Shown here piece by piece: positions 1 through 64,000 of a DNA stretch of 64,000 nt. The stretch lies in the NCBI RefSeq assembly GCF_900177245.1, contig NZ_FXBM01000001.1:496001-560000 (forward strand), given 5' to 3'. The stretch is from Rathayibacter oskolensis (lineage in GTDB: Bacteria > Actinomycetota > Actinomycetes > Actinomycetales > Microbacteriaceae). The notes under the pieces are model-generated. The model saw only the letters and a list, made by a program, of their open reading frames with translations, searched no databases and was not told the DNA's origin. Numbering within the stretch: position 1 is the first letter of the stretch; every line of letters begins with the position of its first letter. The position numbers were made by a program, and so were the translations under genes.

Positions 1-2
1 AC

Positions 3-104
3 GGCTTCACCGAGCCCGTCGAGCAGGCGGGCGCAGAGGAGCAGGCCGGCGCAGAGGAGCAGGCCGGCGCAGAGGAGCAGGCCGGCCCGGAGGCTCGGGC
101 CTAG
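3..104 (+). CDS. C-terminal tail of an unidentified protein (5' cut by window)
   Basis: Open frame entering from the left edge and stopping at TAG (102-104). The 33 visible residues are low-complexity: three GAEEQA units followed by GPEARA, an acidic, flexible tail with no recognisable domain. The product cannot be named from this fragment. Its stop lies inside the palindrome CTAG, which also supplies the stop of the convergent TetR gene, so the two genes overlap by 4 bp. Confidence 0.6.
   Translation, partial: GFTEPVEQAGAEEQAGAEEQAGAEEQAGPEARA
30..83 (+). repeat. 18-bp tandem repeat, three copies
   Basis: Three identical 18-bp units (GGCGCAGAGGAGCAGGCC) at 30-47, 48-65 and 66-83, in frame with the partial gene and encoding GAEEQA each time. 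A partial unit precedes them. Exact DNA identity suggests recent slippage expansion. Confidence 0.9.
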
Positions 105-871
105 TCCGCGACGGGTTCGAGCATCCCGTCGACGATCGACCGGATCGTGTACGCCGCAAGATGCCAGGGCACCGGCTCGCCGTCGACGCCGGGAGCCATC
201 ACGACCGAGTCGAGCTCGTCGCCGATCAGACGGCCGCGGTGCGCGAGTCCGTCGATCACGATCGCCGTCAGGTGGGCCAGCTGCAGCGTCGTGAACCCCG
301 GCCTCAGCGTCCCGCCGAACTCCTCGAGCATCTCCTGGTAGAAGTCGCGCATGCGCTGCGTGAGCATGGTCTCGATCCGCTTCGCCGTCGCCTGCACGGC
401 CTCGCGTGCCGGGCCCTCCTCCATCGAGAAGGTGCACGCCAGCAGGGCGTTGTACGACGACCAGTCGACGGAGCGGCGCAGGCTCTCGACGTTCGCGTTC
501 GCGCCGATCCTGATCATCTCCCAGGCGACCGCGCGCCGGCCGGTCGCGCTCGTCAGCCGGTCCGAGAAGCGCTGGTGCACCTCCCGCATCTCCTGCTCCG
601 CCTCGGGATCCGCTCCCTCGGCGAAGCGGTCCCGGACGAAGACCTCGCCGATGAGGTCGGCGACGAACTCCTCGCGCGTGCTCCAGATCCGGTAGACCGA
701 GCTGCGCGGGACTCCCGCGAGCCGGATGTACTCCTCCATCGGCAGGTGGGCGAAGCCGACGGTCAGTCCGTTCACGGCGATCACCTCGCGGGCCGCCGCG
801 AGCGTGCGCATCCGCACCTCGTCCGCGGGGAGCCTCCTCGAGCGCGTCGGCCGGTCGTCGGTGTCGTCCAT
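101..871 (-). CDS. TetR/AcrR family transcriptional regulator
   Basis: 256 residues. The N-terminal third holds a TetR-type helix-turn-helix: a helix around AAAREVIAVNG, then MEEYIRLAGVPRSSVYRIW, in which SSVYRIW matches the recognition-helix pattern, followed by REEFVADLIGEVF. The C-terminal two thirds is a helical ligand-binding domain of unknown specificity. The family represses nearby genes and releases DNA on ligand binding. A TAGTCT -10-like box lies 9 nt before the ATG. The gene is divergent from the NarL-like gene and convergent, by 4 bp, with the partial gene to its left. The target is not evident. Confidence 0.85.
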   Translation of the reverse strand: MDDTDDRPTRSRRLPADEVRMRTLAAAREVIAVNGLTVGFAHLPMEEYIRLAGVPRSSVYRIWSTREEFVADLIGEVFVRDRFAEGADPEAEQEMREVHQRFSDRLTSATGRRAVAWEMIRIGANANVESLRRSVDWSSYNALLACTFSMEEGPAREAVQATAKRIETMLTQRMRDFYQEMLEEFGGTLRPGFTTLQLAHLTAIVIDGLAHRGRLIGDELDSVVMAPGVDGEPVPWHLAAYTIRSIVDGMLEPVAD

Positions 872-1037
872 GGTGAGAGGAGACTAGCCCCCCGTCCGGG
901 TCGGCGGCGCGGCGGATCCCGAGCCCGACGGCGGCCCTTCGATCGAGACGGAATGTCCCGATCGCCACCGCGGCGGCCGTCGCTTCGGTACCGTCGCACT
1001 GGAGGCGTCTCCCGACCGCCTCCACGAGGGGTTCGAC

Positions 1038-1739
1038 GTGCCTGAGATCGAGCGGTTCACCCTGACTGTCGTCGACGGTCTGGCGATCGAGCGCGCCGCG
1101 CTCCTCGCCCTGCTGGCCGATGCTCTACCGCAGTTCGCGACCGCCGAGTCGAGCGGGGATGCCGCGACCCCCGCCTCCGACACGATCGCGCTCCTGGATC
1201 TCGACCGCGTCGCCCCGGGCGACCTGACCCGGACGCTTGCCGAGGCCGCCGCGCGCTACCGCGGACTCGTCGCGCTGTCGGCGTCGAGCGCCCTGGAGTC
1301 GGTGCGGGCCGTCCTCCGCTCCGAGCGCTCGGCGTTCGTCTGGAAGGGGGACGACCCGGGCGAGCTCGTCGCAGCGGTCGTCTCCGTCGCCTCGGGCAGG
1401 ACGTGGATCTCGGAGACCGCCCGCCGCGCGTTCCTCGCTGCGGGTGCCGACCGCAGGCCCGTCCTCAGCCCGCAGGAGAGCCGCGTGATGCGCTCCTACG
1501 GGTCGGGGACAGCGGTCAAGACCGTCGCGGTCGAGATGCGGATCGCCGAGCACACCGTGCGCACCTACATCAAGCGCATCAAGACGAAGTACCTCGAGGC
1601 GGGCGTGCCTCTGGAGTCACGGGTCGACTTCTACCGTCACCTCGACGGCCACGACGTCGCGCGCCGGAACGGCGGCGACCGGGTGCGGTCCGGCGCGCAG
1701 GAGGTGGGCCGACGTCTCGACGGCGATCCCGCCGCGTGA
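1038..1739 (+). CDS. NarL/LuxR-like response regulator
   Basis: 233 residues. The first 130 residues resemble a receiver domain: an acidic position in VVDG near residue 13, TIALLDLD with candidate phospho-acceptor Asp54 or Asp56, LSAS near 85, and WKGDDPGELVAAV, which matches the usual KxxxPxEL end of NarL receivers. Residues about 142-200 form a LuxR-type helix-turn-helix (LSPQESRVM, then VAVEMRIAEHTVRTYIKRIKTKY). No histidine kinase is adjacent, so the partner is unknown. GTG start chosen with GAGGGG upstream. The last 123 bp overlap the convergent spermidine-synthase-like gene. Confidence 0.75.
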   Translation: MPEIERFTLTVVDGLAIERAALLALLADALPQFATAESSGDAATPASDTIALLDLDRVAPGDLTRTLAEAAARYRGLVALSASSALESVRAVLRSERSAFVWKGDDPGELVAAVVSVASGRTWISETARRAFLAAGADRRPVLSPQESRVMRSYGSGTAVKTVAVEMRIAEHTVRTYIKRIKTKYLEAGVPLESRVDFYRHLDGHDVARRNGGDRVRSGAQEVGRRLDGDPAA

Positions 1740-2390
1740 GGCGAGGAGGATCGCGTTGCCGGCGCTGCGGTGCTCGGCGAGCGAGGCGGATCCGACGATC
1801 GCGATGATCGGCAGCGCCGGTCGCACCCCCTCCACGAGCCGGTCCAGGCGCCGGTGGTCGGCGTCGTCGGCGACGTTCACCGCGAGCAGCCCCCGGTCGG
1901 CGACCCGCTCGGCGAGCGCCAGGAGGACGTCGGCGCGGTAGAACGCCTCCGGGATCTCGTCGCCGTCGTACACGTCGAGGACCACGAGGTCGGCCCGGAG
2001 GTCGGGGAGGGTCTGCGAGGCGTCCCCGGTGACGATGCGGAGCCGCGCACCGGCCGGAAGCGGCGCGTGCTCGAGCACGAAGTCGACCAGCCCCGCGGCC
2101 TCCTCCACCACGGTCTGCTCCGAGCCGGGGCGCGACCACGCCACGTACCGCGCGAGCGAGAGCGCACCCGCCCCGAGGTGCAGCACGCTCACGGCGCGGC
2201 CGGCGGGTGCGAGCGCATCGACGACGGCGCCGAGCCTCGCCATGTACTCGAGATCGAGCACCCCGGGGGAGCGCGGCTGGATCGAGGACTGCTCCGACCC
2301 GTCGATCTCGAGGACGAGCGATCCCTCCCTCAGCGGGTCGGGCTCGAGCGAGACGAGCCGGCCGTCGGGCAGACGGGAGGAGGGAGGCAC
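1617..2390 (-). CDS. Spermidine-synthase-like SAM-binding protein
   Basis: 257 residues with a Rossmann methyltransferase-like core: VLHLGAGALSLARYV (SAM-type glycine loop), VVEEAAGLVDFV, and DLVVLDVYDGDEIPEAFYRAD, which matches the spermine/spermidine synthase fold. It lacks an obvious N-terminal membrane part, so it is the soluble form common in actinobacteria; polyamine synthesis itself is not established. GTG start 6 nt after a TAGCGT box makes it a likely leaderless gene. Its 3' end overlaps the convergent NarL-like gene by 123 bp. Confidence 0.75.
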   Translation of the reverse strand: MPPSSRLPDGRLVSLEPDPLREGSLVLEIDGSEQSSIQPRSPGVLDLEYMARLGAVVDALAPAGRAVSVLHLGAGALSLARYVAWSRPGSEQTVVEEAAGLVDFVLEHAPLPAGARLRIVTGDASQTLPDLRADLVVLDVYDGDEIPEAFYRADVLLALAERVADRGLLAVNVADDADHRRLDRLVEGVRPALPIIAIVGSASLAEHRSAGNAILLASRGGIAVETSAHLLRAGPHPVAAVPARDVVAVEVTVEVDP

Positions 2391-2396
2391 TCCGCC

Positions 2397-2402
2397 ACGC
2401 TA
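2397..2402 (-). promoter_or_regulatory. -10 box of leaderless spermidine-synthase-like gene
   Basis: TAGCGT on the minus strand, then 6 nt, then the GTG start. It fits the leaderless pattern repeated through this window. Confidence 0.55.
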
Positions 2403-2434
2403 GCGCGCGCCTCGCGTCCCCCTTCGGCCGCGGC

Positions 2435-2440
2435 TACGGT
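2435..2440 (+). promoter_or_regulatory. -10 box of leaderless HAD-like gene
   Basis: TACGGT followed by 7 nt and the ATG at 2448; no Shine-Dalgarno sequence lies between them. Confidence 0.5.
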
Positions 2441-2447
2441 TGCAGGC

Positions 2448-2966
2448 ATGGCCGCCCTCATCCTCCTCGACGTCGACGGCGTCCTGAATCCGACCGTGAC
2501 CAGCGACCGCGCAGCGGGCGGCCACCGGCTCGGGCTCGAGCCGGAACGGGAGGCACTGGTCCTCCGGCTCGCCGCCGTGGGCACGATCGTGTGGGCGACC
2601 ACGTGGCCGCCGAAGCTCACCTCCGTCCTCGCGCGCGATCTCGGCCTGCCGGACGGGACGGAGGCGATCGTCTTCGGCGGTGGCCTTCCGCGCGATCCGC
2701 GGTTCCCCGGCCAGACCGGCAAGCTGCAGCCCGTGGCGGCCTGGCTCGAGGCGGCCCGTGAGCGCACGAGCATCGACGCGGTCGTCTGGATCGACGACAA
2801 CCTGCGCGAGGACGCGTTCGCGTGGGCCTCCGTGCAGTCGACCCCGTTCCACCTGATCCGTCCCGACGCCGCTGCCGGCCTGACCGCCGAGGAGGTCGGC
2901 GGGGCGGAGGAGTTCCTGTCGGCCGTGACCTCCTCTGCGTCGTCACGCGGCGACTCCCGGGAATAG
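2448..2966 (+). CDS. HAD-like hydrolase domain protein
   Basis: 172 residues. It begins LILLDVDGVLNP, the HAD motif I pattern DxDGxxN, which carries the nucleophilic Asp. A later segment, VVWIDDNLRED, matches the acidic motif IV that binds Mg2+. The region KLQPVAAWLEA supplies the Lys of motif III. The substrate is unknown; similar short actinobacterial proteins are annotated only as HAD domain-containing. ATG chosen because it sits 7 nt after a -10 box and opens exactly at the conserved N-terminus. Divergent from the spermidine-synthase-like gene, with 57 bp between starts. Confidence 0.75.
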   Translation: MAALILLDVDGVLNPTVTSDRAAGGHRLGLEPEREALVLRLAAVGTIVWATTWPPKLTSVLARDLGLPDGTEAIVFGGGLPRDPRFPGQTGKLQPVAAWLEAARERTSIDAVVWIDDNLREDAFAWASVQSTPFHLIRPDAAAGLTAEEVGGAEEFLSAVTSSASSRGDSRE

Positions 2967-3122
2967 CGGCGGCCCCCGAGCTGGTTATGGTCACTCCGGG
3001 CGGTTTCGGCTGAGACGCCGCCGCCCGAGTCGCGGGCGCACCTGCCCCGCCGACCTCCGGTGCCCGTTCAGCGGCGCCGACCAGTCGTGACGACCTCCCC
3101 GATGCTCCGAAGGAAAGACACT

Positions 3123-3989
3123 GTGACGCTCCTCCCCACCCGCACCTCCCTGCGCGTCCTGCTCGGCACGACCGCGGCCGCCGCCGCGCTCGTCCTCGCC
3201 GGCTGCGCGCCCGCCTCCACCGAGGGCGTCGTCCAGGGGTCGACCGACGAGGGCACGACGACCGCGAACTCCGGGCTCACCCTCGCCGAGGTGCAGGACG
3301 CCGGGACGCTGACGATCGGCACCGAGGGCACCTACCAGCCGTTCTCGTACCACGCCGACGGCGGCACCGGCGAGCTCACCGGCTACGACGTCGACGTGAT
3401 CACCGCGGTCGCCGAGAAGCTCGGAGTCGAGCCGGAGTTCGAGGAGACCCAGTGGGACGCGATGTTCGCGGGCCTCGACGGCGACCGCTTCGACGTCATC
3501 GCCAACCAGGTCTCGATCACCGACGAGCGCAGCGCCCAGTACGACTTCTCCGAGCCGTACTCGGTCAGCCCCGGCGTCGTGGTCGTCCCCGCCGACGACA
3601 CCTCGATCACCTCGCTCGCCTCCCTCTCGGGCAAGACGACCGCGCAGTCGCTCTCGAGCAACTGGTACACGCTCGCGCAGGACAACGGCGCGCAGGTCGA
3701 GGGAGTCGAGGGCTGGGCTCAGGCCGTCGCCCTCGTCGAGCAGGGCCGGGTCGACGCGACCATCAACGACAGGCTGACCTGGCTGGACTGGTCGACCAAC
3801 TACCCCGACCAGGCCGCCGGCCTCAAGGTCGCGGTGACCACCGACGACAGCTCCGAGAGCGCCTTCACCTTCCCGAAGGGCTCCGACGACCTCGTGGCCG
3901 CCGTCGACGACGCCCTCGACGAGCTCCGCGCAGACGGGACCCTCGCCTCGATCTCCGAGCGCTACTTCGGCGCCGACGTCTCGCAGTAG
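3123..3989 (+). CDS. Amino-acid ABC transporter substrate-binding lipoprotein (family 3)
   Basis: 288 residues. Signal peptide with lipobox LAGC near residue 27, then a family-3 solute-binding domain: GTLTIGTEGTYQPFSYH, GYDVDVITAVAEKLG, EFEETQWDAMFAGLDGDRFDVIANQVSIT and YDFSEPYSVS. These are typical of cystine/polar amino-acid binding proteins (TcyA/FliY-like). Followed by a permease and an ATPase on the same strand, making a complete importer. GTG chosen because AGGAAAG lies just upstream and it directly precedes the signal peptide; an upstream in-frame start at 3060 would add an atypical leader. The exact ligand is inferred only. Confidence 0.88.
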   Translation: MTLLPTRTSLRVLLGTTAAAAALVLAGCAPASTEGVVQGSTDEGTTTANSGLTLAEVQDAGTLTIGTEGTYQPFSYHADGGTGELTGYDVDVITAVAEKLGVEPEFEETQWDAMFAGLDGDRFDVIANQVSITDERSAQYDFSEPYSVSPGVVVVPADDTSITSLASLSGKTTAQSLSSNWYTLAQDNGAQVEGVEGWAQAVALVEQGRVDATINDRLTWLDWSTNYPDQAAGLKVAVTTDDSSESAFTFPKGSDDLVAAVDDALDELRADGTLASISERYFGADVSQ

Positions 3990-4130
3990 CCCTCCCAGCG
4001 AAGTACGACCCTCGGAGTGCCCACGCGCAAGGGCTGAGCGATTCCTCGACATGCGTGCCAGCATTTCGGGAAGCGGACGCGAGACGCTCCGCTCGACGTG
4101 ACCACCTACGCTAGCCGACTGCGGTTCTCT

Positions 4131-4145
4131 CCCGCCTCCGGCGGG
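4131..4145 (+). other. Small hairpin next to the permease ribosome-binding site
   Basis: CCCGCC-TCC-GGCGGG. The right arm abuts GGGAAAGA, the likely ribosome-binding site of the permease, so the stem could limit initiation or protect an mRNA end. The function is inferred only. Confidence 0.4.
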
Positions 4146-4155
4146 AAAGAACGAG

Positions 4156-4815
4156 ATGGACACCGATCTCCTGCTCCGGTCGTTCTGGCCGATCCTCTCC
4201 GGAGGGATCGTCGGGACGATCCCGCTCGCGCTCTCGAGCTTCGTGCTCGGCCTCGCCCTGGCACTCGCGGTCGCGCTCATGCGGCTGTCGCGGGTGCGCG
4301 TGCTGTCGTGGATCGCGCGCTTCTACGTCTCCGTGATCCGTGGCACGCCCCTGCTCGTCCAGCTCTTCGTGATCTTCTACGGCCTGCCGAGTCTCGGGAT
4401 CAAGATCGATCCGTGGCCGAGCGCGATCATCGCCTTCGCGCTGAACGTGGGCGGCTACGCGGCCGAGGTGATCCGCGCCGCGATCCTCAGCGTGCCCAAG
4501 GGCCAGTGGGAGGCCGCGCACACCATCGGGATGGGCCGTTCCCTGGCGCTCCGGCGGATCATCCTGCCGCAGGCCGCGCGCGTCTCGGTCCCGCCCCTCT
4601 CCAACACCTTCATCTCGCTGGTGAAGGACACCTCGCTCGCCTCGTTGATCCTCGTGACCGAGCTCTTCCGCCAGGCGCAGCAGATCGCCACCGCCTCCAG
4701 CGAGTTCATGCTCCTCTACCTCGAGGCCGCCCTCATCTACTGGCTCATCTGCCTCGTCCTCTCCAGCGGCCAGGGCCTCCTCGAGAAGCGATTGGACCGC
4801 TATGTCGCCCACTGA
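4156..4815 (+). CDS. Polar amino-acid ABC transporter permease
   Basis: 219 residues with four to five membrane segments. Key features are VSVIRGTPLLVQLFVIFYGLP, the signature of His/Glu/Gln/Arg-type permeases, and the EAA loop GQWEAAHTIGMGRSLALRRIILPQA that contacts the ATPase. It forms the inner-membrane channel (homodimer) for the substrate carried by the upstream lipoprotein. Its 3' end overlaps the ATPase gene by 14 bp, so the two are translationally coupled. Resembles TcyB/TcyL; cystine specificity is not proven. Confidence 0.9.
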   Translation: MDTDLLLRSFWPILSGGIVGTIPLALSSFVLGLALALAVALMRLSRVRVLSWIARFYVSVIRGTPLLVQLFVIFYGLPSLGIKIDPWPSAIIAFALNVGGYAAEVIRAAILSVPKGQWEAAHTIGMGRSLALRRIILPQAARVSVPPLSNTFISLVKDTSLASLILVTELFRQAQQIATASSEFMLLYLEAALIYWLICLVLSSGQGLLEKRLDRYVAH

Positions 4816-5584
4816 CGCCTCCGTCGAGCCCCCGGTGCTCTCCGCCCGCGGGCTGCGCAAGTCCTTCGCCGGCATCGAGGTCCTGCGGGGCATCGATCTC
4901 GAGATCCGGAGGGGCGAGGTGATCGCCCTCATCGGTCCGTCGGGGTCGGGCAAGACGACGGTGCTGCGGTGCCTCAACAGCCTCGAGATCCCCGACGGCG
5001 GAACGGTGGAGCTGGCCGACGGCTCGGTGCTCGACTTCGGAGTCGGCGTCGGCAAGCGCGCTCTGACGACGCTGCGCGACCGTTCGGCGATGGTGTTCCA
5101 GCACTTCAACCTCTTCCCTCACCTCACCGTTCTCGAGAACGTCACCGAGGGTCCGCTGCGCGTCCAGCGGCGCAGCGCTGCCGAGGTGGTCCCGGAGGCG
5201 GAGGCGCTGCTCGAGCGGGTGGGTCTCGGCGGCCGCGGGGGCGCCTACCCCTTCGAGCTGTCCGGCGGGCAGCAGCAGCGTGTCGGCATCGTCAGGGCTC
5301 TCGCCCTGCGCCCTGATCTCCTGCTGTTCGACGAGCCCACCTCGGCACTGGATCCGGAGCTGGTCGGCGACGTGCTGTCGCTCATGAAGGAGCTCGCAGG
5401 GGAGGGCTGGACGATGCTCGTCGTCACACACGAGCTCGAGTTCGCGCGGCAGGTCGCGTCGGAGGTCGTCTTCATGGCCGACGGCGTGGTGGTCGAGCGG
5501 GGAGCTCCGGCGCAGCTCCTCCGCGAGCCGAGCCAGGCGCGCACGCGGCAGTTCCTGCACCGGCTCCTCCATCCCCTGGAGTGA
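4802..5584 (+). CDS. Polar amino-acid ABC transporter ATP-binding protein
   Basis: 260 residues. Walker A GPSGSGKTT (about 44-52), Q-loop VFQHFNLFPHLTVLENV, ABC signature LSGGQQQR, Walker B LLLFDEPTSALDP and the switch His in VVTHELEFAR are all present. It energises import through the adjacent permease. The short helical subdomain and QHFNLFPHLT are typical of amino-acid importers (GlnQ/TcyC-like). Start ATG lies inside the permease gene in another frame. Confidence 0.92.
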   Translation: MSPTDASVEPPVLSARGLRKSFAGIEVLRGIDLEIRRGEVIALIGPSGSGKTTVLRCLNSLEIPDGGTVELADGSVLDFGVGVGKRALTTLRDRSAMVFQHFNLFPHLTVLENVTEGPLRVQRRSAAEVVPEAEALLERVGLGGRGGAYPFELSGGQQQRVGIVRALALRPDLLLFDEPTSALDPELVGDVLSLMKELAGEGWTMLVVTHELEFARQVASEVVFMADGVVVERGAPAQLLREPSQARTRQFLHRLLHPLE

Positions 5585-5656
5585 GTTCGCCGGCCGGTTG
5601 CTGTCCCCCTTCCACGGGAGCCGCGCGGCGGACCCCGACTGCCCGTGGGCCGTGCT

Positions 5657-5662
5657 TATGCT
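5657..5662 (+). promoter_or_regulatory. -10 box of leaderless membrane-protein gene
   Basis: TATGCT followed by 6 nt and GTG at 5669. Confidence 0.5.
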
Positions 5663-5668
5663 GACCGA

Positions 5669-6376
5669 GTGACCTGGAACAGCGAAGCCGAGACCACGCG
5701 GATGCCCTCCGCGACCGAGAACGCCGGCGGTACCGGACCGCAGCCGACCCGCGAGTACGTCTGGCCGGAGCCGCAGCCCGGCGACCGTCCGCAGACCTCG
5801 GAGACCCCCTCCTCGCCCGTGGCGGCGTCCTCGCCCCTGGGCTCGGTGGAGGCCGAGCAGGAGCCGGTGCGCCGCTCGGGCAACCGCCTGGCCGGTCTCG
5901 CCATCGCACTGCTCACGACCGCGGTCTTCGCCGCTCTCCTGCTCGTCGCGCTGACCGCGATCCGCCTGCTCCTCGTCGAGGGGGTGACCGGAGATCCGCT
6001 CGCGGTGGCTCTCGAGCAGGGACCGACTCCCGGGTTCCTCGTCCCCGTGGCGGTCTTCTTCGTGGGCCTCGCGCTCATCGTGCTCGCCGTGAACCGCGCC
6101 GGCTGGTGGGCCTACGTGCTCGGCGGCTTCTTCGTCGCGCTGCTGACCGGCGCCGCCGCTCTGGTGGGCGGCTGGGTCGCGGTGGGAGGCGCCTCCGTGC
6201 CCGAGGACCGCGCCCTCCTCGTCGACTTCCTCCGCGACCCCGCCGTGCTGGCATCCGTCCTCGCCGCAGCGGTGCTCGCGCGGGAGGTGAGCGTCTGGGG
6301 CGGTGCGCTGATCGCGGGTCGCGCCCGCGGAGTCAAGCGCCGCAACGCCGAGCGCGAAGCCGCCGCGCAGTCGTGA
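5669..6376 (+). CDS. Membrane protein of unknown function
   Basis: 235 residues; no family recognised. The first 65 residues are hydrophilic and Pro/Glu/Ser-rich. About four hydrophobic segments follow (near LAIALLTTAVFAALLLVALTA, FLVPVAVFFVGLALIVLAV, WAYVLGGFFVALLTGAAAL and the region around VLASVLAAAVLA), ending in a basic tail RARGVKRRNAEREA that is probably cytoplasmic. GTG chosen because it sits 6 nt after a -10 box; an upstream start at 5645 would overlap that promoter. It is coupled to the next gene by a 4-bp GTGA overlap, suggesting the two products act together. Confidence 0.7.
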   Translation: MTWNSEAETTRMPSATENAGGTGPQPTREYVWPEPQPGDRPQTSETPSSPVAASSPLGSVEAEQEPVRRSGNRLAGLAIALLTTAVFAALLLVALTAIRLLLVEGVTGDPLAVALEQGPTPGFLVPVAVFFVGLALIVLAVNRAGWWAYVLGGFFVALLTGAAALVGGWVAVGGASVPEDRALLVDFLRDPAVLASVLAAAVLAREVSVWGGALIAGRARGVKRRNAEREAAAQS

Positions 6377-6885
6377 CGACCCCGGGGTCGGGCGAGCAGG
6401 GGCGCGCAGCGGGGCTCGGCTACGGCATCGCCCTCGCCGCGTTCGCCTCGTTCCTCTACCTCGCGCTCGTCGTCTGCGCGTTCGGGGTCCTGAGCCTGCT
6501 GCTCGATCAGGACGTCGTCCCGGAGCGCGACGCGGGGCCGCTGCTCGGACCCGTCTCGGTCGCGGTCTGCGTGCTGGCGGTGCTGCTCGCCATGATCACC
6601 CTGGCGGCGCGACCACGGGTGACCCGCGTCCTCGCACCCGCCCTGGCCACGGGCGTGATCGCCTACCTCCTCTTCCTCGTCGCAGGCGGAGCCCTGTACG
6701 GACTCGGCCGCGGCGAGCCGGGCGCGATCCTCGGCTACGCGCTCGATCACGCGGCGACCGCGTTCGCCGTCGCCACGGGAGTGCTGGCCGCTGTCGTCCA
6801 GGCCGTCTTCCTCCTCCTGCTGGCGCGACGGGACGCCGGAGGGCAGCGACCGCACTGGGGCTGGGAGGGCGACGAGCGCGAATGA
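6373..6885 (+). CDS. Small four-helix membrane protein of unknown function
   Basis: 170 residues; no family recognised. Four hydrophobic stretches are visible (ALAAFASFLYLALVVCAFGV, VSVAVCVLAVLLAMITLAA, ALATGVIAYLLFLVAGGALYG, AVATGVLAAVVQAVFLLLLA), with a short polar tail. The GTG start overlaps the TGA of the previous membrane-protein gene (GTGA), implying co-translation. It lies just before the str operon promoter; no functional link to ribosomes is evident. Confidence 0.7.
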   Translation: MTTPGSGEQGRAAGLGYGIALAAFASFLYLALVVCAFGVLSLLLDQDVVPERDAGPLLGPVSVAVCVLAVLLAMITLAARPRVTRVLAPALATGVIAYLLFLVAGGALYGLGRGEPGAILGYALDHAATAFAVATGVLAAVVQAVFLLLLARRDAGGQRPHWGWEGDERE

Positions 6886-6919
6886 GGCTCCGTGCTCGCC
6901 GAGGGCGAACCGCTCTCGG

Positions 6920-6948
6920 TTGACCGGCCCCGTCACTCCCCGTAATAT
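6920..6948 (+). promoter_or_regulatory. str operon promoter (rpsL)
   Basis: TTGACC (6920-6925), a 17-bp spacer and TAATAT (6943-6948): the best sigma70-type promoter in the window. Transcription would begin near 6955, leaving an untranslated leader of about 260 nt before rpsL. That leader (to 7213) holds no gene; it contains a clear stem GCACGCCG/CGGCGTGC at 7090-7110. Confidence 0.8.
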
Positions 6949-7089
6949 TCTTCGGGTGTGCGCTTTGTCGTGCGCTCGTGTCGTGCCTCCGGGTCGGCGC
7001 CGGCGCGGCACTGTGCTCTACCGGGTCCGCAAGGGTCCGAGGGTTCGTCCGATCGGGCGGCCCCCACGGCATATCCGTCCTCCTCCCCA

Positions 7090-7110
7090 GCACGCCGCTC
7101 GTCGGCGTGC
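7090..7110 (+). other. Hairpin in the rpsL leader
   Basis: Eight-bp perfect stem (7090-7097 with 7103-7110) and a 5-nt loop inside the long untranslated leader of the str operon. It may be part of an autoregulatory structure; this is inference. Confidence 0.4.
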
Positions 7111-7213
7111 GGGGTGCGTCGGGTCCAGATGAACTCGGCCGCGTCCGGCGACGGACAGGTCGAATGTCGACCATCGATCCGCTGTCACCGTGCAGCATTC
7201 AAGGAGCAAACCA

Positions 7214-7588
7214 GTGCCAACGATTCAGCAGTTGGTCCGAAAGGGACGCACGCCGAAGGTCACCAAGACCAAGGCTCCCGCCCTGAAGGCCAACCCCCAG
7301 CAGCGCGGCGTCTGCACGCGCGTCTACACGACCACGCCCAAGAAGCCGAACTCGGCCCTCCGCAAGGTGGCCCGCGTGAAGCTCTCCAACGGCACCGAGG
7401 TCACCGCCTACATCCCCGGCGAGGGCCACAACCTGCAGGAGCACTCGATGGTGCTCGTGCGCGGCGGTCGCGTGAAGGACCTCCCCGGTGTCCGCTACAA
7501 GATCGTTCGCGGCGCCCTGGACACCCAGGCCGTCAAGAACCGCAAGCAGGCTCGCAGCCGGTACGGCGCGAAGATGGAGAAGAAGTAA
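7214..7588 (+). CDS. rpsL: 30S ribosomal protein S12
   Basis: 124 residues. S12 sits at the decoding centre and governs accuracy and streptomycin sensitivity. The signature [16 protein letters not shown] and [16 protein letters not shown] are present, with Lys43 and Lys88 intact, i.e. the streptomycin-sensitive residues. GTG start chosen because AAGGAG lies just upstream and [12 protein letters not shown] is the family N-terminus. First gene of the str operon; its TAA overlaps the rpsG ATG by 1 bp. Confidence 0.98.
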
Positions 7589-8058
7589 TGCCTCGTAAGG
7601 GCCCAGCTCCCAAGCGCCCCGTCGTCGCAGACCCCGTCTACGGCGCCCCGGTCGTCAGCCAGCTCGTCAACAAGATCCTCCTGGACGGCAAGAAGGGCCT
7701 CGCCGAGCGCATCGTCTACGGTGCCCTCGAAGGCGTGTCGGCCAAGAACGGCCAGGATGCGGTCGTCACCCTCAAGAAGGCGCTCGACAACGTCCGCCCG
7801 ACCCTCGAGGTCCGCAGCCGCCGCGTCGGCGGCTCGACCTACCAGGTCCCGGTCGAGGTCAAGCCCCACCGCGCCAACACCCTCGCGCTCCGCTGGCTCA
7901 CCAGCTACGCGAAGGCCCGTCGCGAGAAGACGATGACCGAGCGTCTCATGAACGAGATCCTCGACGCGTCGAACGGACTCGGCGCCGCTGTGAAGCGTCG
8001 CGAGGACACCCACAAGATGGCCGAGTCGAACAAGGCCTTCGCGCACTACCGCTGGTAG
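7588..8058 (+). CDS. rpsG: 30S ribosomal protein S7
   Basis: 156 residues, the normal length. S7 nucleates assembly of the 30S head by binding the 3' domain of 16S rRNA and lies near the E site. It starts [10 protein letters not shown] and contains the family stretch [14 protein letters not shown]. The ATG shares a base with the rpsL stop, so translation is coupled. A strong hairpin follows in the 176-bp gap to fusA. Confidence 0.98.
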
Positions 8059-8091
8059 CGCACCCCGCGGCCGCTTCGAGCGACCGCGAAC

Positions 8092-8125
8092 CCCCGGCCC
8101 GCGGCCTTCGCGTCGCGGGCCGGGG
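8092..8125 (+). terminator. Hairpin between rpsG and fusA
   Basis: Perfect 12-bp GC stem (8092-8103 with 8114-8125), 10-nt loop, no T tract. Probably a partial terminator or mRNA-processing/stability element inside the str operon. Confidence 0.5.
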
Positions 8126-8234
8126 CCCGGCGGCGGATCGCCCGATCCACGCGGTCGGGCGACCGCCACCACCAGACCCAGCCGATCGGCCATGAACCCG
8201 TTGCGCTGGCTCCATCACCTATCGGAGGAACTCC

Positions 8235-10349
8235 GTGGCACAAGATGTGCTCACCGACCTGAACAAGGTCCGCAACATCGGCATCATGGCCCACATCGAT
8301 GCCGGCAAGACCACCACCACCGAGCGCATCCTGTTCTACACGGGTATCACGCACAAGATCGGTGAGGTCCACGACGGCGCTGCCACGATGGACTGGATGG
8401 CGCAGGAGCAGGAGCGCGGCATCACGATCACGTCGGCCGCGACGACCTGCTTCTGGAACAAGAACCAGATCAACATCATCGACACCCCGGGTCACGTCGA
8501 CTTCACCGTCGAGGTCGAGCGCTCGCTGCGCGTCCTCGACGGCGCGGTCGCGGTCTTCGACGGCAAGGAGGGCGTGGAGCCCCAGTCCGAGACCGTCTGG
8601 CGTCAGGCCGACAAGTACGACGTCCCGCGCATCTGCTTCGTCAACAAGATGGACAAGCTCGGCGCCGACTTCTACTACACCGTCGACACGATCATCAAGC
8701 GCCTCGGCGCGAAGCCGCTGGTCATCCAGCTGCCGATCGGTGCCGAGTCGAACTTCGAGGGCGTCGTCGACCTGGTCGAGATGCGCGCGCTCACGTGGCG
8801 CGGCGACTCCAAGGGTGACGTCGCGCTGGGCGCGAAGTACGAGATCGAGGAGATCCCCGCCGACCTCGCCGAGAAGGCGGCCGAGTACCGCCACAAGCTG
8901 CTCGAGACGGTCGCCGAGACCTCCGACGAGCTGCTCGAGAAGTACTTCGGCGGTGAGGAGCTGACCGTCGCCGAGATCAAGGCGGCGATCCGCAAGCTCA
9001 CGGTCAACTCCGACATCTACCCCGTGCTCTGCGGTTCCGCGTTCAAGAACCGCGGTGTCCAGCCGATGCTCGACGCGGTCGTCGACTACCTCCCCTCACC
9101 GCTCGACGTCCCGGCCATCGAGGCCCACGACGTCCGCGACGAGGAGAAGGTCATCATGCGTCACGCCGACTCGACCGAGCCCTTCTCGGCGCTCGCGTTC
9201 AAGGTCGCGGTGCACCCGTTCTTCGGTCGTCTGACCTACGTCCGCGTCTACTCGGGCAAGCTCGACTCCGGCGCCCAGGTCATCAACTCGACCAAGGGCA
9301 AGAAGGAGCGCATCGGCAAGATCTTCCAGATGCACTCGAACAAGGAGAACCCGGTCGACTCCGTCACGGCCGGCCACATCTACGCGGTCATCGGCCTCAA
9401 GGACACCACGACCGGTGACACCCTGAGCGACCCCCAGGCACAGGTGGTGCTCGAGTCCATGACCTTCCCCGAGCCCGTCATCGAGGTCGCCATCGAGCCG
9501 AAGACCAAGGCCGACCAGGAGAAGCTCGGCACCGCGATCCAGAAGCTCGCGGAGGAGGACCCCACCTTCCGCACCGAGCAGAACCAGGAGACCGGTCAGA
9601 CGGTCATCAAGGGAATGGGCGAGCTGCACCTCGACATCCTGGTGGACCGCATGAAGCGCGAGTTCAACGTCGAGGCCAACGTCGGCAAGCCGCAGGTCGC
9701 GTACCGCGAGACGATCCGTCGCACAGTCGAGAAGTACGACTACACCCACAAGAAGCAGACGGGTGGCTCCGGCCAGTTCGCGAAGGTCCAGATCACCATC
9801 GAGCCGATGGAGGTCGAGGCCGACAAGACCTACGAGTTCGTCAACGGCGTCTCGGGTGGACGCGTTCCCCGCGAGTACATCCCGTCGGTCGACGCGGGGA
9901 TCCGCGACGCCATGCAGGTGGGCACGCTCGCCGGGTACCCGATGGTGGGCGTCAAGGCGACCCTGACCGACGGTGCCGCGCACGACGTCGACTCCTCCGA
10001 GATGGCGTTCAAGATCGCCGGCTCGATCGCGTTCAAGGAGGCGTCGCGCAAGGCGCAGCCCGTCCTCCTCGAGCCGCTCATGGCCGTCGAGGTCCGCACT
10101 CCCGAGGAGTACATGGGCGACGTCATCGGCGACATCAACTCGCGTCGCGGGATGATCCAGTCGATGGAGGACGCCACCGGCATCAAGGTCATCCGCGCCA
10201 ACGTGCCGCTGTCCGAGATGTTCGGCTACATCGGCGACCTGCGCTCGAAGACCTCGGGCCGTGCCGTCTACTCGATGACCTTCGAGAGCTACTCCGAGGT
10301 CCCCAAGGCCGTGGCCGAGGAGATCATCCAGAAGAACAAGGGCGAGTAA
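8235..10349 (+). CDS. fusA: Translation elongation factor G
   Basis: 704 residues, full length. GTPase that drives translocation and, with RRF, ribosome recycling. G1 [11 protein letters not shown]3 DTPGHVDF and G4 NKMDK are intact, followed by domains II-V including the domain IV segment [18 protein letters not shown] start preceded by CGGAGGAA. Third gene of the str operon; a hairpin and a second promoter-like region separate it from tuf. Confidence 0.98.
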
Positions 10350-10362
10350 CTCAGCCCTCCCA

Positions 10363-10390
10363 CCCCCGCCGTCCTCGTGGACGGCGGGGG
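10363..10390 (+). terminator. Hairpin after fusA
   Basis: Perfect 12-bp stem (10363-10374 with 10379-10390) closing a TCGT loop. There is no run of T, so it may be a weak terminator that makes tuf partly independent. Confidence 0.6.
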
Positions 10391-10427
10391 CCTGGTAGTG
10401 TCGTGCGGGTTTGCTGCCGTACTCGAG

Positions 10428-10458
10428 TCGAAACCAGTACGACCACTGCCGGTAACAT
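10428..10458 (+). promoter_or_regulatory. Candidate tuf promoter
   Basis: TAACAT (10453-10458) is a good -10 box; the best -35 candidate, TCGAAA at 10428, is weak with 19-bp spacing. It sits between the fusA hairpin and the tuf ribosome-binding site, where a tuf-specific promoter would be expected. Confidence 0.45.
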
Positions 10459-10553
10459 AAGTACACAAAACCCCCGCAAGCCCTCTGTCCTCGTGCCGCC
10501 CCGTGCGGCGTCGGATGCGGATGCTTGCACCTAAGTCCTGAGGAGGACCCACA

Positions 10554-11747
10554 GTGGCTAAGGCCAAGTTCGAGCGGACCAAGCCGCACGTCAACATCGG
10601 AACCATCGGTCACGTCGACCACGGAAAGACGACGCTGACCGCGGCGATCTCCAAGGTTCTCGCAGACAAGTTCCCGTCCGCCACCAACGTTCAGCGCGAC
10701 TTCGCGTCGATCGACTCCGCTCCCGAGGAGCGCCAGCGCGGCATCACGATCAACATCTCGCACGTCGAGTACGAGACGCCGAAGCGCCACTACGCGCACG
10801 TCGACGCCCCGGGTCACGCCGACTACATCAAGAACATGATCACCGGCGCGGCTCAGATGGACGGCGCGATCCTCGTGGTCGCCGCCACCGACGGCCCGAT
10901 GGCTCAGACCCGCGAGCACGTCCTCCTCGCCAAGCAGGTCGGCGTCCCCTACCTGCTCGTCGCGCTGAACAAGGCCGACATGGTCGACGACGAGGAGATC
11001 CTCGAGCTCGTCGAGCTCGAGGTCCGCGAGCTCCTCGCGTCGCAGGGCTTCGACGGCGACAACGCCCCCGTCGTCCGCGTCTCCGGCCTCAAGGCCCTCG
11101 AGGGTGACGAGGCGTGGACCCAGTCCATCCTCGACCTCATGGACGCCGTCGACGAGTCCATCCCGGACCCGATCCGCGACAAGGACAAGCCGTTCCTCAT
11201 GCCGATCGAGGACGTCTTCACGATCACCGGTCGTGGAACCGTCGTCACCGGCCGTGCGGAGCGTGGAACCCTCGCTCTGAACTCCGAGGTCGAGATCGTC
11301 GGCATCCGCCCGACGCAGAAGACCACGGTCACCGGTATCGAGATGTTCCACAAGCAGCTCGACGAGGCCTGGGCCGGCGAGAACTGCGGTCTGCTCCTCC
11401 GCGGCACCAAGCGCGAGGACGTCGAGCGCGGCCAGGTCGTCGTCAAGCCGGGGTCGGTCACGCCGCACACCGACTTCGAGGGCACCGCGTACATCCTGTC
11501 GAAGGACGAGGGCGGGCGTCACAACCCGTTCTACGCGAACTACCGCCCGCAGTTCTACTTCCGCACCACCGACGTCACCGGCGTCATCACGCTGCCCGAG
11601 GGCACCGAGATGGTCATGCCCGGCGACACCACCGACATGACGGTCGCGCTGATCCAGCCGATCGCCATGGAGGAGGGCCTCGGCTTCGCCATCCGCGAGG
11701 GTGGACGCACCGTGGGTGCCGGAACGGTCACCAAGATCGTCAAGTAG
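10554..11747 (+). CDS. tuf: Translation elongation factor Tu
   Basis: 397 residues. Delivers aminoacyl-tRNA to the A site as the GTP form. GHVDHGKTT (G1), DAPGHADY (G3) and NKADMVD (G4) are present, followed by two beta-barrel domains ending [17 protein letters not shown] start with GGAGGA upstream. Last gene of the str operon, followed by a strong terminator. Only one tuf copy is visible here. Confidence 0.98.
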
Positions 11748-11765
11748 GTTCTCCTACTGATCTCT

Positions 11766-11804
11766 CGAGAGGGGTCGTCCGCGTCATGCGGGCGGCCCCT
11801 CTCG
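11766..11804 (+). terminator. tuf terminator
   Basis: Arms CGAGAGGGG (11766-11774) and CCCCTCTCG (11796-11804), extended inward by further GC pairs with a few mismatches. Followed by GTCGTCC, not a strict T run. Confidence 0.75.
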
Positions 11805-11816
11805 TCGTCCCCGGGC

Positions 11817-11822
11817 TAGCGT
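11817..11822 (+). promoter_or_regulatory. -10 box of leaderless kinase-like gene
   Basis: TAGCGT followed by 7 nt and ATG at 11830. Confidence 0.5.
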
Positions 11823-11829
11823 GGTCGGC

Positions 11830-12600
11830 ATGGTGTTCGTGAAGCGCGATCGCGGCGCTCGTCCGTCCTTCTTCGAGTGGGAGGCGGCGGGGCTCGCCTG
11901 GCTGCGCGCGGCGGAGGCCGAAGGGGGAGTGCGCTGCGTCGAGGTGGTCGAGGTCGGCGTCGGCAGCATCTCGCTCGAGGAGATCCCGACCGGGCGTCCC
12001 GGCGCCGGTGCGGCCCGCGCCTTCGGCCGAGCACTCGCGCGGACCCACGCGGCGGGAGCGCCGGCGTTCGGGTCCCCTCCCGACGGATGGGACGGACCCG
12101 CCTACATCGGGCGGCGCTCCATGCCCTGCGATCCGGTCGACTCCTGGGGACTGTTCTACGCCCAGCAGCGGGTGCGACCCTTCCTCGCCCCTGCGGTCGA
12201 GGCCGGCAATCTCAGTGCTGCGGAGGCGCGGACCGTCGAGCGCGCGCTCGTCCCGATCGGCGCGGGCGACTTCGACGACGGCGAGGAGCCGGCGCGCCTG
12301 CACGGCGATCTCTGGACGGGCAACGTGATGTGGTCGCCGGAGGGGGCGGTGCTGATCGATCCGGCCGCGCACGGCGGCCACCGCGAGACCGATCTGGCCA
12401 TGCTGGCGCTGTTCGGGGCGCCGCACCTGTCCGAGATCCTCGCCGGCTACGAGGAGGTGCGCCCCCTCCGACCCGGCGCCGCCGACCGGGTGCCGCTGCA
12501 TCAGCTGCACCCCCTCGCCGTGCACGCCGCCGGTCACGGTCCCTCCTACGGACGGGCCCTCGCCGACGCGGCGACGCGGGTCCTCGACCTCGTCGGCTGA
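11830..12600 (+). CDS. Fructosamine kinase family protein
   Basis: 256 residues of the fructosamine/ketosamine-3-kinase fold, related to aminoglycoside phosphotransferases. The catalytic HGDLWTGNVMW and the metal-binding LIDPAAHGGHRETDLAML are both present. The family phosphorylates ketoamines or ribulosamines on glycated proteins as a repair step; the substrate here is not proven. ATG at 11830 is preferred over GTG at 11821 because it lies 7 nt after a -10 box. Stands alone between the str and S10 operons. Confidence 0.85.
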   Translation: MVFVKRDRGARPSFFEWEAAGLAWLRAAEAEGGVRCVEVVEVGVGSISLEEIPTGRPGAGAARAFGRALARTHAAGAPAFGSPPDGWDGPAYIGRRSMPCDPVDSWGLFYAQQRVRPFLAPAVEAGNLSAAEARTVERALVPIGAGDFDDGEEPARLHGDLWTGNVMWSPEGAVLIDPAAHGGHRETDLAMLALFGAPHLSEILAGYEEVRPLRPGAADRVPLHQLHPLAVHAAGHGPSYGRALADAATRVLDLVG

Positions 12601-12689
12601 CCGCCGCCCTCCGTCCGCATCGTTCGTCCAGCCTCTCCCGAGACACTGGGGCGCGCTCGGCTCACGGGTGCGACGATCGAGGAGGAATC

Positions 12690-12902
12690 ATGGTGGATCT
12701 CGGGAAGCTCGGCCGTCGTGCCGGCGAACTGCTCAACAGCGAGAAGGCGCAGGAGGCCCTGCGCAGCGAGAAGGCCGAGCGGGTCTCGGACCAGGTGCTC
12801 GAGAAGACCGGCGACATCGCCAGCCGTCTCACCGGCGGGAAGTACGACGAGCGCATCGAGGACCTGAAGCGGCAGGCCGACAAGCGCCTCGGCAACGAGT
12901 AG
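12690..12902 (+). CDS. MT0933/Rv0909-type antitoxin-like small protein
   Basis: 70 residues, charged and helical. The core DIASRLTGGKYDERIEDLKRQADKRLG matches the conserved part of MT0933-like antitoxins (TGGKY motif followed by basic helices). In Mycobacterium the family is paired with a toxin, but no toxin-like partner is visible on either side here: topoisomerase IB follows and the kinase precedes. It may be a solitary family member with another role. ATG has GGAGG 5 nt upstream. Confidence 0.65.
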   Translation: MVDLGKLGRRAGELLNSEKAQEALRSEKAERVSDQVLEKTGDIASRLTGGKYDERIEDLKRQADKRLGNE

Positions 12903-12954
12903 CGGTTCTCGCCGCCGCGTTCGTCAAGCCGTACCCGCGGGTCCGTCCTCGCCC

Positions 12955-12960
12955 TAACGT
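12955..12960 (+). promoter_or_regulatory. -10 box of leaderless topoisomerase gene
   Basis: TAACGT followed by 7 nt and ATG at 12968. Confidence 0.5.
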
Positions 12961-12967
12961 CGGAACG

Positions 12968-13951
12968 ATGGCAGACGCGCGCAAGCAACGACTCCGCAGG
13001 ACCGATTCGAGCGGGCGCGGCTACACCAGGGTCCGTGCCGGTTCGGGGTTCAGCTACCGCGATCCTCGCGGGACGACGGTCACCGACCCGGAGCTGCGCG
13101 CCCGCTTCGATCATCTCGGCATCCCGCCCGCGTGGAAGGACGTCTGGATCGCGCCCTACCCCAACGGGCACATCCAGGCCATGGGCGTCGACGCCGCTGG
13201 GCGCCGGCAGTACATCTACCACCCGACCTGGCGCGAGCAGAAGGACCGGATCAAGTTCGACCGTGCCCTCCGGCTGGCCGAGTCCCTCCCGAGTGCCCGC
13301 CGAGCGGTGACGATCGACCTCCGGGGCGAGAGGCCGACTCGGGAGCGGGCGCTCGCGACGGCGTTCCGGATGCTCGACACCGGCTCCCTCCGCGTGGGCA
13401 GCGAGCGCTACGCGAAGGAGCACGGGAGCATCGGCCTGTCGACGCTGCTGTGCGCGCACGCGACCACGCACGGCGACCGCGTCGCCCTGGCGTTCCCCGG
13501 CAAGAGCCACCAGGCCTGGACGAGCGAGATCCTCGATCACGATCTGGCGCGCGTCGTCCGGCTGCTGAAGCGGCGCGGCCCGAACGCCAGGCTCCTCGCG
13601 TGGAAGGACGGCAGGGAGTGGCGTCCGATCTCGGCCCCCGAGATCAACGACTACGTGCGCGAGCGCGCGGGCGACGACTTCACGGCGAAGGACTTCCGCA
13701 CCCTTCACGGAACAGTGGCCGCCGCACTCAGCCTGGCGAAGGCGGGTCCGCAGCCCACGCAGCGCCTGCGGAACGCGGCCGTCGCGCAGGCGATGCGCGA
13801 CGCCTCCTCCGTCCTCGGGAACACCCCGACGGTCGCGCGCGCCAGCTACGTGGACCCCCGGCTCCTCGATCACTTCCGCGCCGGGGAGACCATCGATCCC
13901 ACCCGACCGGCGTCCGCCGAGACCACCCTCCGCGCTCTCCTGTTCGACTGA
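12968..13951 (+). CDS. DNA topoisomerase IB
   Basis: 327 residues, a bacterial poxvirus-like type IB topoisomerase that relaxes supercoils through a 3'-phosphotyrosine. The N-terminal domain contains PPAWKDVWIAPYPNGHIQA. The catalytic domain includes RVGSERYAKEHGSIGLSTL (catalytic Arg), FRTLHGTVAAA (His region) and TPTVARASYVDPRLLDHF with the nucleophilic Tyr. Bacterial TopIB is accessory and sporadically distributed. Leaderless ATG. It ends at a perfect hairpin that separates it from the S10 leader. Confidence 0.92.
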   Translation: MADARKQRLRRTDSSGRGYTRVRAGSGFSYRDPRGTTVTDPELRARFDHLGIPPAWKDVWIAPYPNGHIQAMGVDAAGRRQYIYHPTWREQKDRIKFDRALRLAESLPSARRAVTIDLRGERPTRERALATAFRMLDTGSLRVGSERYAKEHGSIGLSTLLCAHATTHGDRVALAFPGKSHQAWTSEILDHDLARVVRLLKRRGPNARLLAWKDGREWRPISAPEINDYVRERAGDDFTAKDFRTLHGTVAAALSLAKAGPQPTQRLRNAAVAQAMRDASSVLGNTPTVARASYVDPRLLDHFRAGETIDPTRPASAETTLRALLFD

Positions 13952-13961
13952 CTCCCGAGAC

Positions 13962-13989
13962 CTCCTGCCCCGGGATACCGGGGCAGGAG
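13962..13989 (+). terminator. Topoisomerase terminator
   Basis: Perfect 12-bp stem CTCCTGCCCCGG/CCGGGGCAGGAG with a GATA loop; no T tract. Confidence 0.7.
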
Positions 13990-14016
13990 AGGGGCCCCGA
14001 GCGCGACACGCCCGGG

Positions 14017-14045
14017 TTGCACGGGTGGGGTATCTGTGGGAGACT
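14017..14045 (+). promoter_or_regulatory. S10 operon promoter and long leader
   Basis: TTGCAC (14017-14022), 17-bp spacer, GAGACT (14040-14045). Transcription would start near 14052, giving a leader of about 337 nt with no gene before rpsJ (13952-14388 is otherwise non-coding). The leader has short hairpins, e.g. CACTGC/GCAGTG at 14095-14109, and could host S10-operon autoregulation. Confidence 0.6.
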
Positions 14046-14388
14046 CTTCTAGTTCAAAATTTCTGCCCACGCAGCGTGCTGCGGTCGGGTGGAACACTGC
14101 CAGGCAGTGCCGAGACGGCGCCGCAGCGGCTCGACCCGAGAGGGCGGCCCAGCGGATGCGTCATCGAGGCGGCGGGTAGCAGAACGAAACAACCGACAAC
14201 TCAACGGGCTCTCCGTGCGTCGTGCGTTCTGCACGTCGGACGAGCGCCCTGAGTGCGGTGCTTTTGACAGAAGAACACTGGTGCACTTTTCCGGGTGACC
14301 GGAGTTCCTTCGCGAGCGCGTCCAATGCGAGGCGGGACCGAGAGGTCCGTCGCGTACGACGCAATAACAAGAGAGTGAGAGATCACAC

Positions 14389-14697
14389 ATGGCGGGACAG
14401 AAGATCCGCATCCGACTGAAGTCGTACGACCACGAGGTCATCGACACGTCGGCGCGCAAGATCGTCGACACGGTGACCCGTGCCGGAGCAACGGTCGTCG
14501 GCCCGGTGCCGCTTCCGACCGAGAAGAACGTGGTCTGCGTGATCCGTTCGCCTCACAAGTACAAGGACAGCCGCGAGCACTTCGAGATGCGCACCCACAA
14601 GCGCCTCATCGACATCATCGACCCGACGCCCAAGGCCGTCGACTCGCTCATGCGTCTCGACCTGCCGGCCGACGTCAACATCGAGATCAAGCTCTAA
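14389..14697 (+). CDS. rpsJ: 30S ribosomal protein S10
   Basis: 102 residues, standard length. S10 is a 30S head protein that also serves as NusE in antitermination. Starts [19 protein letters not shown] and carries the conserved [20 protein letters not shown]. First gene of the S10 operon; an AAGGAGGAG site between its stop and rplC couples the two. Confidence 0.98.
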
Positions 14698-14711
14698 GGA
14701 GGAGTGCCACC

Positions 14712-15380
14712 ATGTCTGTCACTGTTTCCCCCACGCTGAAGACCAGCAAGGGCCTCCTCGGCACGAAGCTCGGCATGACCCAGGTCTGGGACGAGAACAA
14801 CAAGCTCGTCCCCGTCACGGTCATCGAGATCAGCCCCAACGTCGTGACCCAGGTCCGCACGGAGGAGAAGGACGGCTACACCGCCGTCCAGATCGCCGCC
14901 GGTGCCATCGACCCGCGCAAGGTGAACAAGCCCTCCGCCGGTCACTTCGACGCCGCGGGCGTCACGCCCCGCCGCCACCTCACCGAGGTCCGCACCGCCG
15001 ACGCGAGCTCCTACTCGGCCGGCCAGGAGCTGACCGTGGACGCCGTCTTCGAGGCCGGCACCAAGGTCGACGTCGTCGGCACCAGCAAGGGCAAGGGCTT
15101 CGCCGGTGTGATGAAGCGTCACAACTTCAAGGGCGTCTCGTCCTCGCACGGTTCGCACCGCAACCACCGCAAGCCCGGTTCCATCGGCGCCTCCTCGACC
15201 CCCAGCCGTGTCTTCAAGGGCATGCGCATGGCGGGCCGCATGGGTGGCGAGCGCGTCACCGTGCTCAACCTCAAGGTGCACTCCGTCGACGCCGAGAAGG
15301 GCCTGCTGCTCGTCAAGGGCGCCGTCCCCGGTGCGCGCGGTCGCCTCGTGTTCGTTCGCAACGCCGTGAAGGGAGCGTAG
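14712..15380 (+). CDS. rplC: 50S ribosomal protein L3
   Basis: 222 residues. Early assembly protein whose loop reaches the peptidyl-transferase centre. [13 protein letters not shown] and the central [28 protein letters not shown] are family hallmarks. ATG start 14 bp after rpsJ with AAGGAGGAG upstream. Confidence 0.98.
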
Positions 15381-15384
15381 TTCC

Positions 15385-16047
15385 ATGGCTACCTCTGTCG
15401 ACATCATCGACGTCCAGGGCCAGAAGGCGGGCTCGTTCGAGCTCCCCGCCGAGCTCTTCGACGTCCAGACCAACATCCCCCTCATCCACCAGGTCGTCGT
15501 GGCCCAGCTCGCCGCGGCGCGCCAGGGAACCCACAAGACGAAGAACCGTGGCGAGGTCTCCGGAGCCGGACGCAAGCCGTTCAAGCAGAAGGGAACCGGT
15601 CGCGCTCGTCAGGGCTCGATCCGCGCCCCGCACATGACCGGTGGTGGCGTCGTCCACGGACCGACTCCCCGCAACTACGCCCAGCGCACCCCCAAGAAGA
15701 TGATCGCCGCGGCTCTGCTCGGCGCTCTCTCCGACCGCGCCCGCGGTGCCCGCATCCACGTGGTCGAGTCCCTCGCCCTCGGAGACACCCCGAAGACCAA
15801 AGACGTCCTCGTCCTGCTCGACGCCCTCTCGGTGTCGCGCAACGTCCTCGTGGTGCTCGAGCGCGACGACTACATCGCCGAGCTGTCGCTGCGCAACGTG
15901 CCGTTCGTGCACATCCTGCCGGTCGACCAGCTCAACGCCTACGACGTGCTCGTCTCCGACGACATCGTCTTCTCGAAGGCTGCGATCGACGCGTTCGTCG
16001 CCGTCAAGTCGGGCGCCGAGACCAAGAAGGAAGAGGTGAACGCATGA
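15385..16047 (+). CDS. rplD: 50S ribosomal protein L4
   Basis: 220 residues. Lines the exit tunnel; in other bacteria it also represses its own operon. The tunnel loop [25 protein letters not shown] is intact. ATG 4 nt after rplC. Its stop overlaps the rplW ATG (ATGA). Confidence 0.98.
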
Positions 16048-16352
16048 GCCAGTCCGCCGCGTTCAACAAGGACCCCCGCGACGTCATCATCTCCCCGGTG
16101 GTCTCCGAGAAGTCGTACGGCCTGATCGACGAGGGGAAGTACACCTTCGTCGTCGACCCGCGCTCGAACAAGACCGAGATCAAGCTCGCCATCGAGAAGA
16201 TCTTCGGAGTCGAGGTCGCGTCGATCAACACCCTGAACCGTCAGGGCAAGACCCGCCGCACGAAGTTCGGCACCGGCAAGCGCAAGGACACCAAGCGCGC
16301 GATCGTCACGCTGAAGTCCGGCTCCATCGACATCTTCACGAACGTCGGCTGA
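16044..16352 (+). CDS. rplW: 50S ribosomal protein L23
   Basis: 102 residues. L23 sits at the tunnel exit and is the docking point for trigger factor and SRP. Contains [20 protein letters not shown] and the basic hairpin [25 protein letters not shown] overlaps the rplD stop by 4 bp. Confidence 0.98.
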
Positions 16353-16380
16353 GCCGAAGAAGCGTAGAGGAAAACAGACA

Positions 16381-17220
<840 letters not shown>

Positions 17221-17232
17221 GAGTTGTAGAAG

Positions 17233-17514
17233 ATGCCTCGCAGTCTCAAGAAGGGCCCCTTCGTCGATGACCACCTGCTCCGCAAGGTGTTCACCGCTAA
17301 CGAAGCCGGCAACAAGAACGTCATCAAGACCTGGTCGCGCCGCTCGATGATCATCCCGGCGATGCTGGGACACACCATCGCGGTCCACGACGGACGCAAG
17401 CACATCCCCGTGTTCGTGACCGAGACCATGGTCGGCCACAAGCTCGGCGAGTTCGCCCCCACTCGGACCTTCCGCGGTCACGAGAAGGACGACAAGAAGG
17501 GCCGTCGCCGCTAA
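17233..17514 (+). CDS. rpsS: 30S ribosomal protein S19
   Basis: 93 residues. 30S head protein forming a complex with S13 and a bridge to the 50[40 protein letters not shown] and [13 protein letters not shown] are all conserved. Starts 12 nt after rplB. Confidence 0.98.
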
Positions 17515-17538
17515 GCGGCGACGAGAAGGAGGAGAGAA

Positions 17539-17904
17539 ATGGTGGAGTCGATCGCACGCGTGCGACACATCCGCGTCACCCCCCAGAAGGCTCGCCGTGT
17601 CGTGAACCTGATCCGCGGCAAGCAGGCCCAGGAGGCCCTGGCCATCCTGAAGTTCGCAGAGCAGGGCGCTTCGGAGCCCGTCTACAAGCTCGTCGCCTCG
17701 GCGATGGCGAACGCTCGTGTCAAGGCCGATGCCTCGAACGAGTACCTCGACGACCAGGACCTGTTCGTGTCCCGCGCCTTCGTCGATGAGGGAACCACCC
17801 TCAAGCGATTCCAGCCCCGTGCCCAGGGTCGTGCCTTCCGCATCAACAAGCGCACCAGCCACATCACCGTCGTGCTGGCCACTCCTGAGGAGGGGACCAA
17901 GTAA
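17539..17904 (+). CDS. rplV: 50S ribosomal protein L22
   Basis: 121 residues. Binds all domains of 23S rRNA; its beta-hairpin lines the exit tunnel and affects macrolide sensitivity. [21 protein letters not shown] at the N-terminus and [19 protein letters not shown] in the hairpin are intact. AAGGAGGAG precedes the ATG. The stop overlaps the rpsC ATG by 1 bp. Confidence 0.98.
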
Positions 17905-18662
17905 TGGGTCAGAAAGTAAACCCCTACGGTTTCCGTCTGGGAATCACCACCGACCACGTGTCGCGCTGGTTCTCCGACAGCACCAAGAAGGGCCAGCGGT
18001 ACAGCGACTACCTCGCTGAGGACGTCAAGATCCGCCGGCTCCTCGCCACGCAGCTCGACCGCGCGGGCGTCGCCCGCATCGAGATCGAGCGCACCCGCGA
18101 CCGCGTCCGCGTCGACATCCACACCGCCCGCCCGGGCATCGTGATCGGCCGCCGCGGCGCCGAGGCCGAGCGCATCCGCGCCGACCTCGAGAAGCTCACC
18201 GCCAAGCAGATCCAGCTCAACATCCTCGAGGTCAAGAACCCCGAGGCCGAGGCTCAGCTGGTCGCCCAGGGCATCGCCGAGCAGCTCTCCGCCCGCGTGG
18301 CCTTCCGCCGCGCGATGCGCAAGGGACTGCAGGGCGCGCAGCGCGCCGGCGCCAAGGGTGTCCGCATCCAGGTCTCCGGCCGCCTCGGCGGCGCCGAGAT
18401 GAGCCGTTCGGAGTTCTACCGCGAGGGACGCGTGCCGCTGCACACCCTCCGCGCGAACATCGACTACGGCTTCTACGAGGCGAAGACCACCTTCGGCCGC
18501 ATCGGCGTGAAGGTCTGGATCTACAAGGGCGACATCACCAACAAGGAGCTCGCCCGCGAGCAGGCGAACAGCAAGTCGTCGCGCCCCGAGCGCAGCGACC
18601 GACCGCGTCGCGCCCCCCGCCAGCAGAGCGAGGCGCCCGTCGCAGCAGGAGTTGAGGCATAA
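17904..18662 (+). CDS. rpsC: 30S ribosomal protein S3
   Basis: 252 residues. Part of the mRNA entry tunnel with helicase activity. [15 protein letters not shown], the KH-domain loop [11 protein letters not shown] and the C-terminal [26 protein letters not shown] are conserved. The last 30 residues are a basic, Arg/Pro-rich extension ([15 protein letters not shown]). Overlaps rplV by 1 bp. Confidence 0.98.
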
Positions 18663-18664
18663 CC

Positions 18665-19084
18665 ATGTTGATTCCCCGTCGAGTCAAGCACCGCAAGCAG
18701 CACCACCCGGGTCGCTCGGGCCAGGCCACCGGCGGCACGAAGGTGTCGTTCGGTGAGTACGGCATCCAGGCCCTCACCCCCGCCTACGTGACCAACCGTC
18801 AGATCGAGTCCGCTCGTATCGCGATGACCCGTCACATCAAGCGCGGTGGAAAGGTGTGGATCAACATCTACCCCGACCGCCCGCTGACCAAGAAGCCCGC
18901 CGAGACCCGCATGGGTTCCGGTAAGGGCTCGCCCGAGTGGTGGGTCGCGAACGTCAAGCCGGGTCGCGTCCTCTTCGAGGTCGCCGGCGTCGAGGAGAAG
19001 CTCGCTCGCGAAGCGATGACTCGTGCCATTCACAAGCTGCCTCTCAAGGCACGCATCATCAAGCGCGAGGAGGGAGACGCGTAA
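18665..19084 (+). CDS. rplP: 50S ribosomal protein L16
   Basis: 139 residues. Organises A-site tRNA contact near the peptidyl-transferase centre. [24 protein letters not shown] and [20 protein letters not shown] are family hallmarks. Starts 2 nt after rpsC and shares 1 bp with rpmC. Confidence 0.98.
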
Positions 19085-19410
19085 TGGCGATCGGATCCAA
19101 GGAGCTCGTCCCCACCGAGCTCGACACCTTCGAGGACGAGCGTCTCGTCTCCGAGCTGAAGAAGGCCAAGGAGGAGCTGTTCAACCTCCGCTTCCAGTCG
19201 GCCACCGGTCAGCTCGACACCAACGGCCGCCTGCGTGCCGTCAAGCGCGACATCGCCCGCATCTACACGGTCATCCGTGAGCGCGAGCTGGGCATCCGCG
19301 CCACCCCCGCACCCGTCGAGGCTCCGGCCAAGGCGGAGAAGAAGCCCAAGACCAAGAAGGCCGCCAAGGCCGAGGTCGAGGCGACCGAGTCGAACGAGGA
19401 GGCCAAGTAA
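19084..19410 (+). CDS. rpmC: 50S ribosomal protein L29 with C-terminal extension
   Basis: 108 residues, against roughly 65-75 in most bacteria. The L29 core ([24 protein letters not shown], ending [20 protein letters not shown]) occupies residues 1-70. The remaining 35 residues are Ala/Lys/Glu-rich ([17 protein letters not shown]) and probably disordered. L29 lies beside L23 at the tunnel exit. ATG overlaps the rplP stop. Confidence 0.97.
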
Positions 19411-19724
19411 TGGCAACCGTCAATGACACCGCCGGCCACGAGTCGGCCGCCCACGACGTCAAGCAGGAGGGCGCTCGCGGCTACCGCAAGACCCGCCGCG
19501 GCTACGTCACCAGCGACAAGATGGAGAAGACCATCGTCGTCGAGGTCGAGGACCGCGTGAAGCACCCCCTCTACGGCAAGGTCATCCGCCGCACGTCCAA
19601 GGTCAAGGCTCACGACGAGCTGAACACCGCGGGCATCGGCGACCTCGTCGTCATCAGCGAGACCCGTCCCCTCAGCGCCACCAAGCGCTGGCGCCTGGTC
19701 GAGATCCTCGAGAAGGCCAAGTAG
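19410..19724 (+). CDS. rpsQ: 30S ribosomal protein S17
   Basis: 104 residues. Early-assembly 16S-binding OB-fold protein. The core [42 protein letters not shown] and [18 protein letters not shown] is complete. About 20 extra N-terminal residues ([20 protein letters not shown]) precede it. Overlaps rpmC by 1 bp. Confidence 0.97.
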
Positions 19725-19757
19725 GCCGCGGCCTACTTGAGTTAGCAGGAGAGACAC

Positions 19758-20126
19758 ATGCTTCAGCAAGAATCCCGAGTGAAGGTCGCCGACAACACCG
19801 GCGCCAAGGAACTCCTCACGATCCGCGTCCTCGGTGGCTCCGGCCGCCGCTACGCCGGTCTCGGTGACATCATCGTCGCCACCGTCAAGGACGCGATCCC
19901 CGGTGGCAACGTGAAGAAGGGCGACGTCGTCAAGGCGGTCATCGTCCGCACCGTCAAGCAGACCCGTCGTCCCGACGGCTCGTACATCAAGTTCGACGAG
20001 AACGCCGCCGTGATCCTCAAGAACGACGGGGACCCCCGCGGCACCCGCATCTTCGGACCGGTCGGTCGCGAGCTCCGCGACAAGAAGTTCATGAAGATCG
20101 TCTCGCTGGCACCGGAGGTTATCTAG
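19758..20126 (+). CDS. rplN: 50S ribosomal protein L14
   Basis: 122 residues. Forms an intersubunit bridge. [19 protein letters not shown] and [33 protein letters not shown] are typical. AGGAGA precedes the ATG after a 33-bp gap from rpsQ with no terminator, so it remains in the S10 transcript. Confidence 0.98.
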
Positions 20127-20128
20127 TC

Positions 20129-20488
20129 ATGGCCAAGATCAAGAAGGGTGACCTCGTCCAGGTCATCTCGGGCGCTACCCAGGCCCGCGGCGGAGACCGC
20201 GGCAAGCAGGGCAAGGTTCTCGAGGTCCTGGTCGAGCGCAACCGAGTCGTCGTCGAGGGCGTGAACTTCGTCAAGAAGCACACCCGCGTCGGCCAGTCGC
20301 AGCGCGGCTCGAAGGAGGGCGGCATCGAGACCGTCGAGGCATCGATCCACATCTCCAATGTCGCGGTCGTCGACCCGAAGACCAAGAAGCCGACCCGTGT
20401 CGGCCACCGCAACGTGGCCGTCACCAAGGACGGCGTGACCAAGACCGTTCGCGTTCGCTACGCGAAGGCGTCGGGTGAGGAACTGTAA
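20129..20488 (+). CDS. rplX: 50S ribosomal protein L24
   Basis: 119 residues. Assembly initiator with a KOW domain: [31 protein letters not shown], then [10 protein letters not shown]. The C-terminal part [13 protein letters not shown] is conserved. Starts 2 nt after rplN and shares 1 bp with rplE. Confidence 0.97.
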
Positions 20489-21072
20489 TGACTGACACCA
20501 CCGCAGTGGCTGCGAAGGTTCAGCCGCGGCTCAAGGCCAAGTACCAGGCCGAGATCATCGCCACGCTCAAGGAGCAGTTCGGCTTCACGAACGTCCACCA
20601 GGTCCCCGGACTGGTCAAGGTCGTCGTGAACACCGGTGTCGGCGAGGCTGCCCGCGACGGCAAGATCATCGACGGCGCCATCAAGGACCTCACCGCGATC
20701 ACCGGCCAGAAGCCGCAGGTCACGAAGGCCCGCAAGTCCATCGCGCAGTTCAAGCTGCGCGAGGGTCAGGCGATCGGCGCGCACGTCACCCTCCGCGGTG
20801 ACCGCGCGTGGGAGTTCCTCGACCGTCTGCTCTCGGTGGCGCTGCCCCGCATCCGCGACTTCCGCGGACTGTCGGACCGCCAGTTCGACGGCAACGGCAA
20901 CTACACCTTCGGCATCACCGAGCAGTCGATCTTCCACGAGATCGACCAGGACCGCATCGACCGGGTCCGCGGCTTCGACGTGACCGTCGTGACCACCGCG
21001 AAGACCGACGACGAGGGTCGCGCGCTGCTCAAGCAGCTCGGCTTCCCGTTCAAGTCGGCGGACAACGCGTAG
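20488..21072 (+). CDS. rplE: 50S ribosomal protein L5
   Basis: 194 residues. Binds 5S rRNA in the central protuberance. [41 protein letters not shown] and [13 protein letters not shown] are conserved. Unusually for this gene order, it is not followed by rpsN: two hairpins and a new promoter come next. Confidence 0.98.
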
Positions 21073-21085
21073 CAACACCTCGGAG

Positions 21086-21123
21086 CCGGGGAGCGGTGAG
21101 AACCGCTCCCCGGTTCTGTCTTT
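21086..21123 (+). terminator. Terminator after rplE
   Basis: Perfect 12-bp stem (21086-21097 with 21102-21113), GAGA tetraloop, then TTCTGTCTTT. It is one of the few hairpins here with a T-rich tail, and would end the S10 transcript. Confidence 0.8.
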
Positions 21124-21153
21124 CCCGCCGCCTCCTCCCGGGGAGGCGGCGGG
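21124..21153 (+). terminator. Second hairpin after rplE
   Basis: Perfect 12-bp GC stem (21124-21135 with 21142-21153) immediately after the first terminator; likely a back-up terminator. Confidence 0.6.
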
Positions 21154-21176
21154 GCGGTTCCCCACGAACTCGGCCC

Positions 21177-21205
21177 TCGACCGCCGGCCCTCAGCCATGT
21201 AGCAT
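21177..21205 (+). promoter_or_regulatory. spc operon promoter (rpsH)
   Basis: TCGACC (21177-21182), 17-bp spacer, TAGCAT (21200-21205). Lies between the rplE terminators and rpsH, making rpsH-map an independent transcription unit with a leader of about 115 nt. Confidence 0.6.
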
Positions 21206-21325
21206 GGCTCGTTGGCCTGCGTTCGCGCGGCCGCATGGGCGTCGACGTCGTCGGCGCCGTCCCACACCACAGGTCGTCACTCTTGTAAAGGGTGCCGAAA
21301 CCAGGCGAGAAAGGCACCATCAGCC

Positions 21326-21724
21326 ATGACCATGACTGATCCGGTCGCAGATCTGCTGACCAGAATCCGTAACGCGAACTCCGCGCACCACGACTCCATC
21401 ACCCTCCCCGGCTCGAAGCTCAAGGCGCACATCGCCGAGATCCTCAAGCGCGAGGGCTACATCGCCGACTGGAAGGTCGAGGAGGCGCGCGTCGGCACGA
21501 CGCTCTCCATCTCCCTCAAGTACGGCCCAAACCGCGAGCGCTCCATCGCCGGCATCAAGCGGGTCTCGAAGCCGGGTCTGCGCGTCTACGCGAAGTCCTC
21601 CGAGATCCCCACCGTGCTCGGCGGCCTCGGCGTCGCCATCCTGTCCACCTCGAGCGGTCTGCTGACCGACCGCCAGGCCGAGAAGAAGGGCGTGGGTGGG
21701 GAAGTCCTCGCCTACGTGTGGTAA
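21326..21724 (+). CDS. rpsH: 30S ribosomal protein S8
   Basis: 132 residues. Central-domain assembly protein; in other bacteria it represses the spc operon. [23 protein letters not shown] and the C-terminal [26 protein letters not shown] are conserved. The first of two close ATGs (21326, 21332) is chosen because MTMTDP is the usual actinobacterial start and GAGAAAGG lies upstream. Confidence 0.98.
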
Positions 21725-21730
21725 CCCCTC

Positions 21731-22267
21731 ATGTCGCGTATTGGAAGACTCCCCATCGAGATCCCGACGGGCGTCGACGTCTCCGTCGCCGGATCCGTCG
21801 TCACCGTCAAGGGCCCCAAGGGCGAGCTGACGGTCTCGATCGCCAGCCCCATCCAGGTGTCCGTCGAGGGCAGCCAGGTGCTGGTCTCGCGCCCCGATGA
21901 CGAGCGCGAGTCGCGCTCGCTCCACGGCCTCACCCGGACGCTCATCGCGAACGACATCATCGGTGTCACGCAGGGCTACTCCAAGGGCCTCGAGGTCGTC
22001 GGAACCGGTTACCGCGTGCTGGCGAAGGGCTCGGACATCGAGTTCGCGCTCGGCTTCTCGCACCCGGTCGTCGTCACCCCGCCCGCGGGCATCTCGTTCA
22101 CGGTCGAGGGCAACAACAAGCTCACCGTGCACGGCATCTCGAAGCAGGCCGTCGGTGAGGTGGCCGCCAACATTCGTAAGATCCGCAAGCCCGAGCCCTA
22201 CAAGGGCAAGGGCGTGCGCTACGCCGGCGAGGTCGTTCGCCGCAAGGCCGGAAAGAGCGGTAAGTGA
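21731..22267 (+). CDS. rplF: 50S ribosomal protein L6
   Basis: 178 residues. Two-domain protein near the sarcin-ricin loop. [27 protein letters not shown] and the C-terminal [24 protein letters not shown] are conserved. Starts 6 nt after rpsH. Confidence 0.98.
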
Positions 22268-22269
22268 TC

Positions 22270-22641
22270 ATGGGACTCGGAACCAGAGGAAAGAGCAAGT
22301 CCGCTGCTCGCGGTCGTCGTCACGACCGCCTGCGCAAGAAGGTCGTCGGATCCGCCGAGCGCCCCCGCCTCGTCGTCAACCGCTCGGCCCGCCACGTCTT
22401 CGTGCAGGTCGTCGACGACGCCCAGGGTCGTACCCTCGCGTCCGCGTCGACCCTCGAGGCCGACCTCCGCGTGTTCGACGGCGACAAGACCGCCAAGGCC
22501 CGCAAGGTCGGCGAGCTGGTCGCGGAGCGCGCCAAGAACGCCGGAGTCGAGGCGGTCGTCTTCGACCGCGGCGGCAACAAGTACGCCGGTCGCGTCGCCG
22601 CGATCGCCGATGGAGCACGAGAGGCAGGGCTCAACCTGTGA
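22270..22641 (+). CDS. rplR: 50S ribosomal protein L18
   Basis: 123 residues. Binds 5S rRNA with L5. [31 protein letters not shown] and [26 protein letters not shown] are conserved. ATG at 22270 is used; GTG at 22264, overlapping the rplF stop as GTGA, is an equally possible coupled start that adds two residues. Its stop overlaps the rpsE start. Confidence 0.95.
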
Positions 22642-23342
22642 CCCCCGCAGAGAACAAGGAACCCGAGGTCGCCGCCGTGTCGGAGGCCCCCGTCGAGACC
22701 GCTGCGTCCACGCAGCCGCAGCAGGAGGCTCGCGAGCCCCGCCGCGGCGGCCGCGACCGCAACCAGGGCGGCCGCGACCGCGGGGGACGTGACTCCGATA
22801 AGAGCCAGTTCCTCGAGCGCGTCGTCACCATCAACCGCGTGTCCAAGGTCGTCAAGGGCGGTCGTCGCTTCAGCTTCACCGCGCTCGTCGTCGTCGGCGA
22901 CGGCAACGGACTGGTGGGCGTCGGCTACGGCAAGGCCCGCGAGGTCCCGACCGCCATCTCCAAGGGCGTCGAGGAGGCGAAGAAGAACTTCTTCCGCGTC
23001 CCGCGCGTCGGCTCGACCATCCCGCACCCCGTCCAGGGTGAGGCCGCTGCCGGTGTGGTGCTCCTGCGCCCCGCCGCCGCGGGTGCCGGTGTCATCGCCG
23101 GCGGTCCCGTCCGCGCCGTGCTCGAGTGCGCCGGCATCCACGACGTGCTGAGCAAGTCGCTCGGCTCGTCGAACACCATCAACATCGTCCACGCGACCGT
23201 CGAGGCTCTCCAGCAGCTCGAGGAGCCGCGCGCCGTCGCCGCCCGTCGTGGTCTCGACTTCGACCAGGTCGCGCCGGCCCGTCTCGTCCGTGCCGAGGCC
23301 GACGCCCTCGCCGCCGCGTCCAACGCGAAGGCAGGTGCCTGA
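22638..23342 (+). CDS. rpsE: 30S ribosomal protein S5 with N-terminal extension
   Basis: 234 residues. The first 50 residues are an acidic then Arg/Gly-rich tail ([18 protein letters not shown]). The S5 core follows: [23 protein letters not shown], with the spectinomycin loop, then [14 protein letters not shown] and [25 protein letters not shown]5 helps set decoding fidelity. GTG start inside the rplR stop (GTGA). Confidence 0.96.
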
Positions 23343-23524
23343 TGGCCCAGCTCAAGGTGACCCAGATCAAGTCGAAGGTCAGCGAGAAGCAGTACCAGCG
23401 CGACACGCTGCGCTCGCTCGGCCTCAGGAAGATCGGTCAGAGCGTCGTCCGCGAGGACAACTCTCAGAACCGCGGATACGTGAAGACCGTCGCCCACCTG
23501 GTGAAGGTCGAGGAGATTGACTAA
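23342..23524 (+). CDS. rpmD: 50S ribosomal protein L30
   Basis: 60 residues, the normal short bacterial form. [32 protein letters not shown] is diagnostic. The ATG overlaps the rpsE stop by 1 bp and its own stop overlaps rplO by 1 bp. Confidence 0.97.
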
Positions 23525-24054
23525 TGGCTGACAAGAACCAGGCCGTCGCGACGGAGTCCACGACTCCGGCGCAGGCCTCCACGAAGAAGGGCGCCTCCGA
23601 GGCGCCCGCCACCAAGGAGCAGGTGCTCAAGGTCCACCACCTCCGCCCCGCCGCCGGCGCCAAGAAGGCGAAGACGCGCGTCGGTCGTGGTGAGGGATCC
23701 AAGGGCAAGACCGCCGGTCGCGGCACCAAGGGCACCAGGGCTCGCAACCAGGTCCGCCTCGGGTTCGAGGGTGGGCAGATGCCTCTGCACATGCGCACTC
23801 CCAAGCTGCGCGGGTTCAAGAACCCGTTCCGCGTCGAGTACCAGGTCGTGAACCTGTCCGCCCTCTCGGAGCTCTACCCTCAGGGCGGCGACGTCACCAT
23901 CGGCGACCTCGTCGCCAAGGGTGCCGTTCGCAAGAACGAGAAGGTGAAGGTCCTCGGCGACGGCGACATTGCGGTTAAGCTGAACGTCGCAGTCGACAAG
24001 GTCTCCAGCTCCGCGGAGCAGAAGATCGTCGCTGCGGGCGGATCCATCAAGTAG
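23524..24054 (+). CDS. rplO: 50S ribosomal protein L15 with N-terminal extension
   Basis: 176 residues against about 145 in most bacteria. Residues 1-35 are Ala/Thr/Lys-rich and probably disordered; the core begins [37 protein letters not shown], followed by [19 protein letters not shown]15 is a late assembly protein. It is separated from secY by a large hairpin. Confidence 0.97.
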
Positions 24055-24070
24055 CACCACGCGACTTGTC

Positions 24071-24136
24071 GGTCGAGCTTGCCACGCCGACTCCCTCAGG
24101 GCCTCAGCCCTCGGGGAGCGGGTGGCAAGCTCGACC
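24071..24136 (+). terminator. Large hairpin between rplO and secY
   Basis: Perfect 15-bp outer arms (24071-24085 with 24122-24136), plus inner stems CTCCC/GGGAG (24091-24095 with 24114-24118) and AGGGC/GCCCT (24098-24102 with 24107-24111) closing a CTCA loop. No T tract follows. It may uncouple secY levels from the ribosomal genes by attenuation or RNA processing. Confidence 0.65.
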
Positions 24137-24175
24137 TGTATCCCGCACCAAGAACTGAGCAGGAGACCCTAGGTA

Positions 24176-25498
24176 GTGTTTGGCGCCGTTGCGCGGATCT
24201 TCCGCACCCCCGACCTCCGCCGCAAGATCGGCTTCACCCTCGCGATCGTGGCGATCTTCCGGCTGGGATCCTTCATCCCCGCTCCGTTCGTCGACTTCAG
24301 CGCCGTGCAGGCCTGTCTCGCCGGCAACCAGGGCACCTCCGGTCTCTACGAGCTCGTGAACCTCTTCAGCGGTGGAGCACTGCTCCAGCTGTCGATCTTC
24401 GCGCTCGGGATCATGCCCTACATCACGGCGTCGATCATCGTGCAGCTGCTGCGCGTGGTGATCCCCCACTTCGAGACCCTCTACAAGGAGGGCCAGTCGG
24501 GGCAGGCGAGGCTGACGCAGTACACGCGCTACCTCACGATCGCGCTGGGCGTCCTGCAGTCGACGACCCTCATCACGGTCGCGCGGTCGGGAGCCCTCTT
24601 CGGCAACTCCGACGTCCCCGAGTGCTCGGCTCTGATCACGACCGACGCCTGGTACTCCATCCTCCTCATGGTCATCACCATGACGGCGGGCACCGGAATC
24701 ATCATGTGGATGGGCGAGCTCATCACCGAGCGCGGCATCGGCAACGGCATGTCGCTGCTCATCTTCACCTCGATCGCCGCGCAGTTCCCGAACTCGCTCT
24801 GGTCGATCGCGCAGTCGCGCGGCTTCGACGTCTTCCTCCTCGTCCTCGCCGTCGGGCTCGTGCTCGTGGTGGCGGTGGTCTTCGTGGAGCAGTCGCAGCG
24901 GCGCATCCCTGTGCAGTACGCGAAGCGCATGGTCGGTCGTCGCACCTACGGCGGCAACAACACCTACATCCCGATCAAGGTGAACATGGCGGGCGTGGTC
25001 CCGGTCATCTTCGCCTCGTCGCTGCTCTACCTCCCCGCCCTCATCGCGCAGTTCAACCAGCCGGCCGCCGGCGAGGAGGCGCCGGGCTGGGTCACCTGGA
25101 TCACGAACTACCTGACCCAGGGCGATCACCCGCTCTACATGGCGCTCTACTTCCTCCTGATCGTCGGCTTCACCTACTTCTACGTCGCGATCACGTTCAA
25201 CCCCGACGAGGTCGCCGACAACATGAAGCGCTACGGCGGCTTCATCCCCGGCATCCGCGCCGGCCGGCCGACCGCCGAGTACCTCAACTACGTGCTCACG
25301 CGGGTGACGCTGCCCGGATCGATCTACCTCGGCCTGATCGCGCTGGTCCCGCTCGTGGCTCTCGCTCTCGTCGGCGCCAACCAGAACTTCCCCTTCGGCG
25401 GAACGTCCATCCTGATCATCGTCGGAGTCGGACTCGAGACGGTGAAGCAGATCGACTCCCAGCTGCAGCAGCGCCACTACGAAGGGCTCCTCCGATGA
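24176..25498 (+). CDS. secY: Preprotein translocase subunit SecY
   Basis: 440 residues with ten predicted membrane helices; the SecYEG channel core. Starts [23 protein letters not shown]. The plug-region segment [33 protein letters not shown] and the C-terminal [35 protein letters not shown] are conserved. GTG start. The stop overlaps the adk ATG (ATGA). Confidence 0.97.
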
Positions 25499-26118
25499 CC
25501 TCGACCCCGGTGGGCTTCCGACTCCTGCTGATCGGCCCTCCCGGAGCCGGCAAGGGCACCCAGGCCGCGCGCCTGTGCGAGGTCCTCGAAGTCCCGGCGA
25601 TCTCGACGGGCGACATCTTCCGGATGAACGTCGCGAACGAGACCGAGCTGGGGCTGCAGGCCAGGGCCTACCTCGACGCCGGCCAGTACGTCCCCGACGA
25701 GCTGACCAACGCGATAGTGCACGACCGGCTGCAGGAGGCGGACGTCTCGACGGGCTTCCTCCTCGACGGCTACCCCCGCACGACCGAGCAGGTCGACGAG
25801 CTCGACCGCATCCTCGCGGCCGACGGCAACCGGCTCGACGCCGTCGTGCAGCTGACGGCCGACCCCGACGAGGTCGTCGGGCGTCTGCTCAAGCGCTCGG
25901 CCGAGCAGGGCCGCAGCGATGACACGGAGGACGTGATCCGCCGCCGCCTCGCCCTCTACGAGGAGCAGACGGCGCCGCTGATCGACGTCTACGCGGCCCG
26001 AGGGCTCGTCGTGGTCGTCGACGGCCTCGGACCGGTCGACGAGGTCACCGAGCGCATCGTGACCGCCCTCGAGGGTCACCGCGTCAGCGGCCTCGTGGAC
26101 GACTCCTCCGTCGCCTGA
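25495..26118 (+). CDS. adk: Adenylate kinase
   Basis: 207 residues. Interconverts ATP+AMP and 2 ADP. P-loop [10 protein letters not shown] at about residues 14-23, AMP-binding [10 protein letters not shown] and [10 protein letters not shown] are present. The LID region is short ([14 protein letters not shown]), as in the short actinobacterial form. ATG overlaps the secY stop by 4 bp; map follows after 3 nt. Confidence 0.96.
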
Positions 26119-26121
26119 CCC

Positions 26122-26967
26122 GTGGCGTTCCGCTCCTCCCTCTACAAGACCCCCGCGCAGCTGCGGTCGATGCTCGCCCCCGGGCTGGCGACGGCCGCCT
26201 CGCTGGACGCGGTCCGCGCGGCGATCCGGCCCGGCGTCACGACGCTCGAGCTCGACGCCGTCGCGGAGGCGGCGATCGTCGCCCGCGGGGGCCACTCCAA
26301 CTTCCAGCTCGTCCCCGGTTACCGGCACACCATCTGCGCGTCCGTCGGCGACGAGGTCGTCCACGGGATCCCGGGCCCTCGCGTGCTCGAACCCGGCGAC
26401 ATCGTGTCGATCGACAGCGGAGCCGAGATCGACGGCTGGAACGGCGACTCGGCCATGACGGTCGTGCTGCCCGACCCTGCCCGTCCCGACGAGATCGCGG
26501 CGCGCACACAGCTCTCCCGCGTCACCGAGGGCGCGCTCTGGCGCGGGATCGCGGCGCTCGCGACCGCGCGTCACCTCAACGAGGTCGGTGCGGCCATCGA
26601 GGAGTACGTCGAGGAGGAGGCCGAGCGCGCCGGACGCGTGTACGGGATCCTCACCGACTACATCGGACACGGCATCGGCCGGACGATGCACGAGGCCCCG
26701 CCGGTGTTCAACTACCGGGTGCGGCAGCGCGGACCGGAGGTGAAGCCCGGTCTGGTCGTCGCCATCGAGCCGATGATCACGGCGGGCAGCGCCGAGACCG
26801 TCGTCCGTGACGACGACTGGACGGTGGCGACCGTCGACGGCAGCACGGCGGCGCACTGGGAGCACTCGGTCGCGGTGCACCGCGACGGGATCTGGGTCAC
26901 CACCCTGGCCGACGGCGGCGCGGCGGGCCTGGCCCCGTACGGCATCGTGCCGACTCCCTTCGGCTGA
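26122..26967 (+). CDS. map: Methionine aminopeptidase, type I
   Basis: 281 residues. Removes the initiator Met from nascent proteins. The metal ligands are visible: Asp pair in SIDSGAEIDGWNGDSAMTV, His in GHGIGRTMHEAPPV, Glu in VAIEPMIT and Glu in WEHSVAV. The substrate-site His lies in GYRHTICASVGDEVVHG. GTG start 3 nt after adk. Last gene of the spc-type operon here; in many actinobacteria infA follows, but here a PTS cluster does. Confidence 0.95.
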   Translation: MAFRSSLYKTPAQLRSMLAPGLATAASLDAVRAAIRPGVTTLELDAVAEAAIVARGGHSNFQLVPGYRHTICASVGDEVVHGIPGPRVLEPGDIVSIDSGAEIDGWNGDSAMTVVLPDPARPDEIAARTQLSRVTEGALWRGIAALATARHLNEVGAAIEEYVEEEAERAGRVYGILTDYIGHGIGRTMHEAPPVFNYRVRQRGPEVKPGLVVAIEPMITAGSAETVVRDDDWTVATVDGSTAAHWEHSVAVHRDGIWVTTLADGGAAGLAPYGIVPTPFG

Positions 26968-27011
26968 CCCGAGCTCGCGGAGCCGGCAGTCGTCAGCCGT
27001 CTGAGGGGATC

Positions 27012-27102
27012 GGGAGGGTGCTGTCGTCCTCTCGCGCCATCCCGCGCCCTTCGGGCGCCCGCCAGACCCGAGCCAGGCGCGAGAGGACGACAGCACCCTC
27101 CC
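27012..27102. repeat. 27-bp perfect inverted repeat downstream of map
   Basis: Arms at 27012-27038 and 27076-27102 are perfect reverse complements over 27 bp, separated by 37 nt that contain a second stem GCGCCC/GGGCGC (27044-27058). It lies in the 312-bp gap between the convergent map and regulator genes, the rest of which (26968-27279) holds no gene but has smaller palindromes (e.g. CCGCTGCAGCGG). A bidirectional terminator or a mobile palindromic element are the main options. Confidence 0.85.
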
Positions 27103-27279
27103 TCCGCTGCAGCGGGGGAGCGCTCCGGCTCTCTTCCAGGACGAAAGATGTCCTCTGAACGTGACGAGGCACCCCACCCGATCCGACCGCCGAGCGGGCG
27201 GGGTCGGGACGCGCGCGGAGCGAACCCACGGGTGTCGGCTTCGCGGACCGCGGTCTTCGGCAGCGACGGTGCTCGACGG

Positions 27280-29199
27280 TCAGCTGTCGAAGACGCGGAC
27301 GAGCTCCTCGATGAAGGCGCCGAAGTCGGTGGAGCGCCGGATCAGCAGCTGCACCTCGGCGCGCTCCGCGAAGACCTCGACGAACTGGTCGAAGACCGAC
27401 TGGAACGTGCTCCGGCCCGCGGAGGCGAACGCGATCATCGCGATGACGTTCACGCGCTGCTCGCCCCACTCCATCGGCACGTCGTTCACCACGATCGCGA
27501 TGGAGGTGCGGCGCGCGCTCATCGTCATCGCGTGCGGCACGGCGAGGTTGTCGGTGAACGCGGTGGAGCTCATCCGCTCCCGTTCGATCGCGCCGTCGAC
27601 GTAGTCGTCGTCGATGATGCCCTCGGCGATCATCCGCTCGCCGAGGAGCCGGATCATCGCCGACTCGTCGCGGGCGTGGAGGTTGCGGAAGAACAGCGCT
27701 CCGTCGAAGAACTGCAGCAGCTCGTCCTTGATCTGCGCGCGCCGGCGGTGGCGGCGGACGCGCGCGATCGCACGCCGCACGGACTCCACGTCGTGATCGG
27801 TCAGGAACGGCTGCACCACGACCACGTCGTCGGCATACGGACGCTCGTCGATCGTGGTGATGACGATGTCGGCCGTGAGCCTGTCCCAGTCGACGTCGCT
27901 CCGGGTGATCAGGGAGCGGACCTCGACCTCGGTGCCGAGCGAGCGCTCGACCCGGAGTCGGAGCATGTGGGCGAGGTCGTAGTAGTTGGGGCAGACGATC
28001 ACGCACGACAACCGCTCCTCGCGCCGCGACACCCGCTCGAGGAAGGAGCCCACGTGCAGCGCGATGTAGGCGATCTCGTCCTCGTTGACGACGATGCCCC
28101 TCCGTCGCTGCAGACCGCTCGCGAGGAACACGGCGATCTCGTACGTCATCGGGAAGCTCGTCTTGATCGAGCGGGTGAGCGGGTTCCGGGAGTAGCCGCC
28201 CTCCGAGGCGCGCGCGATCAGGTTCCGGACGTGCAGCGCGAGGCGCACGATGAAGCCCTCGTCGTCGAGATCGACGAGGTACTCCCGGTTCACCTCGGCG
28301 ACGAGCTCGCGGACGACCGCGAGGTCCTCCGGGTCGACGTAGTTCTCGACCACGGCCGAGACGGGCTCGTTCTGGCCGGGCGTCGCGACGCGGGTCGTCA
28401 TCAGGATGGCGAGCTGCGCCAGCTCGGCGTCGGTGAGCCGGGTGGCGAAGTGGCGTTCGACGAGATCGGCGAGCAGCGCCGCGAGCTCGCCGTGGATCTC
28501 GGGGGAGGGGCGGTCCTCGGAGGGGTCGCCGATGCCGCGGGAGACGCGGTCGACCGCGATCGCGATGTGCAGCAGAACGCTGTTCACGCCGTAGTCGTTG
28601 ATGTAGTAGCCGCGGGCCTCGAGCTCGGCGAGCAGCTCGGTCTTGAAGGCGCCGAGGCCGGGGGAGGCGAACTCCCGCTGCACGTCGTCGAGAGTGAAGA
28701 CCCCCTGCGCGCTCTCGTCGCGGAACATGCGCGAGATCAGCCGGCGGCGTGCCTCCTCGCTGCCTTCGAGCCGCACGGAGGGGCCGCGTCTGGCGAGCGC
28801 GAGACCCGCCTCGTCGGCGAGGGCCTTCACCCGGCGCAGATCCGCCTCGACGGTCGACTCGCTGACCGAGAGCGCCTCCGACAGGGCGAAGACGTCGAGC
28901 CCGTCGTCGGAGTCGACGAGGCGGCGGACGATGCTGTACAGGCGGTCTCGGGGGGTGTCGGGCTCGATCTCACGACTGCGCTGCGCCTCGAGGAAGGCCG
29001 CGTAGCTGTCTCGCGCCAGGCGGTAGCCGTTCGCCGACGACTCCACCGGCTCGAGCGGGGCGGCCTGGGTCTTGATCGAGGTGACGTAGCTGCGCACGCT
29101 GCGAGTGGTCACTCCCAGACGATCGGCCAGTTCGTGCGCCGTCACCCAACCGTCGGCGCGGGAGAGGTACTCCAGCAGGCGTTCGCGGTTGTCAGGCAT
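27280..29199 (-). CDS. BglG/MtlR-type PTS-responsive transcriptional activator
   Basis: 639 residues, multidomain. HTH_11-like domain (1-60), second Mga-like HTH (about 85-145), PRD1 with His211 and His236, PRD2 with His323 and His382, an EIIB-like domain with Cys403 in VCPNYYDLA, and an EIIA(Mtl/Fru)-like domain with His556 in NLAVPHAMTM. Such proteins are DNA-binding activators whose activity is set by phosphorylation from HPr/EI and the cognate EIIB. Divergent from the PTS genes, so it is the probable activator of mannitol use. The EIIB loop lacks the usual glycine-rich CxxGxG context. Confidence 0.9.
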   Translation of the reverse strand: MPDNRERLLEYLSRADGWVTAHELADRLGVTTRSVRSYVTSIKTQAAPLEPVESSANGYRLARDSYAAFLEAQRSREIEPDTPRDRLYSIVRRLVDSDDGLDVFALSEALSVSESTVEADLRRVKALADEAGLALARRGPSVRLEGSEEARRRLISRMFRDESAQGVFTLDDVQREFASPGLGAFKTELLAELEARGYYINDYGVNSVLLHIAIAVDRVSRGIGDPSEDRPSPEIHGELAALLADLVERHFATRLTDAELAQLAILMTTRVATPGQNEPVSAVVENYVDPEDLAVVRELVAEVNREYLVDLDDEGFIVRLALHVRNLIARASEGGYSRNPLTRSIKTSFPMTYEIAVFLASGLQRRRGIVVNEDEIAYIALHVGSFLERVSRREERLSCVIVCPNYYDLAHMLRLRVERSLGTEVEVRSLITRSDVDWDRLTADIVITTIDERPYADDVVVVQPFLTDHDVESVRRAIARVRRHRRRAQIKDELLQFFDGALFFRNLHARDESAMIRLLGERMIAEGIIDDDYVDGAIERERMSSTAFTDNLAVPHAMTMSARRTSIAIVVNDVPMEWGEQRVNVIAMIAFASAGRSTFQSVFDQFVEVFAERAEVQLLIRRSTDFGAFIEELVRVFDS

Positions 29200-29391
29200 C
29201 CAGTGCTCCAGGCATGGGGATCGGATCCGCTGCGAGGAGCGTCACCGCCCGGCCGCGGACCCGGTCGTCGCGAGATCCGCGAGTCGTCGTCCCAGCAGTC
29301 AACCATCTCGCCGACGCGCCCGGGACCCCCGCGCCGCCGCCCCGCGCGAACCGTCTTCCTCCCCCGCGGAAGATTCTCTGCTGGAAGGGTG

Positions 29392-29425
29392 AGTGCCACC
29401 TTCGCAATGCTTCACTGAAGGCACT
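29392..29425. promoter_or_regulatory. Imperfect inverted repeat upstream of the PTS operon
   Basis: AGTGCC..CTTC (29392-29403) and GAAGGCACT (29417-29425) form an interrupted palindrome in the divergent promoter region of the regulator and the PTS genes (29200-29482, otherwise without a gene). A plausible activator or operator site; inference only. Confidence 0.35.
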
Positions 29426-29482
29426 GCTCCGACGACGTCCGCGTCCACCGGAGCACGACCCGGACGCGAGGAGGCGAACGAG

Positions 29483-29872
29483 GTGCGGAAGATCCTGATC
29501 GTCTGCGGGGCAGGTGCGTCGAGCACGTTCCTGGCCCACAGGTTACGAGCAGGGGCGAAGGATCGCGGCATGGATGCCTCGTTCCGGTCGGAGACGCTCG
29601 CGGGCCTCCCCGACTCGCTGCCGGAGGCCGACGTGCTTCTGGTGGGACCGCATCTCGAGCCGCAGTTCGACGGGCTCCGCCGGCTGGCGGAGCAGGTCGG
29701 AGTCGCCGCGGCTCTCCTCCCGCACGACGTCTTCGGAGGTCACGGTGCCGATGCCGTGCTCGACACCCTCCCGATCCTCTTCGCCGCTCGCGCGGTCGGG
29801 GCGGATCAGGGCGGGGACACCTCCGTCCGCCCGGTCGCTCCGGGTGCCGAGCCCGATCCCGGGCACCACTGA
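29483..29872 (+). CDS. PTS EIIB component, lactose/cellobiose type (orphan)
   Basis: 129 residues. ILIVCGAGASSTFLAHRL carries the phospho-accepting Cys8 in the loop typical of Lac/Cel/Chb EIIB proteins. The rest (EADVLLVGPHLEPQFDGLRR, ending VLDTLPILFAA) follows the EIIB fold, with an extra 25-residue hydrophilic tail. No matching Lac-type EIIC or EIIA is adjacent: the downstream permease is mannitol-type with its own IIB. It may donate phosphate to the regulator or serve a distant permease. GTG start with GAGGAGG upstream. Confidence 0.8.
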   Translation: MRKILIVCGAGASSTFLAHRLRAGAKDRGMDASFRSETLAGLPDSLPEADVLLVGPHLEPQFDGLRRLAEQVGVAAALLPHDVFGGHGADAVLDTLPILFAARAVGADQGGDTSVRPVAPGAEPDPGHH

Positions 29873-29907
29873 TGCGGCCACGGCTGCAGGATCAAGGAGA
29901 AGCATTC

Positions 29908-30174
29908 ATGGTCGAGCGCACTGTTCAGGTCGCATCGTCGAAGGGCCTCCACGCCCGTCCCGCCTCGCTCTTCAGCCAGGCCGCGGCGAAGTCGGGCCAG
30001 AAGGTCCTCGTGAAGAAGGGCGAGTCCACGGCGGTCAACGCCGCCTCGATCCTCGGGATCATCTCGCTCGGCATCGAGCACGGCGACGACCTCACCCTCA
30101 CCGTCGAGGGCGACAACGAGCAGGCCGTGCTCGACGAGCTGGCGGCCTTCCTCTCGACGGATCACGATGCGTGA
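29908..30174 (+). CDS. ptsH: Phosphocarrier protein HPr
   Basis: 88 residues. Transfers phosphate from Enzyme I to EIIA. GLHARPASLF has the active His15 (numbered from the ATG at 29908); the regulatory-Ser region reads NAASILGIISLG. ATG chosen because AAGGAGA lies upstream and MVERTVQVAS is the family N-terminus. A small hairpin covers its stop codon. Confidence 0.96.
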   Translation: MVERTVQVASSKGLHARPASLFSQAAAKSGQKVLVKKGESTAVNAASILGIISLGIEHGDDLTLTVEGDNEQAVLDELAAFLSTDHDA

Positions 30175-30188
30175 CGCTTCGCGTCACG
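30170..30188 (+). terminator. Hairpin over the ptsH stop codon
   Basis: CGTGACGC-TTC-GCGTCACG; the TGA stop of ptsH lies in the left arm. Possible attenuator or 3'-end stabiliser making HPr more abundant than Enzyme I. Confidence 0.45.
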
Positions 30189-30388
30189 ACACGCGGCAGC
30201 GCGGCGCTCACAAGCGCCGATAGCTGCGGAAGACCGCGAGACGCAACGGCGACCCTCAATGGGTCGCATCACCGCCCCGACGACCTCGGCCCCTGAAGCC
30301 TCCGGTCCCTGAAGCCCTCCCTCACCCCTCCTCGACACCCCCGCTCCCCGTCTCACCGACGAGACCGAACGACAGGAACCGAGAACTC

Positions 30389-32080
30389 ATGACGCTGTCC
30401 ACTCCTTCCACCGCCTACGCCTCCGCGAAGCTCCAGGGCACCGGAGTCGGCCGCGGACTCGCCCTCGGGCCGATCCTGCGCATGCCGGACCCGCTCCCCG
30501 AGCCCGAGGACACCGCCAGCACGCGCTCCGTCGCGCAGGAGGAGGAGCGGGCGGTCGTCTCGCTCTCCGCGACAGCGGCGACGATCCGGCACCGCGGTGA
30601 GCGCGCCGGTGGGTCGGCGAAGGACGTCCTCGACGCCCAGGCGCTGATGGCCGAGGACCCCTCCCTCGCGGACGACGTCAAGGCGCGCATCTCCGGGGGC
30701 AAGACCGCCGAGCGCGCGGTGCACGAGGCCTTCGCCGGTTTCCGCGACCTGCTCGTCGCGATGGGCGGCTACATGGCCGAGCGCGCGACCGACCTCGACG
30801 ATGTCTCGCAGCGGGTCGTCGCCCACCTGCGCGGCGTCGCCGCCCCGGGTGTTCCGGAGTCGGACGAGCCGTTCGTCCTCGTCGCCCGCGACCTCGCGCC
30901 CGCCGACACCGCGCTGCTCGACCTCGACAAGGTCCTCGGTCTGATCACGAGCGACGGGGGCCCGACGTCCCACACCGCGATCCTCGCCCGCGAGAAGTCG
31001 ATCACGGCCATCGTCGGCACGACCGGAGCTCTCGATCTGCGCGACGGCCAGCTCGTGATCCTCGACGCCTCGTCCGGCGTCGTCACCGTGAACCCCTCCG
31101 ACGCCGAGATCGGCGACGCCAAGTCGTCGATCGCGCAGCGGGCCGAGATGCTCGCCGCTCCCGTCGTGCCCGGTGCCCTCGCCGACGGGCACGCCGTGCC
31201 GCTCCTCGCGAACCTCGGCTCGGCCGACGGCGCCGAGCAGGCCGTCGAGCTCGGAGCGGAGGGCGTGGGCCTCTTCCGCACCGAGTTCCTCTTCCTCGAC
31301 GCGAAGGAGGCGCCGACCGTCGCCGAGCAGGCGGAGCAGTACACGCGCCTGCTCGCCGCCTTCCCGGGTCGCAAGGTCGTCGTCCGCGCCCTCGACGCCG
31401 GAGCGGACAAGCCCCTCGCGTTCCTCAACGACAACCACGAGGAGAACCCCGCCCTCGGGCTGCGGGGGCTGCGGGCGCTCCGCGCCAGCGAGCAGATCCT
31501 CCGGGATCAGCTGACCGCCCTCGCGCAGGCCGATGCGGCGACCGACGCCGACCTCTGGGTCATGGCGCCGATGGTGGCGACGGTCGACGAGACCCGCTAC
31601 TTCACCGCGATGGCGAAGGAGCTCGGCATCCGCACCGCCGGTGTCATGGTCGAGGTCCCCTCCTCGGCCCTCCTCGCCGATCGGATCCTGGGGGTCGCCG
31701 ACTTCGCGTCGATCGGCACCAACGACCTCACCCAGTACACCCTCGCCGCCGACCGGATGCTCGGCACCGTCTCGGCGTACCAGGACCCGTGGCACCCGGC
31801 CGTCCTCCGGCTCGTCCAGGAGGTCGGTCGGGCGGGCGCGGCCCTCGGCAAGCCCGTCGGCATCTGCGGCGAGGCCGCCGCCGACCCGCTCCTCGCCGTG
31901 GTCCTCGTCGGCCTCGGCGCGACGAGCCTCTCGATGTCGCCGTCGGCTCTCGCCGACGTCCGCGCCGAGCTGGCCGAGCACACCCTCGACGACGCGAAGC
32001 GGTTCGCCGAGCTCGCGCTCGCGGCCGACAGCGCCGCAGCGGCCCGCTCCGCCGTGACCGAGGCGATCGCCGCCTCCTGA
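30389..32080 (+). CDS. ptsI: Phosphoenolpyruvate-protein phosphotransferase (Enzyme I)
   Basis: 563 residues. Takes phosphate from PEP and passes it to HPr. Phospho-His195 lies in TSDGGPTSHTAILARE; the PEP-binding domain has GVGLFRTEFLFLD and the active-site Cys loop near GICGEAAADP. ATG follows a 214-bp C-rich gap from ptsH that contains a near-repeat of CCCTGAAGCC. Together with ptsH it supplies the general PTS enzymes. Confidence 0.97.
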   Translation: MTLSTPSTAYASAKLQGTGVGRGLALGPILRMPDPLPEPEDTASTRSVAQEEERAVVSLSATAATIRHRGERAGGSAKDVLDAQALMAEDPSLADDVKARISGGKTAERAVHEAFAGFRDLLVAMGGYMAERATDLDDVSQRVVAHLRGVAAPGVPESDEPFVLVARDLAPADTALLDLDKVLGLITSDGGPTSHTAILAREKSITAIVGTTGALDLRDGQLVILDASSGVVTVNPSDAEIGDAKSSIAQRAEMLAAPVVPGALADGHAVPLLANLGSADGAEQAVELGAEGVGLFRTEFLFLDAKEAPTVAEQAEQYTRLLAAFPGRKVVVRALDAGADKPLAFLNDNHEENPALGLRGLRALRASEQILRDQLTALAQADAATDADLWVMAPMVATVDETRYFTAMAKELGIRTAGVMVEVPSSALLADRILGVADFASIGTNDLTQYTLAADRMLGTVSAYQDPWHPAVLRLVQEVGRAGAALGKPVGICGEAAADPLLAVVLVGLGATSLSMSPSALADVRAELAEHTLDDAKRFAELALAADSAAAARSAVTEAIAAS

Positions 32081-32098
32081 GCATCGGCCCCCCGACCC

Positions 32099-32114
32099 CG
32101 GTCCCTCGGGACCG
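32099..32114 (+). terminator. Hairpin after ptsI
   Basis: CGGTCC/GGACCG stem with a CTCG loop, followed by TTCCCC. Weak; located at the start of a C-rich, G-poor leader. Confidence 0.4.
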
Positions 32115-32127
32115 TTCCCCGCACCAC

Positions 32128-32157
32128 CACCACCGACAGCAAGCACCACCGACAGCA
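32128..32157 (+). repeat. 14-bp direct repeat in the mtlA leader
   Basis: CACCACCGACAGCA at 32128-32141 and again at 32144-32157, within a strongly C/A-rich stretch (about 32090-32205) before the EIICB gene. Confidence 0.7.
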
Positions 32158-32280
32158 CCACCCGCAGCACGACCCCACTCGCACCACCCCGAATACACCA
32201 CCCCCTCACGACCCGTCCCGCGGGAGCCGGCAGCCTCAGGAGCAGCCGGACTCCCTCGCCAAGAAATCGGAGAACACCAC

Positions 32281-33858
32281 ATGACAACGACGTCAGCGAC
32301 GTCGACGCGCGGTGGAGCGCGCGTCCACGTCCAGCGTTTCGGCACCTTCCTCTCGGGGATGGTCATGCCGAACATCGCGGCCTTCATCGCGTGGGGCCTC
32401 ATCACCTCGCTCTTCATCGCCGCGGGCTGGCTGCCCAACGGCATCCTCGGCGGCTTCGGCGACGCCGCCCAGATCGGCTGGGAGGGTGCACGCACCACCC
32501 TCGCCGAGGGTGAGGACGGCGCCACCTTCCAGCAGTACATCGGCCTCGTCGGCCCGATGATCACCTACCTGCTGCCCCTGCTCATCGCGAACACCGGTGG
32601 CCGCATGGTCTACGGCCAGCGCGGTGGCGTGGTCGCCTCGATCGCGACCATGGGCGTCATCGTCGGCGCCACCATCCCGATGTTCCTCGGCGCCATGATC
32701 ATCGGCCCGCTGTCCGCGTGGCTCATGAAGAAGGTCGACTCGATCTGGGACGGGAAGATCAAGCCCGGCTTCGAGATGCTGGTCAACAACTTCTCGGCCG
32801 GAATCCTCGGACTGCTGCTCTCCCTCGGCGCCTTCTTCGGCATCGCCCCGATCATCTCGTTCCTCACCGGCGTCCTCGGTGACGGCGTCGACTTCCTCGT
32901 CAACGCCGGGCTCCTCCCGCTGACCTCGATCTTCATCGAGCCGGCGAAGATCCTCTTCCTCAACAACGCCATCAACCAGGGCGTCCTCACCCCGCTCGGC
33001 ACCGTCATGGCGCAGGAGACGGGCAAGTCGTACCTGTTCCTCCTCGAGGCGAACCCCGGCCCCGGCATGGGCGTCCTTCTCGCGTTCGCGATCTTCGGAG
33101 TGGGCATCGCCCGCGGTTCCGCCCCCGGCGCCGCGCTGATCCACTTCGTCGGCGGCATCCACGAGATCTACTTCCCCTACGTGCTGATGAAGCCCGCGCT
33201 GGTCGCGGCCGTCATCCTCGGTGGCATGACCGGTGTCGCGACCAACGTCGCGTTCGACTCCGGCCTCGTCGCTCCCGCCTCGCCCGGCTCGATCATCGCG
33301 GTGCTCCTGCAGACCTCGCGCGACAGCTACCTCGGAGTCATCCTCTCGGTGCTGCTGTCCATGGCCGTGTCGTTCCTGGTCGCGTCGTTCATCATCCGGG
33401 GCAGCCGCAAGCGCGACCTCGACGCGATGGCGGAGGGCGACGACAAGCTCGCCGCCGCGGTCGCCGCGAACGCCTCGAACAAGGGCAAGGAGAGCTCGGT
33501 CGGCTCGCTGCTCAACCAGAGCGGCGCCTCCGGCCAGGACGGCGCCTCGGCGACGGCCACGGCGACCCAGGTGCGCAACATCGTGTTCGCCTGCGACGCC
33601 GGCATGGGCTCCTCCGCCATGGGCGCCTCGGTGCTCCGCAACAAGATGAAGAAGGCGGGCTTCGAGGACGTCACGGTCACCAACAAGGCGATTGCGGCTC
33701 TCGAGGACGACGTCGACCTGGTCATCACCCAGGCCGAGCTCACGGAGCGCGCCCGCCAGCGCACCCCGGGTGCGATCCACGTCTCGGTCGACAACTTCAT
33801 GAACAGCCCGAAGTACGACGAGGTCGTCTCTCTGGTCGCAGAGCAGCACGGCAAGTAG
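32281..33858 (+). CDS. mtlA: PTS mannitol transporter subunit IICB
   Basis: 525 residues. The N-terminal IIC part (1-380) is membrane-embedded, with VQRFGTFLSGMVMPNIAAFIAWG, GPMITYLLPLLIANTGG and the substrate motif GGIHEIYFPYVLMKP characteristic of mannitol permeases. A Ser/Ala-rich linker leads to a IIB domain with phospho-Cys438 in VFACDAGMGSSAMGASVLR. It lacks the fused IIA found in E. coli MtlA; IIA is encoded next. ATG chosen at the end of the C-rich leader after GGAGAA, matching the family N-terminus. Confidence 0.95.
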   Translation: MTTTSATSTRGGARVHVQRFGTFLSGMVMPNIAAFIAWGLITSLFIAAGWLPNGILGGFGDAAQIGWEGARTTLAEGEDGATFQQYIGLVGPMITYLLPLLIANTGGRMVYGQRGGVVASIATMGVIVGATIPMFLGAMIIGPLSAWLMKKVDSIWDGKIKPGFEMLVNNFSAGILGLLLSLGAFFGIAPIISFLTGVLGDGVDFLVNAGLLPLTSIFIEPAKILFLNNAINQGVLTPLGTVMAQETGKSYLFLLEANPGPGMGVLLAFAIFGVGIARGSAPGAALIHFVGGIHEIYFPYVLMKPALVAAVILGGMTGVATNVAFDSGLVAPASPGSIIAVLLQTSRDSYLGVILSVLLSMAVSFLVASFIIRGSRKRDLDAMAEGDDKLAAAVAANASNKGKESSVGSLLNQSGASGQDGASATATATQVRNIVFACDAGMGSSAMGASVLRNKMKKAGFEDVTVTNKAIAALEDDVDLVITQAELTERARQRTPGAIHVSVDNFMNSPKYDEVVSLVAEQHGK

Positions 33859-33881
33859 TCCGGCCACCCGGCACGCACGAG

Positions 33882-33943
33882 GAGGGAACCCGTAGGGTGC
33901 GACTGAGCGAACAGCTCCGCCCTGCGGGTTCCCTCGCCGTTTT
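33882..33943 (+). terminator. Terminator/attenuator between mtlA and mtlF
   Basis: Perfect 11-bp stem (33882-33892 with 33925-33935), extended by AGGG/CCCT (33894-33897 with 33920-33923), followed by TTTT at 33940-33943. A classical intrinsic terminator inside the operon, implying reduced read-through into mtlF-mtlD. Confidence 0.75.
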
Positions 33944-33967
33944 CCAACCCTCGGAAGGACAGAAGAC

Positions 33968-34402
33968 ATGAGCGACGTGCTCACCATCGGACAGATCAAC
34001 GCCTCCGGCACCGCGACCAGCAAGGAGACCGCCATCAAGGAGGCGGCCGACATGCTCGTCGGAGTCGGAGCGGTCACCCCCGCCTACCACGAGGCGATGC
34101 TCGCCCGTGAGGCCACCGTCTCGACCTACATGGGCAACCTGCTCGCCATCCCGCACGGCACCAACGACGCGAAGGACGAGATCCGCTCCTCCGCGCTCTC
34201 GTTCGTCCGCTACGCCGAGCCGATCGACTGGGACGGCAACGAGGTGCGCTTCGTCGTCGGCATCGCCGGCGTCAACAACGAGCACCTCGAGATCCTCTCG
34301 AAGATCGCGATCATCTTCTCGGAGGAGGACGAGGTGCAGAAGCTCCTCGACGCCCCCGATGCGCAGGCGCTCTACAGCCTGCTCGGCGAGGTCAACTCCT
34401 GA
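33968..34402 (+). CDS. mtlF: PTS mannitol-specific EIIA
   Basis: 144 residues, EIIA(Mtl/Fru) fold. Phospho-His63 is in [17 protein letters not shown]. Passes phosphate from HPr to the IIB domain of the upstream permease. RBS GGAAGGA 6 nt before ATG. Its TGA overlaps the mtlD ATG by one base. Confidence 0.94.
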
Positions 34403-35541
34403 TGCCCACGGCCGTCCACTTCGGTGCCGGCAACATCGGCCGCGGCTTCGTCGGGCTGATCCTGCACGGCGCCGGCTACGAGCTCGTCTTCGCCGATGTG
34501 AACGCCGCCCTCATCGACCAGCTCGCCGCCGCCGACAGCTACGAGGTGCACGAGGTGGGGGAGGAGGCGAGGACCCACGTGGTCGACCGCTTCCGCGCGA
34601 TCAACTCGTCCTCGGACGAGGAGGCGCTGGTCCGCGAGATCGCGACGGCCGACATCGTCACGACGGCCGTCGGTCCGAACATCCTCCGCTTCGTGGCCCC
34701 GGTGATCGCCAAGGGCCTCGCGGCCCGCGCCGAGTCGGCCCCCCGCCTCGCGGTGATGGCGTGCGAGAACGCCATCAGTGCGACGCGGCTGCTGCAGACC
34801 GAGGTCGCCGCGAGCCTCGGGCCCGACGAGTGGGAGCGCCTGCGCGCGCGGGCCGTCTTCGCCGACACCGCCGTGGACCGCATCGTCCCCAACCAGGAGG
34901 CGGGCCAGGGTCTCGACGTCACCGTCGAGAGCTTCTTCGAGTGGGTCATCGACCGCACGCCGTTCGAGGGCGGCGAGCCGTCGCTGCCCGGGGCGACCTG
35001 GGTCGACGACCTCGAGCCGTTCATCGAGCGCAAGCTCTTCACGGTGAACACGGGACACGCGACCGCCGCCTACGTCGGCTTCGCGGCCGGCGCGCACAAG
35101 CTCTCGGACGCGCTCGCCCTGCCCGAGGTGCACGACGCCGTCGCGGCCGCCCTCGAGGACACGAAGGCTCTGATCGTCCAGAAGCACGGCTTCAGCGACG
35201 ACGAGCAGCAGGCCTACCTCGAGAAGACGCTCAAGCGCTTCGCCAACCCCTACCTGACGGACACGGTCGACCGCGTCGGCCGGCAGCCGTTGCGCAAGCT
35301 CTCGCGGCACGAGCGGTTCATCGGACCGGCGGCCGAGCTCGCCGAGCGCGGCCGGACGCCCTCGGGGCTGCTCGCCGCCATCGGGGCGGCACTGCGCTTC
35401 GACGTCCCCGAGGACCCGCAGAGCGTCGAGCTGAAGGAGAAGCTGGCGACGCTCGCCCCGGAGGAGTTCGTCGCGGAGGTGACCGGCCTCGCCGCCGACC
35501 ACCCGCTCTTCCCGCAGGTCGTCGCCGTCGTGCGCGGCTGA
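34402..35541 (+). CDS. mtlD: Mannitol-1-phosphate 5-dehydrogenase
   Basis: 379 residues. Oxidises mannitol-1-phosphate to fructose-6-phosphate with NAD+. N-terminal Rossmann motif [16 protein letters not shown] and the polyol-dehydrogenase catalytic region [18 protein letters not shown] (Lys and His) are present. Completes the mannitol pathway of this operon. Starts inside the mtlF stop. Confidence 0.96.
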
Positions 35542-35564
35542 GACTCCCGCCTCTCGCGAGGCAT

Positions 35565-35606
35565 CCCCGGAGGGACGGGATCGAACCCCGGAGGGACGGG
35601 ATCGAA
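35565..35606. repeat. 21-bp tandem duplication after mtlD
   Basis: Two exact copies of a 21-bp unit (35565-35585 and 35586-35606) in the convergent gap between mtlD and lepB. The unit contains GGGATCGAAC, which superficially resembles the T-arm of a tRNA in reverse, but no tRNA fold is present. Confidence 0.9.
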
Positions 35607-35679
35607 CGCTGCGGCGTCGGTCCCGTCCATTCGCCGTCGTGCGGGCGGAGTCGCGCGCGATCCCGCGGCGGGGGAGGCG

Positions 35680-36393
35680 TCAGAACAGGCGCCACCGCGT
35701 CAGCGGCCACGCGACCGCGAAGACGCGGCCCGTCACCCGCTCGACCGGCACCGTCTTGACGCAGGAGTCGATCGGCCCCGGTGCGCCGCGGCAGTTGCCC
35801 ATCGAGTCGTTCGAGTTGGATCGGTGGTCGCCGAGGACGAAGAGCGTGTCCTCGGGCACGGTGTACTCCTGGAAGCACCGCGTCGAGGCGGGCTCGGTCG
35901 TGCAGTCGAGCGAGCCCTCGGCGAACGGGAAGTCCTCGAACACGTACGACTCGTCGAGCGGCTGCCCGTCGACGAGCATGCGCCCCTCGGCATCGCAGCA
36001 CGACACGGTCTGCCCTCCGGCCGCGATGACCCGCTTCACGAGGAACTCCTCGTGCGACGGCCCGATGTTCGTGACGTCGCCGAAGTACATCACCGCCTCC
36101 GAGAGCGGGTTCCCCGTCGTGTCGGTCGCCCCCCACGCGGCGTCGCGCGAGAAGACGACGATCTGCCCCGACTCCGGATCGCCCTGGAGGGCGGCGGTGC
36201 GGTCGACGAGGATGCGGTCGCCGAAGAAGCCGCCGCCCTGGAGCGTGTTCTCCATCGACCCCGTCGGGACCGTGTACACCTTCACGAAGAACGTCTGCAC
36301 GAGAGCGATCACCACGATCGCGACGACGACCGTGACCAGGGGATGCGAGTACCAGTGGCGCTCGCTCGTCGACGATCTCCTCGTGCGGGCCAT
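35680..36393 (-). CDS. lepB: Signal peptidase I
   Basis: 237 residues. Cleaves secretory signal peptides. One N-terminal membrane anchor ([15 protein letters not shown]), then the Ser/Lys dyad: Ser46 in [12 protein letters not shown] and Lys120 in [13 protein letters not shown], followed by the box E motif [11 protein letters not shown]. Two extra Cys pairs lie in the periplasmic part. ATG at 36393 chosen because GGAGGGAG lies upstream and it precedes the anchor; longer in-frame starts add a region that overlaps the infA promoter. Divergent from infA. Confidence 0.93.
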
Positions 36394-36514
36394 CTGCACT
36401 CCCTCCGTGTGACGGGGAAAGCCTAGGCGGCGCGCGCACGCGGCTCCGCGGCGGCGCATCCTGCGCGCCGTCCTGCTCCGAGCCGGAGGGCCCCGTCCGT
36501 GCGACACGCCCGAG

Positions 36515-36544
36515 CTGGCGGAGGAGGCCGGATTGGCGTAGTAT
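36515..36544 (+). promoter_or_regulatory. infA operon promoter
   Basis: TAGTAT (36539-36544) is a good -10 box; CTGGCG (36515-36520) with 18-bp spacing is a weak -35. Placement is supported by the shared sequence that follows both this -10 and the rplM -10. Confidence 0.55.
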
Positions 36545-36590
36545 CGACCCTTGGTGTTTTGCGCGTGCTCCGGCACGCCCGCGCACCTCG
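36544..36590 (+). promoter_or_regulatory. Structured leader element shared with rplM (infA copy)
   Basis: Begins with TCGACCCTTGGTGTTTT (36544-36560), identical to the rplM leader. GGTG (36553-36556) can pair with CACC (36584-36587), enclosing a TTTT internal loop and the stem GCGTGC/GCACGC (36563-36568 with 36573-36578) capped by TCCG. Being at the extreme 5' end of the transcript, it could be a target for a ribosomal protein or initiation factor. No RNA family is assigned. Confidence 0.6.
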
Positions 36591-36674
36591 TTCCGGGCGC
36601 TCGCCCGGGGATGGATCGGCGCGGAAACATTCGCACGACCAGTACACACACTACTTCCGAACGACAGTGAGGCT

Positions 36675-36896
36675 ATGGCCAAAAAAGACGGTGTCATCGA
36701 AATCGAAGGTGCGGTTGTCGAGGCGCTCCCCAACGCGATGTTCCGCGTGGAGCTGACCAACGGACACAAAGTTCTCGCCCATATCTCGGGCAAGATGCGT
36801 CAGCACTACATCCGAATCCTCCCCGAGGACCGGGTGATCGTGGAGCTGAGCCCTTACGACCTGACCCGCGGCCGGATCGTCTACCGCTACAAGTAG
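36675..36896 (+). CDS. infA: Translation initiation factor IF-1
   Basis: 73 residues, OB fold. [42 protein letters not shown] is diagnostic. IF-1 occupies the A site during initiation. First gene of the alpha-type cluster; leader of roughly 120 nt including the structured element shared with rplM. Confidence 0.98.
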
Positions 36897-36994
36897 ACGT
36901 TCGCTCCGCTGAGATTCGCGACGTGCGTGTCCTGTAAGGAACGGCCCCGGCATCCGCCGGGAGCACGACGCCAGCGAAATCAAGGACAAGAACA

Positions 36995-37111
36995 ATGAAG
37001 GTCAACCCCAGCGTCAAGCGCATCTGCGACCACTGCAAGATCATCCGCCGCCACGGCAACGTGATGGTCATCTGCAGCAGCAACCCCCGCCACAAGCAGC
37101 GCCAGGGCTGA
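36995..37111 (+). CDS. rpmJ: 50S ribosomal protein L36
   Basis: 38 residues: [19 protein letters not shown] followed by [19 protein letters not shown]. It keeps the zinc ligands Cys11, Cys14, Cys27 and His33-type position (C+ form). Small enough to be missed by length cut-offs. Located 98 bp after infA with AAGGACAAG upstream. Confidence 0.97.
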
Positions 37112-37216
37112 TCCCCCAGGGGATGAGCCCGCTGCTCCGGCAGGAGCGCGAGGAGCGGTCCGCCGCTCCGCAGCACGACAGAACTGAACACATCGCACCG
37201 TCAGAATCGCGCGGCG

Positions 37217-37267
37217 CCGGGGGAGACCCCGGTGAACGGCGAGGACACCCCCGGTCGGAGGCCGGGG
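37217..37267 (+). other. Two GC hairpins in the rpmJ-rpsM gap
   Basis: CCGGGG-GAGA-CCCCGG (37217-37232) and CCCCGG/CCGGGG with a 7-nt loop (37249-37267) lie in the 202-bp gap before rpsM. They could form an attenuator or an S13-operon regulatory leader; neither is followed by T residues. Confidence 0.45.
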
Positions 37268-37313
37268 CACCGACGGTGCTTCACACCTCCACTCACTCAC
37301 AGGAGAAGCCACA

Positions 37314-37694
37314 ATGGCACGTCTGGCAGGAGTAGACATCCCGCGCGAGAAGCGCGTGGAGGTCGCACTGACCTACATCTACGGAGTCGGCCGCACTCGG
37401 GCGCTCAAGACCCTGAGCGACACCGGGATCGACGGCAACATCCGCGTCAAGGACCTCAGCGACGACCAGCTCGTCTCGCTCCGCGACTACATCGAGGGCA
37501 ACTACAAGGTGGAGGGAGACCTCCGCCGCGAGGTCGCCGCCGACATCCGCCGCAAGGTCGAGATCGGCTCCTACGAGGGCCTCCGTCACCGTCGCGGCCT
37601 CCCGGTCCGTGGACAGCGCACCAAGACGAACGCGCGTACCCGCAAGGGACCCAAGCGCACCGTCGCCGGCAAGAAGAAGGCCGGCCGCAAGTAA
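37314..37694 (+). CDS. rpsM: 30S ribosomal protein S13
   Basis: 126 residues. 30S head protein contacting P-site t[33 protein letters not shown] and the basic C-terminus [21 protein letters not shown] are conserved. AGGAGAAG precedes the ATG. Confidence 0.98.
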
Positions 37695-37727
37695 CGCGGG
37701 CGACACGGACCTAGAGGAGATAAAGAA

Positions 37728-38126
37728 TTGGCTACCCCCAAGTCGGCCGCTCGTAAGCCGCGCCGCAAGGAGAAGAAGAACATCGCAGTGGGCCAGGCCC
37801 ACATCAAGTCGACGTTCAACAACACCATCGTCTCGATCACCGACCCCTCCGGGGCCGTCATCAGCTGGGCCTCGTCCGGCGGAGTCGGCTTCAAGGGCTC
37901 GCGGAAGTCGACGCCCTTCGCCGCCCAGCTCGCTGCCGAGTCGGCCGCGCGCCAGGCTCAGGAGCACGGCATGAAGAAGGTCGACGTCTTCGTGAAGGGC
38001 CCCGGATCCGGTCGCGAGACCGCGATCCGCTCCCTCCAGGCCGCAGGCCTCGAGGTCGGCTCGATCAACGACGTCACCCCGCAGGCGCACAACGGGTGCC
38101 GCCCGCCGAAGCGTCGTCGCGTCTAG
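37728..38126 (+). CDS. rpsK: 30S ribosomal protein S11
   Basis: 132 residues. Platform protein near the mRNA exit. [43 protein letters not shown] and [19 protein letters not shown] are conserved. The start codon is TTG, supported by AGAGGAGA 8 nt upstream and by the family N-terminus. rpsD does not follow; rpoA comes next. Confidence 0.96.
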
Positions 38127-38146
38127 CACCAGCACTCGCAGCCGTC

Positions 38147-38190
38147 GGTCGGCCGCAGGAACCGCCTCCGGGCGGGGAATGGGGCCGACC
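38147..38190 (+). other. Hairpin between rpsK and rpoA
   Basis: Outer stem GGTCGGCC/GGCCGACC (38147-38154 with 38183-38190) and inner stem CCGCC/GGCGG (38162-38166 with 38171-38175). Intra-operon attenuator or processing site at the place where rpsD is missing. Confidence 0.45.
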
Positions 38191-38233
38191 GGCGGATCGC
38201 GCATTTCTTTCACAACTTCATACCTCGCACACG

Positions 38234-38257
38234 CACGTGTCATATAGCGGACACGTG
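38234..38257 (+). promoter_or_regulatory. Inverted repeat before rpoA
   Basis: CACGTGTC (38234-38241) and GACACGTG (38250-38257) flank ATATAGCG, directly upstream of the GAAAGGA ribosome-binding site of rpoA. Could be an operator around an internal promoter or a leader hairpin. Confidence 0.4.
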
Positions 38258-38274
38258 ACGGAAAGGAATCATCA

Positions 38275-39261
38275 GTGCTTATCGCACAGCGCCCGACGCT
38301 CACCGAGGAGAACATCTCGGAGTTCCGTTCCCGCTTCGTCATCGAGCCCCTCGAGCCCGGCTTCGGCTACACGCTCGGCAACTCGCTGCGTCGCACCCTG
38401 CTGTCCTCGATCCCCGGCGCCGCTGTCACCAGCATCCGGATCGACGGAGTCCTGCACGAGTTCACGACGGTCCCGGGCGTCCGCGAGGACGTCACCGAGA
38501 TCATCCTGAACATCAAGGGACTCGTCGTCTCCTCGGAGCACGACGAGCCGATCACCGCCTACCTGCGCAAGCAGGGAGCCGGCCAGGTCACGGCTGCCGA
38601 CATCTCGGCTCCGGCCGGTGTCGAGATCCACAACCCGGAGCTCGTCATCGCCACGCTGAACGACAAGGCGAAGTTCGAGCTCGAGCTGACCATCGAGCGC
38701 GGCCGCGGCTACGTCTCGGCGACCCAGAACCGGAGCGAGTTCTCCGAGGCCGGCCAGATCCCGGTCGACTCGATCTACTCGCCCGTGCTCAAGGTCACCT
38801 ACCGCGTCGAGGCGACCCGTGCCGGTGAGCGCACCGACTTCGACCGCCTCGTCGTCGACGTCGAGTCGAAGCCGGCGATCTCGCCGCGCGACGCCATCGC
38901 GTCGGCCGGTCGCACGCTGACCGAGCTGTTCGGTCTGGCCCGCGAGCTCAACAACGCGGCCGAGGGCATCGAGATCGGCCCCGCGCCGGTCGACGCCGTC
39001 CTCTCGACCGAGCTGTCGATGCCCATCGAGGATCTCGACCTCTCGGTGCGCAGCTACAACTGCCTCAAGCGCGAGGGCATCAACAACGTCAACGAGCTCG
39101 TCGCCCTCTCGGAGACGCAGCTCATGAACATCCGCAACTTCGGACAGAAGTCGGTGGATGAGGTCAAGGAGAAGCTGACGGAGCTGGGCCTGTCGCTGAA
39201 GGACTCGGTCCCCGGGTTCGACGGCGCCCACTTCTACAGCTACGACGACGAGAGCATCTAG
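38275..39261 (+). CDS. rpoA: RNA polymerase alpha subunit
   Basis: 328 residues. Assembly platform of RNA polymerase. N-terminal domain with [28 protein letters not shown], and C-terminal domain for activators and UP elements with [22 protein letters not shown] and [18 protein letters not shown] start after GGAAAGGA. Full length. Confidence 0.98.
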
Positions 39262-39334
39262 GTCTGGAGCTTCCGGAGCCTGCGGCTCTCTCGCGATCGA
39301 CCTGCTGACACCCCTTTAGTACTGGAGTAAACCC

Positions 39335-39847
39335 ATGCCCAAGCCCACCAAGGGCCCCCGCCTCGGAGGCGGTCCCGCACACGAGCGTCTGCTGCTCGCG
39401 AACCTGGCCGCGGCCCTGTTCACGCACAAGAGCATCAAGACGACCGAGACCAAGGCCAAGCGCCTGCGTCCCCTCGCCGAGCGTCTCGTGACGTTCGCCA
39501 AGCGAGGCGACCTGCACGCCCGTCGACGCGTCCTCGCGACGATCGGCGACAAGTCGGTCGTGCACGAGCTCTTCACCGAGATCGCGCCGCTGGTCGCCGA
39601 GCGTGAGGGCGGCTACACCCGCATCACGAAGATCGGTCCCCGTAAGGGCGACAACGCGCCCATGGCCGTCATCGAGCTCGTCCTCGAGCCCGTGAGCCCG
39701 AAGGCGAAGAAGTCGCGCACTTCGGCGGCGCCCGTCTCGGCTCCGGTCGAGGACGCGCCCGTCGAGGACGCGCCCGTCGAGGAGACCACCGTCGAGGACG
39801 CGCCCGTCCAGGACGCGCCGATCGAGGAGACCAGCGAGACCAAGTAG
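39335..39847 (+). CDS. rplQ: 50S ribosomal protein L17 with repeated acidic tail
   Basis: 170 residues against about 120-130 in most bacteria. The core ([46 protein letters not shown]) ends near residue 125; the last 45 residues are acidic repeats of [10 protein letters not shown] type. The tail is probably disordered on the ribosome surface near the tunnel exit. Terminated by a hairpin. Confidence 0.97.
39746..39835 (+). repeat. 15-bp repeats in the rplQ tail
   Basis: Six in-frame 15-bp units beginning GTCGAGGACGCGCCC (39746, 39761, 39791) and variants (39776, 39806, 39821), encoding VEDAP-type pentapeptides. Confidence 0.85.
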
Positions 39848-39861
39848 TCACGCACCCTCCT

Positions 39862-39898
39862 CGAGAGCCCTCCGCCCCACCGGGACGGGGGGCTCTCG
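39862..39898 (+). terminator. rplQ terminator
   Basis: Perfect 9-bp arms CGAGAGCCC (39862-39870) and GGGCTCTCG (39890-39898) with GC-rich interior. Same CGAGAG arm ends as the tuf terminator. Confidence 0.75.
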
Positions 39899-40018
39899 TC
39901 GTCTGCGCAGTGGCGCGGAACGTCGCATACGATGGCGTGATCGTCCTCTTCGACGGTGATCGCGTCACGACCGGCGCTCCCGGGGCCCGCCGCCTCGACG
40001 ATCCTCGGAAGGGGCTGC

Positions 40019-40591
40019 GTGCGCCTGCGACTCCCGGTTCTCCTCACCGCCTGCGTCGTCCTGGCGCTGACGGGGTGCAGCTCCGACTCCGTGATCGATG
40101 TGCCGGAGTCCTCCGGCACACCGTCAGGCAGCACGGACGCGGGGACGCCGCCTCCCGCGATCAGCACTCCCGTGGAGACCGCGTCGGCGGCGGCAGGGCC
40201 GGCGATCGACTGCGCGACAGCGCTCCCCTCCTCGGTCGTGGAGGAGAGCGTCGGGCTCCCGGCGGGCACCGTCTCTGCAGCGGCCGGCGGCGGCGACTGC
40301 ACCTACTCGATCGCGGGGAATCCCTCCGCCCTCGTCCTCAGGATCGACTCCGCGCCGCTCGCCGAGACCTTCACCGGCGGCGGAGAGGCCAAGGGGGCCA
40401 CCCCGGCACCGCTGGGCGCCGCGGCCTACTGGCTGGCCGGCGACCCGCGGACCTCGACGCCGTCCGAGCTGGCCGTCCTCGCGGGCGGGTACGAGCTGCA
40501 CATCGTGTCGTTCGTGGGCGACCAGGGCCTGCTCGTCGACTGGGCGGTCTCGGCCTTCGCCGCGGTCGACGTGAGCCTCGTCGTCGCCTGA
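40019..40591 (+). CDS. Lipoprotein of unknown function (paralogue A)
   Basis: 190 residues. Signal peptide VRLRLPVLLTACVVLALTGC with lipobox LTGC, then a Ser/Thr/Pro-rich linker and a C-terminal domain with two Cys (DCATALPSSVVEE and GGGDCTYSIAGN). No family recognised. The second lipoprotein downstream of truA has the same plan (SxxIDxPE after the lipid Cys, DCATxLP, AGNxSALVL), so the two are paralogues. GTG chosen because GGAAGGGG is upstream and the signal peptide follows at once; TACGAT at 39929-39934 is a possible -10 box. Confidence 0.75.
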   Translation: MRLRLPVLLTACVVLALTGCSSDSVIDVPESSGTPSGSTDAGTPPPAISTPVETASAAAGPAIDCATALPSSVVEESVGLPAGTVSAAAGGGDCTYSIAGNPSALVLRIDSAPLAETFTGGGEAKGATPAPLGAAAYWLAGDPRTSTPSELAVLAGGYELHIVSFVGDQGLLVDWAVSAFAAVDVSLVVA

Positions 40592-40610
40592 CCGGTTCCG
40601 GCCCACGACC

Positions 40611-40616
40611 TAGACT
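40611..40616 (+). promoter_or_regulatory. -10 box of leaderless truA
   Basis: TAGACT followed by 6 nt and GTG at 40623. CTGACC lies 17 bp upstream of the -10, a fair -35. Confidence 0.6.
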
Positions 40617-40622
40617 CGACGG

Positions 40623-41513
40623 GTGCTTCACCGCGTCCGCCTCGACCTGGCCTACGACGGCTCCCGTTTCTCCGGTTGGGCCAAGCAGCCGGGGCTGCGC
40701 ACGGTGCAGGGCGTCCTGGAGGAGGCCCTCGCGCTGGTCCTGCGGGCCGACGAGCGTCCGGTGGTCACCGTCGCGGGGCGCACCGATGTCGGCGTGCACG
40801 CGAGCGCCCAGGTCGCGCACCTCGATCTGACGCCGGAGCAGTGGCGCAGGCTCAGCGGCCCGCGACGGGCGGGTGACGAGACGCTGCCGCCCGAGGCGGT
40901 CCTCCAGAGGCGACTGCGCGGGATCCTCGGGCAGTACTCGGACTTGTCCGTGCACCGGGTCTCCCTCGCCCCGGAGGGTTTCGACGCCCGCTTCTCCGCG
41001 CGGTGGCGCCGCTACGAGTACCGCCTGGCCGACGCCTCCTCCACCCGTCATCCTCTCGAGCGCACGTACACCACCTGGATCAACGAGTCGCTCGACGAGC
41101 GCGAGATGGCGCGGGCGGCCGACTCTCTGCTCGGCCTCCATGACTACGCGTCGTTCTGCCGGGCGCGCGAGGGCGCGACGACGATCCGCAGCCTCCTCGA
41201 CTTCGTCTGGGAGCGCGACGCCGACGGCGTGCTGCACGCGCACCTGCGCGCCGATGCGTTCTGCCACAGCATGGTGAGAGCGCTGGTCGGCGCCTGCGTC
41301 GCCGTCGGGCTGGGCAAGCTCGGCGCCGACGAGCTGCCGGGGCTCCGCGACGCCGCCGCGCGCACGAACGCCTTCGCGGTCATGCCGGCGCGAGGCCTCA
41401 TCCTGCGCGAGGTCGACTATCCTGAGGATGCCTCGCTCGCCGAGCGCGCCGCTCTGACCCGGGTCCGACGGACCCTGCCGGCCGCGGGTGCCGAGGGGAA
41501 GGACTCCGAATGA
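40623..41513 (+). CDS. truA: tRNA pseudouridine(38-40) synthase
   Basis: 296 residues. Modifies U38-U40 in the anticodon stem. Catalytic Asp lies in VAGRTDVGVHASAQVAHL; RLDLAYDGSRFSGWAKQPGLRTVQG and FCHSMVRALVGACVAVGLGK are conserved. Often linked to rplQ, here with one lipoprotein gene inserted. Leaderless GTG. Its stop overlaps the next lipoprotein start (ATGA). Confidence 0.96.
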   Translation: MLHRVRLDLAYDGSRFSGWAKQPGLRTVQGVLEEALALVLRADERPVVTVAGRTDVGVHASAQVAHLDLTPEQWRRLSGPRRAGDETLPPEAVLQRRLRGILGQYSDLSVHRVSLAPEGFDARFSARWRRYEYRLADASSTRHPLERTYTTWINESLDEREMARAADSLLGLHDYASFCRAREGATTIRSLLDFVWERDADGVLHAHLRADAFCHSMVRALVGACVAVGLGKLGADELPGLRDAAARTNAFAVMPARGLILREVDYPEDASLAERAALTRVRRTLPAAGAEGKDSE

Positions 41514-42115
41514 TCCGCTCGCTCCGCGTCGCCACACCCGTGGTGGCCGCCCTCGTGCTCGCTCTCGCCGGGTGCTCGTCGTCGACCATCGACATCCCGG
41601 AAGGCGCAGTGGTGAGCGCCGCCCCGACCCGGGTCCCGGTGGAGTCGGCTCCCGTCGAGTCCGCTCCGGCGCAGTCCACTCCGGAAGCGTCGGCGACCGT
41701 CGAGACGGAGGAGCCCGCGCCCGTCACCGAGACTCTCGACTGCGCCACCGTGCTCCCCGTCGAGACGATCGAGGCGGCCCTCGAGCTGCCCGCAGGATTC
41801 GTCACCCCCTCCTCGACCGGGGCCGGCTGCTCGTGGTCGATGGCGGGCAACACCTCGGCGCTCGTGCTGCAGACCGCGACCGGGGCGACGAGCGACTCCC
41901 TCGCCCAGCAGGAGGCGGCCGGCGCGACCGAGCCGAGCGATCTGGGCGACCAGGCGTTCTTCCGCGCGGGCGACCCGGCCGTCGACCCGGCCGCGACACT
42001 CGTCGTCCTCGCCGCTGATCGGCTGCTGTCCCTCCGGTCCTACGTCGGCGACCAGGAGCCACTCGAATCGCTCGCGGCCGACGTCTTCTCGGCGCTGGGT
42101 CAGGATCCCGCCTGA
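41510..42115 (+). CDS. Lipoprotein of unknown function (paralogue B)
   Basis: 201 residues. Signal peptide with lipobox LAGC, then STIDIPEG, a repetitive PVESAP/ETEEPAP linker and a C-terminal domain with Cys in LDCATVLP and GAGCSWSMAGN. Related to the lipoprotein before truA. Membrane-anchored, extracytoplasmic; function unknown. ATG overlaps the truA stop by 4 bp, so the pair is co-translated. Confidence 0.75.
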   Translation: MIRSLRVATPVVAALVLALAGCSSSTIDIPEGAVVSAAPTRVPVESAPVESAPAQSTPEASATVETEEPAPVTETLDCATVLPVETIEAALELPAGFVTPSSTGAGCSWSMAGNTSALVLQTATGATSDSLAQQEAAGATEPSDLGDQAFFRAGDPAVDPAATLVVLAADRLLSLRSYVGDQEPLESLAADVFSALGQDPA

Positions 42116-42164
42116 GTCACGTCGCCCGGGCGAGCACCCTGCGCGTCACCCTCCCGGGCGCGGC

Positions 42165-42193
42165 TTCCGCTGATGAGCCGTTTGCTGTAATGT
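42165..42193 (+). promoter_or_regulatory. rplM-rpsI promoter
   Basis: TAATGT (42188-42193) as -10 with TTCCGC (42165-42170) 17 bp upstream as a weak -35. The -10 is followed by the same bases as the infA -10. Confidence 0.55.
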
Positions 42194-42230
42194 CGACCCT
42201 TGGTGTTTTCGGCCGTGTGCCGACCACCCG
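42193..42230 (+). promoter_or_regulatory. Structured leader element shared with infA (rplM copy)
   Basis: TCGACCCTTGGTGTTTT (42193-42209) as in the infA leader. GGTG (42202-42205) pairs with CACC (42225-42228), enclosing TTTT and the stem CGGC/GCCG (42210-42213 with 42219-42222). The inner stem sequence differs from the infA copy while pairing is kept. Confidence 0.6.
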
Positions 42231-42331
42231 AAGTTGAGCCCTCCACCGGATCGGTTCGGCCCCCTCGCGGGTCGAACGGCCACGGAGCGGGATTCACGAA
42301 CACCTCACTCCGACCAGAAAGCAGCACTCAC

Positions 42332-42778
42332 GTGACTCGCACTTTTTCTCCGAAGCCGGCTGACGTCCAGCACGACTGGATCGTCATCGACGCGTCCGAC
42401 GTCGTGCTCGGCCGTCTCGCCACCCACGCCGCAGCGCTCCTGCGCGGCAAGCACAAGCCGACCTTCGCGCCGCACATGGACATGGGCGACTTCGTCATCA
42501 TCGTCAACGCCGAGAAGGTCGCCCTCACCGGCCAGAAGCTCCTCCAGAAGAAGGCCTACCGCCACTCCGGCTACCCGGGAGGCCTCTCGGCTACCACGTA
42601 CGCCGAGCTCCTCGAGAAGAACCCGACCCGCGCCGTCGAGAAGGCCATCCGCGGCATGCTCCCGAAGAACTCCCTCGGTCGTGCGCAGCTGCGCAAGCTG
42701 AAGGTCTACACGGGCTCCGAGCACCCTCACGCGGCCCAGCAGCCCAAGGCGTACGCCTTCACCCAGGTCGCCCAGTAG
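42332..42778 (+). CDS. rplM: 50S ribosomal protein L13
   Basis: 148 residues. Early assembly protein of the 50[32 protein letters not shown] and the C-terminal [19 protein letters not shown] are conserved. GTG chosen because VTRTFSPKP is the family N-terminus and AGAAAGCAG lies upstream; the upstream in-frame ATG falls in the leader. Confidence 0.97.
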
Positions 42779-42831
42779 GCTCCGGCCCTCCCCGACACCT
42801 CAGACTTCGAAGACAAAGGATCACCTACACC

Positions 42832-43317
42832 GTGGCGAAGATCGCAGACCAGATCGACGTGGCTCCCGAGAGCTACTCCACCGAAAGCCCGGCCACCGAG
42901 GCGTCCTCGACGCCCCGCGCCGTCCTCAACGTCTCCGGCGCAGCCGTGGGCCGACGCAAGCAGGCCATCGCCCGCGTGCGCCTGGTCCCGGGCTCCGGCG
43001 GCCTGACCGTGAACGCCCGCGAGTTCGCGGAGTACTTCCCCAACAAGCTGCACCAGCAGCTGATCACCGACCCGTTCAAGGTCCTCGACCTCATCGGCTC
43101 GTACGACGTCGTCGCGAAGATCACCGGAGGCGGCCCCTCCGGCCAGGCCGGTGCGCTCCGCCTCGCGATCGCCCGCGCGCTGAACGAGATCGACCGCGAG
43201 AACAACCGCGCCATCCTCAAGAAGGCCGGCTTCCTCACCCGCGACGCTCGCGTCATCGAGCGCAAGAAGGCCGGTCTCAAGAAGGCCCGCAAGGCGTCCC
43301 AGTTCTCGAAGCGCTAG
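42832..43317 (+). CDS. rpsI: 30S ribosomal protein S9 with N-terminal extension
   Basis: 161 residues, about 30 more than the core. The acidic N-terminal 40 residues ([19 protein letters not shown]) precede [25 protein letters not shown]. The C-terminal [12 protein letters not shown] tail reaches the P-site tRNA. GTG start. Co-transcribed with rplM after 53 bp. Confidence 0.97.
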
Positions 43318-43369
43318 TCGCGGCGGCCCCTGGGCCGTCCGACCAGTAGCTCGAGAAGTGGACAGCGCT

Positions 43370-44722
43370 ATGCCGCGCCTTTTCGGAACCGACGGCGTCC
43401 GTGGCCTCGCGAATCGCGAGGTCACGGCCGACCTCGCTCTCGGCCTCGCCCAGGCGGCCGCCCGTGTACTCGGAGCGGCCGCCAGGGCCGAGGGCCGCCG
43501 GCCCGTCGCCGTGCTCGCCCGCGACCCCCGCATCTCCGGTCAGTTCATCGGAGCGGCCGTCGCCGCGGGCCTCGCGAGCGCGGGCGTCGACGTCCTCGAC
43601 GCCGGCGTCATCCCCACCCCGGCGACCGCCTACCTGATCGCGGACGAGCGCGCCGACTTCGGCGTGATGATCTCCGCCTCGCACAACCCCGCCGCCGACA
43701 ACGGCATCAAGTTCTTCGCCGCCGGCGGGCGCAAGCTCCCGGACGAGCTCGAGAACCGGATCGAGGCGGCGCTCGGCGTGCCACCGCTCACGCCGACGGG
43801 CGCCGATGTCGGCCGCATCCGCCGCTTCTCCGATGCCGAGGACCGCTACGTGGTCCACCTGCTCGGGTCGCTCGGCAGCACCCGCCTCGACGGCCTGCAC
43901 GTCGTCATCGACTGCGCCCACGGGGCCGCCGCCGGCATCTCGCCCGAGGTCTTCACGGATGCGGGCGCCACCGTGACCGTGATCGGCAACGACCCCGACG
44001 GTCTGAACATCAACGACGGCGTCGGCTCCACCCACCTCGACAACGTCGCCGACGCGGTCCGCGCGGTCGGCGCCGACCTCGGGATCGCGCACGACGGCGA
44101 CGCCGATCGGTGCCTCGCCGTGGACGCCTCCGGTCGCGTCGTCGACGGCGACCAGATCATGGCGATCCTCGCCACCTCCATGGCGCGCCGCGGTGTGCTC
44201 CGCGACAACGTGCTCGTCGCCACGGTCATGAGCAATCTCGGGCTGAAGCTGGCGATGGCCGACGCGGGGATCCGGGTGATCGAGACGTCCGTCGGCGACC
44301 GCTACGTCCTCGAGGCCATGACCGAGGGCGAGTACTCGCTCGGTGGCGAGCAGTCCGGCCACGTCATCATGAGCCGCTACGCCACGACCGGCGACGGCGT
44401 GCTCACCGGCCTGCAGCTCGCGGCCGAGATGGCCCGCACCGGCAGGACTCTCGCGGAGCTCGCCTCGGTCATGAGCGTGTTCCCGCAGACCCTCGTCAAC
44501 GTGCGCGGAGTCGACCGCGAGGGCGTGCACGACGACGAGGTCATCGCCGCCGCCGTGGCCGCCGCCTCGGCGCAGCTCGGGACCGACGGACGCGTGCTCC
44601 TGCGACCCTCCGGCACCGAGCCGATGGTGCGCGTGATGGTCGAGGCGAAGACCCAGGAGACGGCCGACCGGCTCGCGGAGTCGCTCGCGGCAGTCGTTCT
44701 CGCGCAGCTCCGATCCGCGTAG
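43370..44722 (+). CDS. glmM: Phosphoglucosamine mutase
   Basis: 450 residues. Converts glucosamine-6-phosphate to the 1-phosphate for peptidoglycan precursors. [12 protein letters not shown], active-site Ser104 in [17 protein letters not shown], metal loop [11 protein letters not shown] and sugar loop GGEQSGHVI are present. ATG at 43370 fits the family; GTG at 43358 is an in-frame alternative. Often follows rpsI in actinobacteria; glmS lies 1.3 kb downstream. Confidence 0.96.
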
Positions 44723-44828
44723 TCGCCGCTCCCGGCCGATGCCTCGAGGGTGGTCGCCGATCGAAGGGCAGCACGTCGGGTGATCTGCGACGGCCCGGTG
44801 GCTGAGATCTCGCCCGAGCGCTGGTGCC

Positions 44829-44872
44829 GTCCTGGTGGTCGAGTAACTCCGCAGGGGCGTATCGAGACCCAT
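44829..44872. repeat. REP-like palindromic repeat, copy 1
   Basis: GGTGGTCGAGTAAC...GGCGTATCGAGACCC lies in the 225-bp gap between glmM and coaA, which has no other feature. Same family as the two copies near 57.85-57.93 kb (shared GGGTCTCGATACG and CTCGACCA blocks). Confidence 0.7.
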
Positions 44873-44947
44873 GGGTGCCGGCAGGAGTGCTCTGCCGTCA
44901 CGGCACGCTGAGGGCGGTGAACTGGCCTGCTGGCCCTCCTCGCCGCG

Positions 44948-45904
44948 TCAGATCTTGCGGAGGAGGACCGAGGAGACGGCGTGATCGGCCTGCTTGCGCA
45001 GGACGAGGCTCGCGCGGGAGCGGGTCGGCCGCACGTTCTGCACGAGGTTCGGCTCGTTGATGGTCGACCAGATGCCGCGGGCGCGATCCAGCGCCTCGTC
45101 GGGTGTCAGGGACGCGTAGCGGTGGAAGTAGGAGTTCGGGTTCGTGAAGGCGCCCTGCTGCAGCGCGAGGAAGCGCTCCTCGTACCAGCGGGCGATGTCG
45201 CCGGTGCGCGCGTCGACGTAGACGGTGAAGTCGAACAGATCGCTGACGGCCAGGCCGTGACCCGGCACCGGCGGCTGCAGCACGTTCAGCCCCTCGACGA
45301 TGAGCACGTCGGGGCGCCGCACCACGATCTCGGCGTCGGGGACGATGTCGTAGGAGAGGTGGGAGTAGAACGGCGCGCGCACCTCGGCCGCACCGCCCTT
45401 CACCTCCGAGACGAAGCGGAGGAGGGCGCGCCGGTCGTACGACTCCGGGAACCCCTTGCGGCTCATCAGGCCCCGGCGCTCGAGCTCGCGATTGGGCAGG
45501 AGGAAGCCGTCGGTGGTCACCAGCTCGACGCGGGGGGTGTCGTCCCAGCGCGCGAGCAGCTCGCGCAGGAGCCGCGCGATCGTCGACTTGCCGACCGCCA
45601 CCGACCCGGCGACGCCGATGACGAACGGGGTCGCCTCCGCCCGCTCGCCCAGGAAGAGGCTCGTCGCCCGATGCAGGTGACGCGCCCCGCCCGCGTAGAG
45701 GGTGAGCAGCCGCGACAGCGGGAGGTACACCTCGGCGACCTCGGTCAGGCTGAGCCGGTCGCCGAGCCCGCGGAGCTGGACGACCTCGGTCTCGGTCAGC
45801 GGGAGCTCGGTGGTCCGAGCGAGCTCTGCCCAGTCGGATCGCGAGATCTCGACGAACGGAGAGGGGTGCGCCTCGCGCCCGGGATCACGAGCTGACGACG
45901 GCAT
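44948..45904 (-). CDS. coaA: Pantothenate kinase (type I)
   Basis: 318 residues. First step of CoA synthesis. P-loop [38 protein letters not shown] and the C-terminal [22 protein letters not shown] are the type I signature. ATG at 45904 chosen because longer in-frame starts run into the divergent glmS gene; a TAGGAT -10 box lies 8 nt upstream, so it is probably leaderless. Divergent from glmS with 91 bp between starts. Confidence 0.95.
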
Positions 45905-45912
45905 GACCCCCG

Positions 45913-45918
45913 ATCCTA
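45913..45918 (-). promoter_or_regulatory. -10 box of coaA
   Basis: TAGGAT on the minus strand, 8 nt before the coaA ATG. Confidence 0.5.
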
Positions 45919-45944
45919 CCGGCCGGTGCCGCGGGAGCCCGACG

Positions 45945-45995
45945 GGATCGAGCCCCTGCCGCGATCCGGATCGAGCCCCGTTTAGGATCGAGCAC
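45945..45995 (+). repeat. Direct repeats GGATCGAGC upstream of glmS
   Basis: GGATCGAGCCCC at 45945-45956 and 45968-45979, and GGATCGAGCAC at 45985-45995, the last overlapping the glmS -10. They fill most of the coaA-glmS promoter region and could be operator repeats. Confidence 0.6.
45983..45988 (+). promoter_or_regulatory. -10 box of leaderless glmS
   Basis: TAGGAT followed by 7 nt and ATG at 45996. There is no room for a glmS ribozyme. Confidence 0.6.
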
Positions 45996-47843
45996 ATGTG
46001 TGGAATCGTGGGATACGTCGGTGAGCGGGACAGCCTGGCCGTGCTGCTCGGGGGCCTGAAGCGTCTGGAGTACCGCGGGTACGACTCCGCGGGGGTCGCG
46101 GTGATCGACGCCGACGGGCAGCTCGACAGCCGCAAGCGCTCGGGCAAGCTCAGCGTCCTCGTCGAGGACCTCGAGGCGCGTCCGCTCGCGGAGGGCACGA
46201 CCGGGATCGGGCACACCCGCTGGGCGACGCACGGCGGTCCGACCGACCGCAACGCGCACCCCCACCTCGCCGACGACGGAAAGCTGGCGGTCATCCACAA
46301 CGGGATCATCGAGAACTTCCAGCCGCTGAAGGACGAGCTCGCCGCCGAGGGCGCGGTCTTCGAGAGCGAGACCGACACCGAGGTCGCGGCGCACCTCATC
46401 GCCCGCGAGTACCGCCGCACGGGCGACCTGGTCCTCGCGTTCCAGGCGATCGTCGCGCGACTCGAGGGGGCGTTCACGCTCCTCGCGCTGCACCAGGACC
46501 AGCCGGGCGTCGTGGTCGGCGCGCGTCGCAACTCGCCCCTGGTCATCGGCCTCGGCGACGGCGAGAACTTCCTCGGATCCGATGTCGCGGCGTTCGTCGA
46601 GTTCACCCGCCGCGCGGTCGCGATCGGCCAGGACCAGATCGTCACCATCACTCCGGAGCTCGTGACCGTGACCGACTTCTTCGGCAACGCCGTCGAGACG
46701 GAGCCGTTCGAGATCGCGTGGGACGCGTCCGCCTCCGAGAAGGGCGGCTGGTCGAGCTTCATGGCCAAGGAGATCACCGAAGGGCCGGAGGCGGTCGCCA
46801 ACACCCTGCGCGGACGGATCCACGACGGCGCGATCACCCTGCCGGAGCTCGAGGGCCTCGATCCGATCCTCACCGAGATCGACCGCATCACCGTCATCGC
46901 GTGCGGCACTGCGGCCTACTCGGGGATGGTCGCCAAGTACGCGATCGAGAAGTGGGCGCGCGTCCCCGTGGAGGTGGAGCTCAGCCACGAGTTCCGCTAC
47001 CGCGATCCCGTGCTCACGCCGCGCACCCTCGTGGTGTCGATCAGCCAGTCCGGCGAGACGATGGACACCCTGATGGCGGTCAAGTACGCCCGCGAGAAGG
47101 GAGCCAAGACGCTCTCCGTGTGCAACACCCAGGGCGCGACCATCCCGCGCGAGTCCGACGCCGTCCTCTACACCCACGCCGGTCCTGAGGTGGCGGTCGC
47201 TTCGACGAAGGCGTTCGTCGCGCAGATCGCCGCGCTCTACCTCTTCGGACTGCACCTCGCGACGGTGCGCGGCGCCGCCTCCGCCGAGCTCGTCGCGTCG
47301 CAGGCCGCTCAGCTGGCCGCGATCCCCGAGAAGCTGTCCCGGGTGCTCGACGCCTCCGAGGACATCGCCCAGCTGGCCGGCTGGATGGCCGACACCCGGG
47401 CGGTCCTGTTCCTCGGCCGCCACGTCGGCTACCCGGTCGCGCTCGAGGGGGCGCTGAAGCTCAAGGAGCTGGCCTACATCCACGCGGAGGGCTTCGCGGC
47501 GGGGGAGCTCAAGCACGGGCCGATCGCGCTGATCGAGCCGGGACAGGTGGTCTTCGTGATCGTCCCGAGCCCGAGCGAGTCGTACGAGCTGCAGCGCAAG
47601 GTCATCTCGAACATCCAGGAGATCAAGGCGCGCGGTGCGCGGGTCATCGCGATCGCCGAGCAGGGCGACACTGCGGCGATCCAGATCGCCGACGAGGTCG
47701 TGCCGATCCCGCTCGCGGACCCGCTCTTCGAGCCTCTGCTCGCGGTGACTCCGCTGCAGATGTTCGCGATGGAGCTCGCGTCGGCCAAGGGCCTCGACGT
47801 CGACCAGCCGCGCAATCTCGCGAAGTCGGTCACGGTCGAGTGA
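45996..47843 (+). CDS. glmS: Glutamine-fructose-6-phosphate aminotransferase (isomerizing)
   Basis: 615 residues. Makes glucosamine-6-phosphate. N-terminal nucleophile Cys2 in [12 protein letters not shown], with [17 protein letters not shown]; two SIS domains follow ([25 protein letters not shown], and [19 protein letters not shown]). ATG chosen because Cys must be residue 2. Leaderless; acpS and alr follow closely. Confidence 0.97.
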
Positions 47844-47850
47844 TCGCGCC

Positions 47851-48201
47851 GTGATCGTGGGGATCGGTGTGGACGTGGTGGATCTGGCGCGCTTCGAGCG
47901 GGCGATCCTCCGCACTCCGCGGCTGCGCGACCGTCTGTTCGCCGAGAGCGAACGCGGGCTCCCCATTTCCTCCCTCGCCGGCCGGTTCGCGGCGAAGGAG
48001 GCGCTGATCAAGGCGCTCGGCGACTCGGCCGGCGCGCGCTGGCACGACATGGTCGTCGAGCGGGACGAGCACGGTGATCCCTCGTTCGCTCTGCACGGAG
48101 CGGCACGGGCGGCGGCCGAGGCGCGGGGGATCGCGCGCGTGCACCTGTCGATGACGCACGACGCCGGCATCGCCTGCGCGTTCGTGGTGGCCGAGTCGTG
48201 A
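47851..48201 (+). CDS. acpS: Holo-[acyl-carrier-protein] synthase
   Basis: 116 residues. Transfers 4'-phosphopantetheine from CoA to acyl carrier protein. GIGVDVVDLARFERAI (Mg2+-binding Asp), then GRFAAKEALIKAL and HLSMTHDAGIACAFVV are characteristic. GTG start 7 nt after glmS; stop overlaps alr as GTGA. Confidence 0.94.
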   Translation: MIVGIGVDVVDLARFERAILRTPRLRDRLFAESERGLPISSLAGRFAAKEALIKALGDSAGARWHDMVVERDEHGDPSFALHGAARAAAEARGIARVHLSMTHDAGIACAFVVAES

Positions 48202-49340
48202 TCGCGCCGCTGTCGTTCCGCGAGGCGCTGATCGACGCCGACGCGATCTCGGCGAACGTCGCCCGACTGCGCGAGCTCACCGGTGCGCGGCGCCTGATGG
48301 CCGTCGTCAAGGCGAACGCCTACGGCCACGGCGCGCTCGCCGCCGCGCAGGCCGCGCTCGCCGGCGGCGCCGACGCCCTCGGCACCGCCGATCTGCGCGA
48401 GGCGGTCGCGCTGAGGGAGGCGGGGGTGCTCGCCCCACTCCTGTGCTGGCTGCACGACCCCGGTGAGGACTTCGACGCCGCGGTCGAGCACGGCATCGAC
48501 GTCGCCGTCTCGACGCGGGCGCAGCTCGACGCCCTCGCCCAGGCGGCGGAGGATCGCGGCGTGCGCGCCGCGGTGCAGCTCAAGTTCGACACCGGCCTCA
48601 GTCGCAACGGCGCTCCGGAGGAGGAGTGGCCGCTCCTCGCCGACGCCCTCTCGCGGCACGTCGCGGTCGGCTCCCTGCACCTCACCGGTCTGTTCTCGCA
48701 CCTCTCGAACGCCTCGCGCGAGGAGGATCTCGCGCAGCTCGCCGTGCTGCGCCGGGGCGCCGCCGTGCTGAGCGATCGCGGGATCGCCGCGCCCCTCCTG
48801 CACCTCGCGGCCACGGCGGGCGCCCTGCGCCTGCCCGAGACGCGGCTCGACCTGGTGCGTACCGGCATCGGCGTCTACGGCCTGTCTCCGTTCGACGGCG
48901 AGAGCTCGCTCGAGCTCGGGCTGGTGCCCGCGATGACTCTCCAGGGCCGAGTGGCGGGCGTGCGTCGCGTCGGCGCGGGCACCGGAGTCAGCTACGACTA
49001 CACCTACCGGGCACCCGGCAGCACCACTCTCGCGCTCGTCCCGTTCGGCTACGCCGACGGCATCCCGCGAAGCGCATCGGGAGTCGCCGAGGTGCTGATC
49101 GGCGGGAGGCGCCACCGCATCGCCGGTCGCGTGGCCATGGACCAGTTCGTCGTCGACGTCGGCGACGCCCCCGTGGAGGTCGGCGACGCGGTCACCCTCT
49201 GGGGCGACCCGACGACGGGGGTCCCGTCGGTGGACGAGTGGGCGCGCTGGTGCGGCACGATCAACTACGAGCTCGTCACCCGGATCGGCCAGCGGGTGCA
49301 GCGCCGGGTTGTGGGCGGGCAGGGCGGCGTCCGTGCCTGA
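48198..49340 (+). CDS. alr: Alanine racemase
   Basis: 380 residues. Makes D-alanine for peptidoglycan. PLP-Lys38 lies in MAVVKANAYGHGALAAA; the catalytic Tyr region is GVSYDYTYRAP, with RVAMDQFVVDVGD. GTG start overlaps the acpS stop. tsaE starts 8 bp before its end. Mycobacterial-type gene order without the NAD(P)HX epimerase gene. Confidence 0.96.
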   Translation: MIAPLSFREALIDADAISANVARLRELTGARRLMAVVKANAYGHGALAAAQAALAGGADALGTADLREAVALREAGVLAPLLCWLHDPGEDFDAAVEHGIDVAVSTRAQLDALAQAAEDRGVRAAVQLKFDTGLSRNGAPEEEWPLLADALSRHVAVGSLHLTGLFSHLSNASREEDLAQLAVLRRGAAVLSDRGIAAPLLHLAATAGALRLPETRLDLVRTGIGVYGLSPFDGESSLELGLVPAMTLQGRVAGVRRVGAGTGVSYDYTYRAPGSTTLALVPFGYADGIPRSASGVAEVLIGGRRHRIAGRVAMDQFVVDVGDAPVEVGDAVTLWGDPTTGVPSVDEWARWCGTINYELVTRIGQRVQRRVVGGQGGVRA

Positions 49341-49815
49341 GCGCGCCTGGTTCGCCGACCGCACGGTCGAGGTCGAGGACCCGGAGTCGATGGAGGAGCT
49401 CGGCCGCTCCCTCGGGCGGGTGCTCCGCGCAGGAGACCTGCTCGTGCTCACCGGGCCTCTCGGCGCGGGGAAGACCACGTTCACCCGCGGGCTCGGCGAG
49501 GGGCTCGGGGTCCGCGGACCGGTGACGAGCCCGACCTTCGTGATCGCGCGCACGCACCCGCCGCTCCACGACGGCCCCCCGCTCGTGCACGTCGACGCCT
49601 ACCGGGTGGGGTCGCCCGTCGAGCTGGACGACCTCGACCTCGATCTCGAGCACTCGGTCGTCGTCGTCGAGTGGGGCGCGGGGATGCTCGACGGCGTCTC
49701 GGCGTCGTGGCTCGACGTCGTCATCGACCGTCCGACGGCCGCCTCCGACGCCGCAGAGGGCGAGGAGCCGATCGAGCCCCGCGCAGTGAGCTTCCGCGGG
49801 ACCCGCTGGGGCTGA
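49333..49815 (+). CDS. tsaE: tRNA threonylcarbamoyladenosine biosynthesis ATPase TsaE
   Basis: 160 residues. P-loop LTGPLGAGKTTFTRGLGEGLG, then SPTFVIARTH, HVDAYRVGSPVELDDLDL and VVVVEWG, matching the TsaE fold. It drives cycles of the TsaB-TsaD complex for t6A37. GTG at 49333 overlaps alr by 8 bp; family members begin near this point. Confidence 0.94.
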   Translation: MPERAWFADRTVEVEDPESMEELGRSLGRVLRAGDLLVLTGPLGAGKTTFTRGLGEGLGVRGPVTSPTFVIARTHPPLHDGPPLVHVDAYRVGSPVELDDLDLDLEHSVVVVEWGAGMLDGVSASWLDVVIDRPTAASDAAEGEEPIEPRAVSFRGTRWG

Positions 49816-49826
49816 TCGACCGCCGG

Positions 49827-49832
49827 TACCCT
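49827..49832 (+). promoter_or_regulatory. -10 box of leaderless tsaB
   Basis: TACCCT followed by 6 nt and GTG at 49839. Confidence 0.5.
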
Positions 49833-49838
49833 GTCAGG

Positions 49839-50459
49839 GTGCTTCTCGCGATCGACACCTCCTCCGGCACCTCCGTCGCCGTCGTCGACGAGCACGGCGA
49901 GGTCCGCTCGGAGCGGACCGAGACCGACACCATGCGGCACGCCGAGGTGATCGGCCGGCTGATCCTCGAGGCCCTGGAGGCGGCCGACGTCGCCGCCGCG
50001 GACATCGACGCGGTCGCGATCGGCATGGGGCCGGGCCCGTTCACGGGGCTCCGGGTCGGCATCGCCGCCGCGCGCGCCTTCGCGTTCGGCCGGGGGATCC
50101 CGACGGTGCCCGTGGTGTCGCACGACGCGATCGCCCTGGCCGCGCTGCGCCACGGCCACGAGGGCGGTTTCCTCGTGGTCACGGATGCGCGCCGTCGCGA
50201 GCTCTACTGGAGCGCCTACGAGGGTCTGGACGCCGACGGCATCCCCGTCCGCACCTCCGGGCCGGGTCTCGACAAGCCGCCCGCACTGCCGTTCCCCGGG
50301 CTGCCGCGCCTCGAGGAGGAGAGCGTCTCGGCCGCAGAGCTCGGCGTCGTCGCCGCGCGCGCCCTGGCCGCCGGCCGTCCGGCGGTCGCCGACGAGCCGC
50401 TCTACCTCCGCTCTCCCGACGTCACGCTCTCGGCCGGCCCCAAGCGGGTGACCGGATGA
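49839..50459 (+). CDS. tsaB: tRNA threonylcarbamoyladenosine biosynthesis protein TsaB
   Basis: 206 residues. [19 protein letters not shown] and [23 protein letters not shown] are the TsaB hallmarks; it is an inactive relative that scaffolds TsaD. GTG chosen 6 nt after a -10 box, giving the family N-terminus. The stop overlaps the rimI ATG (ATGA). Confidence 0.94.
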
Positions 50460-50950
50460 CCGCGGTCGAGCTGCGCGACGCCGTCGCCCCCGACCTCGAC
50501 GCGATCATGGCGATCGAGGAGTCGGAGTTCACGAGCGACGCGTGGTCGCGCACGATGATGGCCGAGGAGATCCGCAGCCGCCACACGCGCTACATCGTGG
50601 CGGAGCGCGCCGGGGAGCTCGTCGGCTACGCCGGGCTGCTCTGCCCGGTGGGGGCGCACGAGGGCGATGTGCAGACGATCGCGGTCCTCGCCTCCGCGCG
50701 GGGAGCGGGCCTCGGCCGGCGTCTGCTGCGCGAGCTCCTGGCGACCGCTCGGGAGCGCGGCGCCCGCGAGGTGTTCCTCGAGGTGCGCGCCGACAACCCG
50801 GTCGCGCAGTCGCTGTACGCCTCGGAGGGCTTCGAGGAGATCGGGGTCCGCCCCGCCTACTACCAGCCGGACGGAGTCGACGCGCTCGTGATGCGACTGG
50901 ACCTGCGCGATGCGGCCGGCCCGACCCGATCCTCCGAGGAGACTCCATGA
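50456..50950 (+). CDS. rimI: Ribosomal-protein-alanine N-acetyltransferase (GNAT)
   Basis: 164 residues, GNAT fold. Acetyl-CoA loop [26 protein letters not shown] and C-terminal [28 protein letters not shown] match RimI. In E. coli RimI acetylates S18; the substrate here is inferred from family and from its usual position between tsaB and tsaD. Coupled to both neighbours by 4-bp overlaps. Confidence 0.92.
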
Positions 50951-52011
50951 CGGCCGGCCCGCTCGTTCTCGGCATCGAGACCAGCTGCGACGAGACGGGG
51001 ATCGGCATCGTCCGCGGCACGACCCTGCTCGCGAACACGATCGCCTCCTCGATGGAGGAGCACGCCCGGTACGGCGGAGTCGTGCCCGAGGTGGCCGCGC
51101 GGGCCCACCTCGAGGCCCTCGAGCCGACGCTGCGGGCGGCGCTGGCCGAGGCCGGAGTCTCGCTGCAGGATCTCGATGCGATCGCGGTCACGAGCGGACC
51201 GGGGCTCTCGGGCGCCCTCATGGTCGGCGTCGGCGCCGCGAAGGCGCTCGCCGTCTCGCTCGGGAAGCCGGTCTACGCCGTGAACCACCTCGTCGGGCAC
51301 GTCGGAGCCGACGTGCTCCGCGCCGACGGCGGTGAGGGCAGCCCCGTCGAGGTGCCGACGATCGCCCTGCTCGTCTCGGGCGGCCACACGTCGCTCCTGC
51401 ACGTGCGCGATCTGGTGTCGGACGTGGAGCTGCTCGGCGAGACGATCGACGACGCCGCGGGCGAGGCGTTCGACAAGGTCGCCCGCGTGCTCGGGCTGCC
51501 CTACCCGGGCGGCCCGCAGATCGACCGCGTGGCTGCGGGAGGCGATCCGGCGGCGATCCGCTTCCCGCGCGGGCTGAGTCTTCCAAAGGACAGGGAGAAG
51601 CACCGCTACGACTTCTCGTTCTCGGGCCTCAAGACCGCGGTGGCGCGCTGGGTGGAGCAGCGCCAGGACAGGGGCGAGGAGGTGCCGATCGCCGATGTCG
51701 CGGCGAGCTTCCGCGAGGCGGTCGCCGACGTCCTCCTGACGAAGGCGGTCGCCGCCTGCCGCGATCGCGACGTCCCCCGGCTCCTCCTGGGAGGCGGAGT
51801 CGTCGCGAACGCGCGGGTCAGGGCTCTCGCCGAGGAGCGCTGCGCCGCGGCGGGGATCGCGCTGCGGATCCCTCCGCTCTCGCTCTGCACCGACAACGGA
51901 GCGATGATCGCGGCGCTCGGAGCCCAGCTCATCGAAGCGGGACACGCTCCCTCGAGCCTGTCCTTCGGCGCCGACTCCACTCTGCCTGTGACCGAGATCC
52001 AGGTGCACTGA
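50947..52011 (+). CDS. tsaD: tRNA N6-adenosine threonylcarbamoyltransferase TsaD
   Basis: 354 residues. Catalytic subunit of t6A37 synthesis. [14 protein letters not shown], metal-binding His pair in [23 protein letters not shown] and [11 protein letters not shown] are conserved. ATG overlaps the rimI stop and has CGAGGAGA upstream. Confidence 0.97.
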
Positions 52012-52058
52012 GCGGCCTACCCCGCCGCCACGGGCCGGCACAAGCGGCACCCAGGCTT

Positions 52059-52088
52059 TTGACAGTCGATCCGCGCCCCTGTCACGCT
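52059..52088 (+). promoter_or_regulatory. Candidate promoter of the first DUF4190 gene
   Basis: Perfect TTGACA (52059-52064); the best -10 is CACGCT (52083-52088) with 18-bp spacing, a weak match. Confidence 0.4.
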
Positions 52089-52125
52089 GGGGCGCAACCG
52101 CTCGTTCCTGATCAAGGGGGATCCC

Positions 52126-52383
52126 ATGACCGCTCCGTACACGCCCGCCACCGACCGCTACAACATCCTGGCGATCATCGGCTTCATCGCCTCGTTCTTC
52201 GTCTCGGTCGTGGGCATCGTGCTCGGGTTCGTCGCCCTGTCGCAGATCAAGCGCACGGGTGAGAAGGGCCGCGGGCTCGCGATCGCCGCGATCGTCATCG
52301 GCTTCCTGGCCGTGATCGTCTCGATCATCGCGTTCGTCGCCCTCTTCGCGCTGGCGGCCTCGGCACCCACGACCGGCTACTGA
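52126..52383 (+). CDS. DUF4190-type small membrane protein
   Basis: 85 residues. Two membrane helices (ILAIIGFIASFFVSVVGIVLGFVAL and GLAIAAIVIGFLAVIVSIIAFVALFALA) joined by SQIKRTGEKGRG, the hallmark loop of DUF4190. Function unknown. AAGGGGGATC upstream of ATG. Followed by a terminator. Confidence 0.8.
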   Translation: MTAPYTPATDRYNILAIIGFIASFFVSVVGIVLGFVALSQIKRTGEKGRGLAIAAIVIGFLAVIVSIIAFVALFALAASAPTTGY

Positions 52384-52390
52384 TCACGGC

Positions 52391-52419
52391 GCTCCTCCTC
52401 CGCACGCCGGAGGAGGAGC
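52391..52419 (+). terminator. Terminator after the first DUF4190 gene
   Basis: Perfect 12-bp stem (52391-52402 with 52408-52419), 5-nt loop. Confidence 0.65.
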
Positions 52420-52443
52420 GTCCTCTCGAGAAGGGGAGACCAC

Positions 52444-52860
52444 GTGGAGCACGAGGACGCGAGCGGTCCGGTCGCCGGATCCGCCGCACCGACTCCGCCG
52501 CCCGCCCCTCCCGCCGGTGCGGCCGCGGCGATGTACCCGCCGCCGTCGGTGCCCGCCGACCTCACGTCGGCGCCTCCTGCCGGCGCCTACGCCCCTCCCG
52601 GCCCGTCCGCACGGCGCCCCTCGCTCAACGGGCTCGCGGTCGCCGCACTCATCTGCGGGATCCTGGGTCTCGCTCCGGCGGCGATCGTCCTCGGACACGT
52701 GGGCTTCGCGCAGGCCGGGCGGGCGGGTCAGCGCGGTCGGGGCCTCGCGGTCGCCGGGTTCGCGCTGGGCTACCTCGTCGTCGTGAGCGTCGTCGTGGGC
52801 TACATCGCCTACACCGCGTTCGTCGGCGGACTGCGCGACGACGGCTACCTGCCGGTCTGA
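52444..52860 (+). CDS. DUF4190-like membrane protein with Pro-rich N-terminus
   Basis: 138 residues. The first 58 residues are Pro/Ala-rich and cytoplasmic. Two helices follow (GLAVAALICGILGLAPAAIVLGHVGF and GLAVAGFALGYLVVVSVVVGYIAYTAF), joined by AQAGRAGQRGRG. Same architecture as its upstream neighbour. GTG start with AAGGGGAG upstream. Function unknown. Confidence 0.75.
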   Translation: MEHEDASGPVAGSAAPTPPPAPPAGAAAAMYPPPSVPADLTSAPPAGAYAPPGPSARRPSLNGLAVAALICGILGLAPAAIVLGHVGFAQAGRAGQRGRGLAVAGFALGYLVVVSVVVGYIAYTAFVGGLRDDGYLPV

Positions 52861-52897
52861 CCGCTGACCGGAGCCCACCCCCTCCGGAGCGGCTGGC

Positions 52898-52903
52898 TAG
52901 ACT
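52898..52903 (+). promoter_or_regulatory. -10 box of leaderless third DUF4190-like gene
   Basis: TAGACT followed by 7 nt and ATG at 52911. Confidence 0.55.
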
Positions 52904-52910
52904 CTGCGGC

Positions 52911-53417
52911 ATGAGCGACAGCACCCAGCCCGGTCCCGACGACCGCCAGGGCTCCGGTCCGATCCCGCCTCAGCCGCCGGTGCCCCCGGCTCCGCCCGCC
53001 CCGCCGGCGCCTCCTGGCGCGACCGCGCCGACCGCTCCGTCGGCCGGAGCTCCGCAGTACGGCCGGCCGAGCTACGGCACTCCCGCTGCTCCCGCACCCG
53101 GAGCGCCGACGCCCTCCTACGCCTACGCGCCCGCTCCGGTCGCCCCACCGCGCACGCTCAGCCTGGTCGGCATGATCCTCGGCATCGCCGGTCTGGTCAT
53201 CACGGTCTTCGCCTGGGGCTTCGGCTTCATCCTCTCCGCCCCCGCGGTCGTCCTCGGCTTCCTCGGGAGGCGTCGCGAGCCGGCGGCGCGCGGGTTCGCC
53301 CTCACGGCGATCATCACGGGCTTCGCCGGGATCCTCGTCTCGCTGATCTACCTGGCGATCACGATCGTCATCTTCGCGGTCGCCATCGGCGCGGCGAGCA
53401 CGGCGGCCGGCTCCTGA
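52911..53417 (+). CDS. DUF4190-like membrane protein with Pro/Tyr-rich N-terminus
   Basis: 168 residues. About 80 residues rich in Pro, Ala, Gly and Tyr precede two hydrophobic segments (SLVGMILGIAGLVITVFAWGFGFILSAPAVVLGFLG and GFALTAIITGFAGILVSLIYLAITIVIFAVAIGAA), with RRREPAARG in the loop. Similar plan to the two preceding genes. Function unknown. Leaderless ATG; convergent with the methyltransferase gene. Confidence 0.75.
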   Translation: MSDSTQPGPDDRQGSGPIPPQPPVPPAPPAPPAPPGATAPTAPSAGAPQYGRPSYGTPAAPAPGAPTPSYAYAPAPVAPPRTLSLVGMILGIAGLVITVFAWGFGFILSAPAVVLGFLGRRREPAARGFALTAIITGFAGILVSLIYLAITIVIFAVAIGAASTAAGS

Positions 53418-53438
53418 CTCCGGGCGCGTGACGGCGAT

Positions 53439-53458
53439 CCCGGGCTCCTGAGCCCGGG
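53439..53458. terminator. Bidirectional hairpin between convergent genes
   Basis: CCCGGGCTC/GAGCCCGGG with a minimal loop, in the 49-bp gap between two convergent genes; can serve both strands. Confidence 0.6.
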
Positions 53459-53466
53459 CGCCCGCG

Positions 53467-54654
53467 TCAGGAGGCGCGCTCGGCCAGCAGTGCGCGGTGC
53501 CTGCCCTGCACGCGGGTCAGGATCAGCACCGCGCTGCCGCGCCCGCTGAGCCCGAGCTTCGTGCGGAACCGTGCGGGGTCGATGTCCACTCCGCGCTTCT
53601 TGATCTCGAGCACCCCGATGCCGCGGCTCCTCAGCTCGCGCGCCAGGGTCTTCTCGTCGAGCGGCAGCTCCGCGAGCACGCGGAAGCTCCGGAGGAACGG
53701 CGAGGTCGCCGGCTCCGCGCCCGTGAGGTAGGCGATGCCGGGGGAGAGCATGCGGGATCCGCTGGAGCGGGCGAGCTCGCCGAGGAGGCGGGCGCGGATG
53801 GCCGACCCGTCGGGCTCGTGGACGTACTCGGCGAGGTCGCCCACCTCCTCGTCGTCGCTGTCGGAGGAGGCGGTCAGCTCGGCCGCGCCGCCCGCGCCGA
53901 GGAGGAGGGCCGATCGGCGGACGCCGGGCCGCGCGAGCGGGCCGAACCACAGACCCGTCTCGACGAGCTCGCCGTCGACCGAGACCCACTGGGCCTCCGC
54001 CTCCGCCGGGATCCGGTCGCGGTCGAAGCCCGGTCCGAGCTTGATGCCCACGGGCCGGTGCTCGGCGAGGCCGAAGGCGAAGTCGAGCGAGGGGGAGTAG
54101 TCGTCGGGGTCCGACAGGCGACGGGTCTCGCGGTGCCCGGCCGTGCGGCGCGCGGGGTCGAGGTAGACGGCGTCGAAGCCCTCCAGGTCGAACGACTCCG
54201 CATCGGCGTGCACGGCGCTCGCCTGGGGGAACGGCGCGAGATTGAAGCTCGCGAGCGTCGCCGTGACCTCGTCCGCGTCGACCGCCGTCACCTCGAGGTC
54301 GATCGCCGCGAGGGCCAGGGCGTCGCCGCCGATGCCGCTGCCCAGGTCGGCGACGCGCCTGACGCCGGCAGCGGCGAACCGCCCGGCGTGCAGGGCGGCG
54401 ACCCGGAGCCGTGTGGCCTGCTCGAGACCGGCGTCGGTGAAGAGCATCGAGCGGGCGAACTCGCCGAACTTCGCGGTGGCCTTCTCACGGAGACGCGCCT
54501 GCGTGAGGACGGCGGAGACGAGTCCGGGGGAGTGCCCGTCGGCGCGCAGCCGGGCGACGGCGCGGACCGGATCGTCCTGGCGGTAGCCGTCGAGGGAGTC
54601 CAGGAGCCGGAGCCCCTCCGGGGAGAGGAGCTCGACCAGCTCGTCGCGTCGCAT
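53467..54654 (-). CDS. Class I SAM-dependent methyltransferase (THUMP-like C-terminal domain)
   Basis: 395 residues. SAM motif RVADLGSGIGGDALALA, then ITLEVTAVDAD-type acidic loop (EVTAVDADEV) and DAVYLDPARR, resembling the (D/N)PPxR region of RNA methyltransferases. The C-terminal part (ELRSRGIGVLEIKKRGVDIDPARFRTKL) matches the THUMP-like domain found after such enzymes in actinobacteria. RNA substrate inferred only. Start taken at MRRDELVELL because this ATG lies 7 nt after TAGCAT; the upstream ATG at 54663 overlaps that box. Confidence 0.82.
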   Translation of the reverse strand: MRRDELVELLSPEGLRLLDSLDGYRQDDPVRAVARLRADGHSPGLVSAVLTQARLREKATAKFGEFARSMLFTDAGLEQATRLRVAALHAGRFAAAGVRRVADLGSGIGGDALALAAIDLEVTAVDADEVTATLASFNLAPFPQASAVHADAESFDLEGFDAVYLDPARRTAGHRETRRLSDPDDYSPSLDFAFGLAEHRPVGIKLGPGFDRDRIPAEAEAQWVSVDGELVETGLWFGPLARPGVRRSALLLGAGGAAELTASSDSDDEEVGDLAEYVHEPDGSAIRARLLGELARSSGSRMLSPGIAYLTGAEPATSPFLRSFRVLAELPLDEKTLARELRSRGIGVLEIKKRGVDIDPARFRTKLGLSGRGSAVLILTRVQGRHRALLAERAS

Positions 54655-54661
54655 CCGGCCC

Positions 54662-54667
54662 ATGCTA
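54662..54667 (-). promoter_or_regulatory. -10 box of leaderless methyltransferase gene
   Basis: TAGCAT on the minus strand, 7 nt before the ATG at 54654. Confidence 0.55.
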
Positions 54668-54699
54668 GGCCACGGTCGCACCGCCCCGACCGGGTGCTC

Positions 54700-54726
54700 C
54701 TGGCACTCTGATTGCACGAGTGCCAG
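54700..54726. promoter_or_regulatory. CIRCE element 1 (HrcA operator)
   Basis: Perfect CTGGCACTC-N9-GAGTGCCAG. The spacer contains TTGCAC, the groES -35 box, so HrcA binding would block RNA polymerase. Confidence 0.92.
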
Positions 54727-54741
54727 CGGAGCCTCTACAGT
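54712..54741 (+). promoter_or_regulatory. groES promoter
   Basis: TTGCAC (54712-54717), 18-bp spacer, TACAGT (54736-54741), lying between and partly inside the two CIRCE elements. Confidence 0.7.
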
Positions 54742-54745
54742 GGAT

Positions 54746-54772
54746 CTAGCACTCTCGGAGCGTGTGTGCCAA
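54746..54772. promoter_or_regulatory. CIRCE element 2 (imperfect)
   Basis: CTAGCACTC-N9-GTGTGCCAA, covering the likely transcription start just after the -10. Confidence 0.75.
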
Positions 54773-54813
54773 TGAGCGCGCTCCTCCCATCGTCGTCAAG
54801 AAAGAGGTCAACC

Positions 54814-55110
54814 GTGTCGGTGTCCATCAAGCCGCTCGAAGATCGCATCGTCATCAAGCAGGTCGAGGCGGAGCAGGTGACCGCTTCCGGTCTCGTCATC
54901 CCCGACACCGCCAAGGAGAAGCCGCAGGAGGGTGAAGTCGTCGCCGTGGGCCCCGGCCGCATCGACGACAACGGCAACCGCGTCCCCCTCGACGTGGCCG
55001 TGGGTGACAAGGTCATCTACTCCAAGTACGGCGGAACCGAGGTCAAGTTCTCGGGCGAGGACCTCCTGGTCCTGTCCGCGCGCGACGTCCTCGCGGTCGT
55101 CGTCCGCTAG
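54814..55110 (+). CDS. groES: Co-chaperonin GroES
   Basis: 98 residues. Heptameric lid of Gro[39 protein letters not shown] includes the mobile loop; [22 protein letters not shown] follows. GTG start with AAAGAGG upstream. Controlled by two CIRCE boxes. groEL is not downstream: a terminator and rarD follow. Confidence 0.97.
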
Positions 55111-55122
55111 AGCGGACCAGAC

Positions 55123-55156
55123 GAAGGGCCCGGCGACCTCGGTCGCCGGGCCCTTC
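55123..55156 (+). terminator. groES terminator
   Basis: Arms at 55123-55138 and 55141-55156 are perfect reverse complements (16 bp, effective loop CTCG). Confidence 0.8.
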
Positions 55157-55245
55157 GTCGTCCGGGCGCGGTCCTCCTGGCGACGGGTGGCCTGATCGAG
55201 CCGCCGTCTGTCCGTTCCCCACCGCTCGGCGGTCGGAACCGTGCG

Positions 55246-55251
55246 TACCAT
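55246..55251 (+). promoter_or_regulatory. -10 box of leaderless rarD
   Basis: TACCAT followed by 7 nt and GTG at 55259. Confidence 0.5.
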
Positions 55252-55258
55252 CGGACGG

Positions 55259-56257
55259 GTGTCCGCCTCCCGCACCCCGCCGCCCTCCGCCGAGCCCTCC
55301 ACCGCCGGTGTCCCCGTCGGCGAAGGCGTGGAGGCGCTGCCCGCGGCCGCCCCGACGGGGTCGATGTCCTCGACCGGACTCTGGTTCGGCTTCGGCGCCT
55401 ACCTGCTGTGGGGCGCGATGCCGCTCTACTTCATCGCGATGGCCCCCGCCTCGCCGTTCGAGATCGTCGCGTTCCGCGTGCTCTTCTCGCTCGTCTTCTG
55501 CGGGATCCTGCTGACGGTCACCCGCAGCTGGTCCGGGTTCCGGGCCCTGCTGCGCGAGCCGCGACTGCTCGGGATCATGGCGATCGCGGGCGTGCTGATC
55601 TACATCAACTGGCAGGTCTACGTGATCGCCACGACCACCGGGCACGTCATCGAGGCCGCGCTCGGCTACTTCATGAACCCGCTCGTGACGGTGCTGCTGG
55701 GCGTGCTCGTGCTGCGGGAGCGCCTCCGCCCGGCGCAGTGGACGGCGATGGCGATCAGCGCGGTGGCCGTTCTGGTGATCGCGATCGGCTACGGCGCGTT
55801 CCCCTGGGTGTCGCTCGCGCTGGCGTTCTCCTTCGGCCTCTACGGCCTGGTCAAGAGCCGGGTCGGCGGCCGCGTCGACGCGGTGGGCGGCCTGACCCTC
55901 GAGACGCTGTGGCTGACTCCGCTCGCGATCGTGCAGCTCGTCGTGGTCGGCTCGATGGTCGGCCTCACCTTCGGAACGGAGGGGACCGGCCACGCGCTGA
56001 TCCTCGCCTCCGCCGGCATCGTCACGGCGGTGCCCCTCCTGCTGTTCGCCGGGGCGGCTCGGCGACTCCCGCTGTCGATCGTCGGATTCATCCAGTACCT
56101 GACGCCGGTCCTGCAGTTCCTGGTGGGGGCCTTCGTGCTCGGAGAGGCGATGCCCCCGGAGCGCTGGATCGGCTTCGCGCTGGTGTGGGCGGCCCTGGCG
56201 ATCTTCTCAGTCGATCTGGTCGCCGCGGAGCGTCGGAGGCGCCGTACGGCCGTGTGA
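55259..56257 (+). CDS. rarD: EamA/RarD family transporter
   Basis: 332 residues with about ten membrane helices. GLWFGFGAYLLWGAMPLYFIAMAPASPFEIVAFRVLFSL and INWQVYVIATTTGHVIEAALGYFMNPLVTVLLGVLVLRERL are the RarD signature. Despite the name (chloramphenicol-sensitive protein), the substrate is unknown. GTG at 55259 chosen 7 nt after a -10 box; ATG at 55241 lies before the box. Confidence 0.9.
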   Translation: MSASRTPPPSAEPSTAGVPVGEGVEALPAAAPTGSMSSTGLWFGFGAYLLWGAMPLYFIAMAPASPFEIVAFRVLFSLVFCGILLTVTRSWSGFRALLREPRLLGIMAIAGVLIYINWQVYVIATTTGHVIEAALGYFMNPLVTVLLGVLVLRERLRPAQWTAMAISAVAVLVIAIGYGAFPWVSLALAFSFGLYGLVKSRVGGRVDAVGGLTLETLWLTPLAIVQLVVVGSMVGLTFGTEGTGHALILASAGIVTAVPLLLFAGAARRLPLSIVGFIQYLTPVLQFLVGAFVLGEAMPPERWIGFALVWAALAIFSVDLVAAERRRRRTAV

Positions 56258-56314
56258 GGTGCGGATCGCGTCGTGGAGAGCGCTCACTACGACGGAAAGT
56301 AACGATCGGGTCGC

Positions 56315-56330
56315 GAAACCCGTTCGTAAC
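56315..56330 (+). promoter_or_regulatory. GlnR-like box upstream of the branched-chain-type binding protein
   Basis: GAAAC-N6-GTAAC (56315-56330), with another GTAAC at 56299-56303, resembles actinobacterial GlnR half-sites. Candidate nitrogen-control site; a TATTGT box (56338-56343) just downstream could be the -10. Confidence 0.35.
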
Positions 56331-56424
56331 ACCCCCGTATTGTTCACGGGTGCTTCGAAGGTTACGTTTGCCGAGCGGTTGCCTCCGGCACCGCTCTGAC
56401 GACAATCACATCTCAAGGAGCAAC

Positions 56425-57717
56425 ATGGGCGTTTACGCGAAGGCCGGTTCGGCTCGCGCACGGTCCCTCCGGGCAACCCTCGGCGGCGTCGCCATTCTGG
56501 GCGCCAGCGCTCTCGTCCTCGCCGGCTGCGCCGGTGGCGGCGACAGCGGCGACTCGGGCAGCGATGACGGCGCTTCCGGCGACCTGTCCCTCAAGATCGG
56601 CACGATCCTGCCGCAGACGGGCACCCTGGCCGTCCTCGGCCCGCCCGAGATCGCGGGCGTCGACCTCGCCGTCGCCGACATCAACGAGGCCGCAGCAGGC
56701 ATCTCGATCGACGTCGAGCAGAAGGACTCGGGCGACACCTCGACCGACATCGCGACGCAGTCCGCGACCTCCCTCATCGCCGACGGCGTGTCGGCGATCG
56801 TCGGCGCGGCGTCCTCCGGCGTCTCGAAGACCTTCATCGACCAGGTGACCCAGGCGGGCGTCGTGCAGATCTCGCCGGCGAACACCTCGCCCGACTTCAC
56901 GACCTACGAGGACGACGGGTTCTACTGGCGCACCGCTCCCTCGGACGTGCTCCAGGGACGCATCCTCGGCAACAAGATCCTGGGCGACGGCAAGACCAAC
57001 GTCTCGATCCTGTACATGAACGACGCGTACGGCACCGGCCTCGAGTCGAACATCAAGGAGACCCTCGAGGCGGGCGGCGCGACCGTCGCGGCCGAGGAGA
57101 TCTTCGAGCCGGCCTCGACCGACTTCAACTCGGCGCTCACCACGGTGCTCGCCCCGAACCCCGACGCGCTGGTCGTGATCTCGTTCGACGAGATCAAGAC
57201 GATCGCGGAGCAGCTCGCGGCGAAGGGCTTCGACTTCTCGAAGCTCTACGGCACGGACGGCAACTACGGAGTCATCGGTGAGGCGGACACCAACGTCGAC
57301 ATCGCCGGCGCGCAGTTCACCAACCCGGGCGTCCAGGCGTCGGAGGACTTCCAGTCCAACCTCCAGGCCCTCGTCGAGGAGCAGGGCAACGACCCGCTGA
57401 CGGTGTTCAGCTACGCTCCCGAGTCCTACGACGCGACCGTCCTGCTCGCCCTCGCGGCGCTGCAGGGTGGAGCGACGGACGGCGCGACCATCCGCGACAA
57501 CCTCGAGTCGGTCTCGAAGGACGGCACCGAGTGCACGACCTTCGCCGACTGCGCCGCGCTGATCGCCGACGGAACCGACATCGACTACAACGGTCTCTCC
57601 GGCCCGATCTCGTTCGACGAGAACGGCGACCCGAGCGAGGCCTCGGTGTCGATCTACAAGTACTCGACCGGCAACGTCACCTCGTTCGAGGAGACCGTCG
57701 ACGGCTCGCTCGAGTAG
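56425..57717 (+). CDS. Branched-chain-amino-acid-type ABC substrate-binding lipoprotein (orphan)
   Basis: 430 residues. Signal peptide and lipobox LAGC, a Gly/Ser/Asp-rich linker, then a type I periplasmic-binding domain: KIGTILPQTGTLAVLGPPEIAGVDLAVADINEA and FTTYEDDGFYWRTAPSDVLQGRILG, as in LivJ/amide-urea binding proteins. No permease or ATPase is adjacent, so it either serves a distant transporter or acts in sensing. AAGGAG upstream of ATG. Ligand unknown. Confidence 0.87.
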   Translation: MGVYAKAGSARARSLRATLGGVAILGASALVLAGCAGGGDSGDSGSDDGASGDLSLKIGTILPQTGTLAVLGPPEIAGVDLAVADINEAAAGISIDVEQKDSGDTSTDIATQSATSLIADGVSAIVGAASSGVSKTFIDQVTQAGVVQISPANTSPDFTTYEDDGFYWRTAPSDVLQGRILGNKILGDGKTNVSILYMNDAYGTGLESNIKETLEAGGATVAAEEIFEPASTDFNSALTTVLAPNPDALVVISFDEIKTIAEQLAAKGFDFSKLYGTDGNYGVIGEADTNVDIAGAQFTNPGVQASEDFQSNLQALVEEQGNDPLTVFSYAPESYDATVLLALAALQGGATDGATIRDNLESVSKDGTECTTFADCAALIADGTDIDYNGLSGPISFDENGDPSEASVSIYKYSTGNVTSFEETVDGSLE

Positions 57718-57750
57718 CGACCACATGACACGACTCCGGTCGTGGCACTG

Positions 57751-57778
57751 AGGGGCTCGGTCTTCGGACCGGGCCCCT
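57751..57778 (+). terminator. Terminator after the orphan binding protein
   Basis: 12-bp stem (one G-T pair) capped by TTCG, followed by TCGTCG. Confidence 0.8.
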
Positions 57779-57835
57779 TCGTCGTGCGAGGGTCGCGGCG
57801 TCGGTCGAGTGGGGAGGCCGACGTCGGGAGGGAAT

Positions 57836-57876
57836 CGGGTCCCGATACGCCGCCGTCGGCGGCTGCTCGACCAGCA
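57836..57876. repeat. REP-like palindromic repeat, copy 2
   Basis: GGGTCCCGATACGCC...GCTGCTCGACCAGCAAGG, with an internal GCCGCC/GGCGGC stem. Same family as the copy at 44.83 kb, opposite orientation. Confidence 0.65.
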
Positions 57877-57891
57877 AGGTGTCGCCGGCTT

Positions 57892-57935
57892 GCCGCTCGA
57901 GGGGGCCCTCAGGGCCGTATCGAGACCCGGCGGCG
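57892..57935. repeat. REP-like palindromic repeat, copy 3
   Basis: Diverged copy ending GGGCCGTATCGAGACCC, facing copy 2. Together the two fill most of the 282-bp gap between the binding-protein and beta-galactosidase genes. Confidence 0.6.
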
Positions 57936-57951
57936 TCCGTGGGACAGCACG

Positions 57952-57989
57952 ACGGCCCCCGCCGGGCCCGGAGGTCCGACGGGGGCCGT
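57952..57989 (-). terminator. Beta-galactosidase terminator
   Basis: ACGGCCCCCG (57952-57961) and CGGGGGCCGT (57980-57989) pair perfectly, just past the minus-strand stop at 58000. Confidence 0.7.
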
Positions 57990-57999
57990 GGGGGCGGCG

Positions 58000-60066
58000 T
58001 CAGCGCGGGCGGCGCACCACGCGGACGAGGCCGGCCGGGACGACGAGTGTGCCCGTCGCCTCCTCACCGGTGACCAGCTCGACCCCGGAGGCGTCGACGG
58101 ACACGTCGCCCTCGGAGTGGTTGAGGTGGAACACGAAGTCGGCGTCGTCGCCCGAGCGGGTGACGGTCTCGAGGCCCTCGTCGCCGAGGACCGCCTCGAT
58201 GCCGGCGTCGCGCAGGGCGTCCTCGACCACGGCGCCCAGGTCGTCGCCGGTGAGGCGCGTCGAGACGTACCACGAGCGGCCCTCGCCGAAGTGGTGGCGG
58301 GTGATCGCGGGGGAGCCCGCTGCGGGGCCGTCCGCGTAGTCCGTGACGGAGTCGGCGCCCTCGAGGACGACCTCCTCTGCCCAGCCCGACGCGGCGGCGC
58401 CGGAGGCCAGGGCGACCGTCTGGTCGGCGTAGAGCGGCAGGAACTCCGGGACCGCGACTCCGAGCACCTCGCGGAGAGAGCCGGGTGCGCCTCCGGGGTG
58501 CACGGCGTCGTTCTCGTCGACGACACCCGAGAAGTAGGAGGCGACGAAGGTGCCCCCGGCGCGGACGTAGCCCTCGATGTTCGCCCGCGACGCGTCGTCG
58601 ACGAGGTAGAGCGCCGGAGCGAGGACGATGTCGTAGCCCGAGAGATCGGCGTGCGGATGCGCGAAGTCGACCGTCACGCCTCGACGCCAGAGCTCGGTGT
58701 AGTAGGCGATGACGCGCTCGCGGTGCTCGAGCTCGACCGAGGGCCGCCACTCCAGGTCCTGCGCCCAGAACGACTCCCAGTCCCAGAGGATCGCCGCGCG
58801 CGAGCGGACGCGGGATCCGAGCACCTCCGCCAGCCCTGCGAGCTCGTCGCCGAGGGCGACGACCTCCTTCCACACCCTGCTGCCGACGCCGGCGTGCGGG
58901 AGCATCGCCGAGTGGAACTTCTCGGCGCCGTACCGCGAGGCGCGGAACTGGAAGTAGAGGATCGCGTCGGCACCCCGGGCGAGGTGGCTCATGCTGTTGC
59001 GCGCCAGCTCGCCGGGGCGCTTCGCGATGTTGCGCGGCTGCCAGTTCACCGCCGAGGTCGAGTGCTCCATCAGGATCCACGGAGCGCCGCCGGCGAGCGA
59101 CCGGGTGAGGTCGGCGTCCATCGCCAGCAGCACGTGGTTGTCGCGGCGCTCGGCGACGAGGTAGTGGTCGTTCGCGACGAGGTCCACCTCGGAGCGCCAC
59201 TTCCAGAGGTCGACCGACGGGCAGTTCGTCGCCATGAAGTTGGTCGTGACGGGAGTGCCGGGGGCGAAGCGCTTGATCGCATCGCGCTCGGCGCGGAAGC
59301 ACTCGAGGAGCGCATCCGAGGTGAATCGGGCGAAGTCGAGCCGCTGGGTCTGATTGACGACGCTGGCCGAGACCCGCGGGGCGTCGATCTCGTCCCACTC
59401 CCCGTAGACCTGCCCCCAGAACAGAGTGCCCCAGGCGGCGTTGAGCGCCTCGAGGGAGTCGTAGCGGCGCTGCAGCCAGGTGCGGAAGGCGCGGACGCTG
59501 TGCGCGGAGTAGTCGTCGCTGATCGGCGCGCCGTACTCGTTGTGCACGTGCCAGAGGACGACCGCGGGGTGCGCGGCGTAGCGCTCGGCGAGGCGCTCCG
59601 TGAGGGCGACGCACGCGGCCCGGTACTCGGGCGAGCTCGGGCTGACCATCCCGCGGGATCCCCAGCCGAGGGTGACGCCCTCGCGGGTGACGGGGCGCGA
59701 CTCCGGGTACTTCGTCCAGAACCAGGCCGGGGGAGCGGCGGTGGGGGTGGCGAGATCGACGTCGATGCCGGCTCCGTGCAGCAGCTCGATCAGCTCGTCG
59801 AGGAAGGAGAAGTCGTACTCGCCCTCGCGCGGCTCGAGGAGGGCCCACGAGAAGATGCCGATGCTCACGAGGTTGACGCCCGCGCTGCGCATGAGCGCGA
59901 TGTCCTCGTCCCAGACCTCGCGGGGCCACTGCTCGGGGTTGTAGTCGCCTCCGTAGCGGATCTCGGAGCGACCGCCCAGGAGCGCCCGTCCTGGTCGGCC
60001 GAGGGCGGCGGTGCGCGGGTGCCCGGCCGCCGCCGGCGCGGCGGGGGAGCTGAGGTCGCTGGTCAT
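58000..60066 (-). CDS. Beta-galactosidase, glycoside hydrolase family 42
   Basis: 688 residues, no signal peptide, so cytoplasmic. Starts the catalytic domain with YGGDYNPEQWPREVWDEDIALMRSAGVNLV. Acid/base Glu177 in LWHVHNEYGAP and nucleophile Glu334 in WILMEHSTSAVNWQPRN; the trimerisation and C-terminal beta domains follow. GH42 enzymes cleave short beta-galactosides rather than lactose in many soil bacteria. AAGGAG precedes the ATG. Divergent from the sugar importer, with LacI-type operators at both. Confidence 0.94.
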   Translation of the reverse strand: MTSDLSSPAAPAAAGHPRTAALGRPGRALLGGRSEIRYGGDYNPEQWPREVWDEDIALMRSAGVNLVSIGIFSWALLEPREGEYDFSFLDELIELLHGAGIDVDLATPTAAPPAWFWTKYPESRPVTREGVTLGWGSRGMVSPSSPEYRAACVALTERLAERYAAHPAVVLWHVHNEYGAPISDDYSAHSVRAFRTWLQRRYDSLEALNAAWGTLFWGQVYGEWDEIDAPRVSASVVNQTQRLDFARFTSDALLECFRAERDAIKRFAPGTPVTTNFMATNCPSVDLWKWRSEVDLVANDHYLVAERRDNHVLLAMDADLTRSLAGGAPWILMEHSTSAVNWQPRNIAKRPGELARNSMSHLARGADAILYFQFRASRYGAEKFHSAMLPHAGVGSRVWKEVVALGDELAGLAEVLGSRVRSRAAILWDWESFWAQDLEWRPSVELEHRERVIAYYTELWRRGVTVDFAHPHADLSGYDIVLAPALYLVDDASRANIEGYVRAGGTFVASYFSGVVDENDAVHPGGAPGSLREVLGVAVPEFLPLYADQTVALASGAAASGWAEEVVLEGADSVTDYADGPAAGSPAITRHHFGEGRSWYVSTRLTGDDLGAVVEDALRDAGIEAVLGDEGLETVTRSGDDADFVFHLNHSEGDVSVDASGVELVTGEEATGTLVVPAGLVRVVRRPR

Positions 60067-60084
60067 GCGTCGATCTCCTTTGAC

Positions 60085-60098
60085 TGTGTGCGCTCCCA
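60085..60098. promoter_or_regulatory. LacI-type operator at the beta-galactosidase gene
   Basis: TGTGTGCGCTCCCA, 12 of 14 bases matching the palindrome TGTGAGCGCTCACA. Lies just upstream of the galactosidase ribosome-binding site. Confidence 0.6.
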
Positions 60099-60163
60099 GT
60101 TCTAGCACGGAATAGTTCCCCGAGAAACGGCTGGGACGGCGTCGACCCGGCGGAATGTCGGAG

Positions 60164-60192
60164 TTGACAGGGTCGGCCGCGGCGTGTGTAAC
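60164..60192 (+). promoter_or_regulatory. Sugar ABC operon promoter
   Basis: TTGACA (60164-60169), 17-bp spacer, TGTAAC (60187-60192), abutting the LacI-type operator. Confidence 0.65.
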
Positions 60193-60206
60193 TGTAACCG
60201 CTCACA
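60193..60206. promoter_or_regulatory. LacI-type operator at the sugar ABC operon
   Basis: TGTAACCGCTCACA, a near-palindrome of the LacI/GalR type, directly after the -10 and over the transcription start. Confidence 0.75.
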
Positions 60207-60279
60207 GGCACACCGTCGTCCCACTCCCGTCGGAGCGCCCGGTGCACCACATCCACAGCACTTTCGACAAGGAGGACGA

Positions 60280-61581
60280 ATGCGCACATCACTCCGCAGG
60301 ACCGCCATCGCGACCGCGGCCGTCGCCGCCCTGGCCCTCACCGGCTGCACTTCTTCCGGAGACTCCGGCGAGTCCGGACCCGTAGAACTGAACTACTGGG
60401 CCTGGGCCCCGAACCTCGAGCAGGTCGTCGACATCTGGAACGCCGACAACCCGGACATCCAGGTCACGGTGAACCGGCAGGACGGCGGCGACCCCGCCAT
60501 CACCAAGCTGCTCACCGCGATCAACGCGGGCAGCGGCGCCCCGGATCTCATCCAGGCCGAGTACCAGAAGATCCCGACCCTCGTCGCCTCCGACGCCCTC
60601 GCCGACCTCTCGGACACCGTCTCCGGCGACCTCGCCGGCGAGTACTCCGACGGCGTCTGGGACTCGGTGACCCTCGGCGGCGACGCGGTCTACGCGATCC
60701 CGCAGGACTCGGGCCCGATGATGGCCTACTACCGCACCGACATCCTCGACAGCCTCGGGCTCGCGATCCCGACGACGTGGGAGGAGTACGCCGAGGTGGC
60801 GCGTGCCGTCCACGCCGCCGACCCGACGAAGTACCTCGGCACCTTCTCGGCGAACGACGCCGGCTGGTTCACGGGCCTCGCGCAGCAGGCCGGCGCCTCC
60901 TGGTGGTCGATCGACGACCAGAGCTGGGGCGTCGACATCGACGCCGGCCCGACCGAGACGGTCGCGGACTACTGGGGCGGCCTCGTCGAGGAGGGCGCCA
61001 TCGACAACAAGCCGATGTACACGCCCGAGTGGAACGCCGGTCTGAACGACGGCTCGCAGGTCGGCTGGATCAGCTCGGTCTGGGCCCCCGGAGTCCTGGG
61101 CGGCAACGCTCCCGACACCGCCGGCCTCTGGACCGCGGCGACCCTGCCGCAGTGGGACGCCTCCTCGCCCTCGAACGGCAACTGGGGCGGCTCGAGCACG
61201 GCCGTCACCACGCAGTCCGAGCACGTCGACGCCGCCGTCGAGTTCGCGACGTGGCTGAACAGCGACCCCGAGGCCGTCGCCGCACTGGCCGACATCTCGG
61301 GCGTCTACCCCGCGGCGACCACCGCCGCGGCCGACGCGCTGACGAGCTCTCCCGAGTTCTTCAGCCAGCAGAGCGACTTCTACGACGTGGCAGCGGAGGC
61401 GGCCGACACGGTCTCGTCCTTCACCTACGGACCGAACGTCAACGTCGCCTTCAGCGCCTACAACGACGAGTTCGCCAAGGCCGCCGACGCGAGGACCCAG
61501 CAGGCCTTCGTCGACGCCGTCGCAGCGATGCAGTCGATCACCGAGGACGACCTGGTCTCCAGCGGCTTCTCGGTCAAGTAG
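60280..61581 (+). CDS. Sugar ABC transporter substrate-binding lipoprotein (family 1)
   Basis: 433 residues. Lipobox LTGC near residue 24, then a family-1 solute-binding domain: LNYWAWAPNLEQVVDIWNADNPDIQVTV, GSGAPDLIQAEYQKIPTLV, YAIPQDSGPMMAYYRTDILDSLGL. Likely binds galacto-oligosaccharides given the divergent GH42 gene, but specificity is inferred. GGAGGACGA upstream of ATG. A strong hairpin separates it from the permease genes. Confidence 0.93.
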   Translation: MRTSLRRTAIATAAVAALALTGCTSSGDSGESGPVELNYWAWAPNLEQVVDIWNADNPDIQVTVNRQDGGDPAITKLLTAINAGSGAPDLIQAEYQKIPTLVASDALADLSDTVSGDLAGEYSDGVWDSVTLGGDAVYAIPQDSGPMMAYYRTDILDSLGLAIPTTWEEYAEVARAVHAADPTKYLGTFSANDAGWFTGLAQQAGASWWSIDDQSWGVDIDAGPTETVADYWGGLVEEGAIDNKPMYTPEWNAGLNDGSQVGWISSVWAPGVLGGNAPDTAGLWTAATLPQWDASSPSNGNWGGSSTAVTTQSEHVDAAVEFATWLNSDPEAVAALADISGVYPAATTAAADALTSSPEFFSQQSDFYDVAAEAADTVSSFTYGPNVNVAFSAYNDEFAKAADARTQQAFVDAVAAMQSITEDDLVSSGFSVK

Positions 61582-61585
61582 CGGC

Positions 61586-61618
61586 GACGGAGGCGGGGCT
61601 CACGGCCCCGCCTCCGTC
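61586..61618 (+). terminator. Hairpin after the sugar-binding gene
   Basis: 14-bp perfect stem (61586-61599 with 61605-61618), loop TCACG. An intra-operon attenuator or 3' stabiliser that would raise binding protein over permease. Confidence 0.7.
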
Positions 61619-61664
61619 CCGGTGCACCACCAGCACTCCCTCCACAGCAGGACGAAGGATCCCG

Positions 61665-62651
61665 ATGACCGCTCCCACGATCACGCGCGGCGCCGACGGC
61701 GCGGCGCCCCCGCGCCGCCAGGGCAGGGCCCGCCGCTCCGGCCGCTCCGGCTGGCGCGCACGGGTCGGCGTCCCCTACGCGATGCTCGCCCCCGGCATCG
61801 TGCTCTTCGTCGCCTTCATGGCGGCGCCGATCCTCTACACGCTGTTCCTCAGCTTCCAGAAGACGCAGGTCACCGGACTCGGACTCGGCTCCGGTGCGCA
61901 GCAGCAGGTCTTCGCCGGCATCGAGAACTACGCGGCGTCGCTCTCGGATCCCGAGTTCGCCGCGAGCGTGGGTCGCGTCCTGCTCTACGGCCTGATCCTG
62001 ATCCCGACGATGCTGGGTCTCGCCCTGCTCTTCGCGCTCCTGCTCGACTCCCAGCGCACCCGCGCCGTCGGCTTCTCGCGGATCTCGATCTTCCTGCCCT
62101 ACGCGGTCCCCGCCGTGATCAGCTCGCTGCTGTGGGGGTTCCTCTACCTCCCCGCGGTCAGCCCGTTCTACTACGTCTTCGAGCAGCTGGGCTGGGACGC
62201 CCCGAGCCTGCTCTCCTCCGGTGCGGTCGTCTTCGGCATCGCGAACATCGCGCTCTGGGGCGGCGTCGGCTTCAACATGATCGTCATCTACACGTCGCTC
62301 AAGGCCGTGCCGAGCGACATCTACGAGGCCGCGCGGATCGACGGGGCGAGCGAGGTCCAGATCGCACTGCGGATCAAGATCCCGATCCTGGCGCCCGCGC
62401 TGGTGATGACGGCGCTGTTCTCGATGGTCGCGACGCTCCAGGTGTTCGCCGAGCCGACGACCCTCCGCCCGCTCACGAACAGCCTCTCGACCAGCTGGTC
62501 CCCGCTGATGCTCGTCTACCGTGACGCCTTCATCCGCGACGACATCTACTCCGCCGCGGCGACCTCCGTCGTGATCGCCCTGGCCACCTTCATCATCTCC
62601 TTCCTCTTCCTCCGGGTCGTGCAGAAGCGAGCCTTCGGACAGGAGGACTGA
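61665..62651 (+). CDS. Sugar ABC transporter permease (MalF-type)
   Basis: 328 residues, six membrane helices after a basic 35-residue N-terminus. The EAA loop AVPSDIYEAARIDGASEVQIALRIKIPILAPAL contacts the ATPase. Pairs with the next permease to form the channel; the ATPase is not encoded here, as is common for actinobacteria using a shared MsiK-type ATPase. ATG chosen at the family N-terminus; the 5' region repeats GGTGCACCAC from the upstream gene leader. Confidence 0.93.
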   Translation: MTAPTITRGADGAAPPRRQGRARRSGRSGWRARVGVPYAMLAPGIVLFVAFMAAPILYTLFLSFQKTQVTGLGLGSGAQQQVFAGIENYAASLSDPEFAASVGRVLLYGLILIPTMLGLALLFALLLDSQRTRAVGFSRISIFLPYAVPAVISSLLWGFLYLPAVSPFYYVFEQLGWDAPSLLSSGAVVFGIANIALWGGVGFNMIVIYTSLKAVPSDIYEAARIDGASEVQIALRIKIPILAPALVMTALFSMVATLQVFAEPTTLRPLTNSLSTSWSPLMLVYRDAFIRDDIYSAAATSVVIALATFIISFLFLRVVQKRAFGQED

Positions 62652-62654
62652 TCC

Positions 62655-63566
62655 ATGACCACCGTCGCATCACGCCCGCTCACCGACGCACCGTCGTCGC
62701 GCTCGCCGCGCTCCCGCCGCTCCCCGGTCTTCGGTCGGGAGAGGCCGAGCGCGATCTCGACCGGGATCCTCCTCGTCGGGGCGATCTACTGCCTCTTCCC
62801 CGTCTTCTGGGTGCTGATGGCGTCCACGAAGGACGGCGGCGAGCTCTTCTCGACCTTCACGCTCGCGCCGAGCTCGCACCTGATCGACAACATCGTCGCT
62901 CTGAGCTCCTACCGCGACGGGCTCTTCTGGCGCTGGATGCTGAACACCGCGCTCTATGCGGGGCTCGGCGCGATCGCCTCCACCTGGATCTCGGCGCTCT
63001 CGGGCTACGTGCTCGCGAAGTTCGAGTTCCCGGGCAAGAAGGTCGTCTTCAACGTGCTCCTGATGGGCGTGCTCGTGCCGGGCGTGATCCTCGCGATCCC
63101 GCAGTACTTCCTGCTCGCCAACGTGGGCCTCACGAACACCTTCTGGGGTGTGCTCCTGCCGCAGATCATCAGCCCCTACGGCATCTACCTCGCCCGGATC
63201 TACTCCGCGGCGGCGGTGCCGACCGACGTGATCGAGGCGGCCCGCACCGAGGGCGCAGGAGAGATGTACATCTTCACGCGCATCGCCACGCCGATGCTCC
63301 TGCCCGGCCTGGTCACGATCTTCCTGTTCCAGTTCGTGGCGATCTGGAACAACTTCATGCTGCCGTACATCATGCTCGGCAACGACCAGCTGTTCCCGCT
63401 GACGGTGGGACTGAACGGACTCCTCAACCAGGGGGCGTCGGCACCGTCGCTCTACACCCTCGTCATCACCGGGGCGCTGCTCTCGGTGATCCCGCTCGTC
63501 GCCATCTTCCTGGTGCTGCAGCGGTTCTGGAAGGTCGACCTCGCCGCCGGCGCGGTGAAGGCGTGA
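62655..63566 (+). CDS. Sugar ABC transporter permease (MalG-type)
   Basis: 303 residues, six membrane helices. EAA loop VPTDVIEAARTEGAGEMYIFTRIATPMLLPGL is present; the C-terminus ends VLQRFWKVDLAAGAVKA, typical of the second CUT1 permease. Starts 3 nt after the first permease with GGAGGA upstream. No ATPase follows; a LacI regulator does. Confidence 0.93.
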   Translation: MTTVASRPLTDAPSSRSPRSRRSPVFGRERPSAISTGILLVGAIYCLFPVFWVLMASTKDGGELFSTFTLAPSSHLIDNIVALSSYRDGLFWRWMLNTALYAGLGAIASTWISALSGYVLAKFEFPGKKVVFNVLLMGVLVPGVILAIPQYFLLANVGLTNTFWGVLLPQIISPYGIYLARIYSAAAVPTDVIEAARTEGAGEMYIFTRIATPMLLPGLVTIFLFQFVAIWNNFMLPYIMLGNDQLFPLTVGLNGLLNQGASAPSLYTLVITGALLSVIPLVAIFLVLQRFWKVDLAAGAVKA

Positions 63567-63603
63567 CGCCCGCAGGCCTCCTCCGGGCCGCGCGATCGCG
63601 CCC

Positions 63604-63609
63604 TAAGCT
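63604..63609 (+). promoter_or_regulatory. -10 box of leaderless lacI-type gene
   Basis: TAAGCT followed by 6 nt and GTG at 63616. Confidence 0.5.
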
Positions 63610-63615
63610 GGCCGG

Positions 63616-64000
63616 GTGACCACCGCCTCCGGCCGCCAGCGACCGACGATCGAGCACGTCGCATCGGAGGCGGGCGTCTCGCGCGGCACGGTCTCCCGGG
63701 TGCTCAACGGAGGCAAGTGGGTGAGCCCCGACGCGAAGCTCGCCGTCGAGGCCGCCATCAAGAAGACGGGCTACCGCGTGAACCCCCACGCGCGCAGCCT
63801 CGCGACGAACCGCACCGACTCCGTCGCCTTCCTCCTGACCGAGGAGCACCAGCTGCTGTTCGAGGATCCGAACTTCTCGACGCTGCTCACCGGTGCGGCG
63901 GCGGCGCTCGCCGAGCGGGCCGTCTCGCTCGTGCTGATCATGGCCGGCAGCACTGCGGAGCAGAAGCGCGCCCTGGCCTATCTCGGCGCGGGTCACGTCG
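63616..64000 (+). CDS. LacI family transcriptional regulator (3' cut by window)
   Basis: First 128 residues visible, still open at the window end. N-terminal helix-turn-helix TIEHVASEAGVSRGTVSRVLNGGKWVSPD and hinge region GYRVNPHARSLATNRTDSVAFLL are classic LacI. The start of the sugar-binding domain (FEDPNFSTLLTGAAAALAERAVSLVLI) follows. Position suggests it represses the adjacent sugar importer and the GH42 gene through the TGTNNNCGCTCNCA operators. GTG chosen 6 nt after a -10 box. Confidence 0.92.
   Translation, partial: MTTASGRQRPTIEHVASEAGVSRGTVSRVLNGGKWVSPDAKLAVEAAIKKTGYRVNPHARSLATNRTDSVAFLLTEEHQLLFEDPNFSTLLTGAAAALAERAVSLVLIMAGSTAEQKRALAYLGAGHV

Follow-up and report, generated by a model that had tools for sequence, protein, structure and literature searches.

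Lemke, in 2011, is said to have placed the ribosomal-protein promoters of E. coli under ppGpp/DksA, and Aseev, in 2016, reportedly described transcriptional control under ppGpp/DksA for the operons rplM-rpsI, rpmB-rpmG and rplU-rpmA of the same bacterium. We know of no initial-transcript sequence shared by the ppGpp/DksA promoters of E. coli, and in its rrnB P1 promoter the second base of the discriminator is C. The signal analyzed here resembles the E. coli ribosomal-protein and rRNA promoters in that the same three operons are controlled and in its 8-nt GC-rich discriminator, which is also that of rrnB P1. Two bases below the -10 the signal has G, where the rrn P1 promoters of E. coli have C.

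In C. glutamicum and M. tuberculosis, translation genes whose expression is reduced in a (p)ppGpp-dependent manner carry a TTTTG motif at -35, according to a C. glutamicum study that also reports the absence of any motif in the discriminator (PMC6892785). Our signal shares with the TTTTG-motif promoters its occurrence in actinobacteria and before translation genes, the TTTGACC of its rplU-type members overlaps TTTTGnC, and GTP starts are enriched in that study; it differs from them in that discriminator and start are strongly conserved, and in that the infA and rplM promoters of the window, both with weak -35 elements, lack TTTG. The same study mentions the GTP start as a known control in B. 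subtilis (PMC6892785). In mycobacteria, the GC content of the discriminator sets open-complex stability, according to PMC10232725. The likeness to the CarD-tuned promoters of that work is that discriminator composition, and possibly the initial transcript, would act on open-complex stability or escape; the difference is that CarD is described there as recognizing no specific DNA motif, whereas a fixed sequence marks one regulon here. Finally, L13 leaders are named for E. coli, Firmicutes and Bacteroidetes in PMC7247131. As in those, a structured leader precedes rplM, but this one has no Rfam match and its motif is common to several operons rather than tied to L13.

The signature of discriminator, start and hairpin was not found in the literature searched, most subscription papers lying outside its coverage, and only PMC6892785, PMC10232725 and PMC7247131 stood out there as relevant; among the titles listed for mapped start sites in Microbacteriaceae, none appeared pertinent. 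As far as that literature and PMC6892785 go, the discriminator, start and hairpin part is new, and the -35 motif of such genes was already known in Corynebacterium.

A 17-mer shared by infA and rplM in Rathayibacter

The window is the whole stretch of 64,000 nucleotides of Rathayibacter oskolensis DNA that was analyzed. An earlier note had reported an identical 17-mer at the start of its infA and rplM operons, and this was confirmed: TCGACCCTTGGTGTTTT is present as an exact copy on the + strand at 36544-36560 (infA) and at 42193-42209 (rplM), two sites 5.6 kb apart and identical over 17 nt. The sequence also bears out the claim that the first T of the 17-mer is the last base of a -10 element in both cases (TAGTAT and TAATGT), and the reported lack of a third copy in the window holds even when up to three mismatches are allowed. 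None of 100 shuffled windows reached two matches to the 17-mer. The features of the window are as follows.

36515..36520, + strand: weak -35 of the infA promoter, CTGGCG, with an 18-nt spacer to the -10 (from the sequence)
36539..36544, + strand: -10 of infA, TAGTAT, its last T being the first base of the 17-mer (from the sequence)
36545..36552, + strand: discriminator CGACCCTT of infA, untranscribed if the start is GG (putative extent)
36553..36587, + strand: probable +1 of infA (G36553) and predicted 5'-terminal hairpin GGTGT...GCACC (fold of -17.4 kcal/mol; putative start)
36675..36896, + strand: infA (IF-1), with rpsM, rpsK, rpoA and rplQ downstream (from translation and neighbors)
42188..42193, + strand: -10 of rplM, TAATGT (from the sequence and profile R1)
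42194..42201, + strand: discriminator CGACCCTT of rplM (from the sequence; putative extent)
42202..42228, + strand: probable +1 of rplM (G42202) and predicted 5'-terminal hairpin GGTG...CACC (fold of -12.0 kcal/mol; consensus helix of 33 leaders)
42232..42331, + strand: remaining rplM leader, including a second element that hardly varies (alignment A2, 33 leaders)
42332..42778, + strand: rplM (L13, GTG start), then rpsI (from translation and neighbors)
6920..6977, + strand: rpsL-rpsG-fusA-tuf promoter with TTGACC, TAATAT, TCTTC and a hairpin of nine pairs that begins with GGGTGTGCG (from sequence and fold)

In a collection with one genome per species (84,980 species), for which about 30 chance matches are estimated, the exact 17-mer gave 24 matches in 23 stretches. 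Twelve of them correspond to infA or rplM in six Rathayibacter genomes, one to the rpmE (L31) leader of Microbacterium resistens, and other, distant bacteria account for the remaining 11, one match each. Each of the six Rathayibacter genomes has exactly two copies of the 12-mer CGACCCTTGGTG, at a distance of 5.0-5.7 kb. Genome-wide, the 17-mer was tested in relatives of the window's organism: all 15 Rathayibacter genomes match it with up to three mismatches, and 13 of them do so at both infA and rplM, the remaining two (G161 and G163) keeping the infA site and having a more diverged rplM site (TAGTCTCTCTCTTTGGTG and TAGGCTCTCCCCTTGGTG). Over 30 loci each in the family, the consensus is GATCTTTGGTG for infA and GACCCTTGGTG for rplM. 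The full identity over 17 nt is thus a special case of Rathayibacter, the local extreme of a degenerate signal.

Members of the signal in the family, order and class

A degenerate 18-nt pattern, TANNNTNGAYCYTTGGTG, derived by visual inspection of just the infA and rplM leaders, matched 347 times at up to one mismatch in 150 Microbacteriaceae genomes, versus 96 times for the backward pattern. Among the matches listed, those with zero mismatches were located by eye at infA, rplM, rplU or rpmB. Twenty-four places outside infA and rplM, picked by eye or as loci with other one-mismatch matches left out, comprised 17 at rplU(-rpmA), three at rpmB, three at rpsT and one inside an unrelated ORF. Chance as the origin of the shared 17-mer is rejected by the shuffles, by the two-copy 12-mer and by the counts of the forward and backward patterns.

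We used a sequence-only profile (R1; 48 positions) built from 60 sites (alignment A1) at infA, rplM, rplU, rpmB and rpsT, partly of the same genomes, which makes the counts for these five genes partly circular; the sites at rpsM, rpmH, rpoB, rpmE, rpmF and tRNA genes are outside its training set. Within the window, R1 found only infA (36514-36558, 31 bits, E 1.9e-8) and rplM (42162-42207, 24.8 bits, E 1.8e-6), the next best match having 4.5 bits. The three best matches were infA, rplM and rplU in every one of the 15 Rathayibacter genomes, with E below 0.04 except for the rplM of G161 (E 0.5). Three weak Rathayibacter matches (E above 0.1) were examined, corresponding to two tRNA-Ser loci and to this rplM.

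Among 50 Microbacteriaceae genomes, 41 had R1 matches at E up to 0.02, with 99 places in total: 30 at infA, 30 at rplU, 24 at rplM, nine at rpmB, two at rpsT, and one each at rpsM, rpmH, tRNA-Gln and rpoB. All 99 lie upstream of core gene-expression genes, and 97 precede ribosomal-protein genes or infA; the rpsM member (608 in L332) is 0.44 kb downstream of its site. Six of the nine genomes of this sample without an R1 match are of 1.8 Mb or less. In 119 genomes of the order, which include some Microbacteriaceae (G001, G086, G113, G148), 17 had matches at E 0.01, and all 29 places found precede gene-expression genes (14 rplU, eight infA, three rplM, two rpmE, one yceD-rpmF and one tRNA-Trp). 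Of 197 class-level genomes, 12 had matches at E 0.01, those new with respect to the other samples being at rplU (three genomes), rplM, infA and rpmF. Among the order and class sites, three at rplU belong to genomes (G210, G253, G315) whose size of 7.2-7.9 Mb exceeds that of every family genome examined, which places them outside Microbacteriaceae indirectly. The rpmH, rpmF, rpoB and several rplU labels are based on reading the translations.

For rplU across the class, a match was present in 114 genomes, of which 50 loci were examined: the 30 with the best protein match and 20 others that we selected. A -35 of the TTT[GT] type together with a -10 was found in 27 of them, with YGGYG 6-8 nt below the -10 in 23 of those 27; the other 23 loci gave no promoter with the regular expression used. 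Many rplU sites carry TTTGACC at -35. Like those of rpmB and rpsT, the rplU sites are elsewhere in the genome than infA and rplM.

The shared control signal proposed in the earlier note is therefore well supported, as all 99 family sites precede gene-expression genes, and the expectation that the motif would be conserved in relatives and restricted to translation genes is favored by the 97 sites at ribosomal-protein genes or infA. Its restriction to the two operons of the window does not stand, rplU-rpmA being equally common as a member and rpmB, rpsT, rpmE, rpmF, some tRNAs and one rpoB adding to the set. The 17-mer represents two copies of a widespread promoter-and-start signal of protein-making genes in actinobacteria.

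The promoter of the str operon (rpsL-rpsG-fusA-tuf) in the window is a structural cousin of these sites: TTGACC and TAATAT, 17 nt apart, are followed by TCTTC and by a hairpin led by GGGTG at the probable start, without the GACCC discriminator, and its R1 score of 4.1 bits comes from the -35 and -10 only. The rRNA promoters were rejected as members, the motif being absent from 10 rrn loci of seven genomes. Those loci show promoters of the TTGACA type, with TAA(G/C)TT or something close to it and a start region that closes with AGTTGCC or GTCGCC, one example being TAAGTT-AGACAAGTTGCC. Family rRNA promoters, located at L355-L364 some 250-670 nt ahead of the 16S gene, have a conserved start of their own, for instance TAAGTT and then AGAC(A/G)AGTTGCC, sometimes in tandem copies.

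Register to the -10 and predicted hairpin at the probable start

The position of the signal was analyzed in the 30 infA and 30 rplM loci whose proteins are most nearly identical to those of the window, which are therefore from closer relatives; two of the rplM loci were unusable. TANNNTNGAYCYTTGGTG was present at up to one mismatch in all 30 infA loci (shuffles, 1/600), and a site with up to two mismatches was found in 19 of the 28 usable rplM loci. By eye, four of the nine rplM loci without the site have a hairpin-like start led by GG, with a shorter discriminator and GGTTG(T/C)C. In the subgroup of L122, L126, L132 and L134, inspection by eye shows the motif upstream of rplM replaced by a -10 with a shorter discriminator and GGTTG(T/C)C, for which a pairing partner such as GACGACC lies downstream.

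When GAYCYTTGGTG was searched without requiring a -10, it was found at up to one mismatch in 48 of the 58 infA and rplM loci, and in all 48 a TANNNT is placed exactly one base before it. The G two bases below the -10 is present in at least 90% of the 60 A1 sites, which were selected with a pattern that asks for that G and allows up to two mismatches. Because the -10 ends on the first T of the 17-mer, the usual distance places +1 near TTGG. Start bases in C. glutamicum are A in 63.1%, G in 33%, C in 2.6% and T in 1.3% of cases, and GTP starts make up 55.7% of the promoters with (p)ppGpp-dependent reduction as compared to 33% overall (PMC6892785); these statistics favor GG over T as +1. At two tRNA-Ser loci of Rathayibacter, both weak R1 matches (E 0.13 and 0.28), TACACT-CGACCCC stands directly before the GG that is the 5' end of the mature tRNA. 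The first nine bases of the 17-mer thus most likely comprise the end of the -10 and the discriminator, and transcription would most likely start at GG (36553 and 42202). The claim that the identity is confined to the first transcribed bases has to be amended accordingly, since about half of the 17-mer is probably discriminator and only its second half would be transcribed.

A hairpin that starts immediately from this GG is frequent, with a variable 3' arm and pairing kept, and its excess over chance is moderate. In the window leaders, the minimum-energy fold differs when longer stretches are folded (at least 90 nt for infA; 110 nt for rplM). Mean z-scores of 60-nt leaders compared to dinucleotide shuffles were -1.67 for infA (n = 55), -0.94 for rplM (n = 28), -1.07 for rplU (n = 54), -0.79 for rpmB (n = 9), -1.29 for rpsT (n = 5) and -2.5 for rpmE (n = 2). 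The first four bases were all paired in 40/55 infA leaders (23.6 expected from mononucleotide shuffles), 19/28 rplM leaders (13.4) and 32/54 rplU leaders (22.6), barely above expectation in rpmB (4/9; 3.4) and without excess in rpsT (1/5; 1.4). Compared to dinucleotide shuffles, pairing of at least three of these four bases showed a small excess in infA (50/55; 46.8), rplM (27/28; 23.0) and rplU (49/54; 42.9), and rpsT had 1/5 vs 2.8 expected.

For the rplM helix, 88.2% of the cells in 33 leaders were paired; shuffling lowered this to 80.4% (sd 1.6), and sliding the partner arm to 18-65%. Ten double-change cells were counted vs 3.4 in shuffles, all at one of the five pairs, and the number of pairs with any double change (1) is the same as that given by shuffles. 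The 5' arm GGTG hardly varies, whereas its partner can be CACC, CGCC, CATC, TGCC and others, which points to a second constraint on this arm besides pairing. In seven of eight cases, leaders with GGCG or GGCT fold better than they would with GGTG, partly through G+C content, whereas for GGTC, GGTT, GGTA, GGCC and GGAT this holds in only four of 13. Across the class, rplU often begins with GGCGC...GCGCC, in a hairpin such as GGCGCTCTTCGCGCC. Several rplU leaders (e.g. L197, L214, L222) share TTTTCTG downstream of the first hairpin.

Further into the rplM leader there is a second element, TGAGCCCTCC ... GGAGCGGGATTCACGAAC ... AGAAAGCAG, nearly invariant in the 33 aligned leaders, whose middle block can also be read as GGAG[CT]GGGATTCACGAAC. 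It is a candidate actinobacterial L13 autoregulatory leader, and its predicted stem hardly varies, which makes covariation uninformative. Rfam gave no match in the window at gathering thresholds, none at rplM up to E 5, and at infA a single chance-level match to the opposite strand (14.1 bits, E 1.8). A known RNA family, L13 leader included, is rejected because no Rfam match was above chance.

A promoter-level reading and its alternatives

The consensus of the signal is TTTGACC or a weaker -35, a spacer of 17-18 nt, TANNNT, NGAYCCTT and GG(T/C)G where transcription probably begins, in most cases with a hairpin directly after it. Its sequence is shared, its register to the -10 is fixed, it is placed almost exclusively before translation genes, and it is conserved. 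On balance, we consider it somewhat probable that the 17-mer comprises the end of the -10, the discriminator and the transcription start of housekeeping promoters that form a special class and serve translation operons in Microbacteriaceae and related actinobacteria. As a composite of core promoter and initial transcript, it would give these operons growth-controlled transcription begun with GTP. The fixed register, the conserved G at the second base and the GG start suggest that RNA polymerase and sigma, and not a separate factor, recognize the signal, and we infer from the sequences that RNA polymerase itself would read the element.

A G two bases below the -10 contacts sigma region 1.2, and the conserved G would make this contact here, with the 8-nt GC-rich discriminator tuning the lifetime of the open complex. 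With a GTP start, the operons would fall together as GTP falls and (p)ppGpp rises, and the 5'-terminal hairpin could shield the end of the mRNA. In this way, translation genes would form a regulon whose coordination needs no DNA-binding regulator of its own. Judged from these features, the genes are most likely marked so as to be turned up or down jointly, and start-site NTP sensing would be the leading candidate mechanism. Several points count against this promoter-level reading. The site is missing from nine of the 28 usable rplM loci, nine of the 50 family genomes and most genomes of the order and class samples gave no R1 match, and both -35 elements of the window are weak and lack TTTG. 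A G at that position would stabilize open complexes, unlike the situation in E. coli rrn P1, and the rRNA promoters of these bacteria have another start sequence, so that common GTP/ppGpp control would not require precisely this motif.

The signal could instead act in the RNA, GGUG and its hairpin at the extreme 5' end blocking 5'-end dependent decay or binding a common RNA-binding protein, with promoter conservation as a by-product. An RNA-binding regulator is conceivable because the hairpin begins at the probable +1, and the pairing and double-change cells of the rplM helix, the excess of first-four pairing over mononucleotide shuffles at infA, rplM and rplU, the better folding of the GGCG and GGCT variants (partly a matter of G+C), the GGCGC...GCGCC of class-wide rplU and the str operon hairpin without GACCC all speak for this RNA-level reading. 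We nevertheless regard it as rather unlikely, given that the excess over dinucleotide shuffles is small and rpsT falls below expectation, that the pairs with a double change match those of shuffles, that the other GG variants seldom fold better than GGTG, that pairing alone is insufficient to explain a near-constant GG arm with a varying partner, and that GAYCC most likely lies outside the transcript. The promoter layer and the RNA layer are compatible, and both can be true together.

An operator for a DNA-binding regulator that overlaps the start appears improbable. The rplM and rplU form does contain a short ACC-N3-GGT dyad (ACC-CTT-GGT in GACCCTTGGTG), but this is broken in the infA form GATCTTTGGTG, the spacing to the -10 is invariant in the 48 loci, tighter than an operator would need, and a few sites are also found before tRNA genes and one rpoB. 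That one promoter was recently copied from one of the two neighboring operons to the other, by duplication or gene conversion, is suggested by sites 5.6 kb apart that are identical over 17 nt but is very improbable, as the flanks are unrelated and the rplU, rpmB and rpsT sites are elsewhere in the genome; conversion between infA and rplM is rejected by the separate consensus form that each keeps family-wide.

Within the promoter-level reading, we tentatively propose a possibility in which we have rather less confidence, that a "start code" takes the place of a regulator. NGAYCCTT, GGYG and an immediate hairpin would be read by RNA polymerase and then as the 5' end of the mRNA, uniting ribosomal proteins, IF-1, some tRNAs and occasionally rpoB, strictly in Microbacteriaceae and more loosely at rplU across Actinomycetes. 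Since the signature picks translation promoters with almost no others, it gives a candidate list of co-regulated operons, and it may be used as a finder of translation promoters in unannotated genomes. As it names precise bases, it would allow a test of whether polymerase kinetics and the starting GTP suffice for a regulon in these bacteria.
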